DNA from: Gossypium raimondii
Taxonomy: Eukaryota; Streptophyta; Magnoliopsida; Malvales; Malvaceae
DNA: 64,000 nt
Assembly (NCBI RefSeq): GCF_025698545.1
Contig: NC_068567.1
Location: 59,153,371 to 59,217,370, forward strand
Direction of reading: 5' to 3'
In this document: positions 1-64,000 of the stretch, piece after piece
Position numbering within the stretch: the stretch's first letter is position 1
Layout: the number at the start of each line of letters is the position of its first letter
Translations under genes and position numbers: made by a program
Notes under the pieces: model-generated
What the model was told of the DNA's origin: nothing
The model's database searches: none
Seen by the model: the letters and a program-made list of their open reading frames with translations, nothing else

Positions 1-1308
1 CAATATTTCATAGACCTTTCTTAAAGCATAGCTAGATCGTATAATAGGTCAGAGTCACCATTTAATAACATAGATTATCCATATGGAGACACTAGAATAG
101 AGTCACCACTAGAAAGACACCGATAATCAACTGTATCACTAGAGGTTCCTTTAGGCATCGAATGTGACGACATCTATCAGACTGTCGTCAACTTGAGTTA
201 AGGGTGTCATAATATGAGTTTGTTATACGATGATAATTTCAAGTCAACATCCTTATGGATTATGTAAACACTGTGTTTTACTTAACCCTTAGGCACGCCA
301 AAAGGACTTATTTTCTCAATTATCTATGACTACTAACATTGTTGTACAACAAACTAATGCAACTTCTTCATACCAACAATTAGGCTATGCTTCAAAACCA
401 CCATTTAGGCCTCCTTATCAAATTTTCTAGGGCAGAGGTCCAGCACCTTCCGGGGGTTGGAGACAAAAAGGTCAAATGTGCGATCACATTGTTATCATCG
501 ATTTGACCAATCAAATGTTGGAATTTCAAGTACTCCTTTAGTTCCAAGGACCGCCAATCATTGTACCTTTGAGTTTGGGTTCTCACACAACTATAGCTAC
601 AATAGACTTGCATCAGATCCCTTTCATACAACTGAATTTCCTTTTGTAACTTTGGGTTCTCTAGTTCCAATGGTCTCATACTCACAACTCGAGCCTACTC
701 CTCAAATCCACTCTATTGTTGCAACTCCAAAAATGATCCATGATAGCGCCTAGTATCCCGATTCTAGAGCCACGAATCATTTCACCAATAATGTTTATTT
801 GACCAACTCCTCTCTATATCATAGTTCAAGTAAAATTTTGTTAGGGAATGGATGTAGTTTGCCTATTGCTAATGTTGGTCAATCATCTTTACTTATAAGA
901 ACTAGACTTTTATCTCTAAAACATTCATTTCATTTCCCTAACATTGCAAACAACTTGTTGTCAATATCTAAGTTCGTGTGGTTCATCAACTATATCTACT
1001 AGTATACTCATTAAGACTCAAGACAATGAAAATCTTTGTTACCTATCATCTTAACAAGATTCCCTTATAACATGGCACCGAAAAATGGGTCATTCTTCTC
1101 TTGAAGCTTTGTTATATATTTTAAGAGATTGTAATGAGTCTTTTTCTAGCAATAAAAAGTTGAACTTTTGTGTAGCTTGTAGACTTGAAATTCATAAATA
1201 TTGTTTGTTTTAAATGAAAAATCTTACAAAAAGTGTTCATAAATATAAATTGAAGGCTTTAAGGCAAATATCAAAAAATAGATAAAATGAATATAGCTAT
1301 GAAGTTTA
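1..1308 (+). mobile_element. Decayed Ty1/Copia polyprotein fragment (left part)
   Basis: Short plus-strand reading segments between about 300 and 1210 resemble a Copia Gag-Pol polyprotein in order. Near 760-1000 there is a protease-like block: a DSRATNHF motif, matching the D-S-G-A-T/S active-site pattern with the glycine lost, then a stretch typical of the protease to pre-integrase linker. Near 1085-1200 an MGHSSLEALLYIL segment followed by paired Cys residues resembles the GAG-pre-integrase zinc-binding module. Several stops and frame changes break it, so it is dead. The sequence is cut at 1308 by the LTR composite, and the GTTTA at 1304-1308 recurs at 4142-4146. No integrase, reverse transcriptase or RNase H is visible in the window, so this is only a fragment. 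Confidence 0.7.
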
Positions 1309-1564
1309 TGTAACACCCCTCAAATTTTGAGTATTTACTCTTGGGCAACAATAATTTTCTCACTTTTGCGATTTAATCATTCCTTGCATTAATATGTCAT
1401 AATATACTTCTCAATGTTGGCATAACTCAAAATTTCCCTTTTTGTTACTTTATTTCCTTATTTTACTATACCAAGGATAATATCTTACTGTAGGAATTTT
1501 CAAAATATTACATTTGTGGTCCCGAAACCACTATTTCGACTAGGCCCAAATTCGGGCTATTACA
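1309..1564 (-). repeat. Short Gypsy 3' LTR, minus orientation, beside a polypurine tract
   Basis: On the minus strand this reads from TGTAATAGCCCG to GGGGTGTTACA. The interior about 1318-1512 matches the terminal region of the solo LTR at roughly 20555-20770, with the same order of motifs (CAAATTTTGAGTATTTACTC, then a TTACTGTAG block). A run of seven C at 1569-1575 followed by CTTTAGGG is a polypurine tract on the minus strand directly upstream of the LTR start, which fixes the orientation. Confidence 0.6.
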
Positions 1565-2743
1565 ACTCTCCCCCCCTTTAGGGATTTTCGTCCCCGAAAA
1601 TCTTTCCAAGAGTAGTTACTTCCAGCTCTCATGAAACACTTTCACTAACATTTCAGAATCACTAATCGATTTAATCTCATATATCTCTTTCCAATAAATA
1701 TATCACTATATCATACTTTCTGAAATATATATTTTTCATTTCGACTATCCGTCTTCATACTCGTGAATACGCATGCTTAAATACATACAACTCAAATCAT
1801 ATCTCGATAAATCAGTTCACTCCAAGAAAACAATTGAGTTGATTTTAACTATCAAATATTAACATATCAAAGTACTCTGTTTTCTTCATGCTGAAAATAC
1901 AGCTCACACACACAATATTTCAAAATTCTTTTAGCATGCAAATCACCAGAATCACCACATTTTAGCTCTGGAATTTCATCGTAGCAAAACAATTCACTTT
2001 TTAAATATGCATACAAAATAGAAAAATAACCGATCACAAACCGGCCAATCCAATAGGGCTTTCGTCTGACATCATAATTAGCTAACATTCTCATAACATA
2101 AGAACTCCATTAGAAACTGAAAAATTATACACATATCTCTGAGGATAAAAAAAATATATATATAAAATATCCAGAAAAGACTATCATGTTCATTTTAATT
2201 GTAACCGTCACACACAGGCGTCTTTACCACTTAATTATCATTTCTCTAACAAATTTTGTTATCACGAACCTCACATTATTCCATTCACTAACAAAAATCA
2301 ATTCAAAAGAACTTCCAGTTAATACATACATTCTTTAGGTATCACACCTTAATATTTTGTCTCATCAAATTTAACTTCTTCTTTAGTTCACATTTATGAA
2401 CTTATTCAACATGATTCTCGTAAAAATTTCGTCATAAAGCAATACTGATAAGGGGGTGATGGTGAGGTCGTAAAACCTCTAACTTACTCTCATAAATTCA
2501 TATATATATGACTTAGCTTTCATCATCAATGTAATACCATCATAACCACATAGTTCATTCCAAGCAAATTAACACATCTATTTATTACAAATGTTTTATG
2601 TCACTCACAATTTCACACAACAAATTTACTTACTCGAGCTTAATATTAATATCTAATTAAATTCCAATACTTGGCTTCTATTTTACTTATCGACATTTGT
2701 CAAATTAGAGAACGTCTTACGGAATTGAGTACTTCGTTTTCTT

Positions 2744-2975
2744 GATGCCATAGTCCAACTATGGTCTTACACGTAATCACAAATCACATACCGATGCCAT
2801 AGCCCAGCTATGGTCTTACACGTAATCACAAATCACATACCGATGCCATAGCCCAGCTATGGTCTTACACGGAATCACATATCACTTACCGATGCCATAG
2901 CCCAACTATGGTCTTATACGGAATCACATAATCACATGTTCACATGTTGCCATGGTCAAACCATGGTCTTTTCCG
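2744..2975. repeat. 49-bp tandem repeat array within the LTR composite
   Basis: Four well-conserved units of about 49 bp begin GATGCCATAGCCCAGCTATG. Each contains the imperfect palindrome CCATAGCCCAGCTATGG and ends in an AATCACAAATCACATACC-like spacer. A fifth divergent unit follows (CCATGGTCAAACCATGG). The position resembles that of the palindromic repeats inside the related solo LTR at 18612-18850, so it is probably an internal LTR minisatellite. Confidence 0.8.
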
Positions 2976-4146
2976 TCAATTCATCACATATCACTGAACG
3001 AAAGTACTCATTCCTGCGTTCTACACAATTTAATCTTCCAATTCAATTTCCAGCAATTTGATTTTCTGCGTCACGGTCACTAATTTATTTTTATCTGGAG
3101 TTGTAGGGCTCCAAATTGAATTACGTAAATTTTCCTAAAAACTAGACTCATATACCTCTCCACCATAAAATTTTCAGCATTTTTAGTTGAAGAGTGGTCG
3201 GAACTGTCAGACAGCAAAATAGGGGAAAATTTAAAGAATAAACTGTACTATTTGGCTAAACCAAAAATTCTGAAAATTTTATAGCAAGAAGATATGTAAG
3301 TCTAGTTTCAGGGAAAGTTAACGGATCTTAATTTGGATTTTTGTATCTCAAGATATAAATGATTTAGTGACTATGACTCAAATGGACAACTTTGAATAAA
3401 TTTACAAGAAAATAGTGAAATTATAGACAATGTTACTTATAAGCAAGTTATGTAAATTAAGGATGTGGAATGGAGAGGAGGAGGAGGAAAATAAATTTAT
3501 GAATATTATGCTAGCATGGATTTGCATTTCAAATGGTTAATTTGCATGATTTGGGCTCGAGGACTAAATTGAGTAAAAGTAAAACTTTAAGGGTAATTTT
3601 GGAAAAATGTCAAAAATGACCAAATTGCATGAAATGAATTGTTTTATTATTTGAATTACTAAATTGAATGAAATATTAATTGAGATCAAGATTGGGTGGA
3701 AATTCAAGAAAAAAAAAGAAAATTTTCAAAATTTCCCTGAATTTTGGTATTTCTGCAATTTATCCTGGTAAGTTCGTATGAACTATATTTTGTATAATTT
3801 TAATTAAATTGAATGCTATTTGGTAATGAATATTATATATATGTGTGTTTGGAATTGAATTATTATTGGATGTTTTGAAATGATTATCGGAAGCTCGATT
3901 GGGTTGGAAGCTTGTTGGAGATATATCACATTATCTATTGGTTCTATCGGAAATTTTGGATGATTTGATTCTGGTTATTGTATAAGTTAAATTGGTTAAT
4001 GATTAGCTCATAAATGTTTTGATTTTGATTGGTTATAAATATGAATGTTTGATGAAATGAAATGTCGGAAAATTCATTTGTAAACTCCGGTAATGCTCTA
4101 TAACCCTATTCTGGGGAAGGATACGGGTTAGGGGTGTTACAGTTTA

Positions 4147-4800
4147 ATAGATCAGACTCGTCAAATGTTGACTATTCTACTCTAATCTATACATGGGTGA
4201 AGTGTACGTATAATTCTAATGATCACTAATGGCCTTCCCTTGTGACCCCAGTAACCCATTCGTCAAATGTTGACTCAATAATTCCTTAGGCCACTAACGC
4301 TTCCTACCAAGATCTCACCAATGAAAATTGATTAATCATTTAATTTTTTAAATACTATATTTAATAGCAATTATGAATAATAAAAATTAAAATACATTAT
4401 ACATAATAGAACCGATAAATAAGATATTACAAATTGACGCACAAATATCATATCTATAGGATAATCTCAAAAGAGAAAGATAAATCAACAGTAATCACAA
4501 CACTAGGATAATTTAGAAATAAACTAGAGATGCATCACATTGATTAAACCGCTGAAAATTACATCTTAGCCCTGCCATCATTAGATCAACTAGACAATGA
4601 ACTCCAGTCAACCAAGAAAGTATTGCTAAGAGCTTAAAGAGACCCATTGTATTAATGACACACAAAAGGTCAAGTCTCAAATGGCCTATCATCTTCCTTA
4701 TCTCGGATTCTAATTTTACAAACATCATCACTGCTCTATCATGAGAAAATTTTTCGAGAATGGTCCACAATAGATCTGACAACATTCTTACATTGATAAA

Positions 4801-4854
<54 letters not shown>

Positions 4855-6057
4855 AAAGTTGACTAAAACTTGAAAACTAAAACAACCATTGCTTTCAAAA
4901 AAAACAATGTGGATCAAATAAAATTCACGAAAGTGTAGACAAAGCTATAATAATATAGACTAAAATTAAAAATAAAACAAAAATCAAATAATATGATTGA
5001 AGAAACTACTACCGTCAATTAACCCGAAAATTGCCTCTCGACCAACAAAATAAATATTCGATTTGAAAAAGTTAAGCAGGCAGGTTAATTTTTTTCATAC
5101 GAAGAAAAGGAGGGCTAAAGATTATTTTTTATCATTTAATTAGTTTTACTTGTAAACTTATTATTATTATTATAAAGGAAAGGTAACATATTTACATATA
5201 AAATGGTTATTGACCACTATATGTTTACCTATCTTTTGATGTGTTGTATTCATATATGTGTATATATATTTTCAGAATAACTACCTAAATTACTACATTT
5301 CTATTGTTGTACATGAATTTTAGGATTAGTTTTAAAAGATGCGTAAATTTTTGAAGGAAGAGTGAAACTTTAAAGAGAGAAAATTTTGTCCATCAAATAT
5401 TCATATTGAGATGTGTTGATACTTAATATTAACGGAGGTTAAGATGAAAAGGAAAATAGTGTTTTGGTTTAGAAAATAGAGTCGAAAACCTCCAAATGGA
5501 GTGTTTGGGATTACTTAAATCATGAGTATTTCGGGTTGGATAATCGGGTCGAATTTCAAGCTAGATTAGTATATATTTTATTATAATTGTACTTAAATTT
5601 GTCCCCTACTTCGTTGATACCTAGCATCAACCAAAATCAAGATGAAGAGAGAAATGATAAATGAAGTATTTGAAATTATCTAAATCATAAATATTTTGGA
5701 TCCGACAACCAAATTAAATTTCGGATAGAATTATTATATTTTTTATTATGATTGTATAACAAGATGCAAATTCTCTTCGTGGCGTTTGTGATTTGTGATG
5801 ATAAATCTTGAGCTATACTTTATATATAAAATTCCAGGTGAAAATTAAAAGCAAATTTTTGCTCAGATTTAGCTAATATGCAAAACACCGAAGAAATTAG
5901 CTTCGCACGGAAACTTGGAAAAGTGTCGATTTAATTCAATTTAAAATTTGCAATCATGAACCATCCCACTTCTTTTATCTCAATCAACCTCTGTCAGAAC
6001 AATAAAAGATGCAGAGATGACGTGTGCTTATTTATTATACAACCTTAATATCACAAG
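4147..6057. other. AT-rich intergenic DNA, no gene seen
   Basis: Nothing in this stretch could be supported as a gene. The first 200 bases probably continue the decayed Copia insertion: the GTTTA join is followed by two copies of TCGTCAAATGTTGACT. A long AT microsatellite lies at 4805-4852. Around 5500-5770 a degenerate duplication of roughly 180 bp can be seen, with TTAAATCATGAGTATTT and CTAAATCATAAATATTT as matching landmarks. Confidence 0.6.
4805..4852. repeat. (AT)n microsatellite
   Basis: An uninterrupted run of about 24 AT dinucleotides. Confidence 0.95.
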
Positions 6058-6349
6058 TTACAGCACGTTTGGTTCGCTGTATTAAAATAGAGGCGTAATA
6101 GCAAATCAATTATTTGGTTGAATGTAATGGAATAGAGGCGTAATAGTAATCTTGTGTTTGGTTGAATGGAATAAAGGTGTAATAGCATAATGGAAAAAAT
6201 TAAAATGACTAGAATACCCTTACCATAAATTTGTTTTGGTAAATAATTATTGTTATTGTTATTGTTATTTAAATTTTAATAAGATTATTAATATCAATAA
6301 TAAATAATTTAATCATATTTAAACATAATTATTATTAAATATATTATAA

Positions 6350-6760
6350 TTAAAATATATAATTTAATAAAATTCTTAATAATCAATATTCTTATATGAA
6401 TTTACTCAAATAATAATATATGATACTATAAAATATAAATTAACATAATTATTATAATTAAAATATATAATTTAATAAAATTCTTAATAATTAATATTCT
6501 TATATGAATTTACTCAAATCATAATATATGATACTATAAAAGATAATTTGAAATAATTAATATTAAATATATTTTAATTAAAATATATGATTTAATAAAA
6601 TTTAAAATAATTATAACTAATAAATTATCTTATATGAATTTGTATAATTTAAAATAATTATTATTACATATAATTTAATAATAATATATAATTTCATAAA
6701 ATTCTTGATAATAAATTTTCTTATATGAATTTATATAATTTAAAATAATTAATATTAAAA
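6350..6760. repeat. AT-rich tandem repeat, ~105-bp unit
   Basis: Two close copies (about 6349-6453 and 6454-6560) and two or more diverged copies share the landmarks AATATATAATTTAATAAAAT and TCTTATATGAATTT. The array lies just inside the left end of the inverted-repeat element. Confidence 0.75.
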
Positions 6761-7261
6761 GAACTAAAAGCACATCCCGATGAATTTGGATAAATGATTG
6801 TCTAGATGCACTTGAATGAATAAATTCATTCTTGATGTAAAAACCTTTTTATATTAATTTATATAATTTAAAATTTCAAAATACTAATAATATAAATAAC
6901 CACTTATTAAAAATACATATAGAATGGATCTAGATAAATAGGTGTCCAAATTCAATTGTATCTAGATAATATTCAAATAATAAACATAAAAGAGAATGGA
7001 ATGAAGAGGCGGACATAAAAATTTTGCCATGAAAGTATGATCATGGATGCTGCTAAATAGAATGCATGTCTTACAAGATCCACCTTGTTTCTCAAATGAT
7101 TGGATAATTTTTCTCACACAATTATTTTCTTATCATTCTGACCTAATCTTTCCAACCCGGATCACCGCACAAGAGAAAAGGGTTAAAACAATAGAAACGG
7201 TTCGAAATTCTAGTCGAGACCAAAAGCTTGGCCATTAAATTCACAAAGATGTCAATAGCCC

Positions 7262-9128
7262 CAGAGTCATTCCGGATCTCATCATCGAATTTCTTTTAAG
7301 CTCGGATGTTTCTCAAAGTACTGCGTCTGCGGTCATGGTGCCGATCTTTTCTTTGTTCATAAAAAAGATAAAAATTCAGCAATTGTGATTTGGAACACAA
7401 CAACACACATTTCGGCATTGTTTTATTTATTACCTTAAGTTCTTGAACCTCGGCAATTTCTTTCTCCAATCGCCGAGACTCTTTCAAGGATTTCTCCTCT
7501 GCCTCTTTCAATTCTACAAGCTATAACCACAAATAAATAGCACATCATTCGAGGAAAAACTTGGAGAGGGGTAAAAGAGAGTCAATTATCCTGTTGATTC
7601 TCACCAATGCATCAAATTTTGGTTTGTATTGAGGAGTGACGGTGTCAACAAACTTGGGGATCTCTACACCTGCAATGGAAGAGTATATAACATTTGTAAC
7701 GGTGAATCCCTCAAAACTCCATCCAAACCTTATAACAAGCATGATAAATATGATTACTTCGACTGCTAGAAATTGCAGACAAGTGAGAATTGAGTAGCTA
7801 GATGTCTATATTTTCTTCATTCTACTTTGAACATAAGTATAAGAGTATCTCAAGTTTTGGTGTCCAGAAGAATCTGATCACATAATAGCATTATTGAAAT
7901 GAAACATCTACGGTATTAATCTGAAATTGTTAAATGCTAATAGCATTCAACAAGTGAATTGCACACAAATAAGAATTGTATTTGCAAACAAAATAGCAAC
8001 CAATTTAAACAATGTCCTCATTGGCAATTGATTTCCATTTAACTTTTAGTGAAGTATGGGGCATGGAACTGATCTAGGAAAGATCAAGGAGATCCGGAGT
8101 GGAAAATGATTGATAAGCGTATTACATAAACTCGAGTGCAAGTGTCGATCGGGCTAAATGTCCAAAATGAGTATGGTCAACTTTTTCCAAGAATTTGTAG
8201 GGTCCTTGAAGGTCATATCCCATATCTATGGTCCAGATATAGGTCGTGCATTGATATTTTCGTAAAAAAACCATAGAAATATAAAGCAATAGCAATAAAA
8301 TCCATACTTTACTAATACCCCTTCCAAAACCCCAAAAACTGAGAGTGAAGAAAGGAAAGAGCTAGCTACTTAAGGTGACCATATCAGCATCCAACTAAGT
8401 AATAGTTCCCTTGTACCATAGAGATGATCTTCAAAGTAACAAATTCAGGAAGTGGCACCGCATGAGGAACACAAACATGTGGAAGCCAAACAATTTATGA
8501 TTTTATAGACCTGCAACTGATCTAAGCATAACCATATATAGGATGACTGGAAAATTGGATAGAGAGTAGGCCAAATATGATAACTATCAAATTAACTTAC
8601 TCTCATATGCCTCTTTGTACATATCTACCAGGCGAGAGCCAATTCCTTTTCTATAGTACTCCCAGTCAATGGATTCAGGTTCCTGCTTAAGAAATCGGAT
8701 TATTAACAAGATAGGACTGAAACCTTGAACAAAACTAAAATTTCCTTAAAAATGAAAAAAAAAAGGTTCCAAAATCAAACCTTGAACAAAAAAATTCAAC
8801 CTTATTGAAAATTTATTTCAATATAAAATATTAAAATCATCATTAAAAAACTAAAACCCTAAGATCTAATCAACAGATTAACCCAACAAATCTATGAAAA
8901 AAATCAATAAAAATGCTAAAAAGGAGCTAGGGATTAGAGAGAATATAAGAAAAAGACCTGGCTGAATTTGGTTTGTAAAGTAGAGTTAACTTCATCAAAA
9001 GTGCGACGAAGAGTAGCGAACTCTTTGCGAGCCTCATCGGAGACCAAAAGCTTAGCCATCCCTTCCCAATCAATGTTCTTTGATGCTTTGAACGCGACAT
9101 CGACGACTTTCTTCCCCGGTCCGCTCAT
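7262..9128 (-). pseudogene. Mitochondrial ATP synthase subunit d, copy with a broken last exon
   Basis: The encoded protein matches plant F1Fo ATP synthase subunit d (ATPQ family), a peripheral-stalk subunit of the mitochondrial enzyme. Four exons splice in frame with GT-AG borders: 9128-8958 (57 codons, starts MSGPGKKVVDVAFKASKN), 8682-8601 (EPESIDWEYYRKGIG...), 7669-7605 (...VEIPKFVDTVTPQYKPKFD...) and 7520-7434 (...LKEAEEKSLKESRRLEKEI...). The final exon, about 7354-7262, is recognisable (KIGTMTADA) but carries several single-base indels. The first throws the frame into TGA soon after TMTADA, so the usual end of the family is lost. A translated product would have about 146 residues, against about 168 in the family from memory. 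A 20-bp piece nearly identical to exon 1 (AGACCAAAAGCTTGGCCAT) lies at 7217-7236, just past the last exon. The copy keeps introns, so it is not a retrogene. It sits inside the inverted-repeat element at 6061-9443. Confidence 0.8.
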
Positions 9129-9446
9129 TTTTCTCGCACTTTCTCGCTTCCCAAACACGAGACGGTGGAGATTTGGTTCAAGAAACTACTGTTGATGTTG
9201 GGAGGAGAGGGTGGGGTGGAGCAGATTTTGGTGGGGAGGTAAAAGCGAACGATTAGCTAATCCTTACTTTTGAAACGGAATGGCTAATCGTTGTTGAAGC
9301 AGAGAAAATGAGGAATACATCCGTGTTGTAATAGGCCTGTAATAGGCAATACATCAAACCAAACACGGGATTAAGTGGGGATTAGTGGGGCCCACGGATT
9401 AGGGGTGTATTGGCTAATCCAATACACCCAACCAAACACGCTCTTA

Positions 9447-9813
9447 GTGTAAAAGTATTGTAGATTTTATATAATAAGGGTTAAATTGTATTTTATTTTT
9501 TATTAAAATAATAGATATATATATTAATTTAAGTATACTAAATAAAAATAAATTAATCCTTTCTGTTAAGTTTCATATCTTTATATTATTAAAATTGATG
9601 TAGTTGATAAAATAATCGATAGTGATATATGGTATGCTACGTGTATTTTATCTTGATATATGAACTAGTCTTTAATAGAATAATTGGATGAATCTTAATA
9701 AAAGATTAATTTACTTTTTAATCTAACGTATAAAGTTTAATTTATTCATTTTTAATAAAGAGACCAAAATATAGTCTGGATTTTAATATAAAAACTCCAT
9801 TACACTTTTACCA
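9447..9813. mobile_element. MITE (family A) directly upstream of the peroxidase gene
   Basis: Long imperfect inverted arms: the left GTAAAAGTATTGTAGATTTT pairs with the right end, whose reverse complement begins GTAAAAGTGTAATGGAGTTT. Pairing continues inward (TTAATTTAAGT... against ...ACTTTATACGTTAG). A related palindromic element occurs at 27457-27835. Its left edge abuts the TTA at 9444-9446 of the neighbouring element. Confidence 0.55.
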
Positions 9814-9847
9814 TATTAACTTGCCATGAACACAAAATTTTAGAAAG

Positions 9848-9855
9848 CTATAAAC
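9848..9855 (+). promoter_or_regulatory. Possible TATA box of the peroxidase gene
   Basis: CTATAAAC lies about 55 bases upstream of the ATG at 9908, leaving a short leader. It is the only good TATA match between the MITE edge (about 9813) and the start codon. No experimental start site is available. Confidence 0.4.
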
Positions 9856-9907
9856 AAATCTATACAGATAAGTGCTTTCTCTTTTCTGCTTTTGTTTCTT
9901 CACAGTG

Positions 9908-11818
9908 ATGGACTGTAATTACTCCAAAAACAAGTTCTTTCTAGTGCTTGCTTTGTTGAACATGGCTGCCACATTGGTAAAAGGTCAAGGTACCCGTGTT
10001 GGGTTCTATTCAACCTCATGTCCTTTAGTTGAATCCATTGTTAGTTCCACGGTTCAGTCCCATTTACAGTCTGATCCTTCACTTGGTCCAGCCATACTAA
10101 GGATGCACTTCCATGACTGCTTCGTCCATGGCTGCGATGCTTCGATCCTCATCAATGGCCCCGACACAGAGAAAACTGCTCCCCCGAACCTTGGAGTGAG
10201 AGGATATGAAGTTATTGATGATGCCAAAGCACAAGTTGAAGCCACTTGTCCAGGAGTTGTCTCGTGTGCTGATATCCTCGCCCTTGCTGCCCGTGATGCT
10301 GTTTTTCTGGTAACCAATTAACCCATCATTCAATAAGCCTCTAAATATTTTTGCAGACACACATATATATATTCATGCAGGCAAAAGGACAGAAGTGGGA
10401 TGTGCCCACGGGACGAAAAGATGGAAAGGTTTCCCTGGCTTCTGATGCTGACAATTTGCCTGCCTTCACGGATTCCATCGAAGAACTCAAGCGAAAGTTC
10501 GCTGCATTTGGTCTAAACGCTCGTGATCTTGTCACCCTTGTTGGTAAGTGGTAACCATTATTTCGATTTCCGTATATACCAGGGACCAGGGGCTGCGCTA
10601 AGGGTCCGCACTCCGCAGGGACTTTACCCTTCAAATGGAAAATTTTCTTTATAGTCCCTTTAAATTTAAAATCATGTTAATGCAATAATAAAATTGCACT
10701 TTAGCCCTCTCCAGATGGTAAATATTCAGTTTAATCCCATTAAAAATTCTTTGATACAATAATAAAATTATAATTTAATTCCCTTAAATATATATAATTT
10801 AATTTTCACCCTCCTAAAATAATTTTTTTGGCTCCGTCCTAGGTATATACGCATATATGCATATATATATTAATTAAGGTGCAGCTAATCTATAAAGGTG
10901 AAAACACTTCTCTAGTTCTTCTTAATTTTGATATTGAACAAATTAGTACCTCTTAAAAAATGAAACAATTTAATCTTTGTCAAATTTGAAAGTTAGCAAC
11001 TAAGGACAAATAATTATGGCATTAATGTTTTCCATTAATTGTACATAAGTGTGATTTATAATAACAAATTTAGCCCTTGATGTTTATACATTTTGGGTAA
11101 ATGTTGACAGAATATATAAATATTGGGATAAATTTGTTAAATCAAGATCAAATGAATAGAATGTGTAAACTTTAATGGCTAAATTTGTTATTATACCAAT
11201 AAAACATATGTACAATTGACGAAAAACATTAACAAAGTGATTAATTGTCCTTAGTTACTTTCAAAATTGACATGGATTAAATTGCTCTGATTTTTTTAAA
11301 GGAACCAATTTGCTCAATATCAAATTGTGAAGAACCAAAGAAGTCTTTGTACCTATTTGAAATGTGTTGAATTGCTTTTTTTGTTAACAGGGGCGCACAC
11401 CATTGGAACCACGGCTTGCGAATTTTTCAGCTATAGATTATTCAACTTCAGTGCAACCAGCAACGGCGCAGACCCATCGATCAACCCTGACTTTGTCTCT
11501 CAACTCCGAACACTTTGTCCGTCGAATGGGGACGGCACGAGACGAGTTGCTTTAGACACGGATAGTGTGGATTCATTCGATGCATCTTTCTTTCATAATT
11601 TGAGGAAAGGCCGAGGCATACTAGCGTCTGATCAAATGTTATGGACGGATGGTTGTACGAGATCCATAGTTGAAAGCTACTTGGGTGTTAGAGGCTTGCC
11701 ATCATTGAAATTCAACGTGCAATTTGGTAAGTCAATGGTGAAGATGAGCAACATTGAAGTGAAAACAGGGACCAATGGTGAAATACGCAAAATTTGTTCT
11801 GCAATAAATGAAGTATAA
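9908..11818 (+). CDS. Class III peroxidase, secreted (three exons)
   Basis: Plant secretory haem peroxidase, which oxidises phenolics with H2O2 in the cell wall or vacuole. Exons: 9908-10309, 10381-10543, 11391-11818; GT-AG borders, phases 0 and 1, giving 330 residues, the usual family length. An N-terminal hydrophobic signal ([17 protein letters not shown]) is followed by mature [13 protein letters not shown]. The distal haem site is LRMHFHDCF, with catalytic Arg and His. The Ca-site segment is VHGCDASIL, and [13 protein letters not shown] and [19 protein letters not shown] are family blocks. The proximal His lies in [15 protein letters not shown] 9908 was chosen because the upstream in-frame extension has no ATG. 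Many family genes have three introns; this one has two. Intron 2 (847 bp) contains two MITEs. All catalytic residues seem present, so it should be functional. The physiological substrate cannot be told. Confidence 0.93.
10580..10842. mobile_element. hAT-type MITE in peroxidase intron 2
   Basis: An exact 8-bp duplication GTATATAC flanks the insertion (10572-10579 and 10843-10850). The ends read CAGGGACCAGG and, in reverse complement, CTAGGACGGAGCC, a weak terminal inverted repeat. The interior is non-coding and AT-rich. An 8-bp target duplication is the hAT signature. Confidence 0.7.
10905..11345. mobile_element. Foldback MITE (family B) in peroxidase intron 2
   Basis: Two arms of about 190 bp are inverted copies. 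Landmarks on the left are ACTTCTCTAGTTCTTCT, GCAACTAAGGACAA, AATGTTTTCCATTAATTGTAC and ATAACAAATTTAGCC. Each appears in reverse complement in the right arm (11180-11345). The same family recurs at 33735-34195. It ends about 45 bp before exon 3 and may crowd the splice acceptor. Confidence 0.75.
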
Positions 11819-11829
11819 CCTTTCTCACT

Positions 11830-12151
11830 GGAGTTGAGAATACAACTGTATCATTTCTTATATTATGATCTTTTAGCCTAAGCTGTCTATCTTGCATGCA
11901 AAGGGAAACAATAAAATTGACAAACTCGAATTTCCTTGCTTTATTTTACATGTTATATTTTACATATAGAATATGATTAATTCTAAGGTTTCATCTCTTT
12001 ATCTAAATTAGATTAATATTAAATACGAATAAAGAAAAATAAAATAAATATTTTATTACCAAAACAAATTATTTAAGATAATTACCTTGTAATATTGTAA
12101 TGATATATATGCCTTACTCCCGAACAGATTTCCTCTACTTTCTTATTATGA
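11830..12151. other. Peroxidase 3' flank, no further gene
   Basis: AT-rich sequence including the likely 3' UTR, with an AATAAAATTG poly(A)-like motif near 11910. Nothing else was recognised. Confidence 0.5.
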
Positions 12152-12154
12152 TTA

Positions 12155-12846
12155 GGGTGATCAAAATTTTATTTGATTTGAAAAAATCGAATTTTAAGTT
12201 AATCAAATCGAGTTATTCTAGTTAACTCGAATAAGTAATTTGAATTTCGGGTTCGAGTCGAATTGAATTTTGAAAATATCTCTTTGGTGTAAATATCCAT
12301 AAATTTTAATACTTTGAATAACATATTGGTGTAAATATCTCTTTGGTCACTATAAATTTTGAAAATGAGGAAATTGACCTCTCTCAACAAAAATCACAAA
12401 AAAAATTCAAAATATTTATAAAAATTCCAAAATTTATATTTTAAAAAATCTAAATAATATAAGAGAAAGTTAAAATTTTAAAAATTTTCTAAATTAATAA
12501 TTTTTAGGTCCTTGAATTAACTTATTTTAAAAAAATTAAACTTCTTTATATATTCTTTAGAATTTTTAAAAATATATATATAATTTTGAAAATTTTATAA
12601 ATATTTTGAATTTTAAAAATTATTTTATAATTTTTGTTGAGAGAGACCAATTTGCTCATTTTAAAATTGACAAGGACCAAATGGGTATTTATACTATTCA
12701 TTATTCAATTATTCGAGTTATTTGAATTGCACTCAACTTGAACTCGAAACTTGAATTACTTATTCAAGTTGACTAGAAAAATTAAATAATTCGATTCGAT
12801 TAACCCGAAATTTAAATTTTTTATTTGAATAGAGTTTTACTCACCC
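12155..12846. mobile_element. Tourist-like MITE with TTA duplication
   Basis: The ends are GGGTGATCAAAATTTTATTTG and, reverse-complemented on the right, GGGTGAGTAAAACTCTATTC. TTA flanks both sides (12152-12154 and 12847-12849). The arms pair over about 140 bp, including TCGAATAAGTAATT-type blocks seen in both orientations. The inner AT-rich part repeats an 'AAATATCTCTTTGGT' motif. No coding potential. Confidence 0.75.
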
Positions 12847-12849
12847 TTA

Positions 12850-13176
12850 AAAATTGTGTTGATTGTTTTGATTCAATAAAACATTTTTTATTTATCTATT
12901 TGAGAAAAAACGGTGTAAAATAAATAAAAGTTCTATTAAATAAACAAAATATATTTCAAAATAAAATAAAATTAAGTTAAAGGTGGAGTAATGAAATTTA
13001 AGGAGCACATATAGTGGGAAAAAGGGGTAGAGGAAATCTATTCGCCGTATCCCCTACACCTTATTTTGTTGGAATCCCGTTAAGTGTCCATCTTATAAAA
13101 ATTCATTAATTTATTAATGGTAAAGATAATTATATCTCATTTGCCACTTGTAAGCATGACAAGCATCAGTAAATGT
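12850..13176. other. AT-rich spacer, no gene seen
   Basis: No coding or repeat structure could be supported between the Tourist-like and hAT MITEs. Confidence 0.5.
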
Positions 13177-13184
13177 GTTGATAG

Positions 13185-14178
13185 TAGAGGTGTTCATGGG
13201 CCGGTCGGCCCGGCCCGGCCCGATGGCTCGCTCAAAATATGGGAGGGTTCGGCTAAAAATATAGGCCCAAAATATGGGTTTGGGAAAAAACGAGGCCCGT
13301 TTAGAAAATGGGCTGGGCCTCGGGCATTAGGGGTGTGCAAATTTCGGGTAAAACTTAAAAAATTTGGTTAACCGACCGAATTCGGTTAATCGATAGGTTA
13401 ACCGAATTTTTTCGGTCGGGGGTCGGTTAATTATTTTTTGATTTTTCGATTAACGGTTAATTTGGTTCGAAACTTGTCGGTTAACCGAATTTTTTCGGTT
13501 TAACCGAAAAAATTAATAAATAAAATTATAATATAAATAGGCCTACTATTCACCTAAACCAATCCAAACTCAAGTATTCAACCCAACCCAATTACCCAAC
13601 CCAACCCAATCATAAAAATTACAAATAATTTAATAAATAAAAATAAAATTCTAAAACTAAAACTAAAGTCTAAAAGTCTAAAAATAATTTAATTATGTAG
13701 TGATTCAATTCGGTTAATTCGGGTAATTCGGTTAATTCGGGTAATCCGGTTAATTCGGGTAATCCGGTTAATTCGGTTAATTTTTAACCAAAAATAAAAA
13801 ATATATAATTTTCGGTTAATTCGGTTAACTGACCGAATTAACCGAAAAGATTTCGGTTCGGTTAATTTTTTTTGAAAAAATTTTGGTTCGGTTAACGGTT
13901 AAAAATTTTGAAAGGTCGGTTAATTCGGTTAATGTTATTTCGGGTCGGTTAACCGAATGAACACCCCTATCGGGCACCACTTTTTGGCCCGGGCCTGGCC
14001 CGGCCTAAATATAATAAATATAATTTTTATTTTAAAATATTTTTAAAATACTTTTTTTATTTTTTATTTTTAAAATAAATTTTTGGTGTTTATTAAAAAA
14101 TGGGTCGAGCCGGGCCGAGCCCGGGCTTAGGATGCAGGCCAAAACTTTTTAGCCCAGCCCGGCCCATGAACACCTCTA
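13185..14178. mobile_element. hAT MITE (outer), 8-bp duplication GTTGATAG
   Basis: Perfect 8-bp duplications GTTGATAG lie at 13177-13184 and 14179-14186. The terminal repeats read TAGAGGTGTTCATGGGCCGG at the left and, inverted, TAGAGGTGTTCATGGGCCGG at the right. The subterminal DNA is unusually GC-rich with repeated GGCCCGG/CCGGGCC blocks, while the core is AT-rich. Another MITE is inserted inside (13328-13969); without it the element is about 350 bp. Confidence 0.92.
13328..13969. mobile_element. hAT MITE (inner) nested in the outer MITE
   Basis: The ends are TAGGGGTGTGCAAATTTCGG and, inverted on the right, TAGGGGTGTTCATTCGGTTA. The flanking 8-mers are TCGGGCAT (13320-13327) and TCGGGCAC (13970-13977), 7 of 8 identical. 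The interior is built from many GGTTAATTCGG / GGTTAACCGA units in both orientations, which makes it highly self-complementary. Confidence 0.88.
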
Positions 14179-14186
14179 GTTGATAG

Positions 14187-15353
14187 CGATACATAATTGA
14201 TAGATGCTAGAAAAATACCTTAGCAGGAGTATGTATATATGAGTTCCCACACATCAGAAAAAACTCTAATAACTCTTTACCACTCGGCAAGCTTCATCTT
14301 CTTCCTTCAATTTACCTCTTCACTTCCTCCTTCATTCACACCCTTTCTCATTGACTCACCTCCATCCACAGCCAACATCAACAAGCAAGATTGGTTTTCC
14401 TGTTAGGAAGCTGGGGTTTCTCTTTGTATTTTGTCCGTCACCATTGTTGAAGCCAAGTGTAACCTTCATATTTGTTTTCTTACAATTATATTAGCAATGT
14501 TTATAGGCTTTTCATAATGCTTTCAGCCTTGTTTTTAAAAAAAAAAAAAAACAGTGATCTTTTTTAATATAATAATACATCATTATAAAAGTGATTAGAA
14601 CTGTTTATGAGTTTTATATATCTTATTTAAGTCCCGACCAAACCAATACAACAATCTATTTAACCATTATAAAATATATTTTTATAATTTTCTATATTAA
14701 TATTTTATATTTTTATTATGCTTTTGATTCAATAATAAAATGATTTCTTTTAGTTTTCCCAAAAAAGAACGGATAGTCCGATCTTTAGATATCTACAAGG
14801 GATCGGATGTTTTTTTAAATATATCTGGTAATGAGCTGGAAGAACAAGGACATATAGCATTGTACTTAGCTTGAGAAAGGCTTGTAAGAAATTATAAATA
14901 GAATATCCACAAGAAAATGTGCTTAAGTGTCTTGGAAAATCCGAAAGCTGGTGTTGGAAATAAGGCAATTGGACCCCATTTGGGAGCAGAAGGATGTTGC
15001 ACTCAATTTAAGTAATATGTATAATTAAGATTTTGAAAATTCAATAAAAAAAATTTGAGGTTGAGAGATTAATTTAAATTTTGGGTTATAATTTAAAAAC
15101 TTCTAGTGCAATTAACCCTATATAATCATATGAGATAACGTCGTCTCCTTGTAGGGTTCTCAGCAATAAATTCCAAAAAGGAGACAAGTTGAGACATTAT
15201 TGTCCTCGTTTTTGCCTTCTTCAACAAAGATTACAGATAGCTGTAATGGAATTTTCCCTAGAATATTTTGATGTTTATGATGCAACCGCATACATTAATT
15301 TTTCCACCTCAACAGAGGAGAAGCAAACTCAATTTTCACTCAGTTACTGAGTC
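14187..15353. other. Intergenic; upstream region of the receptor-like kinase
   Basis: No complete gene seen. A pyrimidine-rich, leader-like stretch at about 14280-14460 looks like a plant 5' UTR but no coding exon could be attached to it. A TATATAA motif at about 15119-15125 could be a TATA box for the gene starting at 15354, though the leader would then be about 200 bases. Confidence 0.4.
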
Positions 15354-17326
15354 ATGGAGTCGCCGCAGTTTCCCAAATATCTTCTTTTCGTCATCCTTTT
15401 TTCACTCTACAGTACTTCCATCGCTCAATATGAAGAGGAAAGGGATGCTCTATATGCTGTCAAGCACACTTTCAATGATCCATTCTTAAATGATAACTGG
15501 AATGGCCTTCAATGCTATGAAAACACCTCTTTTTGGTATGGTATTCAGTGCACAAATGGCCGTGTCACTGCAATATTATTGGAAAGTAAGGGATTATCGG
15601 GCAAAATAAATGCCGATGCATTTGTTTTGCTTTCTGAATTGGTTACCCTTAGCTTCAAGAACAATTCTTTGTCAGGGAACATAATGGATTTCTCATCCAA
15701 TCCCAAGTTGAAGGATATCGACCTGTCGAAAAACATGTTTGATGGGCCAATTTCACGTTCACTTCTTAGTCTTAACTTGTTGGAATCGTTGCAGCTTCAA
15801 GATAATCATTTAACAGGTCCAATCCTAGGATTCGACCAAACCAGTTTAACATCATTCAATGTTTCCAACAACAGTATAACCGGTCCGATTCCGGGAACTG
15901 ACACACTGAGATCGTTCAGCTCTGCTTCGTACTCCAGCAACGGCCCCTATATGTGTGATGATTCATCGAATTCCAGTAGCGGTTGTTATTTTAGTGAAAA
16001 CGAAACAGCGGGAGGAGGAGGCTCCAAAAAGGAACCTGTTTCCACTGTATTTATAGTTTTCGATGTGCTTGGCTTACTCGCTGGGATTTTGCTTCTATTT
16101 CTTTACTGTAAAAAGTCCAGGCAGCTAAAGAAGCTGATTCAAAAATACCAGCTTGAAGAAAAAGATGAAGACGATTTAGAGATGGAAAGGATGAGTAATT
16201 TTCATTACAATGAAAGCAAAGATGAAAGCGTTATTATTTCTGCAGAAGTGAATAATAGATCTGTTACAAATGAAGAGAAGGGGAAACTTATATTCATGGG
16301 GGACGAAGACCAAGCAGGTTTTGATTTGAACGACCTGTTGAGAGCTTCTGCTGAAGGATTGGGTAAAGGGCTTTTCGGCAATAGTTATAAAGCTACATTG
16401 GATGGCAGACCGTCTGTTGTGGTGAAACGCTTGAGGGATTTAAAACCATTGAGCTACGATGAGTTCACGGAGGTGGTACGGATAATTACAAACCAAAAGC
16501 ATCCCAATTTGCTTCCTTTGCTCGCTTACTTTTATTCCAATGATGAGAAGCTGTTCCTTTACAGATATGCCATGAATGGAAACCTCTTCAACCGCCTTCA
16601 TGGTGAGATAATTAAATACTGTTGTAAGTTGCAACTTATTTTTGTTGTTTTTTATAGTTTTTTTTATGAAAAATTGCAGGAGGGAGAGGAACAAGAGACC
16701 GGATTCCATTGAGATGGAACTCGAGATTAGCCATTGCTCGAGGGGTGGCTCGAGCAATGGAATATCTTCACCTCAATCCCAACTCCAAATGTATTGTTCC
16801 TCACGGGAACCTGAAACCGTCCAACATTCTCCTCGACGGAAACGACAACGTTCTCATCTCCGATTACGGTCTGGCTTCACTCGTAGCCGTTCCCATCGTA
16901 GCACAACGACTGGTGGCATTCAAGTCACCGGAATACCAGCACTCGAAACGCATTTCAATGAAATCCGACGTGTGGAGTTACGGTTGCTTTCTTCTGGAAC
17001 TACTAACAGGAAGACTATCAGCTCACTCAGCACCACCAGGGATCAATGGGGTGGATCTTTGCAGTTGGGTTCATCGAGCTGTTAGAGAAGAATGGACAGC
17101 TGAAATATTCGATATTGAGATATCGGTGCAACGAAGTGCGGCTCCCGGAATGCTGAAGCTGCTGCAGATTGCGATACGTTGTTGCGATAAGATACCGGAG
17201 AAACGGCCGGAAATGACGGAAATTGTGAGGGAAATAGATAGCATCAAAGCCGTTGATTCAGACGATTCGGATGAATTATCTGCGGATCAATCGTTAACAG
17301 ATGAATCTTTCTCGGCTAATGCTTGA
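15354..17326 (+). CDS. LRR receptor-like kinase (subfamily III type), probable pseudokinase
   Basis: A plasma-membrane receptor-like protein of 631 residues. Exons are 15354-16602 and 16680-17326 with a 77-bp GT-AG intron, phase 1; an intron inside the kinase domain is usual in this subfamily. Order: signal peptide (residues 1-24), LRR N-terminal cap with a W-x-G-I-x-C motif (61-66), about five LRRs (72-180), a short Cys/Ser-rich juxtamembrane piece, a membrane helix (about 229-252), a basic then acidic stretch, and a kinase-like domain (about 330-600). The glycine loop LGKGLFG and the Lys in VVVKRL (358) are kept. The HRD catalytic loop is HGNLKPSN (458-465), without the catalytic Asp, and DFG is DYG (478-480). 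This matches LRR-III proteins called probable inactive kinases, so it likely signals by scaffolding. The ligand is unknown. ATG 15354 directly precedes the signal peptide. Confidence 0.92.
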
Positions 17327-17514
17327 CAGTACTTGTGGTTGGAGATGGGAGAAGCTGGTAAGATTTTGAAACTGTGGGGGCTTCAAAGTTTGCAAGAATC
17401 TGTCGTTATGAATCAGAGAATCCAATCATGGAATCGGAAAATCGAGCTTTCAAAGTCTCCTTTTTGGCAATTTTCTATGTTTGCATGAGTTGTTGTATCC
17501 TGTAATATTTAGGT
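17327..17514 (+). other. Probable 3' UTR of the receptor-like kinase gene
   Basis: Follows the stop at 17324-17326 and has moderate base composition up to about 17510, where repeat-like AT-rich sequence begins. No clear poly(A) signal was identified. Confidence 0.4.
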
Positions 17515-17729
17515 TAAATTCTATTATTGGTACTGTACTTTGCAAGATATATGGATTTTATTCCTCTACTTTAATTTAGTCAATTTTAATTCCTGTGCTT
17601 TTAAATTTTTAAAATTTTAGTCATCACCAAACTATAACTCTTAAATTCATTAAGTCAAATTCTATTATTTCTAAAATATTATGTGCCAAACTCCATATTA
17701 GCTTGCTATTTCCGCATATTTTGCTCACT
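17515..17729. repeat. Left half of an inverted-repeat (MITE-like) element split by the Copia insertion
   Basis: Landmarks TGGTACTGTACTTTGCAAG, CCTCTACTTTAATTTAG and AAAATTTTAGTCATC recur in reverse complement and in reverse order on the other side of the Copia element (22690-22815). The two halves together would make a foldback element of about 360 bp. Divergence is considerable. Confidence 0.45.
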
Positions 17730-17734
17730 AAAAA

Positions 17735-18150
17735 TTTTGGGGATCGACCTAATTAAGCAACAAGTAAAAAATAGCGAAATAAATTGAGAAATTGAACACA
17801 CAAATTTAACATAAAAAAACTCCTCCAAATAGGATAAAAAATCACAAGCAAAGATAATTTTACTATAATGGCCAAAGAACGAAAAGTACAAAAGATGGAG
17901 ATAAAAACTAAACCCCGAAAACAAAGAATCCTCAAAACGTAAACACAAAATTTTCTAAATGTGTTGTGAGTTCTAATCTCTAATGGATGTATTTTCTAAG
18001 GATGTAAAAGAGCCTATTTATAAGCTAAATTCATAGGTCAAATAATAATAAAATAATCCACACTAATCAGAGTTTGATTGAAACAAATAAACAGAATTTA
18101 ACTAGAAGATTATTTCTCAAATATGACTGAAATAAGAGTCATATTTAACA
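17735..18150 (-). repeat. Copia 3' LTR (left copy)
   Basis: Aligned by eye to 22248-22663 over its full length, with scattered substitutions and indels that balance to the same total of 416 bp. Its plus-strand left end (TTTTGGGGATCG) has lost the TG dinucleotide. Confidence 0.88.
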
Positions 18151-18198
18151 AATCTCCACATTGACTCATATTTTCACAACGTCATCTTTGCCAAAACC

Positions 18199-20770
18199 TG
18201 TAACACCCCTAACCCGAATTCGTCGCCGGAACAGGGTTACGGAGACATTTCATTTTATGTAGCATTCATATTTGAAACCAATCAAAATTAAAACATTAAT
18301 GAGCTAACGTTGGCCAATTTAACTTATACATGTCATTCAATGCATTATTCCCGTAACATGCACAAATTCAACATTCAAGTTATTTCAATAATTTTCATGT
18401 ATCAACAATATATATATCATGATTGATGAGCTCATCAATACCATGATTTCCATTCCCTTGTTTTTTTTTCCATATTTATCCCGTTGAATTTCCCAGAATT
18501 TCGATGGATTTTCAAGGGTACACTTTAGTGTACAAATCCGGGTCCGTCAATTCATATTCATGTGCGCACATTTTCATTTCAGAGAGCACACTCCCGCAAA
18601 CCTCATCTTTACAACGGGATTACCAGTCCAGGCTAAATCCCCTGTAATATAAACTCATAGAGTATTGCCAGGATTACCAGTCCAGGCTAAATCCCCTGCA
18701 ATGACAATTACTCTAATGAGCTTGGATCTGAATTACCAGTCCAGGCTAAATTCAGACCCTAATTCGGATTACCCGTCCGGGCTAAATCCATTTTCCACAT
18801 ATTCTTCGGGAGGGCTATATCAGGATAGGATCACCCATCCGGGCTAGATCCTTTTTACCGTCAATTCCTTTTCAAAGATCCATCAAATTTTCCTTCCATT
18901 CAACCGGGATTTCTTCCCCTTTTTATCAAATATATCAATGTTTCATCAATTTTCATACAATAAACATTCAAATCATATTAACATCAATAACAAACATTTC
19001 AGGCATTTAAGAATATAATTCAAGTTACACAAACTTACCTCGATACTTGTTCGTAAATAAAATTCTACTAATCCCGAACTTTTTCTTTTCCTCGATCTAG
19101 CTTCGTATTTGAATTTTCTAAATCTAAAAAAATAAATTTAATCATTAATCTAATACATTTCATGTTCATATGTAACATTCTTTATAATTTCATTATTATT
19201 TATAGTGCATTCAAAGTTGTCTCACTGAGTCATAGTCACTAAATTATTTATATCTTGAGCTAAGGAACTCCAAATTAAGATCCACTAATTTTCCCTGAAA
19301 CTAGACTCACATATCTTCTTACCATAAAATTTTAAAAAAATTTCAGCCAATAAGTACAGTTTATTCTTTAAAGCTTCCCCTGTTTCACTGTTCAACAGTT
19401 CCAACCCCTCTTCACTAAAAATTAATTATCTCATTTTACATAATTTAGATGATGTTCTTGTTTGTTTCTTCTGAAAATAGACTCATCAAGGATTCTAATA
19501 ATATAAATTATAACTCATAATAATTTTTTTACAATTTTTAATGATTTTCCAAATTCAGAAGAGGGGAACCTGAATTCATTCTGATCTTATCTCACAAAAT
19601 CTATTATATCTCATGATTTACAATTTCATTACTTACACCGTTTCTTTTATAAGAAACTAGACTCAGTAAGATTTAATTCCATATTTTTTCATCCTCTAAT
19701 TTCATTTCCACAATTTATGGTGATTTTTCAAAGCTAACCTACTGCTGCTGTCCAAAACTGTTTTAGTGCAAAATGTTAATTACTAAGTTTATCACTTCCT
19801 TACTCCCTTTCTCTATAATATTTCCCATCACTTTCACTTATTTCTCTTCACTAATATATCAAGAACATAAGAATTTATATAAGAAAACTCTACTATAACA
19901 TCTTTTCCATGCTATTTCAATAATATCAAACTTAAAAATATATTGAAATCTTGATATTCTTACCTTGTGCTATTGATTTCAATCTTTAACTTGATTTTCT
20001 CTCTCCTCCAGCTTCTACTTCTTGAATCTAACTTGATATTCTAGCTCCCCATAGTCTCCTTATCAATTTTCTCTCTTGGTGGCTATGGAAATTTTTTTGA
20101 TTTCTAAGTGAAAATGGTGAATTTTGGGTGGGAGGACCAAATTGTAAAGAAAGCAAAACTTTCTTTCTTCTCTTCTCTTCTAACGTGAAATGCATGGAAA
20201 AATGGTGTAATGGATGATTCTTCATCTTCCTTTTCTTATATATACTAAATAAAATACTAATAAAATAATGAAATATCATTTAAAAATTAAATTAAAATAT
20301 TAATAAATTAAAATTTATTTATTTAATATAAAATATCTCCAACATCATCATTATCTTCTAGATTTCTCTCTTCTAATTGATCATTTTGCCCTTTATAATT
20401 TTAAAATTCCATCATTGAGTCATCACTTAATTTGGTAAAATTGTGATTTAGTCCTCAAAATTCTTCACCTTTTCAATTTGGTCCTAATTCATAGATTATT
20501 CTACCCTTAAAATATTTTCACTATTGGTCCTTCAAATTTTCATATTTACACTTTAACCCTTCAAATTTTGAGTATTTACTCTTGGACAACAAAACTTTTC
20601 TCACTTTTACAATTTAGTCCTTTCTTGAATTAATATATAATATACCATAATATACTTCCCAATGTTAACATAACTCAAAATTTCCCCTCTTCGTCATTGT
20701 ATTTCCTTATTTTTACTATATCGAGGATACTACCTTACTTTCTTACTGTAGTAATTTTCAGGGTATTACA
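18199..20770 (-). repeat. Gypsy-type solo LTR with AAACC target duplication
   Basis: On the plus strand it runs from TGTAACACCCCTAACCCG to AATTTTCAGGGTATTACA, flanked by AAACC at 18194-18198 and 20771-20775. No internal coding sequence, primer-binding site or second LTR is present, so it is a solo LTR of 2572 bp left by LTR-LTR recombination. Related LTR families begin TGTAATACCC and end GGGGTGTTACA, so the likely orientation is minus. Its ends match the pieces at 1318-1512 and 3187-4141. It sits inside the Copia element and is therefore younger. Confidence 0.88.
18612..18852. repeat. Degenerate tandem repeat inside the solo LTR
   Basis: Five units built on GGATTACCAGTCCAGGCTAAATCC at spacings of about 45-60 bp, the later ones changed to ACCCGTCCGGGCTAAATCC and CACCCATCCGGGCTAGATCC. 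Each unit is an imperfect palindrome (GGATT...AATCC). Confidence 0.85.
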
Positions 20771-20963
20771 AAACCCGCCACGGGCCTATCTTGAACTATG
20801 CAGGGAATTAACTAAGTCGAATATGTGCTTAGAAATTGGAAGACTTCTAGCCTTCAACTTGTACATTGCCAAATCAAAACTAACTCGGGTCTGATTTTCA
20901 CGAATACAGTGCCCTAACTTTTCAAAACCTACATCCAAAAGAGAACCTCTCTTCAAGAAACAG

Positions 20964-21400
20964 TCATATTTTTTCCCCTCCTATGACCAAGTTCCGCTCC
21001 AAACGAATTGACTTCGACTCCATAACTGACGAGGGACGTCCGATTTCACTAGTCACTGTAGAACCTTCCAAAATATAAAGACTACTAGTTCTTTTACCTT
21101 TTAACAAAACGAGATCTCCACGAGATACTTTAATGCCGCTCGACTCGATGTTGATTCTGCATCCTTTCAAGTCTAAAATACTCAATGATATGAGATTTTT
21201 TTGTAAATCAGGTACATACCAGACATCTGAGAGTGTCCTAATCGTCCCATCATGTATCCTAATTTTAACAGTACCAATACTAATTACCTTACTAGATGAA
21301 TCGTTTCTCAGGCGCACAACTCCACCTTCAACTGAACTATATGTGGAGAACCATTATCTATTGGGATACATGTGGAAAGAACATCCCGAATCTAAGATCC
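20964..21400 (-). pseudogene. Copia protease / GAG-pre-integrase start, truncated
   Basis: Minus-strand reading shows the retropepsin motif WILDSGCSFHM (about 21395-21360), a stop shortly after it, then an open 117-residue stretch typical of the Tnt1 linker between protease and pre-integrase (TIRTLSDVWYVPDLQKNLIS, then LVLLKGKRTSSLYILEGST). The reading stops at 20964, and the rest of pol does not follow. The catalytic Asp is present but the gene is not intact. Confidence 0.85.
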
Positions 21401-21525
21401 ACTCGGACGTAAGCTTGAAGTTATCGCTTGTTGACACTAACAAGAAATCATCATTGCTTTCATCGGCTAAATTAGCACTAGCTACATCTTCCTCGTTACT
21501 CTCAATAACTCTTTTATTTCACAGT

Positions 21526-22200
21526 TTATAATAATCTGATTTGACGTGACCTAAATTTTTTACAATAGCGGCATATTTTGTCTCGTTTATTTGATGCTAC
21601 CAAAACAGAAGCTTGCCTATCTGCCTTCCTACCCAAACCAAACTTATTGTTAAGTTTATTTCTACTCAACAAATGACCCTTCACATCTTCGAACGAGAGT
21701 TTATTTCTACCATAAATCAGGGTCTCCCTGAAAGACTTGTATGAAGGGGGTAAATAGCAAAATAATAGCATAGCCTGATCTTCATCGTCAATTTGAACCT
21801 CAACGTTCTTTAAATTATTTAAAAGAGTAATGAATTGACTGATGTGATCTCTAAAAAGCTCACATTCGTTCATACGAAACGTAAGTAGATGTTGTTTCAA
21901 CACTAAACAGTTAGCTAGAGACTTAGTCGCATAAAGAGTTTCTAACCTTTTCCACAAGGCGAATGAGGTCTTCTCCATCAATACCTCTTACAATACCGTA
22001 TTCGCGAGGCACAACTGGATTGCAAACAAGGCCTTTTCATCAAGCTCTTCTCATTCTGTTTGATTTAGATTCTCAGGCTTTTTCCCGGCAACAACATTTT
22101 TCTAGCCGGTTTGAACTAGAATTGCCATCTTCCGAACTTGCCACAGATTGAAATTTGTCTCGCCATCGAACTCCTCAATTTCAAACCTTATTTCCATCAT
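21526..22200 (-). pseudogene. Copia gag (UBN2 family) with stops
   Basis: Begins near 22200 with an EEFDGETNFNLWQVRKMA segment, the usual Gag N-terminus of Tnt1-type elements, interrupted by in-frame stops. From 21981 a 151-residue open stretch carries the UBN2 core (ALWKRLETLYATKSLANCLV..., then LPPSYKSFRETLIYGRNKL). It ends in a damaged CCHC zinc knuckle (KICRYCKKF, second half lost). Capsid-forming function is not expected. Confidence 0.87.
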
Positions 22201-22233
22201 CTCTAAACGGGTTGTTCTATAAAAATTGAACTA

Positions 22234-22245
22234 GCTCTGATACCA
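22234..22245 (-). other. Copia primer-binding site
   Basis: TGGTATCAGAGC on the minus strand, complementary to the 3' end of initiator methionine tRNA. It lies two bases from the edge of the right-hand LTR. Confidence 0.88.
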
Positions 22246-22247
22246 CT

Positions 22248-22663
22248 TATTAGGAATTGACCCGATTAAGCAACAACTAAAAAATAGCGAAATAAATTGA
22301 GAAATTAAACACACAAATTTAACGTGAAAAAACCCCTCCAAAGAGGATAAAAAAAACCACGGGTAAAGATAATTTTACTATAATGGCAAAAAAATGAATA
22401 GTACAAAAGATGGAGATAAAAACTAAACCCTGAAAACAAAGAAACCTTAAAATGTAAACACGAAATTCTCTAAATGTGTTATGAGTTCTAATCTCTAATG
22501 GTGTATTTTCTAAGGATGTAAAAGAGCCTATTTATAAGCTAAATTCATAGGTTAAATAATAATAAAATAATCTAGACTAATCGAATTTGATTGAAACAAA
22601 TAAACAGAGTTTAACTAGAAGATTATTTCTCAAATTTGACAGAAATAGAAATCATACTTAACA
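22248..22663 (-). repeat. Copia 5' LTR (right copy)
   Basis: Partner of 17735-18150; its plus-strand left end TATTAGGAATTG is one substitution from a canonical TG start. A poly-A pentamer follows on the outside. Confidence 0.88.
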
Positions 22664-22668
22664 AAAAA

Positions 22669-22815
22669 TAATCTATTTACTAGATTAATGGTTGCCATTT
22701 GCATCGAGACTAAAATTTCAAATTTTGAAAAGTAGAGGGATTTGGAATGATCCAATAGAATATGCACAAAATTTGCAATTATACGCACAGTACATGACTA
22801 GTAAGAACTTAACCA
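22669..22815. repeat. Right half of the MITE-like element split by the Copia insertion
   Basis: Carries the reverse complements of the landmarks in 17515-17729 (GACTAAAATTTCAAATTTTG, AAAGTAGAGGGA-type, CACAGTACATGACT). Confidence 0.42.
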
Positions 22816-25800
22816 ACGGATTTAACTGCTACTATTTTGGTCAAGACTAAAATTTTAATTTTGAAAAATAAAATGTAGAAACAAAGGGTTACTTGTTTTG
22901 CAAACAAAAATTGTGGCTAAATAGCGCTTGGAATTATGGTCATAGTTTCTACCACGAAATTAAAAGTGCGAAAATGTAAACATGAACACCAAGATAATTT
23001 ATGCAGTTTGACCTTAGTCTACATCTGCGAAGCCTTGCCCAAAGCAATAATCCACTAGCTTTCTTATAATACAACCAATAATTTAAGTCCTAACATAGGT
23101 TTAACTTTCACCAATTTAGCGATCTCACCATTGTACAAAGACTAGATCACTCTCCCACTAAGCTTCTGATAAAGAATGAGACAAATGAATACAGAAGCTG
23201 ATCGTAAAGTTTGTTAAAGTCGTGAATTTAACTTAAGGTTTTAAACGTTTGGAAAGAAACTTGGATATTTGACACAACCCGAAACACAACCAAATCTAAG
23301 TTAGATGAAACAATTAAAATAATAACTAAGATAATTAAAATATAATAATAAATCTACAATTAGAACAATAAGGAAGAAAATAAATAAGATTGATGGAAAG
23401 ATAAAACGTGGTATGTAAAAGTTTTAAGAAACCCTGGAAACACAAAAAATTCACAACCCCCTTCAAGCGGCTCTAATTTCCCCTCCAAGAAAGAAAACTT
23501 GGCAAGAACAAATTTGAAAACGATCCCACAATCTAAAAAGATTGTTAAAACTCTTCTAAAAGAAACTCAAGAGAAATTCTCAAAGAGAATTTATAAACTC
23601 AAAAGTGAAGTTGAATAATAATGAATTGAATGAATTGTGTAAAATGCAAATGCTCATATATAGGTTAGCTAAATAAATCTAAATAAAACTCTTAAGTATA
23701 CTAGAACTCTAATTTAATCTGAACAATAAGTAGTTTTAAACTAAATTTTCTTGTTAACATAAAACTCTTAAATAACTTAAAATATTAAAATAATAAGAGC
23801 TGGTAAATACAATATTAGGCTCATATATAATAAAAATTAAGCTTAAAACCCGAACCCAATATGAAACGTCTAGGCTTGTGGGATCAATTCGGATATAAGT
23901 AAAAAATTATCTTTTATTTTATCACAAATTTATTGGTTGTAAGAAATTCAACATGAATATCTACCATCAAATGTATCATATTAAAATTCTTTCACTTGCG
24001 TATTTGTTCAAGTGAACAAATAATTTTCATATAATTTTGTCAATTTAAATTTTGTGTAATTAAAACTAAGGTCTTTTATGATTATGTAATAAAGAGTGCA
24101 GCTTATTTGGGCAAAAGAAAACTACGAGAACTTATTCAAATAAGCTATTATAGTTTAGGGTTATTTTTAGACATAAATTTTAAAACTATATATGAACTTT
24201 AGTTTAATGTGTAATTTTTACATGAATTTTGATTACATTCAATTTTATATAGAAAATTTTGATTTTATCCGATTCTTACAAATTATTAACACTATTATTG
24301 ATATAGCATCATTTTATATTTATATTGTATATATAAATAATTATATTTATCCAATATAATAATAATTTGATATATTTATTTCTTTAAATGCATGTACTTA
24401 AATAAAATAAAAGTTTCATGTATATATTTGAATCACAATCAAAATTTAATGCGTATAATTGTATCAAATCAAAGAATATGTATCAAAGTTTATGTATAAT
24501 TTTAACATCTAAGTTTATTAAATTCTCAAAACAAATGAATTTGGAATTAAAATAAAATGAATATAACAAATTATGGAAATACAAGATTAATAAATTATAT
24601 GAAAACAATGTGGAATAAATTAAAACACAACATAACATAAAAACGGTTCAAATACATAAACGTATTAAATTTTACTTTTAACAACTATTAACATGAAAAA
24701 CGCACAATCACAATTATATATATATATATATATATATTAATTTAATCATTCTAAAAGTTATACAAAATATGCTTATAAATTTAGACAATATAAAAAAAGT
24801 ACAAAATATTCTCCAAAAGGAGTAGCTATACAAAAGTTTATGCAAAACACCATATGACACAAAAATAACATGAAGATGACATGCATTAAAAAATTAAAAT
24901 TTATATAAAATAAATTATTAACATGTAAAATATATTTATAATATTCTAAGTCATAAAATTAATCTGAATATAAATATGGTATGAAAAATAACATAAAGAT
25001 AACATAAATACAACATAGCAAAATCTACATTATTACAATATCTCATTTTTCGTATCATGCATCTTTTAGTTTTTTTTTTTTCATAATCATAGTTATCTTC
25101 AATATATTTTATATTTGATAAAAATTTTGGCATATTAAAATTTTTCATAAATTTAAAAAAAATTACTAAACATTTAAATTTTTTTTTTGTTTTTTTATCA
25201 ATTTTATTATAAGTTCTGATTATATCTGTTTTTTTTACACTATACCTAAAACTACCCATAGCTCCTAGAACTACACATAGGAAGATAATGTGTTTCAACG
25301 CACTCAAACTTACGTCCTCCTACATTGACAACAATATCCATACCAATCGAACTAAGACTATAACCACTAATCCTATCTGAGAATAGTGCATTGAACAAAA
25401 AAAAATCCTAGCTGAGAATAGTGAGATGTGGATAATGTTGGGGCTTAAACAATACAACGGTAGGCCCAAATCCAAAACCATGGGGTGGTTCCGTTCTCCG
25501 TTCTGAGAGCTTTGTTTAAAATTCTCATGTAAGAATTTCATTTTGTGGGATAATAATGGCAGCTGTTTGTTTCAATTCGAGAAATTACCCTGCAATTTCC
25601 TCCTTCTATCAATGACTTGTGGGGAAACATTTGATTATTTTGAAAAGTAATTAATTTGGGAAATTATTTTGAAGAGTTTGAATATATCAAGATTTTACTG
25701 ATTAGCCTATATAAAGAAGATGACATCTTCCTTTAAGACATTTGGAACATATTAAGAGTTTATTTTGTGGGATAAATTTTTATCCTTAGGTAGAGTTGAT

Positions 25801-27456
25801 TGAGTGGAGAGTGAGTTCATAGGAGTTATGTAATTTTAAAAGCTATAATTATTGTATTAAAGATTGTGACGTGGTTATTTGCATGGTAAATTATTAAACT
25901 AAACTATGTAAACAATATAGTGTCTTCTTTTTTGTTTTATACGGTTTACTATTTTTGAAGATTCTATTCAACTGTTATAGCATATTGTTAAAATATCAGT
26001 TGTAATTTCATATAAGTACAATTGCAATTTTAAAATGAACTTCTTGATTTTACCATTTTCCTTCAACCATAAATCTTGATTATGTTTATGTTGATATAAA
26101 ATTTGGAGATAGAAGTTTAATATAATTCATACAAGTGCAAAGAGTTATTTTAGATATTTCAATGATCCACGAAAGTAATATAAGGTTCTCTTTTATAGTT
26201 TTATGGTGAATTTCTTACATTTGTATTTGGATGTGATTAGAGCTTGTTGTGCAATATCAAGAAGATCTTCCTATATGTTATAAGATAGCTTCTTTGCCAT
26301 GAGTGGGGCGAGCTTCTCCTTTTATTCCATGATCAAGGGTGATCAGCTTGGCGAGAGGGTTACATATAAGAGTTTATGAAGAAAACCTTTATCACGAATG
26401 TAGCATCAAAACATTCTTTCAATTAAAAGTCGAAAAGAAATTTGAAATTATATCCAAGTATTTAAGGACAATGGTGACAAATATTCTTTCTTTATGTTTT
26501 CTCGAAAGAAAATATACGTGCATTTGTTGTATGGGGGAACAAATGACACCTTCTCCATTTGTGTGTTGTTGGTGAAAGTTTGTAATAATGTATTGTGAAG
26601 CTAAAGTTTCTTAAAGAAAAATGACGGAACGTGGAGATAAAATGAATTTATGATAAATAATGAAGGTTTTAAGGCAAGTCAATGTCACTTTTTTTAAGAT
26701 TCTATTCGCCGCTATTTATATTTTGGTGTGCAAATGAGTTACTGGCAAATGAATCTCAGGGATACAATGAAACCCAATGATTGTCTACGTTTTACACTAA
26801 CAAGAATAGTCCACTGAGTATTGAGCGGAGCATAGAAAGAATATCAATTTCTATAAAAAAAACCTTCTTGTTTCTAGTGTACCAAATAAATGAATTTTGA
26901 GGGGTATTCATATCCCTTCACGGAGAGCTAACTATCATAATTGATAGGCATATCTTTTAGCAATAAACATAATTATTCAATAGATATTTATAAGAGACAT
27001 AGCTTATCACTATGAATAGTGAAAACTCTTTGTTCATATGACTAAGTAATATAACTTTTGATATTCAAGAGACATAACTAACTTCTTGCAATCTTCATTT
27101 ACAACTGTTAAAAGCATTATGTATATATTGAAAATGTTAAAAAAAGAAAACCAATAAAATTGATGGAATAGACTTTGGTCGTTGTTTATTGAAGCGTATG
27201 CAATGACGTGGTGAGCAAAAAAAGGTACTGTTTGGGAGACAATGGTTATTAATAATCTTTTACCAATTTATGAGTGACCACTGCCTTGTGCTATTTACAT
27301 GGAGCCACTGTTTATATTTGACTAAAGAACCAACACATTATACATCTACGGTTGTTGGTTCTAACTTTTCTTTTTCTCTTTGCTTTGACCATAAGGGTTC
27401 TAGATTACGACTGTTTTTCTTTAACCTGTCTGGTTTATACCTCTTAAATTGATTTA
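22816..27456. other. Long AT-rich region without a recognisable gene
   Basis: No open stretch here matches a family I know and no splice-consistent exon series was found. Short frames at 24951-25307 (-), 25320-25541 (-) and 26339-26575 (+) have AT-driven composition and no motif. An inverted-repeat element lies at 24160-24540. An AT microsatellite lies at 24716-24737. The block 23270-23650 resembles LTR-type leader DNA, but no partner LTR was found. Confidence 0.55.
24160..24540. repeat. Foldback (MITE-like) element
   Basis: The left arm (AAACTATATATGAACTTTAG, ...TTTTTACATGAATTTTGATT) is matched by the reverse complement of the right arm (AAATTATACATAAACTTTGA, ...TTAAATTTTGATTGTGATTC). The arms are about 120 bp and imperfect. 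No target duplication was identified. Confidence 0.45.
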
Positions 27457-27835
27457 AGTGTAACTGTTTAAATATTATAAAGGTTTTTTTATTAAAAGTT
27501 TGATTGCTTTTTGATTCATTTGTTTACAAATTTTAACAAATTAATTTTTACACGTTAGATTAAAAAGTAAATTGATCTTTTGTTAAAAATTTTATTCATT
27601 ATTATTGTTAAAGATTGATCCATGTACATTAGTATAAGGTCACTCTCTAGTTTTTCTGTCAGTCACACTAGTTTTAAACAATACAAAAGATGAAATTTTT
27701 AACAGAAATGATCAATTTATTATTTGATCTAATGTATAAAAACTAATTTATCTATTTTTTAAATATAAAGAATAAAATATAATTTAATTCCTAATACAAA
27801 AGCCTTTATAGTACTTCTACCACTATAACTAATAT
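27457..27835. mobile_element. MITE (family A), second copy
   Basis: Inverted arms: left ATTATAAAGGTTTTTTTATT...ACACGTTAGATTAAAAAGTA; right in reverse complement ACTATAAAGGCTTTTGTATT...ATACATTAGATCAAATAATA. The arms share motif order with the element at 9447-9813 (GTTAGATTAAAAAGTAAATT in both). Non-coding. Confidence 0.55.
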
Positions 27836-28914
27836 ATCGGATGTGTAACACCTCAAACCCGGCCTAGACATTATGGTCGAATTCGGAGATACCACAAAGA
27901 ATGGGTTTTGAAAAAGGAGTCGTTACGTTAAAATCATTTCAGCTTAATAACCCATATTCGTTTATATCCATTGTCAAAAACGTTAATTAATTGGTTTATT
28001 TGCCAAAACGTAATTTACAGCGGAAATTATAGTAAGCGTTATTTTCTTAAAATCCCATTTGTAAGTTTACAGGAAAAATTACAGTAAGCGTTATTTACAG
28101 ATAAAGTATTAAACAAAAAATCTAAATCCCAAAAATTAAACCAACAGTCTAGAAAGTCCAATTAATACAAAACTCCCAGAAATAGTCTTTAAATAAATAA
28201 AACATTTATTTTAAGTTAGTTCGTAGAATAGTGGTTACCGCAAGACTCCGCTGCGCCGATCCGCCTAAATCTGTGGATTACCTGAACAGAACAAACAAAC
28301 AAAGGTGAGCTTTCGTAAACTCAGTGTGTAACCCATCAGAAATGGACATGTTATACATACAGAATTCACATACACAGTCAGATTCAGATTCAGATTCAGA
28401 TTCGAGCTTAAGCCCTTTACAGATTTTGATAACAGAAACAGATATGCAGAACAGATATATAGAATCCTACCCCCATCCTCTACACACCAACTCTGATCAT
28501 CCCATCACACCATGTGGGGTTAAAAACACTCACCCAACTCTATACACCACATTCTGCCGTTATGACACATATCATGTAATATGCAGCCAAGCTGCCAAAA
28601 TAAAGGCGATGATCGCCCTTCAAAATAGTTCCTCCACATATACAAATCCCACCCCAATCAAATATATATAATCAAAATTATCATGCTTACATGCTCATAT
28701 ACAGATATCAAATATATATATCAGACTAATCAGACATGCATAACAGTGTCATACTTAGAGCAGAATATTAGACTATCAGATCACATAATTTTAGGGTTTG
28801 GTTAACCCTTACTGACCCTACGATAGGCCCACAGTCGATCAGAACGACCCGTACGATCATAGGGAAAATTTCAGAGTTATGGACCCACTCACCCACATGC
28901 CCGTGTGGCTTACC

Positions 28915-31844
28915 TGTAATACCCTAATTCTGCCCGGCCCAAAATCACAAACAAAATTAAGCTAAATAAAAAAATTAAAAGTCCAAAAATAGCACAGTCC
29001 ATTTACAAAACTATTAATCCATTTAAAACCCAAATGGCCCAACTCTACCCTAACCTGAAATACCAACCTAAACCCAACTCGGTTGCACAAGCCCAACACC
29101 CAGTAGCCCATTACATTTCAGAAAACAGAAACCCTAGGGTTTCTAACTCCCCCTTCAACCACCGAAGCCAACACACATCCGCTCCTCCCACGCGCTCCAC
29201 GCCACGTCCACTGCCCCGTACGGCCGTACTTGCACAAGCAGACAAGACAAAACAAACACAAAACAACAACAAAGGAGAGCAAAGGGCAGAAAATAGGCAA
29301 TATTTTTCTGTAATTTTCTTTTTATTTTGATTCTATCATTTTTTTTTTTTGGCGATATAAGGCCACTTTCAGAATTTGTAAGTTTTTGGAGACAGAGGGA
29401 AATATATCAAAAAAAGAGAAATCAAAGATCGATTGAGTTTTTCTCAAAGGTGGTTCTTTTTCTATTTTTTTTTCTTTCTTTGCGTTTTTTTTCTGTTCTT
29501 TCATTTTTCGTATACATAGATATAAACGAAAAGAGGGGGAAGAATCGAATGTAAAAAAAAAAAAAGAGGGAGACATATTGAAATAAAAAAACACAGAAAT
29601 AAAAAGATCGACTGATCCTTTTTCAGATATGATTCTCAGTTTTTATTTTCCTTCTTCGTTTCATTTTTACACAAAATAATAGAAAGGGAAAGAGAAGCGA
29701 AGATTTACCTTTAGGACGGCCGTCGCATCCTTGTCCGCTTCGTCGCGATCGGAGTTTGGCGGGGATCGTGAGTTTCCGAACGGTGGCAAGTTCGAGCGGC
29801 GGCAGAAGCTAGGGCAAAACCCTAGCAGAGAAATAGAAGCAGTCTTTTTCTTTTTTGGGCGTATGTTACTTATTTTTTTAATGAAAATTTTGTTTAAATA
29901 ATAAGCAATACGACGCCGTTTTTGAGACAAGGGCACCAGCGCCAAAACGGCACCGTTTGGTTTCTTGACCCGAGCGGGTGACCCGACCCGGGGAGGATCC
30001 GCGTGTTTTATTTCAATGGCCTATTTACGTGTTTGGTCCTTCTATTTTTTGGATTTACTTCAATTTAATATTTTTTGTTTTTTAATTTTGCCACATAATT
30101 CGATCTTGTTTTTAATTTCGTCCTTTTGTCAGTTGAGGAGACGAACGTTCGAAACGACGCCGTTTCTGATGATCTGACTTGATTGCCAGATAGGATTTGT
30201 GCGTTTAATTTCTGTTCTAGTCCCTCTAATTTTAAATGAGTTTCAATTCGGTCCCTCTCATTTTATTTTATTGCATATCTGCACTTTGACTTTCTGTTTT
30301 AATTTCAAATTAGCTCTTTTATATATACTATTTTTTTTACTACAAATTAAATGCTCTTATTATTTAAATTATTATTTTTATTATTATTATCGTTATAATT
30401 GTCAATAATATTATTTGTACTAATTTACGTACATTTATTTACCTCTTTATATATATATACTTTTTTCTTATTATGTATTAATATTTGAAGTTTTTATATT
30501 ATCATATATTAGTATCCCATTTCATTATATTTTATTGGTACTATAAATAACCATTTTAGAGTTATTATACATTTGTTTTATCCTATTATGTATTATTGCT
30601 TTAAAATCATGGTGTATTATTATTCCAAAGTTACTATGTATTATTATTTAGAGTTATCTTACATTTATTTTATTGTTTTAAGTATAATTTGTACATATTT
30701 TAATGTTTTCATTTTATTTATAAGATTTTTCTTTACATTTTACTATGTTTTTAAATTGTTCTTTATAAAATAAAACCCTCATATAGTATTATTTTATACT
30801 TTCTCATTAACATATAATAAATTATTTTATTTTTATACGTATGGTATTGTTTTACATCATTATATCAACTTTGAGTTCATTTTAAATGAGTTTATATATT
30901 TGTAAAAGATATTTTTATTTTATTTCGTATGTATAACATGTGATATGAAATCATAGTATTCATGTGCTTTGTATTGCTTGCTCGTATCTATTGATTCTTT
31001 TTCGTTCATTAGCGTACATTTTAATTTCTTAATCACTATTCCACGTTGTATGTTATTATTTCATTGTTTTTAAGACTATGTTTAATATTATTTAAATATC
31101 AAGATCATTTTATACAAAAGTCTTTCAAAACAACACAAAGTTCGATATTTGGAATCTTCGAAAGAATTGAGGCCTAAAGTATTGGATTCCGATTTTCCTC
31201 GTAAAATCTAAATAATCAAGATTATTCTTTAATCAAAACACATAAATAAATAAATAAAATCTGTTCTCGGGAATTCAATACGTCGTGTCCTAACGCATTG
31301 GATATGACATGTTGTTTTCTCGAGGCGAGGATTTTTCTAATAAATGAAAATAAAGGCAATATTTGATATTTAGGAGTTTTGTGAAATCGAGCCCTAACTT
31401 ACTGGGTTTTGATTTCCTCATTTGGCCCAGATAATCAAATACCCTTCTCAAAATGCATAAGTTTTAAAGATCAAGGGATAAATTTAATTTTGAGGATTTA
31501 AAATGTCGCACTCTAACTTACTGAATGTGACAATTTATTTCTTTGAAATAAGTGAGCCTCATCATCCAATTCATTTTATTCAAGATAAAAGGGATCGTAT
31601 TTAAAATCTTTTCAAAATTTCGACATTAAGACATTAAACAATTAATTCGGTACCAATTTTGGGCGTCTCGAGGGTGCTAACTCTTCCTCGTGCGTAACCG
31701 ACTCCCGAACCTGTTTTCTTAAAATTTGCAAACCAGGAATTATTTTCAAGGTGATCCGATCACACCTTAAAAAAAAAGGTGGCGACTCCCGTTTTCATTT
31801 TAAAAGTCGATCCCCATTTTTCAATTTTAAAAATGGTTTAGACA
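28915..31844 (+). repeat. Nested LTR of a second Gypsy-type family, probably solo
   Basis: Begins TGTAATACCCTAATTCTGCC and ends AAAAATGGTTTAGACA. It includes a GGTGGCGACTCCCGTTTTCA block just before the end and a T-rich middle. No gag/pol and no second copy are present, hence a probable solo LTR of about 2.93 kb. A clean 5-bp duplication was not found (left TTACC, right CGTGT), so the right boundary may have lost a few bases. Open frames inside (for example 29034-29330) are low-complexity and not considered genes. Confidence 0.65.
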
Positions 31845-32090
31845 CGTGTGGGCCCACACGCCCGTATAGCCCACACACCCAGATTGGCCTTGCCCGTGTG
31901 GCCCACACGCCTGGCCCAATACCCACACGCCCAACTTGGCCTAGCTTGTGTGGCCCACACGACCACACCCATATCGTCACACGATCGTGTCTTGCGCACA
32001 GTCATGCCCTCATCAAATACACGATCGTGTCTCGCACACGGCCACCCACACAGCCGGCCACACGCCCATGTGGCATCGACACAGTCAAAC
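31845..32090. repeat. Palindromic GTGTGGCCCACACG repeat cluster
   Basis: At least six copies or half-copies of GTGTGGCCCACACG occur with 15-30 base spacers (31847, 31870, 31896, 31925, 31950), followed by CACACGATCGTGT palindromes (31978 and 32020). They lie in the right half of the host solo LTR. Similar GTGTGG motifs occur just left of the nested LTR (28890-28910), so the cluster was split by that insertion. Confidence 0.8.
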
Positions 32091-32946
32091 CTCGTTTTTC
32101 ACGATTTGAGAACACACATATTACGATTTTGATGCGAAACTAGCCCCGAGACCACCAGCACCTAAAAACAGAATCCCAAAGTCCTATTAGCATCCGATTT
32201 ACAAAAACATGGAGCAACGTTCCACACTTACCACCGCAAAACGACTACACACGAAAGTTAAATCGTCGAAGCGAAAACTACAGATTCATCGCCTTCACCT
32301 ACACAACCGACCGCAGAGTTCAGATTTCCTACAACAATCGTACGCTACTACAACAAAAAGAATTGAGAAGCTTACTGAAACTGCGCGAAGAACAATAATA
32401 GCGAACAAAGAAAATTGAAAGAAATGGCGGAACAGGGATTACGCCAGAAAGAGGAATAACAAACAAACAAAAAAAAAAGACAAAAAGGTAGAGAAGGAGC
32501 AAAAACTGATGTTAATTTTGGAAGAAGGGAGAAACTAATTAAAATTTGAAAAGAAAAAAAAGGATGTGCCAACATAATCCCTTAATTATCTCCCACTAAC
32601 CCACTACTCATAACCCTCTCAGAATTTTAACTCAACCGAAACTCTATCAGACAACTGAGCAAAAATTAACAACCACACTTGTGCTGAAATTTGAACACAG
32701 GAGTAAAGGGTAAGCTAACACCTTACCACTAAACCAACAAGTTCATTCTAATATAAAATAGCATACAGTCTTATATAAGCCCACTCAACAAGGGTAAGGC
32801 TAAGATTAGAAAAATAACAAAACAAATGTGAGACTTGAATCCAAGACCTCACACACACACCCAGAACACTTAGCCACTAAAGCAGATACACAATTGTATC
32901 AAAATTTATAGATACAGAAATAAATTTATCAAGACGTTACAGGATG

Positions 32947-33734
32947 CGAAAAGCTTATGCCAATAAATAAAATAAATCTGTTAATGAATTCAATGTCATT
33001 TTCTTCTTTGTCAAGGTTTGTCTATTTGATAACAAATGCAACCCAAGTCAACTTATGGTGAAATTCAGCTATTACTCTTTATACTATGGGTAAGTTGTTT
33101 GATAAGGCTTGTCTATTTGGTACCAAATGCAACCCAACTCAACTTTGAATCATATAATCATGATCACATTTTTCTATTACTCTTTGTATTATGAGTAAGT
33201 TGTACTTAAATTATAACACTTCAAGTCTAGATTTGAAATGCGCATGGTCTCACTCCATCTCGTCTTCAATTATTTTTTAAAGCATATCTAACTGTTCATT
33301 CTATTGTCGTGTTAACTCATTATATATATATAAATGAAATCAACAATGTAATGTAGTTGGCAACACTATGAATTGTTCCTTTTTATCTTTTGTAGCCAAA
33401 GAACATTGTCAAAGTGTACTTTTTGGGATACTTTCTTAAGCTTGTTGGTTGAAAGAGCATGATGCACAAAGGATGGTGATAAAAGAAAATTGCAACTTAT
33501 ATTTGTCTTTGGATAATCTACTATATAACTATTCCGTCTCAAGAAACTTATCTTGGGAGGAGGATGGGTTGAAGGTTGATTCTAAGCAAGAGTTTGGGGT
33601 TTACAAAATAAAGAAAGAACTATGTGGATGTTGAAGCTTGTTTTTAACAGGTATTGATGGCAATCTCAATTATAATTCGTTCCATCATTTTCCTTATATT
33701 ATAATGTCTTTGATACTTTAGAAAAATACAAAAA
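32947..33734. other. Intergenic, with a short tandem duplication
   Basis: No gene recognised. A diverged duplication of about 90 bp is visible at 33013-33085 and 33104-33195 (shared TTTGTCTATTTG and ACCAAATGCAACCCAACTCA / ACAAATGCAACCCAAGTCA, both followed by CTTTGTATTATG or CTTTATACTATG). An open stretch of 61 codons at 33449-33634 has no family resemblance. Confidence 0.5.
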
Positions 33735-34195
33735 TCAAGTCAGTTCTTCTTAATTTCGTAATTGAGTAAATTGGTCCCTCTCAAAGAAATCAGAGCAATT
33801 TAATATCTGTCAATTTCGAAAGTGAGCAACTAAGGACAATTAATCACGATGTTAATGTTTTCCATCAATTGTACATGATTCTAATCGGTATAATAACAAA
33901 TTTAGCCTTCAAAGTTTATACATCCTATCAATTTGGTCCTAATTTAACAAATTTATCCCGTAACATTTGTGTAAGTGTTGAGGCTGAATTATTGAATTTT
34001 TAGAATTAAGGTCAAGATGACAATATGTATAAATATTTAAGGCTAAATTTGTTATTATACCAATCAAAATCATGTACACTTGATGGAAAACATTAACATC
34101 GTGATTAATTGTTCTTCGTTGCTCACTTTCGAAATTGACAGTGACTAAGTTCCTCCAATTTTTTAGAGAGACAAGAGAGGTCTTTTTACCAAAAT
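33735..34195. mobile_element. Foldback MITE (family B), second copy
   Basis: The same order of landmarks as 10905-11345: CAGTTCTTCTTAATTTCG, GAGCAACTAAGGACAATTAA, AATGTTTTCCATCAATTGTA, ATAACAAATTTAGCC, then all of them inverted up to about 34195. This copy lies about 575 bp upstream of the annexin start. Confidence 0.75.
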
Positions 34196-34670
34196 TCTAT
34201 GTTTATTGAGTCAAATGATAAGGAGCTCATAACTTATAAATTCAAGTTTTATGAACTAAAAAATAGTACTAAAAAAGTTTATCCCCTAAAACGAAATTCG
34301 ATTCGATTTGAACTCGAAACAATCATGGAATCAACTACCCAAAAAAACTACTATCAAATTAAAATAAAATAAGGAAAATCCGTTGACGTTAAAGTCATTT
34401 CAAAATGTATGCAATGAAAGAAAGATACTCGAAAAGACTTTTGCTTGCATTAATCATTGCAAAGTGCAAGTCAGCAGGCAAGAGAAAGTGAACTGCTGTA
34501 AAAAGAGCTGAGCATGGTTGATATTGGAATTGAGGATATGTTCTTTCTTTCTTATTCCTCCACTTTGGACGTTCTTATTGTTTCTCCCCGTTGCCCCATC
34601 GCTTTCTTTCTTTATGTACCCCCCAAACTTAAATTTATTCCTTGGCAAAACCAAACCAACCCCCCCCCCT

Positions 34671-34678
34671 ATATATAA
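34671..34678 (+). promoter_or_regulatory. Likely TATA box of the annexin gene
   Basis: TATATATAAA directly after a C9 run, about 95 bases upstream of the ATG at 34769. Spacing fits a short plant leader. Confidence 0.55.
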
Positions 34679-34768
34679 ATGGTTCCAATTGGGTCTTGTT
34701 CTATTGCATTGCATATATACACTTGGAAACTTAAAATAAAAGGATCTCTTTTTCCAGGAAACTTTGAG

Positions 34769-35977
34769 ATGGCCACTAGTTTCATTCGAACCCCTAGACA
34801 ACATGAGCAAGATTGCCATATCCTTCACTCTTACTTCTCTGGTATTTCAACTTTTCGTTTTCTGCTTCTTTTCTATCGAGTTTTCGAAATAATCAGTAAC
34901 TTAATTTAACAGGCAATTTTGGGGTAATCAGCAATGAAGAAGTCGTCAGAATATTTGTCAATCGAGACTCGAATGCGCTCAAGCTCGTTTGCCAAACTTA
35001 CAGTCATTGGTACGGCCAAGATCTTCTTCAGTTTGTGTCGAATGTTCAGAGGAATAACTCGTTTGCGGTAAGTAAACAAATCTAGAGTTAATTACATGGA
35101 ATTTTCTTGGTTTAGATATGCTGATATGAGCACATTACATGCCATTAATTAGAGGATAGCTTATCTCCGCATGGTTGAACCTTACGAACGTGATGCTCAG
35201 CTACTGAGGCATTCATTGTTTGGGGGAAGTCTAAACCTCAATACTCTAATCGAAGTAGCTTGTACCAGACCATCTTCGGAGCTGTTACAGATCAAACATT
35301 GCTATCAAACTCAATATAAATCCGACCTCGAAAAGGATTTAACTATGAAAATCAGTGGCGGATTCAAAGAGGTAATCTGCTATTTCCTAATGTTAGCTAT
35401 CTCAACTTAAAGTCTTGACTCTTGACTCGTTTTATTTATTTTAATCTTTTTGCAAAAGATTCTGGTGACTGTTCTGAGATCGTGTCGGAATTACAGTAGT
35501 AAAGTAGACATGAGCTTAGCAATGTGCGATGCAAAGACTCTGTATGAAGCACTGGAAAGTGGGAAAAACATAGATCAGAGGACGATAATTTCGGTTTTGA
35601 GCCGAAGGAACAATGGCCAAGTAAGAGCCATACTAAGCTCATACAAGCAACTTTATGGCCATGAATTGAGCAAGTCCGTCAAGAGAAGCAAGTATGGTCA
35701 ATTCGGGAAGGAGCTTCAAGTCGTGATCCGATGCATACAACATCCAGAGAAATTTTTCGCAAAACAACTGAGGATGAAAAATGCAGATGGACGAGAGATT
35801 TTGATTCGAACGGTGGTTACCAGATCGAGAATCGACATCAAAGGGATAAACAAAGCTTTTGCAACAAAAACAGGCAGCTCTTTAGAAAACCTTGTGGTAC
35901 GAGAATTCGGCAGCAGTAAGAACAAGAATAACGACATTGTGGTCGGTATCTTGGTCGGGCTAATCAAAGGTGGCTAA
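34769..35977 (+). CDS. Annexin, divergent, without canonical calcium sites
   Basis: Annexins are cytosolic proteins that bind acidic membranes in response to calcium. Four exons (34769-34841, 34913-35067, 35153-35371, 35459-35977), all GT-AG, give 321 residues, near the usual plant length. The four-repeat layout is visible: LKLVCQTYSHWYGQDLL in repeat I, EPYERDAQLL and LIEVACTRPSSELLQIKHCY in repeat II, AILSSYKQLYGHEL in repeat III, and IRTVVTRSRIDIKGINKAF in repeat IV. The type II calcium motif GxGT, expected in repeats I and IV, is missing: repeat I has SGNFGVISNEE and repeat IV has MKNADGREIL. Membrane binding may thus be calcium-independent or lost. ATG 34769 was chosen because it lies after the TATA box and gives a normal N-terminus. 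It is convergent with the endosulfine gene. Confidence 0.92.
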
Positions 35978-36659
35978 AGACACAATTTAGTGGAATATGG
36001 TTCAGGATCAAGGCAGATTTGGTGCATAAATGAATTGTCTTGTTTATATGTTTCTAAATTAACAATTCATTGTAATTATCAACAAAGATCCCTGTCCGAA
36101 CATATCTTTTTGGGTACATATGTAAGAATAAGATAAGAAAAGATATGTAAGAACTGCAATATTTGGTGCATTTACAAAAACGGCTCACTCCGCCATCTGT
36201 CTCCATTAAAAAAAAAATCTCATCATTCATAACAGATCGGCATGAAATCCGTGAAGCAGATCAGATTTTGCCATCCCTAATCCTAACTAATTTGCATGCT
36301 AATACTTCAGAAAATTATTACTAGGAACAAGAATACCCTTTAAAAACATGTGAAAGCGAAAATGACTGGTTTCACTTTCACTAACTAGGAGCAAAATGGG
36401 AATATAGTAGAGCGAAAAATCATTTTATAAGTGATTTACTTGTATGTTCCACATCAGGAAAAACATTGGAACAACATACAGTTCAGTTCCCATAATATAG
36501 TCGATTGCATTAATGTTGTAACTTGTAAATCTTGACTAAGATCGAAACATCTTTAACAAGCTTTATTCATGGGAACAATTAAAAATTACTCATTACCTGT
36601 CGAGGTATTAGAATAACTATCAATAGTCCTCACAAGTTTAGAAGATTGGCAGCAGTTTC
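35978..36659. other. Convergent 3' UTR zone
   Basis: Between the annexin stop (+) and the endosulfine stop (-). No gene structure inside. Both transcripts probably end here and may overlap. Confidence 0.45.
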
Positions 36660-38329
36660 TCATTCGTTGGTGGTTTCATCCTCCGGTTGAGCACTCCCTC
36701 CAACTATATAATAGCATGATGAATTGAATTGATTAAAGCACCATTTTGTCACCAAAAAGAAAATGCCAATGCACAAAAAAAAACATTCATCGACAAAAGT
36801 TTGCCATGTCAAATTGTCAGTAACTCAGCATACCTTCACCATCAGATGGGGCACAAGGAGACTTCCTGTATCTTGTTTGTTGTTGTGTGGGCTGAAGACA
36901 AAAAGCAGAAACAATGTAATCATATGCATAATAAGATTACTAAAGAACCATTTCTAGACCATATGATGAGATGCTAATTATTAGCTTTACCAAAATCAGA
37001 AAAAGCTTAGCAGACTTCAAAAACACATTTAAGAAAAATATTGTACGGAAGAACAAGGTAAACTGCAGATGAACAGATCATCCTCTAACCCGAATTTTTC
37101 TATTGATAAGGTAAAGGGTTGAAATCACAAACACGAACTGCATAAAATCCTCATTACATCATGATTCATGAGACATCATGTAACAGAACCATCAATTTTG
37201 CTCTTCATAAAACCATCACACAGATATTCAGCATGAGATGCAAGTCAAATTAATTATGCAAAAGAAACAACCAATGACACCATGTTAAAACAATACCAAA
37301 ATTATCCACCTAATCAGAGTAGCCACTGTATGCATGATATCAAGCAAGTATATCAGGAAACCCCAACCAAAATTCTGCATGGGCTGTCTTCCAACTCATT
37401 TTAATAAAAAGTTCACAACTAATATTCACTCCAGTAGTTGAAGGCCTTAGGGAATCTACATATTCTAATCCCTTTTGCTCCTCCAGACATGAAAAAGTTC
37501 TAGCAAAGCCGGTTCACTGTTTTGAACCAATTAACAGGCCTATTTGTGAGCAAATTAAAGAATCTTAATTAAGTAGACAAAGTGATCTGAACTTTGGACC
37601 AATTAGAGAATCCCAGTAAAGTGGACCAGATCGATTTAAGCTTTCTTTAAACAGTCACATCCTGCAACATTAGCAAAGGACTACCTACTCTGTTTCTTTC
37701 TCCAATCATGGCAATTTAGGACAATTCTTAAAAGACACACAAGAAGGGAATATTAAATTAAATATTTTTATAAGCATTAGATTAATACCTGCAATTTGGG
37801 CCGGAGGGCTTCAAGTGGTCCTTTGGGCTTCTCAACACCTTGCTGTTGGTATCCAAGAACATAAAAAAAAATATTGGAAACTTCAGCTTAATCCGGATTC
37901 ATTAGCATTACCAAACTACAATAATAAAACTAAAGGGAAAGAAAAAAAGGATTAGTTGGAGTATGGAGAATCTTTAAAGTACCTTTCCAAGTGCCCAATC
38001 AGCTGAGTCAAAGTATGCACGTTCGTGGTCCTGACATAAACTTAGATGAGAAACAGCCCAGACCAAAAACTTACAATTTCACCACAGAAATTACCTTAGA
38101 AATGAGTGGTGGTTTCTTAGGCTTAATCCCACCATATTTTTTCCTTATAGCTGCATCCTAAATATAGATAAGAAATAATAAATAAATCACTACAATTTGT
38201 AAAACTCCTTAGAAAAATCATTTAATGGGGCACACAGCTAAGATAAGAACACACCTCCTCTTCAGATGACGGCATGGATTTTTCAGACTCCTGTGCATCT
38301 ATTTGTTCTTGCTCCTTGACATTCTCCAT
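36660..38329 (-). CDS. Endosulfine / ARPP-19 family protein
   Basis: Small phosphoprotein family whose animal members, once phosphorylated by Greatwall kinase, inhibit PP2A-B55; the plant role is less clear. Coding exons on the minus strand: 38329-38255, 38157-38095, 38030-37983, 37842-37789, 36891-36834, 36703-36660, all GT-AG, giving 113 residues. The conserved core is complete: KYGGIKPKKPPLISK, then DHERAYFDSADWALGKQG, then KGPLEALRPKLQ. FDSADW occupies the position of the animal FDSGDY, keeping the regulatory Ser. The N-terminus is acidic (MENVKEQEQIDAQESEK), the C-terminus short and acidic (QPEDETTNE). The start is preceded by a spliced 5' UTR: acceptor CTCAG ends two bases before the ATG, and a donor lies at 39226/39227. 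The gene looks intact. Confidence 0.94.
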
Positions 38330-39226
38330 GCCTGAGATCAGTTCCTTGCAACCACCCAACTAATAGCAGCTATGATAGCACCCAAATGATTAGCATAAAT
38401 CTTCAGAAATGCTAAAACTTTTATAGATCATAGAGACCACAAAAGAAGTTTCACTTATTCTCAACTAATAATAAGGTTGGCAATGTAGAATAAAAATATA
38501 AAATCTTAGTATATTAAGAGGAAAAACATCAGCCAAAAGGCTATGACACAGTTGTTTACAGCTTTCAAAGAATGCATACCATACTCTCTACATAATCAAA
38601 AAGCACTTGATGACAAATTAACTAGTTCACTAAACATTCATATTAAAAGAATTTTAAAAAAAAAAGAAAAAGAAAAAGACTTCGAGAGACAACCGTATTC
38701 ATTCAATAAATTGCAATTTTCCAGGCTTAAAAGTTCAGTATCCCTGCATACTTATTATTGATGCATGTCCTTCACATGAAAACCAATAACACAATTGCAA
38801 TAACAAAGGAAATCCCAAACATCATATATTTTAAAATATATAAATAATGATAATAAAACTAACCATTAAATTAAATGAATTTGGCAGAAAAGAAATGAGA
38901 TCCTTGAGCTAGAAAATTGAATTAAGAACATATGCACCTAACTTAAACAATTTATAATACATACCAAAAATTCCAAAGTAAAAAGCATTAAATTAAAATC
39001 CATGAATATACAATAAAAACTGAGCATTAAATATAATTCATTTGACAGAAAAGAAACGAGATTCTTAAGCTATAAATTTGAATTAAAAAGATATGCAGAT
39101 CCCCACCTAAGTGGCTATCAAACCATAATAAAATAGCCTACATAAATTTTAAAAAGAAAACCCTAGGTGCTGGTTAAATGTAAAGGAGAAGGGAAAGAAA
39201 AGGGGAAATGAGAAAGAAGGGGGTAC

Positions 39227-39290
39227 CTGAATGCTAAGCACTCTGCGGAGATCGGAAATTCAGAGGGAAGGTATCTCCAATGGCGTTGGA
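39227..39290 (-). other. 5' UTR exon of the endosulfine gene
   Basis: On the minus strand the sequence ends ...TTAGCATTCAG followed by a GTACCCCC donor. It fits an untranslated first exon joined across an intron of about 900 bp to the acceptor just before the ATG at 38329. A TATATATATTTATCC stretch immediately upstream (about 39290-39305) could supply a TATA box. The 5' limit is a guess. Confidence 0.55.
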
Positions 39291-39309
39291 TAAATATATA
39301 TATATTAAT

Positions 39310-40059
39310 AATAATAAAACTTGTTGCGTTGTTGAGTTCTTTCGGTGGAGTTGGTTTGTTTATAGGAAATTATGGTAAAGGCATGCATTTTTTAGATTCT
39401 TCTATTTTTGGCATCCTTACTTTTTCAAATTACATGATAACATAATATCCTTTGTTTTTGGCTGTCTACTTAGATTTGGTAATAGTGGACTCAATATTAT
39501 TACATGGTTACATCAAATTTTAAAAACAAAATCAATAATGAGATAATGACATGAATGGGGTTTGGATTCTAGCAAATATTTCAATCTAATACGAAAACGT
39601 TAACTGAGAAGAGATGTGATATATCTTTTCAATTATAACTTGTCACACCACATAAAAACGTTACATGTTAGGAGAGAAAATTTAACTTTGAAAAAAAGAA
39701 GTATTAGGATTGAGACTGCTGTTAATGATGGTCTTCGTATTGTTGTAATTAATATAAAAGATGGGTTAAGACAAGTTGTCCTTAATATTTTCTCACTTCA
39801 TTACGATCTTATTAAGTTGAAATGTTAACAGTCTAAGTCAACCTTTAACATCCTATCATTTTGAGGACTTCACCCAAAAATTTAAGATCAATGTGTGTGC
39901 TAGGAAAGATGGAACGGCAGTTTTAATGTGAAATAATCAATTATTTTTTAAGATTATTTACTTAAATAATATTTTATTTGTGTATGTGAAGGATACCTTT
40001 TTGGATTACCCAAATTTATAGTCACCCAATACTTAGTGACTTTGTGAGTTAGCAAATAC
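39310..40059. other. Intergenic, no gene seen
   Basis: AT-rich; the only open frame of note, 39616-39828, has no recognisable motif. Confidence 0.5.
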
Positions 40060-40339
40060 ATTTATAGGAAAGGAGGAATGGATTGTAGTTGGAGACTTTA
40101 ACCAAGTTCTCTTGCACAAAGATAAATTATCCTTTTCCAACAAGGGGACACACGGTGTGGATAACCTCTTTAATTGTATCAACAAGTGTAGTCTGGTTGA
40201 AGGACCAACTAAAAGGTAGAAGAAGGAACTTGTTTGGGAAAGGTTGGATAGAGCTTTTTTCTAATTGATAAAGGCTTCCAAAATCATGAATACTTAAGCA
40301 GCTCATAATTTGCCTTTATTTTGTTCGGATCACGGGCTC

Positions 40340-40930
40340 TAGAGTTGTGAATGAGTCAAGCCGGGTCAGGTTAAATAAAAAATTTAGGTTTGTTTTTTAA
40401 GTTTAAGTCTGGTATGATCTGAATAAAAATGTTAAAATCTAAACTTGTTTTAGCTTGTCTGTATTAAATTTTTTATATAAAAATAAATTTTAAAAATATA
40501 ATACATCAAATACACTAAAAATATTTAAATAAATGTATCTCAACAAATGGAAAAAATTTAAATATATATTTAAATAATATTAAGATGAGTGCAACTTAGC
40601 AAGCAAATAATTAATAACAAAACAAGAGTTATACAATATCCACACAATAATAACAAAATAGTGGTAATATAATAACAAAATGATAACAAATCAATGAAAA
40701 AAAGTAAAAAAAATAGCAAAGAAACAGCAGTAGTAATTTTTTCTATAAATTCGAGCCAGGTCGGGGTAGACTCAGGGAAAAAAAGCTTGCCTGAGGCCTG
40801 GCTCGTTTAGAAAATGGATTTTATTTTTTTGTCCAAGTCTATTTTTTGGTCTATTTTTTTACTCAAACTCTCTCACTTTTCGGGCAAGTCTTCAAACTAG
40901 GCTGAGTGGCTCAGCCCATGAACAAGTCTA
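40340..40930. mobile_element. hAT MITE inserted in the LINE
   Basis: Flanking 8-mers ACGGGCTC (40332-40339) and ATGGGCTC (40931-40938) match at 7 of 8. The ends are TAGAGTTGTGAATGAGTCAAG and, inverted, TAGACTTGTTCATGGGCTGAG. Subterminal GCCGGGTCAGG / CCTGGCTCG motifs and an AT-rich core resemble the outer hAT MITE at 13185. LINE reading resumes after the right duplication. Confidence 0.82.
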
Positions 40931-41496
40931 ATGGGCTCATAGTTGCCTATATAAATCTTAAGCCACATTTCTAAAAAGGACCATATAGATTTGAAACGGA
41001 GTGTCTAACACATCTACAATGTAAAAAAATAATAATTGAAGCTTAGAGTGCTTAGATCTAAAGATTCTGGATTTTTTTTTTTTAAGAAACTACAAAAATG
41101 GAAAAAAGAGGTTGTGAGAAAGGAAAAAAGTTCTAGGACATCATCTTGAATCAAACGTTATGTTGAAATATGATTGTAGTAATAAGGGAAGAACTTGGAA
41201 TTCTTAAAAGAATAGAAATAGATACACTGAATGCAAAACTCCAAAATATTATGGAACATTGAAGGCGATTGAATACAAAGTTTTCCATACCACAACTAAA
41301 AGGAGAAGGGAAATGAACACGGTTTGGAGATTATGTGATTCCAAGAACAATGGGGTTGATACCCCAACAGATCTTCCTCAATCACTTTCTAGACCGGACA
41401 GTTCTAACAACACTGGTCATATCCCATGGCAAAACTACGCTAGAACCAGAGGGGACCTTGGCCCCAAAAAGTTTGGAAACTGTTGATTATGTCCCT

Positions 41497-41712
41497 TGAA
41501 ATTTTAAAAAATTGTAATTAGCCCACAAAACTTTTAGAAATTATAGTTAAGCTTTCTAGAAGTTCTAAAAATTTTATTTGAACCTTCCAGATGTTTTGAA
41601 AATTCTCATTAATCCCCTCAAAATTTTTGAGAGTTCATATTAAGCCCCTAATTTAAAAAATAATAATTAAACTCTTAAAATTTTTAAAAATTTTAAATAG
41701 ACCCCTCAAAAC
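41497..41712. repeat. Decayed ~45-bp tandem repeat within the LINE
   Basis: Five units on the pattern ATTAAGCCCCTMAAAATTTTTAAAAATT (for example at 41515, 41560, 41605, 41640 and 41690), each diverged. The LINE reading frame is absent across them. Confidence 0.6.
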
Positions 41713-42324
41713 TCAATGGCATGTTATGCAACAGATCGTATTAAGGATAAACTCCTCACACTCAATCTCCCAAGACTCTCTCAAGATCATGTGGATACCC
41801 TTGATGAATCTTTCTCTGAAAGTGAGGTAAGACAAGCTATTTTTCAAACTGGTCCTCTTAAGTTCTTAGGAATTGATGGAAATCCAACAATTTTCTATCA
41901 AGCTTTCTAAGATATTATCGGCCCTCTTACCACTAAGGCCACATTTCTGCGCATCGGGACATTTGCTAAAGGAACTTAACAAGATGACTATTGCACTCAT
42001 ACCAAAAGCCAATACTCACAATAAGCATTTGGACTTTTGTACCATTAACCTTTGCAACGTAGCTTACAAGGTCACTTCAAAAGTGTAGACTTAAAAGAAG
42101 TCTTAAATGATCTTGACTTCCCTTTTCAAAATGCTTTCATACAGAGAAGGTTAATAACTAACGACATCTTGTTGGTTGGGGAACTCCTGAACACCATTAA
42201 AGCAAAGAAAACAGGTACAGATTGTTTGGTGGCATTGAAAAATAGTTGGAATTTCATTCAGGCAATCCTTGAGTTGGCGAGCTTTGGACAAAATTGGTTA
42301 CCCAAATATGTTACCGTTGTGTAA

Positions 42325-43095
42325 TTATATATAATTATACTCAAATTCAATTATTAGGTGACTTTCCAAACACTACGTACATGTCAAGTCTTTTTATTAT
42401 ATTAATTAAACAATTTTACCATTACAGGGTGTTACGCATCAAGTTGTGATTAAAACGAATGATAATCACTTCTTATTTAATGGTGATTTGAATAAATGAA
42501 AAAACCTTTAGATATTAACATTTTTAAAGCACATGTACCACATTGAAAGATTTGCTAGCAATTTAGGCCATTATCCCTTACAAAAAATATGATATAAGAT
42601 GGATATCCGAAAATGTCAAAATCTCGGGAATTATTTAATTTATCAAAATTGCATATCTCACCAGCATCTGCCCTATTGGTTAATTCTCAATGCATATTTC
42701 TCCGGGTTTTTTGGAAATGGAGATTTATGAAAATTCTGTTTCTATGATAATAAGAAGGTTAGTCTTTGAAAACGAAAAATTAAATTGCTTGAGATTGACC
42801 CCCGTTTGTATCATTGTCTATACCCCCAAACATTTTTATATGAAGAAATCAAAGTCATCTTAAGCTCAAATTGTGCTTGCCATTCGTGGTCTTGTATATT
42901 CAACTTTTGAATATCTATTCCATATTGAGATCTTTCATGGAATCATAGAGCAACATCTAAGGCAACCAAAATGATTGTATTTTGCTTATATTTATGCAGT
43001 AAAGTCAATGTAACAAACCCCCTACAAGTAAGAAATTTTGAGCCATGGGAAGAACATAAGATAAAGCAAACCTGTTTTCAGTTTTCAGTTTTCAA
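42325..43095. other. Intergenic, no gene seen
   Basis: No coding motif or repeat structure recognised; precedes the GDSL fragment. Confidence 0.5.
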
Positions 43096-43515
43096 ATGAG
43101 AAGTTTAAGGACCCGTATATGTTTCTTGCTTTTGCTATGCAACTACACTTTGCTAGAAAACCATGATGCTTTCTTCATCTTTGGTGACTCAACTTTTTTT
43201 TATGCTGGAAATGACAATTATATCATTACCACTGTTAATTATCAGGCAAACTTTTGGCCATATGGTGAAAACTATTTAAGATCTCTATCGGCCAATTTTC
43301 CGATGGGCATCTTATGCCAGAATTTATTGGTAAAGGACTTCAAAGAAAAGGGTTCCTTTTTCCTAGATCAACTTCAATGTAAGACTACTTATTCTCAAAG
43401 AAAAGGGTTACCTTCAATTGCACCATACTACCTGGTAACCATAAATTTGTCGACGAACTTTGTTTTGACCAGATCTGGTGTTTTGGCTGAAACTCATCAA
43501 GGATTTGTATATTAT
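43096..43515 (+). pseudogene. GDSL esterase/lipase N-terminal fragment
   Basis: An open stretch starting at ATG 43096 has a hydrophobic signal-like N-terminus (RICFLLLLCNYTLLE), then FFIFGDSTFFYAGNDNYI, which is block I of plant GDSL lipases with the nucleophilic Ser, and YQANFWPYGENYL, a family hallmark. Further on, GVLAETHQGFV matches the ASAGAGxLxETxQGxV region just after block II. The intervening part is degraded: the SDGRL-like block reads PMGILCQNLL, and the Gly of block II is lost. Nothing after about residue 140 matches, so blocks III and V (Asn, and the Asp-His pair) are gone. The frame stays open by chance to 43719 through a CCCT microsatellite. It cannot encode an active esterase. 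Confidence 0.82.
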
Positions 43516-43640
43516 GTTTGTTCATTAGCTCGCTCATCTGTGATTCAAGTCATTTCAGATAACACATCCTCGGTCATACATGGTGATTTTAGTCATATTC
43601 TAGCAGTTTTCTTTTTACACTACTTATATTCTAGCAGTTA

Positions 43641-43667
43641 CCTCCCTCCCTCCCTCCCTCCCTCCCT
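43641..43667. repeat. (CCCT)n microsatellite
   Basis: Six to seven CCTC/CCCT tetranucleotides in a row. Confidence 0.9.
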
Positions 43668-43841
43668 TTTACCAAACAAAATAAGAAATGCAAACAAGGA
43701 CAGTATACTAACTTTATAATGGTTAGATTTCAAAGGAAGTAAACAATATGGAGCTTACTGAATGAAACCGACTTAGGATGCCAATTTCACACATTTACAG
43801 CCTGTACAACATCCTCACCAACAGCAGTAACTCTCAAGTTC

Positions 43842-46800
43842 TCAATTTGTAGCAGATGCAACCTCCGTAACTTCATCATATGTGCCAGTTGACTCATTAA
43901 AGGAATACCTATATAGGGAGATATAGACGGATAAGATTCTAAGCAGCAAAGTCTTGCAACATTTATCCAGATAATTTGGAAAAGCTCAAGCCTTAATGCT
44001 TGAAACACTCCGTCACACGGACATATCTTAAGTACAGCCTTTAAAAATCAAGCTGTATAAGCAACAGATAAAATCCCAAAACAGCAGGTTCTATCAACTC
44101 TGTGGCTAGACAACAAAAATCAAGAATCCACACAAATAAATATGAATAGTCAAAATCTTAAAAGCTGAAACAATAAAGCATGAGACATTCCCCCAAGCAT
44201 TACATCTAGAAAGATGAAAATGGCGGGTTCATGGATCTTTGATTCAGGTCTTTAAATTTACTTTCAGTGTCCAGGCTATTGACATGAGCAAGGACTCACA
44301 AGGTCCTCTAAACAAAATCATAAACTTATAAGCATCCACAATATAAACTGATCTAAGGAGTTAGGACTATGAATGAACCAGCATAGATGCATTCAAGTGC
44401 TAATAATCAAAGCCCAAAAAGGGATGCATAAAACATTACCATTGCCCTGATGCTGCTGAGCCGTATAGTCCTGTAGATGGATCATAATAACACCCCAGAG
44501 TGCTACTGTAGTAGTACCTGAATGAAAAGATTATTGTAAGATCATTCAACCCTCTCTATAATAGTCTTATTTGTCTGCTAAAAATTTGGCTGTTACAGAA
44601 AAGTGATTGTTATCCTCTTATAACAACATTTGAGATTTAAATCATATTCAAGTCTATTTAATTTTCAAATTTAAAAATTATAATATATTAATTATAACAT
44701 TAATTAGTGAAATTTAAATCAAATCTTTAATAAAATTCACAAATGTAATTCCATTTATTAAAGATCATTTAATATAATATGATAAATAGATTTTTTATGT
44801 AAAATTTGAACATTTTATTGAAATAACATCTTAACTAAAATTTATGATTTTTATTTCACTTAGGAATAAAACTAATTTTACTAAAATTAGAGACAAGAAG
44901 CAATTATAGAAAATTAATTTAGTAAAGAGTGTACTTCATAGTTTATGGTTGTTGTTATTGATGAAAAGTTGTTATAAATGATAGAAATAAAACATAAAAA
45001 TAGGTTCTACAACAAATTTGGCTGTTATAATGAAATGTTATTATAGAGGGTTGCCAAACACCAATATACATACATGCATATATACTTGGAAACAATTCTC
45101 TCTTCAAAATCCACTGCCTCATTAGTCACAATTAACTCCAAGAACTGAAAATCCTAAACAGAAGTGTGTGTGTGTGTGTGTGGAGGTAGGTAAGGATAAA
45201 AGAGGGTACCCTGAAGATTCATCATAGACATAATCATTTAGCACATCTCCAGCTGAAAATCAAGAAAACGGGAAAATTAGATCTGTAGGTCAAGTAGCAA
45301 ATGTACTCTAATTTCATCCAAAACACTAACATTCACAACCAAAATAAGAGTGACAATACATACTCTCAGAAAATGTGTTCACAGCATTTGATGATGATTG
45401 AATGAATGCATTAGAATTAGCCTCAGATGACTGCTTAAGATTTTCATCATCCTCATCATCTGCAAACATATCATAACCATCGGCAGCATCGCTTGAAACT
45501 TCTGCAGCAGTTAGACTTGAATTTGAAGTACCCACAGCTGGGTCAGGGAGTACGGAAGCAGTTCCAGGATTATTAATATCAGTAAGCATGTCACTTCCCA
45601 AGTTAGGATCAGAATTTTCCAGCACAACATTTGCAGATATGCTCTTTCCCCTGGCTAGAGCTAACTTCTCATATCCCTCTGAAAAAATATATATATCGAG
45701 AGCATGGTTAATAAAGGTTATTCAATATATACACCTGCCCTTACAAAATCACATGTGAATATTAGCATAATGGAGAGATCTGCAAAAAGCTGACCCAATT
45801 ATGCCCATTCCTAATCCTAAATGGAATGTAACGATGTAGGGGTCCATACATAAACATGGTATCTATTTGGATAAGCTCGAATGACCCCTTCTCATAATGA
45901 GAATGTATATAGCCCTATTCAAACCTGGTCAGGTATGGAATGAACTTAAAATCATGGAATTGACTTGATCATCCGATCATAGATTATAAGTTAATAGCCC
46001 CAGCCCATTCCCATTTTGAGCTGAACAGATTTACTAATTCTTTGATTCCAGTTAGTAAAGGGGGGCCTTGAACTAAGAAATAGAATTCTCTTCGGAAACC
46101 ATCAATATGAATAAAACAATACACACACACACACACACTAAAACATTGCACCTACCTGCCTCACGCTGGAAAACCTCCTGCTTCTCATGGTACACATCTG
46201 CAGAACAAAATTTAAACCAATAAGCATATACTAGGGCCAAAGATATATACCTAATCCTTCACCTACTTTTATAATTATCACAAGCAGGAAAATATCAGCA
46301 AAAGCAGATTTTCTTCATTGGAGTAAACGGCAATTGGTGGCCAACAAAACCATAAATCTCAACTAAGTTAAGACTCATATTAACAAGTATAGATATGCTC
46401 ACAAAATCCTTCCCAATTGAAGTGACCATAACCATTAGCAAGCACCAATAATCTTAAAGGTCAAGGTGACATTTAAGGCTAGAAACATTTCAATGACACT
46501 TTGCCTCAAAGTGTGCAACAGCTTTAAATACATTAGTAGTCATTTTTTTGGGTTATAGAAGGTAGTGGCATAAAGATAGAATATTCAAGGTAACTTCTCA
46601 ACCCTAGTGAACTAGAAGAACGAGAAAGTAACAAACTTAACTGTAGTCACCATTCTCCATCAACTTCATGGCATCCTCAGTTAGCTGGTCAAATACACGC
46701 TTTGTCTCAGCTGACATTTTCTCCTTTCTGTTACTTGAAGGTCCTTTCAACCCTCTCAAAGCTTGCAAAACCTGTCAAAAGGTAAATTAAAAGTAGCTTC

Positions 46801-49137
46801 AAACTTTCCCCTTGTAACTGTTTATTTACCTAATAAAGAAATGGATTTAACATCAGCACATAAGGATAGAGCTTAGAACTGAAAATAACAAGTGCAAAAA
46901 ACATTGTATCTAACATTCTAATGCAACCGAGAACAATGTTGTCAAAGGGCCAAGGCATATGCAACACGCTAAGACCCCTACATCGCTTGAGGCATAAGCC
47001 GCAAAAATTCTTAGGTTAGACTATATTACCTTTTTTATTATTTATGAAGACTAGATAATGGGTATTTTTTTCTTTTTACCTCTTAAATAAAAGCTAATAA
47101 TTCCTTTTTTAAAAGGTAGAAACCCAAGTTGCATTTTATTTAGGTGTGCCTTTCTGGGGCATTAAATTTCAGAAAGAAAAAATCCCTCGCCTCATTTGGA
47201 GGCTCTTTGAGGCACGAACTGGTACATGAGCTGTGCCTTAGCAATTAGGCTCTTGCCCTGACAACATCACTTGTGACTTTGACCTAAAAAAGAAAAACTA
47301 TCTAGAAGAAATAATCTATACTGTTGACAGCTTCGTGGAATCCATGCCTGGGTGGCAATGATCATTTTTACAAAAAGAAAAACTAACCTCGATCTGACTC
47401 CCCTCAATAGAGTAAACATGGATGTTGAAATAATCATTATGGTAAAAATATATATATACACATAACAGATAAGATCCATATGCCTGTAACAATATGATAA
47501 TCTACTACAACACCAGGTATTCAATATTCATTTCATATATAATGTATTCATAAAATGAAAATGAAAGCAACATGCAAATTTTAAACAAATATGTAAGACA
47601 ATTATCATGTAAGATTACAGTGACAATTATCATGTAAGATTACAGTTTCTCTCAGAATCAAAGAAAAAAAAAATATTACCGTTTCTCCAGGCTCAAGCAC
47701 ATTGGCAATACGTCTCTTTATTATCCCAATGTCTTGGGCAGAAAGATCCTGTGCAACAACTTCATTATCTTCACCATTTGTTGTAGTAAATGCTTTTCCC
47801 GTATATTGTACATCAGCTTCAACACTATCAAACCACGCATCCTACAATAAATCCATGGGGCTGTCAATAGCAGTGCTGATATTCTATAGAGAAGCTCCAG
47901 GTCAATGCAATGCTTTACCTTGATTCCATTGTTATTGACATATTCAACAAAGTTTCCATCTGCATCAAAGTATCCTTCTTCTCTTTCTTTGTCTAGATTG
48001 AAAGGTTCTATTTGAATTCCATCGTCGATGAAGTTCTCATTATCCTACCAAAAGAAATTCCCATCATTGCCTATCTTTTCCCCTGAACCAATAAATGAGG
48101 AATCTGGCAGTCATCTTGACTGCAGAAAGGCTGCCAGTTCAGGAAAGAAGCATCCTAAAGTTATAAACTCACTCAATAACAGAATCACAACTGCTGTATC
48201 AAAGCTCAGAGTGGCACTGAAGATTGTACAAGCCAACAACACACCAAAACTCCAGCAAAATGAAATGATAAACTGCATTTTTGCATTAGAAATGAAATAA
48301 AACTACCCATGTTCTCTTCCATTACATAGTTGGCTATTTTGGATAGGCTAAGCATACTTTGCATGGACCAGCGTATAAGCCAAGCCATTTTGAGTTTAAT
48401 TATATTTGGCTGCAATCCCTTATTGTCATTCCAAGTGGCAGATTAGTTTTGAATCTTCAAAATTTTGGAATAAATTTTCAATTATCCAAAAAGAAAAAAA
48501 ATGAAACACCCTTTTAGAATTTATTAGTGCGGACACATTAGGTAGAAAAGAAACTATAGTACCTAATTGGCAGAAGGACCAATCATAAAACTGGATGAGA
48601 ATGCAAAGAAGCATCTATCTGGAAGCTAAATCGTATAAGATATGTGCACATCATCTGCTTCTAGAGTTTAGACATTTAGCGTAAATTAGCATTAATTCAC
48701 AAAAGACTGACTGCAGAATTAACATCATACTGTCAAGTCATACATTGAAGCTAGGACAGACTAACAGCATGGGAAACTAACCTCATAGGCAACTTCAGCT
48801 AAGGTGATATCATTAAGCATTCCACGTCCATCTTCGGTGAATAATTCAGTAGTAATTTGATTGCGGCGCTTGGAACGCTCCTTAGCAGCGAGACGGGGAT
48901 CTTGCAAGTTACCAGAACCGTCTTCAACATCAACTCGGTTCACTGCTTCTTCTCCAGGCTTTACCTTCTTTCCCTTGGGAAACCTAATCCTCTTCAGCCT
49001 GTAAATAAAAAAAATGATTGAACTCTAAAATTAAAACAATAGACATAATTCTTGAAAAAGAACAGAATTGTATTTGATCCTAACTTTCTCAAAAGGAGAT
49101 GAATTTATGAAACCATCAAGACTTAAATTTTCCAAAG

Positions 49138-49208
<71 letters not shown>

Positions 49209-49405
49209 ATAGCAGACATAAAAGAGAAAAAAAATTTATAGAATTAAGGAGCTGAAACAATTGCATCAATACTTTGAGATGTAAAATATTCGTTTTCAAG
49301 GTAAAAGAGAGAGGGCGAAGCAGAGAAGTACGCGGGAGGTTTGTTGGAATCGTCATCATCGAAGAGATGGCGCTTGAGATGAGAGCGCGGTGGTTTTTCT
49401 TCCAT
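43842..49405 (-). CDS. CD2BP2/LIN1-like protein (U5 snRNP 52K homologue)
   Basis: Homologue of CD2BP2, yeast Lin1, a nuclear component of the U5 snRNP and so of pre-mRNA splicing. Ten exons on the minus strand: 49405-49332, 48998-48782, 48044-47919, 47841-47680, 46771-46642, 46197-46156, 45678-45364, 45252-45210, 44517-44440, 43908-43842. All borders are GT-AG and frames join, giving 417 residues. Blocks in order: basic IRFPKGKKVKPG; LQDPRLAAKERSKRRNQITTELF; EEGYFDADGNFVEYV; IIKRRIANVLEPGETVLQAL; SAETKRVFDQLTEDAMKLM; a variable acidic linker with GYDMFADDEDDE; then a C-terminal aromatic module (DYVYDESSGYYYSSTLGCYY, GLYGSAASGQWYSFNE) of the OCRE type, ending EVASATN. Intron 1 contains a TA/GA microsatellite. 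It looks fully intact. Weakest calls: the short exon 8 and the last splice. Confidence 0.92.
49139..49204. repeat. Compound (AT)n(AG)n microsatellite in intron 1 of the CD2BP2-like gene
   Basis: About 18 AT units run directly into about 14 AG units; in the transcript this is (CU)n(AU)n, a polypyrimidine/AU tract. Confidence 0.95.
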
Positions 49406-49529
49406 CTTTGCAAATTCTCAGGTCCTACCTTCAACTGAAAATGAAAATTTTGATTTCTAATGAGAAAACTGTCAACAATAGCAATGGAAAACTAGACACA
49501 AGAGGAAGAGACGTTGAAGAGAATAATGA

Positions 49530-52500
49530 AATGGGGAGTGGAGCGGATCAAGCCTTTGTGGTTTAGCCCAATTAATGGCTCAAGGCTGCTTGGTTCAAGA
49601 AATCTCCTAGTGGGAGGTTTCAAAATGACATTATTAAAAATAGTATATCAAGATTTTATTATCACTTTTTCTTTTTTGGGGGGGAATATTACTCTTATAT
49701 CAAATTTAATTTCCAATTTTTACCATTTTATCCTTAAATTGTACATTTATCTCCTTAATTAATATATGCAATGTAATTCTTTTAAAGTTTATTTCTTTAA
49801 TTAATACTAGATTATGACTTAATAAAAAAACAAAAGTGAAAATATATTTATAAAAGATTTTATACTAAAATTAAATGAAATTTTGGTCCACATGGTTATA
49901 TTAAAATTTAAAGGTAACAATGTGTAGTAGGGTCAAACCCTAACCAAATCTCATATGAAACAACAATTTTATTTATTATTAATTTAGGAAAAATAACATT
50001 TGTTGATTGTATTGCAGTTTGTCAATTATATAATTATTATAAGATTTTTCATTATATTTTTGATACAATAATGATTCTGACAAACAATTCTTGGCAACAA
50101 AAAGGTATGTTTATAATTAACTTTCACTCTCAATATATTCGATTTAGTGAAATATTCTCTTCAATAATTTTCACAGACTTTATTTATAATTAATTTTACA
50201 TTCAATGCACAAGACAACAAACATGTGAATAAAGTCAATTTAACAAGAGAAACTCCTAAATAACTTTACATTCAATGAAAAAGACAACAAAAACTCATAT
50301 TCCAATCAAACGAATAATAATCTGAATTCTCTAATTTTTTATAAATATTTGCTGTTCTTCCCTTGCCCAAGGTTTGTGCTTGATGATTTATAGCAGATTT
50401 CTTGCTTCTTGAATATATCCGTATCCCAAGGTAGTTATCGGTGCTTACCATTAGGGCCCTTGCAATGGTATGGACTCCCCGGTTTGAGGCGAGCATATTG
50501 ACAATGATGAGATGAGATTATTGAGTTGTGGTGCCTATCTCGGTTTTTTTGTTTCATTGTTTTCTGAACTCCAGCATTATGAATTGCATTTGCTTTGCAA
50601 TGTTTTCATCCCTTCTCTTCCATTAGAACAAAGAAAGTGGTTAATTGTCCATTTCCGGACTTAGTCAAGGTCTACCATCAGACATGTATCATTATCATTT
50701 GGCCAAGTGCCAAAATAAGAGGGTATATGATTTTTAATATGCACAAGCAAATGCTGGATGGAAATCAGGGTAGTGTCAGATCCGAAAGCATCCAGCAATG
50801 CAGCAGAGCCATGTACCATCTCACAATCACCAGGAAGAAACATCTGATGGGCGAAAATTTACTCATCCACTGAAATCTAATTTATCTTCAATTACGTCAC
50901 CTCACATTGAAAATGTCTGCTATTTCATTCAATGACAAACAAAAATTCATGCACACCAACATAACACAAAGTATAAGTTCATGCCAGAACCCTCAGCTAA
51001 AACAGGGCAACCACAAGTTAAAATTCAAAACTACTTAAGCACTTAATACTGTGGAAGTCAAATCAATGTCATGTCAAGAGCAAATTAAGTAGTCAGTAGT
51101 AACAATATTGCTAGGCCATCGAAAAAATTATCAGAAATGAACAGGGAGATCCAAGAAAGCAAAACACAGATCAGAGCAATCAAAATTTTCATTGGAATAT
51201 AAGTAGATGATACATGCAACAGATACCAGCAGTGATCAAAGGAAATAACATAGCGTGATGTATCAGCACAAAACTGCAATGGCATCCAGTCTATTCATCT
51301 TTCAACATGCTTAGCCACCAAGGTATGCATGCCTAAAATTTTCAGTTCTTTCATTCTTTAAGCATCTAAAGCAAACTCAGAGCACAAGGGCGAGCTTGTA
51401 GTCCTATGAGTAAAATTAGAATAAGGAAATCACTATAATAGCAAAGGAACTTCAAACAGGGAAAGATAATAAAACTTGACCAAACATGTGATAAGGGGGC
51501 AGCATATCATATCCATTTCAACACCGAGGTATTAAAACTGACACGATCCTGCAGGAATTGCAGCAACAGCCAGCCACAAGCAAACAAGGTAGAAAGCTAG
51601 GCAACTGCTAAAACCATTTTCAACATGATCCAACAAGGCAGCAACAGTCTGGTACAGGTTATTAATTTGTACTCAGTGGTTATCCACAAGCCATATGTAT
51701 CATACAACAGAATTGGCACAGCAACCACTTCCCAGCTACAATCACGGTCAAAGTTGCTACAACTCAAAACATTAAGGAAGAGGGAGCGGTTAACATGATT
51801 AATGGAATACAACAATCAAACAATTAAATAAGAACAAGTTATTTTGTTCAATTAATGCAACTACAAGGTTTAGACCAGACATTACATTTTTATTTTTAGC
51901 AACCACATCAGGTCTAATGCCAGAGAGCTCATCAAACACAGCATTCCACAGGTCAAAAAATCATCTTGGGTCCTTTAATATCATCACAGCAACTAAACCT
52001 CAGAGCCAATATTTAGAAATCAGAAGACCCAAGGATAATCAGATGCAAAAATCAGGAACCAGAGAGGGCCAAAGCTTTCTGGAAACCAAGACATGACTAT
52101 AGCTCTTACCAATCACCATATCTTTCAGTTAAAAATAGTTAACAAACAGTCCCTGCAATCAGCATACTGCAATAACCCAGCATCACAATCACGACCATTC
52201 ATCTATAGATAAAAACAGCACGAACAGCAACATCAACATCATGTCCATTTGCCCAACTCACTCTTTCCCCGAACATTGCTATAAAAGCAAACAGGCGATT
52301 GGAGATGAATCAGCATTTTTAGAAAATAAAAATAAAAAATAAAAGAATTTTAAAAACCATTGCATAATGGGGCCCCATCAGTTAATCAGAGAAACAAATA
52401 CCACACAAAACCAGAGCAAAATATAACATCTAAAGATAGAGCAAAGTAAGATGACAGACTTGCGTCACAGAATCTTTGATGAGTACTGAAACATCAAGCT

Positions 52501-52590
52501 ACAAACTACACAACTTAACTAATTGAGACAAAAGGTTCAGGCAGTCAATAAAACAACAAAAAACCCAGTCCTACCAACACTAGAAAACAA
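49530..52590. other. Intergenic; far end may include the SC35 3' UTR
   Basis: No coding exons recognised. Base composition becomes less AT-rich between about 50500 and 52600, and the minus-strand sequence of 52440-52690 reads like a plant 3' UTR, so the SC35 transcript could extend here with UTR introns. The small open frames in this interval have no family resemblance. Confidence 0.45.
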
Positions 52591-52847
52591 ATGATATTTG
52601 AATGTCCTCAACATTAACAAAATAGCGACAGGAGTCATGCTAAGCCAAGTCTCCAGGAATTCCAATGCCATCAGCAAGATCATTCCTACAAAATACAAAA
52701 ACAAACACAAAATCAAAGAGTCAAAAGTCAAAATCACAGGTTGTATGAAGAAATTTACCCAAAAAAGAAAGATTGAAAAGCAAACAAAAAAAAAAGACAA
52801 ATGAGAGTAAATGAGATGGGGGGAAAACTCACATTGATCTATGAGTT

Positions 52848-54882
52848 TCAAGAAGATGGGCTCCGTGAATCAGCAGGGCGGCCTTGCGGTGAAACACTCC
52901 GAGGACTTGGAGACCGTCCATCACGGCTCCGTCTACTAGGACTTTCACCCCTAGGGGGAGATGTCTTACGTGGGGAAGGACTCTTCTGAGGACTAGGGCT
53001 ACGCCGAGCAGGAGAAGCACTGAAATACAGAAGTATCAGAATGAGGTAACTAAAGAATGGGAGGAAAATAGACGAAACCGAACATCATGAATTGCAAAGC
53101 ATAAACCTCATTGATCGACTTCTACTTCGCCTATCATCATCGTAACGACCTCTTCCTCGGCCTTTAGAATGGACAGGACTAGCACTACGGCTCCTGCTTC
53201 GACGCCGAGAATCTCTGTCTTTCCCACGATATCGATCACGTTCATATCTGTCATAACTTCTACTTCGACTTCTTCTTCTATAATCCTTATCTTTATAATG
53301 GTCATCCCGGTGCCTGAACATATCAAATGCAGCAAACATCACATGTCCACAAAACCATAAAAAGATAAAATCAACCCATTTGGCATCACATATCCAACCA
53401 AGGCAATACTGGAGTTACTCTGACAAATCAATTAGGATAAAGAAATCTAATATCGAATTGTCAAGAAATAAATAACCAATAAACCACAGTTACTGCATTC
53501 AGATATTCATGTGGGAACAGGCAGATAACCATCGACTTATCTTAAAAGTACTACCGCATAGCACCATCATCTTCACGCCACTATTAATCTCAAGTGCTTC
53601 CGTTGGTAAGGAAAAGAAAAAGCATACGTGAAAAATCCACATGGTTATCCCTTCATTTATATCTCTCACAATTTATTCAGAAAAGTAGGCACAAGAAGAA
53701 AACGCTACCTATCAAGCAAAACGAGTACAAACAAAAGTTGTCAAAGAAGAAAAAGAATGCACATAACAACTTACCTTCTGCGAGGACTGCGGCTTCTTGA
53801 CTTTGGAAATGATTCAATAATCCTTCCTTTCTGACTGCAAGGGAAATCAGTGAAATACATGAATCTCACTACACAATTAAAGACCCAAAGATAAAATACT
53901 AGGGATATGAAAATACTGCAAGGATAATGAGATATCCACACAAAAGAAATTAAATAAAAAATGCCAGATATAGCCGCAAATTATAAATCAGCATGCCAAA
54001 CAAGCCTTTCAAACTTCCATTGTAGATGCTAATTTGTTGATCACCAATACAAATTACTAAAGCAAGCGGACATTTTCCCTGTTAAAGCAAAACAATAAGG
54101 CGTTTTCCTTTGTAAAATACTTTCTTAGACGAGCCAAATTGACATTTTTATCAAATAATTTCTTACACTGCATACATCCTCTCTACAATATACTTAAAAT
54201 ATGTTCCAGTGAAAGAAGAAATATATATGAATCACAACTAGCAAACAACTTACATTCTCTCTGCATTAGGCCCATATTTTGCAAACTGAACAGTTATCTC
54301 CCGACCATCAACAACTCTCCCTAAAAGAAGAGTAAATGTCATAATATATCATGTGAGTTACCTACGTAATTAATACAACACCGCATTTAATACATATAAA
54401 GAGCTAACATAAAAGACAGACAGACAGAGCGTAAACGAGTAGAAGAAATGTACCATCGAGCCTATCTACAGCTTTCTGAGCCTCATCGGCATACTTGTAG
54501 CGCACAAATGCAAAGCCTCGAGAATCACCAGTCCTACCATCAAGCGAACAAAAATATTATTCTATAAATTCACAACAACCAAAAGGAACGAAAAAGAAAG
54601 AGAAAAAGAACCTTCGATCTTTGGGAATGAAGATGTCGACGACCTTCCCGTACTTGTCGAAGAGCGGAAACAAATCATCAGCAGTCGTGCCTAAACAAAT
54701 TCAAACCAAATTAAAGGTTTTAGCCACAGTATAAATAAACCGCCAGCAGTCGTGCCTAAATAATTTGAAACGAACGGACGAGAGACGAGGAGAGAAAGAA
54801 GCTTACGGAAGGTAATGTTGAGGACGAGAAGGGAGTAGGTGTCGGTGATGTCGGGCGGGCCTGACCTTCCGAAGTGAGACAT
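52848..54882 (-). CDS. SC35: SR splicing factor SC35
   Basis: Nuclear serine/arginine-rich splicing factor (SRSF2 type), which binds exonic enhancers. Seven coding exons on the minus strand: 54882-54807, 54690-54612, 54533-54454, 54320-54254, 53834-53775, 53313-53107, 53019-52848; GT-AG borders and consistent phases, giving 246 residues. The start MSHFGRSGPPDITDTYSLLV is that of plant SC35. The RRM (about 16-94) has RNP2 LLVLNI and RNP1 RGFAFVRY, with KYGKVVDIFIPKDRR between them and VVDGREITVQFAKYGPNAE after. The RS region follows: PKSRSRSPRR, then YRRRSRSRSYDRYERDRY, then RRRSRSRSASPVHSKGRG, ending RPADSRSPSS. A GTGAGT just after the stop (near 52832) suggests a 3' UTR intron, a common route to regulated SR transcripts. 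Intact. Confidence 0.95.
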
Positions 54883-54999
54883 TATCGCGATTGAGAGGAA
54901 AAAAAAGATGAAGAAAAGAAAGTTTAGGGTTAGGGTTTGCTTGCGGAAGCTAAAATCAAGAGGCGAAGAGAAAAAGGATAACGATGTAACGATGTAACG

Positions 55000-56315
55000 T
55001 TGTGGGTATTATAGACTTTTGCGCTGTGAACAACGCTCTTGCTGTAAATAATTACAATTATACGACCTATTTTCTAATTTATAATTTGATTTGGAGGTTA
55101 AATTCTGATTTTGGTCCCTTTATGATGCTCGAAATTAGATTTTAGTCCATATATTTTAATTGTCCCATTATTTTCCCCACTTTAACTAATCATGTAAACA
55201 TGAAATTTTATCTCATTGAATCTTCATTTTAACTAGTCAAACCACCTTATATATTTTGAATAATTCATAAGATTATAAGAAAAATCAAATTATACCAAAT
55301 TTAGGTGTATATATTAAATATTAAATTATATCAAAATAAACTTGAAATTATCATTACTCCAAGTATTTCAATTTAGTCCATTTTCTCTCTTGAGCTTGTG
55401 AGGCTTTAGGTAGACTAATTTCTAATGCATATTCGTTCCATGTGATTTTAAGCAATTAATTCTTAATTAGTTTTAAATAACGAATTATTAATTAGGGTTA
55501 CCTATGATAATGATAGTTTATTTTAGTTTTAATACTATACAATTTTAGAAATATATAAGAAAGTAAACTAGGAAAGCAACATGCAACAATTTTAATAATA
55601 ATTCATGATAGATACGGAAAATATTTACAATTAAAATAATGTTTGATAAAAATTATATATAAATTACAAATAAAATTATACATAAAAATATATACAAATT
55701 CATTAGAAAAAAACATACGTAATCATATACATAATTAAAAATATCCATAAAAGTGTACATAAAATACATATAACAATATACAAATAATATTAGTAAATAA
55801 TACATAATAATATACATTGGGTTGTGCATAAATGTATAAAAAATACATAAATATATGCATAAAATAATATTAGCCTCAAGAAATTCATAAAAATATACAT
55901 AAAATTATCATGTTTATTATCCTACTTGGGAAAACTGTTACTGCTCATTCCATGACTTCTTATAACAAAACTGTTTCTCTACTTAAGTTATCAATTTGGG
56001 TTGTGAATAGGTTTTGTTTGTGCTGAGTTAAATCCACTTGAGTGTGATATATTTGACAAAACACGAAGCATGGTTCGACTAAGATTTTAAATACTCCTAA
56101 TCAAATTGCTTGAGGTGATTGGACAAACATGAAAGTCTTATTAGCTCTCATGATTAAAATATTATTTTTTAATGATAAATATCAGGTTTATTCAAGGGAC
56201 TTTTTTTAGGTCTTTTTATCTCTTTAACTGCTCCAATTAACAAGTTTTAAGTGAAGACAATGTTTATCTTTTGAGAGAGTTTTGGTGTTGTTAAAAAATT
56301 GATTTATGATGATAT
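55000..56315. other. AT-rich intergenic DNA
   Basis: No gene. From about 55600 to 55960 the sequence is a loose reiteration of AAATATACATAAAA/TACATAATAATATAC-type units. Confidence 0.5.
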
Positions 56316-56318
56316 TTA

Positions 56319-56468
56319 GGGTGGGTTTGGATGGGTGATTGGGTGCGGTGCGGTGCGTTTAGCTTACTTTGTGTCTCACGCTACAGTATCATTACAGTAT
56401 CTAATCTCACCGCCACTGCTGTTTTTACACTAACCGCAGGTAAATGCATCGCCCATCCAAACTCACCC
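56319..56468. mobile_element. Short Tourist-like MITE with TTA duplication
   Basis: 150 bp. The ends are GGGTGGGTTTGGATGGGTGA and, inverted, GGGTGAGTTTGGATGGGCGA. TTA flanks both sides (56316-56318, 56469-56471). The left interior contains a GGTGC triplication (GGGTGCGGTGCGGTGCGTTT), paired with CGCACC-like motifs on the other side. Compact, with little decay, so probably fairly young. Confidence 0.85.
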
Positions 56469-56479
56469 TTAGTTGATAA

Positions 56480-57018
56480 ATACTCATGATCATTAATGGG
56501 GTAATTTCAATTTTTAAACTTGGGTGGGTGATTTGTGATAACTGAGATCGATATTGGGGTTGCAATTAGTTGTTTATGTTAGGGTGGATTGAGCTTAAGC
56601 CAAGACTCCGCAGATGTAAAACCCTTGTGTTTGAATTGCGTTAACAAATACAGGTTGTATCAATTATTTTTTGTTCTTATTTTTTACATTATATGTTTTT
56701 GTTCTAATTGTCGTTACAACGAATATTAAGCAAAAATAAGTTATCATATTTGTAGGCTAATTATTTTTCAGCGTTAAAACTAAAAAGATTTTAAAGATAA
56801 TATAGTACATTCATAAACAACACTCATCTTTTAACCCGTATCAAACACAAAATAAGAAAAGCAATAAATATCACAATTTTTACAACTAAACACCTTGATA
56901 CGATAAAATCTATCTTTCATCCATCTTTTAATACTTAAGTAATTTAATACATCAATCCTCTTTTACATTCGCTGTACCAAACAAGGTGTAAGGGCTTATG
57001 GTGTTATAAAGATGAAGG
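56480..57018. other. Intergenic, no gene seen
   Basis: AT-rich sequence between the short MITE and the Mutator-like element; no coding pattern. Confidence 0.5.
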
Positions 57019-57027
57019 TGAAGATTG

Positions 57028-57240
57028 GGGTTTTTTAGCAAAATATTATAAGAAAAATGAAATATTACCAAAATATAATAACTTTTTTTTATTTATCAAA
57101 ATAAAACTTTTTTTATTTACGAAAATATATAAAAAAAAACTGCAAAAAGCCTGTAAAAAGCTGGAAAAGCGGGTCAGGCCAATGCCATTGGCGGCACCAA
57201 TGGCGCCAATGCCATTGGCGGCACCAATGGTGCAATTTTA
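57028..57240. repeat. Left terminal inverted repeat of the Mutator-like element
   Basis: Pairs with 61275-61490. The outer part is AT-rich (AAAATATTAT motifs), the inner part GC-rich: GCCAATGCCATTGGCGGCACC occurs twice in direct repeat (about 57178 and 57207), each holding the palindrome GCCAATGCCATTGGC. Confidence 0.8.
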
Positions 57241-57985
57241 ATTGGCGGCACTCTCGTATTATAAGTACCAGCTCTATCCAGCTAAAGGGAGAAAAATCAG
57301 AAGCAGAAAAAAAAAAGGAGAGCCGCGGAAAAGAAGAGAAAAAGAAGGTATTTTTTAAAAAATAATTGATTATATTGTTGTTATTGTTTTGTATATTTTG
57401 TAATATTTTTTGTTTTAGTTTAGTTATTAAGATAAAACTCAAATTGATAGTTTTAGTTAGTATTACTATTATTATTTATTGTTTTTGTTAGTATTAAGAT
57501 GTAACTTAGTAGCATTATTGTAAGTAAAAAACTAGTATTATTATTATGGTTAGTTATTATTTTATTTACCAAAATAAACTAGTTAGTAAAACACTAGTAT
57601 TATTATTCTAGTTAATTAGTTAATATTTCTAGTAAAACCTTAATTATTAATTTTAGTGTATATTATTTTGAGTATAAAATTTTTTGACCTAATGTTGACA
57701 AATTTTTTGTATATTGTTATAAAAGTATAATTCATTTGAAATAATTTTATTATTCCGCTTATGCTTATGCTTAAATTATATCCAAATTGTATCCAAATTA
57801 AGTTATAAAATACCATGTGCGCATTTGAAATTATTAAAATTATATCGACAATAGAGGCATTTATAATTGGATTCAGCTTTAATATAATGAAAAAATAGAA
57901 TAATTAAATCTATACAACAAATTTCAGAAGTAAGCAAATATTAAATTAGAAATATTAAATTTATACAAAAAGTGCCCTAAAACCC

Positions 57986-59856
57986 CTAAAATTGATGGTT
58001 CGATGGTGTTGTCCTAGGGGTATACCTATTTGGAGGTCGACGATCACGTTCTGAGCGACGACCAACTTCATAGTTCGGCGCAAGTGGGGGTGTGGCAAAC
58101 GTAGAGGAAAAATCATCATTCGCCACCGACAAACTTGATCCGGAATGAGTTCCATGATGCTGTGGATACGGATCGAACGGGTCAGGCATGCCGTACTGCG
58201 GCGGGTGGTTTCCGAATAGTTCAAATTCGTAGGCATATTCTGTCGATTGCGCAGCGTACATCGCCACCGGATCCGGATCCATCGGGCCTTCAAGTTGCTG
58301 CACGTGCGGGAGGATTATAGTCAACTGCCCTCCAAGTAGATATGACTTCCTGCAACTAGAGTACCATCGTATATACTCTAATGATGGTTGCAGGTCGGTA
58401 GCCGGATCCATCTGAGGCTTTCGGCACAATCGGTCGTTCCATAGTGCAACAAATTTCCGGTGTTTAATTCCCCAATCCATTTGAAATTTTCCTCTTTTAT
58501 TCATGTCGTGAACTTCCCCCAGTTGGCATGGCGGATTCGGGATAGGTTGGATGCAGCCAAACTGCCGTAGCACCCGATCTCCGTTATACCACTCGACTAC
58601 GTTGAAATTGATAATTGGTGCGTTAGTGCACCATATGTGGGAATCAACGTACACGGACGAGGGTACAACATTTGTGATTTCCGGTCGACGGTATGGCATC
58701 CATATAAATTGCATGATTAATAACATTGTAACGAGTTAGTGCCACAACGTCTGAGTAAGATATAGAAATAGAATATATGTCATGAATATTAGAATAGCAT
58801 CTTACCCCATCCCGGGCATGCTGTTCAATCATTAGGCGATATATCGGGACATCATACGACTTCCCGATGCCTGGACGAGCAGTCCACCTACAAAAAATAA
58901 TATAGGGTTTAGGGTTGGTAACATTATTCAATATATTATGACTACAAAATAATGACAATTTATACTTTATCACCTGAGTGGCAGTGGATACAGATATAGT
59001 TGGTGACTAACGGATGCCAAAAACGGCATCCGATAAAGTGCCCAGGACTGCAGCAGTATGAGGCATCCGCCGATGTCATGGACTTTCGGCTTTGTCGCCC
59101 GACAAAGCTCCCGGTACAACATTGCCAGAACGGCGGAACCCCAGCTGTACGATCTAGCAGTGGACAAATTAGCTAATAGGGGCAAGTACATCAAATGCAC
59201 ACTATCGCCGTTTGCATCAGGCATGAGTACTGCCCCTATCATATGCATGATGTACGCTCGAGCAGCGCACATCAACTCACCTTCACTGGCATTCGCTGAT
59301 AATTGTCCAATTTTGGCTTTCAGCCATGTAAATTTTAAGCCGGAAAAATACGACTCACCATCCTCTGGCGAGTCATCAAGGAGCTGATAACAAAGCGCAG
59401 CCGGATCCGTGAATGAAGATACTCCCGTTACGGGACTCCCGTCAATTGGAAGCCCAAGCTGCAATGCAACATCCTCCAATGTCACCGTGCACTCCCCGCA
59501 CGGAAGATGAAAAGTGTGGGTCTCCGGGCGCCACCGCTCCACTAGCGCAGATAATATATCAAAGTGCAAGTCAGAGGACCGAATCAATGCTACTGACCCA
59601 AATCCGGCTAGCTCCAAATATGACATCAATCGTGCATCCGAAGCTATCCTTAAAACACTCACACGGCCCCTTAATACTCGAAACGAGTCCTGATAGTGTT
59701 AAATTACAGCAAAATTATTACGATAACATAATTTATTTGTATATACTGCGTATTTTATTTTTAAATAAATAGAAATCGTGATTAACAAATAATAAATCAT
59801 ACCTAGTTATTAGCCGCATCAGATATGTGTTCATCGTTTCCAATCACTCGAGCCAT
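57986..59856 (-). pseudogene. Plant mobile domain (MAIN/MAIL-like, 'PP7 long form homologue') gene, broken
   Basis: PMD proteins occur in hosts (MAIN, MAIL1 in silencing and genome stability) and in transposons. Minus-strand exons: 59856-59803 (MARVIGNDEHISDAANN), 59689-58974, 58887-58806, and about 58708-57986. The core has all family landmarks: YLELAGFGSVALI, LSALVERWRPETHTFHLPCG, TVTLEDVALQLGLPIDG, AYIMHMIGAVLMPD, RSYSWGSAVLAMLYRELCRA, GCLILLQSWALYRMP. The last exon continues FIWMPYRRPE, DRVLRQFGCIQPIP, and ends in an RG/P-rich tail. Two lesions appear. The last codon of exon 1 is TAG, directly before the GT donor, where CAG would be expected. The last exon has no AG acceptor at the conserved join (TGCAA before TTTATATGG); the next upstream AG brings in a stop. 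The gene is therefore probably inactive, unless translation starts at the internal ATG in MSYLELAGF and cryptic splicing is used. It fills most of the Mutator-like element. Confidence 0.88.
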
Positions 59857-59869
59857 TGCGATGCCTGCA

Positions 59870-60247
59870 AGTTGAAAAAAAAGTTAGTAAAAAAATCGAG
59901 CCATTTGTTCATATTTTTTTCTCCACTTTTTATTCTTTTAAAAAAATATCATAATTTCTAATTTTATGATATTTTAAAAAATATCATAATTTCTAATTTT
60001 ATAAACTTATTAAATGTGTGTGTTATTTAAATTAATTTTGTGTAAGAAAATAACCCTTACCCCTGCCATTTGCTCGTATTATTTTCTCGATTTTATTACT
60101 TTCAATAAAAATATATTAATTTCGTTCTTTATTATTTTATATTATTTCAAAGACATTTTCTTTGAAATATTTTGTATTAATTATTTCTGAATTTTAAAAA
60201 ATTTAGTATTACGACACTCTTACTTCCATAATTTGTTCAGTATTTTT
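59870..60247. repeat. AT-rich direct repeats upstream of the PMD gene (first copies)
   Basis: ATATCATAATTTCTAATTTTAT occurs twice in a row (59945-59966 and 59979-60000, each within a slightly longer match). A unit starting TTTGCTCGTATTATTTTCTCG at about 60069 recurs in diverged form at about 60435 and 60595. Confidence 0.6.
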
Positions 60248-60414
60248 GGGTTTTCTACAAAATATTATAAGAAAATAAAATTTTACCAAAATATGATAAC
60301 TTTTTTAGTTATCAAAATATAAATTTTTATTTATCAAAATATAATTTTTGGTAAATCAAAAAAAGTTTATAATATTTCGTATTTTTTATTTTTTGTAATA
60401 TTTTGGTAAAACCC
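60248..60414. repeat. Palindromic mini-element related to the terminal repeats, nested in the Mutator-like element
   Basis: Starts GGGTTTTCTACAAAATATTA and ends TATTTTGGTAAAACCC; the two halves are inverted copies of about 80 bp. Both resemble the outermost 80 bp of the large element's terminal repeats (GGGTTTTTTACCAAAATATT). It interrupts the direct repeat series. No clean target duplication was found. Confidence 0.6.
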
Positions 60415-60429
60415 AAAATAAACCCTTTT

Positions 60430-60710
60430 CCCGCCCTTTGCTCGTATTATTATTTTCCGATTTTTATTACTTTCAATAAAAATATATTATTTTCAGTATT
60501 TTATTATTTTACATTATTTCAGTCCATTTTGTTTCAATTTTTGTATTGATTATTTCTGAATTTTTTAAAATTTTACTAAAACACTCTTACTTGCCATTTG
60601 TTCGTATTTTGTATCCGCATTTTATTATTTTAAAAATATCGTCATTTTAATTTTATCATTTTACATTATTTCAATGCATTATGTTTGAGATTTATTACAT
60701 ATACAATTTT
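60430..60710. repeat. Direct repeats, second and third copies
   Basis: Units beginning CTTTGCTCGTATTATTATTT (60434) and ATTTGTTCGTATTTTGTATCCG (60596) share with 60069 the order CGTATTATT..., TTTATTACTTTCAATAAAAA, ACATTATTTCA and ACACTCTTACTTG/CC. Confidence 0.6.
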
Positions 60711-61020
60711 TTTGCATTTTATTATTTTCGTGAATATAGAATTTCCGTTTTTTCTTTTCGTATTTAATGTTTTCTTAAACATATTTCTTTATCATTTTAC
60801 TTTTAATGCTATTTTCCTAAAATAACTAATTTCAACTTCCTAAGAAAAATTCATAAAAAAATCCTAATCAACATACAATGTACATACCATAACATAAATA
60901 CGTATAATGTACATAACATTAAAATATATATGCTAAATAAAATATTAAAATACGTATAATATAAATAACATAAATTTTAACATACAAATATTACAAAAAT
61001 AAATTTATAATAAAATTACC

Positions 61021-61258
61021 TTTTTTTCCTTTTTGAAATCTTTCCTCCCTCTTCTTCTTCTTCTTTTTTTTCTCTTCTCCTTTCTTTCTTTCTTTTTTTC
61101 TTTCTTTTTTCTTCTCCTTTCCTCTTCTTCTTCTTTCTTTTTTTTCTCCTTTCCTTTTTCTTTCTTTCCTCTCCTTCCTTTTCTTTCCTTTTTCTTTCTT
61201 TCCTCTCCTTCCTTTTCTTTCTTTCTTTCTTTCTTTCTTTCTTTCCCTCTCCTTCTCC
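61021..61258. repeat. (TTTC/CTT)n polypyrimidine tract
   Basis: About 240 bases almost purely C and T on the plus strand, ending in a clean TTTC run (61212-61245). It lies just inside the right terminal repeat, upstream of the PMD gene. The long open frames in it (61016-61278, both strands) are composition artefacts. Confidence 0.92.
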
Positions 61259-61274
61259 CCCCAGCACCGGTTGG

Positions 61275-61490
61275 CTAGCCTAAATAAGGCCTTGGTGCCG
61301 CCAATGGTATTGGCACCATTGGTGCCGCTAATGGCAGTGGCCTAACCCTGTTGGTGTAGGCTTTTTCAGCTTTTTTTTTGTTTTTTTGATATATTTTCGT
61401 AATTAAAAAAATATATAATATTTTGGTAAATAAAAAAAGGATAATATTTTGGTAAAATTTTATTTTTTATAATATTTTGGTAAAAAACCC
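61275..61490. repeat. Right terminal inverted repeat of the Mutator-like element
   Basis: Reverse complement of the left repeat, including GGTGCCGCCAATGG and GGCACCATTGGTGCCGC palindromic motifs at 61291-61330 and the AT-rich outer part ending GGTAAAAAACCC. Confidence 0.8.
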
Positions 61491-61499
61491 TAAAGATTG

Positions 61500-63608
61500 G
61501 GGGTGATATTGGTTTGGTTCAGTCGAGCTTCAGAGATTTTTTGAGGCAACCATCCTAATTCGGTTTGGCTTGATTAAGTTCTCGATTTTTCATATTAATT
61601 TTTTATTTTGAATCTTTACTCTTATTTTGACAAAATAAATTTTGTTTTATAGCTTTTAGATAAAAAACTAAATTTAATATATATTAAATAAAAAATAAAT
61701 TTGCAACCGTAATTTTAAAGTTTACATTTAATAAATCATCTAAATATATCAATTCGGATCAATTTTCAATTTTTAAAATTTTACTACTTAACATAGTTGC
61801 AATCACTAACTTAAAAAATGCATGATTAATGAAATCTCCTAATCTCTCTTTCAAGGGTGGAGCTAAAAAAAATTTGGGAAGGCGGAATAAAATTATATAT
61901 TTTTATGATAACAAAAATAAAATTTCACCATTTTAATAACCTACATCTTTATAATAAGGATTAAAATAATTTTTCTCAGGATCACAGATTTATTATAGTA
62001 TTAGGCTCAACAAATCGTGTAAGGTGGTATCACAGTTCCCAAAATATGCTAACAAACAACAGCTAAGTTCTTAATGAACCTTTGGGGGTAAGGAATACCA
62101 CCAAGATCGTACCACTCCCTTCAAAATAGTAATGGAATATGGCATTGTAAGGGATCTTTGATGCCGCATATACCATGGAAATACCTAAAATGATTCAAGT
62201 GATCTGCAAGACTATTACAAGTTTCTGAATAAGCTTTTATCTTGGTGGTATTGGGACCTATCAAACAATCATGGACAATGGGTTGTTTTATACATCTAAC
62301 CACTCGTAATCATCCTTAAATGATTGTTTCAATTCCTTAAACTTTTGCTTTAGGATTGCTACTTGTTTGACTAAAACAGGACCAACACATGGGAACTGTT
62401 AATCATGCTAGTGGTCGAGGAAGTGCCTGGTTTTATCTTTGTTGTCAGGGAGTTGGTCGATTTATTATTGTTTTTTGTTTATGGTTTGTTGTTGTGAGGC
62501 CAATGTGTTGAATAGGAATCGTATTCTGGTCTGGTATCGGGAGTGGAAAATTCGCTGTTATTGAGCTGATGTAGAGGGAAAGGTGGTATAGTCGTAGGGG
62601 CCCTAAAAGAAGACTTGGGAATGGTAAAAGGACTAAAAGTGCCTGGAGTCATGTAATTGAAAATTTAGATAAGCAAGCCAATTCCACTTCAAATTATTGG
62701 TTAAAATGCACCATAGGTCCCTATATTATTTGTAAATTTGAAATCTAGTCCATATACTTTTATTTCTAAGAATTTAATCTATTTACCTTTCATATTTTAA
62801 AATTAAAAAAAAACACTTAATAGCAAAGTAATTGAAAAATTGACTTCATGATAAATATGAATTTAACAAGATAATTTTAATAATGTTAACGATTGGACTA
62901 AACTTTAAAATCTAAAAAACAGATAACTTAAATTTTAAAATAAAATATAAAACTAAATTTTAAATTTATGAAAAATGAAAATTTATTTCATAATTTAACC
63001 ATATTTTTCAAAATTTTAAAATGTTAGTACATGTAGATCGCACATTCATTTTCGTACCCAATTGTATTTATTTTTACACCTAATTTCAAAGTGTTAGGTT
63101 GAACTTGAACGTGATAGTTTTTTTTCTCCTTTTATCAAATATCGTGATTTTATTTTAAATTAATCTACATTTTGTATTATTATGTAAATGACTTTTAGCT
63201 GTTTAGCACTTCAGTATGTACTTTAGGTAAATTGCACCATACATCCCCAAACTATATAGTATATTATAAATTAATCTTTAAATTTTAAAACAAATTAAGT
63301 AATTCTTAAAAATATTAATATCATTTCAATTAATCCATTCTGCCAATACAATTATCAGCTTAAGTATTGGAAGTTGACTTAGATATCACATAAAATATAT
63401 TTAAAATACATATAATTAAATATTAATTATGTGTAATTATTACGTAAATAACTTAAGTTTGATGTGTATGGGATATGATATAAAGCACACTTGAAATACA
63501 TAGATGAAATTTTAGATACATGTACTTATTATATGAATAGTTTGAATTTGATGGTTTGAAAAATAAAAAATATTATTAAAATTTAAGAGTTTAGATTCAA
63601 ACTGGTAG
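61500..63608. other. AT-rich intergenic DNA with repeat-like pieces, no gene supported
   Basis: No gene could be recognised. Around 62705-62975 a weak inverted repeat (AAATCTAGTCCATATACTTT against AAATTTAGTTTTATATTTTA in reverse) suggests an old MITE. A CAAGGGTGGAGCTAAAAAAA stretch at 61853 resembles one end of a hAT MITE like that at 10580, but no second end was found. Confidence 0.45.
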
Positions 63609-63611
63609 GGG

Positions 63612-64000
63612 TCGTTTGGTTTTCCGAGTCTTAGATTATGTTCTATAATAGGATTATGGAAATGTAATATTATGGGTGGAATATGAGATTACATTGCTTG
63701 GTTGATTTGACCGGAATGTAATATTGATGTGTTTGGTTGACGAAATGTAAGATTATTTCGAAGCACGTTTTACTCAATTGCCCTAGTTATGGAATTTGTT
63801 TTTTTAACAAGTTTAGTTCCTTTAATATATTTTAGACTCAAATTCTACAAAAGTATGATAAATTATTACAAGTCTTACTTTTTATTACAATTTATATATT
63901 AATAAGTATCTATTTTATTGAAATAAATTTATAAATCATAATTATATATTAATAATGTTAATATCCACCAAGTTAAAATTCAATCAGCATTTATGAAATA
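63612..64000. mobile_element. Start of a MITE / inverted-repeat transposon cut by the window end
   Basis: GTCGTTTGGTTTTCCGAGTC begins a run with repeated TTTGGTTG(A)...ATGTAATATTA motifs (63675, 63700, 63725). This is the same subterminal design as the Harbinger-like element at 6061, whose motifs are TTTGGTTGAATGTAATGGAA. The other end is outside the window. Confidence 0.5.

Follow-up and report, generated by a model that had tools for sequence, protein, structure and literature searches.

If a transposon lacks a transposase but carries a plant mobile domain (PMD) gene, does it interfere with host silencing, or does its PMD protein help an element in trans? The question is raised by positions 57028-61490 of the window (the whole stretch of DNA analysed, 64,000 nucleotides), which very probably hold a non-autonomous member, shortened by an internal deletion, of a MuDR-type family of Mutator-like elements (MULEs) with fuller, two-gene copies. 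This high confidence covers the identity and history of the element and does not extend to the function of its gene. The pairing of transposase and PMD in MULEs is already known, and the window copy is one damaged member.

Anatomy and ends of the element

The terminal inverted repeats (TIRs; left 57028-57227, right 61292-61490) are 81% alike over about 200 bp and pair with a BLAST score of 183 bits, whereas 281 other window blocks reach no more than 39 bits. They are flanked by TGAAGATTG (57019-57027) and TAAAGATTG (61491-61499), which match at 8 of 9 positions, a level equalled by 152 of 400,000 random 9-mer pairs from the window. Among 19 family elements (window copy counted), 14 have a 9 or 10 bp duplication with at most one mismatch and five do not. 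Long TIRs and a 9-bp target site duplication mark the window element as a MULE; the transposase of its own that an autonomous MULE would encode is lacking. At E 0.001, four pieces of sister transposases match nowhere in the full window; against the element alone they give a single 20-aa match (E 0.001), located inside the PMD region. Three minus-strand open reading frames were scanned against Pfam, and two match the PMD family, PF10536 (cut-off 34.9 bits), at 58970-59698 (E 1.3e-51, 176.3 bits) and 57986-58735 (E 4.5e-15, 56.1 bits), with no other family above its own cut-off. The first-pass annotation, which described a unit bounded by TIRs of about 200 bp and near-perfect 9-bp repeats, with PMD as its only recognisable gene and no visible transposase, thus holds on all of these points. 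The features of the element are as follows.

57019..57027, no strand: left target site duplication TGAAGATTG, 8/9 against 61491-61499
57028..57240, plus: left TIR, 81% against the right TIR, 42 genome matches
57241..57684, plus: kept 5' part of the transposase side, to the deletion junction at 57684 (window 57028-57684 corresponds to L021 element 1-591)
57684..57985, plus: transposase stop codon onward and the gap between the convergent genes, resuming at L021 element 3438 after a junction from which about 2.85 kb with the transposase CDS is absent
57986..58708, minus: PMD exon 4, ending in the stop codon (Pfam 4.5e-15; alignment)
58806..58887, minus: inferred PMD exon 3, 82 nt (splice signals and reading phase)
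58974..59689, minus: PMD exon 2, 716 nt, open (Pfam 1.3e-51)
59803..59856, minus: PMD exon 1, ATG at 59856, last codon TAG (sister alignment)
60248..60411, no strand: internal block derived from a TIR; its half at about 60319-60411 has sister counterparts that lie some 1 kb inward of the right end
61281..61490, minus: right TIR, pairing with the left TIR
61491..61499, no strand: right target site duplication TAAAGATTG, 8/9 against TGAAGATTG

Two-gene sisters and the missing transposase

The first-pass annotation had proposed searching the host genome with the left TIR and looking for a sister copy that encodes both a MuDR transposase and PMD. The search (query 57028-57240) returned 42 matches (40 scored of 637 candidates), and six sisters with matching TIRs (L009, L010, L015, L018, L021, and L027) contain both genes. 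Pfam domains DBD_Tnp_Mut (E 5.9e-6), MULE (E 4e-12), and Transposase_mut (E 1e-8) were identified in L021 and SWIM (E 2.5e-6) in L010, which places a MuDR-type transposase in these two sisters and not in the window copy. Fuller copies are about 7.2 kb long, with long TIRs, a mudrA-type transposase running from the left end, and the PMD gene running from the right end.

A listed PMD exon is located at most 8 kb from 78 of the 113 scored transposase matches (114 minus a second fragment of a counted locus, C6:49137404), and all 78 pairs are convergent, compared with a mean of 0.98 and a maximum of 5 pairs in 1000 runs of random placement; the other 35 have no listed PMD nearby. Of the 91 PMD loci with no transposase listed, three were inspected, and all three are TIR-ended and have lost most of the transposase through three different deletions. 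PMD thus lies opposite the transposase within single sister elements and is the ordinary second gene of the family. The first-pass reading is therefore supported in part: the window copy is a MULE with PMD and no transposase, but the idea of a host-type regulator in place of a mobility enzyme is not supported, since its sisters bear both genes, in convergent orientation.

Small indels aside, the window copy is collinear with L021 at both ends, and one block of about 2.8 kb is absent. The absent block corresponds to L021 element 592-3437, the L021 transposase frame is located at element 748-3441, and what is missing is essentially the transposase gene. Alignment with this sister indicates that the transposase was lost from the window copy through one deletion, which would stem from faulty gap repair or end joining. 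With a probe for the junction, one of 40 scored matches (of 236 candidates) spans it, namely the window itself, and the remaining 39 break off at position 71; an amplified PMD-only subfamily with the window's deletion was rejected on this count. The window copy could still be mobilised through its TIRs by a sister transposase.

State of the PMD gene and selection on the family

The window PMD gene looks broken, judging from alignment with its sisters. Exon 1 is closed by a stop, TAG, in an alignment position where the six sisters that extend across it read GCG, GAG, or AAA, and the acceptor before exon 4 reads GCAA, compared with GCAG in all six sisters that have the region. In L015, an indel upstream of the exon 1 triplet shifts the frame. 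The PMD protein of the window copy is probably not correctly made, and the broken state of the gene makes this copy a poor candidate for action in trans.

The genome also contains a single-copy PMD gene (the C7 gene), which we take to be MAIL-like. The window PMD is 42% identical to it, and the 149 matches listed besides the query are 39-45% identical to it, so that the window PMD is not a recent capture of the C7 gene. In a tree from which L019 was left out and in which L014 was cut to 193 aa, the element PMDs cluster with the C7 gene and apart from four further PMD genes (100/100). The clustering carries a long-branch warning and comes from a tree without MAIN/MAIL sequences, so that it makes the element PMDs no more than candidates for the PMD-C (MAIN/MAIL-type) clade. 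When 14 named control genomes, apparently none of them a plant, were searched for PF10536, no match was obtained, a result that is uninformative on MAIN/MAIL. A search of solved structures gave one weak match, to lumazine synthase (E 0.0033, 57 residues), which was taken as chance. The identity values of the listed matches to the one single-copy gene, together with at least 78 convergent pairs, suggest that many PMD genes of eudicot-like genomes are transposon genes.

Selection was compared by pairwise Nei-Gojobori dN/dS, in which pairs are mutually dependent. Across ten two-gene elements (45 pairs, without the L009 PMD, whose best frame is shifted), dN/dS per dS bin is 0.62, 0.50, and 0.39 for the transposase and 0.61, 0.50, and 0.39 for PMD, and the distances of the two genes are correlated (Mantel r 0.76, a value reached in 0 of 5000 permutations). 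Among 12 PMD copies (66 pairs), dN/dS is 0.63, 0.45, and 0.36 with dS rising to 0.7. In six close sisters, the transposase itself has a dN/dS of 0.61, the same as one wrong-frame control (0.61). Mean dS in the same elements is higher for PMD (0.328) than for the transposase (0.212), so the two halves are imperfectly co-inherited or mutate differently. Because PMD and transposase follow the same dN/dS trend and diverge jointly, PMD looks like, and probably is, a working gene of the element that travels with the transposase. The question of interference with silencing or help in trans can now be tested, since PMD accompanies the transposase under the same trend. In the literature searched, no selection test on a MULE-borne PMD was met; one may exist elsewhere.

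Known systems and the possible role of PMD

In maize MuDR, two convergent genes are located between long TIRs with a 9-bp target site duplication, and mudrB occupies the second-gene place. The family described here shares this layout, with PMD as the second gene instead of mudrB. Antisense-PMD MULEs and MULEs of diploid cotton were tabulated by Dupeyron et al. (2019; PMC6446971), whose entries place PMD "in antisense for most" of MUDR (group 50, with Gossypium raimondii among the named hosts) and "often antisense" in MUDRAVI2 (group 49). The family resembles these groups, by description rather than by tree placement, in its SWIM transposase, 9-10 bp target site duplication, long TIRs, and antisense PMD, and the window copy differs in having lost the transposase. 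MULE capture of PMD has been described for grasses and Amborella (Ikeda et al., 2017; PMC5418596), where PMD is likewise borne by MULEs and an anti-silencing role was proposed; there it is fused to the transposase, whereas here PMD and transposase are separate genes on opposite strands in a eudicot-like genome. VANDALs are also MULEs with accessory genes, among them the anti-silencing factor VANC, but their TIRs are described as absent or short and degenerate, with exceptions (PMC6446971, PMC13317346, PMC8616336); that group is entered in the 2019 table with "PMD and/or DUF in half the members" (PMC6446971). Host MAIN and MAIL1 belong to the same PMD family and are cellular genes of a small family, unlike the multicopy element gene. 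The present family bears on two published accounts, that of PMD capture by MULEs in grasses and Amborella and that of eudicots as having mainly genic PMD-C (Nicolau et al., 2020; PMC7156037).

Our leading guess for PMD, a tentative one, is counter-silencing: in putative intact copies, the protein would act in the nucleus as an accessory that sustains expression of the element, and the likeliest means would be competition with or mimicry of the host MAIN/MAIL-PP7L complex. A broader proposal is rather doubtful, namely that in this genome a large MuDR-type family requires PMD as its second gene, with PMD as strictly selected as the transposase and a decoy of MAIN/MAIL-PP7L, and thus a non-VANC means of anti-silencing that spread with the elements and gave rise to many annotated eudicot PMD genes. 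A part of PMD in transposition itself, in integration or transposase regulation, is possible but on the unlikely side. PMD holds the convergent place of mudrB and is constrained equally with the transposase. Such a role has been proposed for mudrB (PMC6446971); however, the relatives MAIN and MAIL1 work in gene expression and silencing (PMC5418596, PMC7156037). Other roles of PMD take up the remaining probability.

That PMD is a decaying passenger without a role is improbable and was rejected: many copies, the window's among them, have stops or lost splice sites, and dN/dS is about 0.6 among close copies, but it drops with depth as in the transposase, reaches 0.28 in the first 145 codons of exon 4, and is 0.45 in frame in exon 2, below the wrong-frame controls of 0.71 and 1.11. 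Still less probable, and also rejected, is a Pack-MULE that captured a host PMD gene, a reading implied by the first-pass annotation; the element has no transposase and gene capture is frequent among MULEs (Dupeyron et al., 2019; PMC6446971), but PMD occupies the same place in sisters still bearing the transposase and the window PMD is 42% identical to the C7 gene. The reading of the two TIRs as ends of separate insertions, which the first-pass annotation had named as a possible refutation, is barely credible and was likewise rejected: the TIRs are 19% divergent, one position of the target repeat is mismatched, and no listed place besides the window holds both flanks (40 + 50 rows, by eye; both flanks match dispersed repeats), leaving no empty site among the listed matches in the genome, but both arms are collinear with a single sister, L021, and good end duplications are present in most of the family elements.

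Anatomy of the element and its PMD gene

The first-pass annotation had described terminal repeats of about 200 bp, near-perfect 9-bp target repeats, and a plant mobile domain (PMD) gene as the only recognizable gene, with no transposase, and all of this is borne out. The terminal inverted repeats (TIRs, ~200 bp) are 81% alike and match each other at 183 bits (39 bits at most among 281 other window blocks), and the flanking 9-mers agree at 8 of 9 positions (152 of 400,000 random pairs were equally good). In the three ORFs scanned, PF10536 (PMD) was the only Pfam family above the cut-off (E 1.3e-51 and 4.5e-15); DUF1985, DUF7745, and rve_2 gave weak matches below it. At E 0.001, four pieces of the family's transposase had no match anywhere in the window; the element searched alone with them gave one 20-aa match (E 0.001) inside the PMD region.

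57028-61490: Mutator-like element (MULE) under study
60248-60411: internal block of TIR-like sequence in both orientations
56628-56982 and 61500-61662: element flanks, resembling dispersed genome repeats (66-90% identity) at differing places
15351-17326: two overlapping ORFs resembling, by eye, a leucine-rich-repeat receptor-like kinase gene

Several sister elements have counterparts of the internal block's right half, lying ~1 kb inward from their right ends. Secondary alignments suggest that direct repeats of ~200 bp adjoin the block.

Sister comparison gives the PMD gene four exons of 54, 716, 82, and 723 nt with phases in agreement, of which exons 2 and 4 are open in the window copy. The final codon of exon 1 is TAG in the window and GCG, GAG, or AAA at the aligned triplet in six sisters (the stretch is absent from L018, and L015's own frame is shifted by an upstream indel), and the splice acceptor ahead of exon 4 reads GCAA vs GCAG in all six sisters having the region. 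A normal protein is unlikely, and a later ATG or a different acceptor may be a route to a product.

Two-gene sisters and transposase loss

As the first-pass annotation had proposed, the host genome (750.8 Mb in 281 contigs) was searched with the left TIR, yielding at least 42 matches (40 scored of 637 candidates), several as facing pairs, from which 20 stretches were fetched. Six sisters combine PMD and transposase sequence, as it had envisaged: L009, L010, L015, L018, L021, and L027 carry the PMD gene, and all six also have the transposase region. L014 has the transposase region and a partial PMD. Two of five L021 pieces exceed the Pfam cut-off (DBD_Tnp_Mut; MULE and Transposase_mut) and the other three match no family above it, while the single L010 piece tested matches SWIM. 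Target duplications of 9 or 10 bp with at most one mismatch flank 14 of 19 elements, window included, and were not found at L012, L015, L019, L023, and L026, the last having an 8/8 duplication. L018 has tandem TIRs at 2551 and 3295, with the same 9-mer, TGATTTTCA, before each and after the far end. Five elements of 1.2-1.9 kb (L011, L013, L016, L020, L025) end in TIRs flanked by 8/9 or 9/9 target duplications, gave no match to PMD, and are short non-autonomous relatives of this family.

Genome-wide, searches with PMD exon 2, PMD exon 4, and the transposase N-part returned at least 151 (150 scored of 4829 candidates), 228 (150 of 2900), and 114 (113 of 4240) matches, respectively. With exon 2 alone, a PMD lies no more than 8 kb from at least 59 of 113 transposases, convergent in 59 of 59; adding exon 4 raises this to at least 78, convergent in 78 of 78, vs 0.98 on average and never more than 5 in 1000 random placements. 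Among the matches listed, 35 of the 113 have no nearby PMD.

The window copy aligns with L021, its fuller sister, at L021 positions 1-591 and from 3438 to the end, and 2.85 kb is absent between these arms. The L021 transposase frame, interrupted by stops, spans 748-3441, so essentially the entire transposase coding region is gone from the window copy. Smaller indels leave the window ~73 bp shorter near 58240 and ~97 bp longer at 60248-60343. The deletion junction reads AAAATT TT TTGACC, and a 141-bp junction probe matched continuously at one place, the window itself, with 39 matches stopping at the junction (40 scored of 236 candidates). From 91 PMD loci without transposase among the matches listed, three were read (L054, L055, L056); all are TIR-ended with duplications, by eye, of 9/9, 8/9, and 9/9, respectively, and keep PMD exon 2. 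Their transposases are mostly deleted, with fragments left, by three different deletions, which indicates that transposase loss is recurrent. L054 has also lost PMD exon 4.

Constraint and putative role of the PMD gene

Over the short range spanned by the six sisters, dN/dS is 0.45 for PMD exon 2 (wrong-frame controls 0.71 and 1.11) and 0.61 for the transposase, no lower than the lower of its controls (0.61 and 0.78); the first 145 codons of exon 4, window included, give 0.28. Across 15 copies, PMD dN/dS drops with distance (0.62, 0.45, 0.36, 0.19, 0.14), every one of the 24 pairs in the two deepest bins including L039 or L040, which may lie outside MULEs, and all 14 pairs too distant to compute including L041. 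Excluding these three loci leaves 0.63, 0.45, and 0.36 (66 pairs). Ten two-gene elements (45 pairs) trend alike for transposase (0.62, 0.50, 0.39) and PMD (0.61, 0.50, 0.39, plus one pair at 0.29), with pooled values of 0.49 and 0.42, respectively. Their PMD and transposase distances are correlated (Mantel r 0.76; 0 of 5000 permutations), and dS is larger for PMD (0.328 vs 0.212). This pattern fits a PMD gene maintained in the active lineage while individual copies decay.

Anatomy, pairing, deletion, and constraint are established at the sequence level. A sister transposase could mobilize the window element in trans, and the family's PMD protein may serve as an accessory nuclear factor. Counter-silencing is a tentative reading of that role; a part in transposition like that of mudrB, the second gene of maize MuDR, is somewhat less probable, and sequence does not separate the two. 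Anti-silencing was speculated upon in Ikeda 2017 (PMC5418596), where fusions between PMD and transposase are described for Amborella and grasses, and likewise suggested in a 2021 review (PMC8616336). Dupeyron 2019 (PMC6446971) records PMDs in MULE groups 42 and 45-50, mostly antisense in group 50, which includes Gossypium raimondii elements; this kind of element is therefore already known, and the figures for pairing, co-divergence, and constraint come from the present analysis.

Relation to other PMD genes

A 28-PMD tree places the window copy with L021 and L009 (97/91) inside an eight-member family clade (100/99), and four other PMD genes (on contigs C1, C3, C13, and C11) are separate (100/100), where the tool flags long branches meeting. 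The branch of a C7 gene is also long (1.16, flagged), and the tree is uninformative about which way capture or domestication went. The labels "MAIL-like" (for the C7 gene) and "PMD-B" are presumptive. Used as a query, the C7 gene piece (L033, C7:19288618-19289283) retrieved itself, then 149 listed matches at 39-45% identity; 150 of 3967 candidates were scored, and these include no close paralogue. Judged by these comparisons, it is one single-copy gene set against a large transposon-type PMD cluster. Eudicot PMDs are mainly of the genic PMD-C type according to Nicolau 2020 (PMC7156037).

Two further PMD groups were observed (L034-L038 and L039-L040), one beginning near Pfam model position 11 and the other consisting of 239-aa frames. 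The PMD proteins of L042 (16-717), L041 (17-721), and L033 (19-684) match DUF1985 below the cut-off (E 0.0004-0.0016). DUF1985 adjoins Ulp1 proteases in other MULEs, and a remote kinship of these two MULE accessory proteins is possible.
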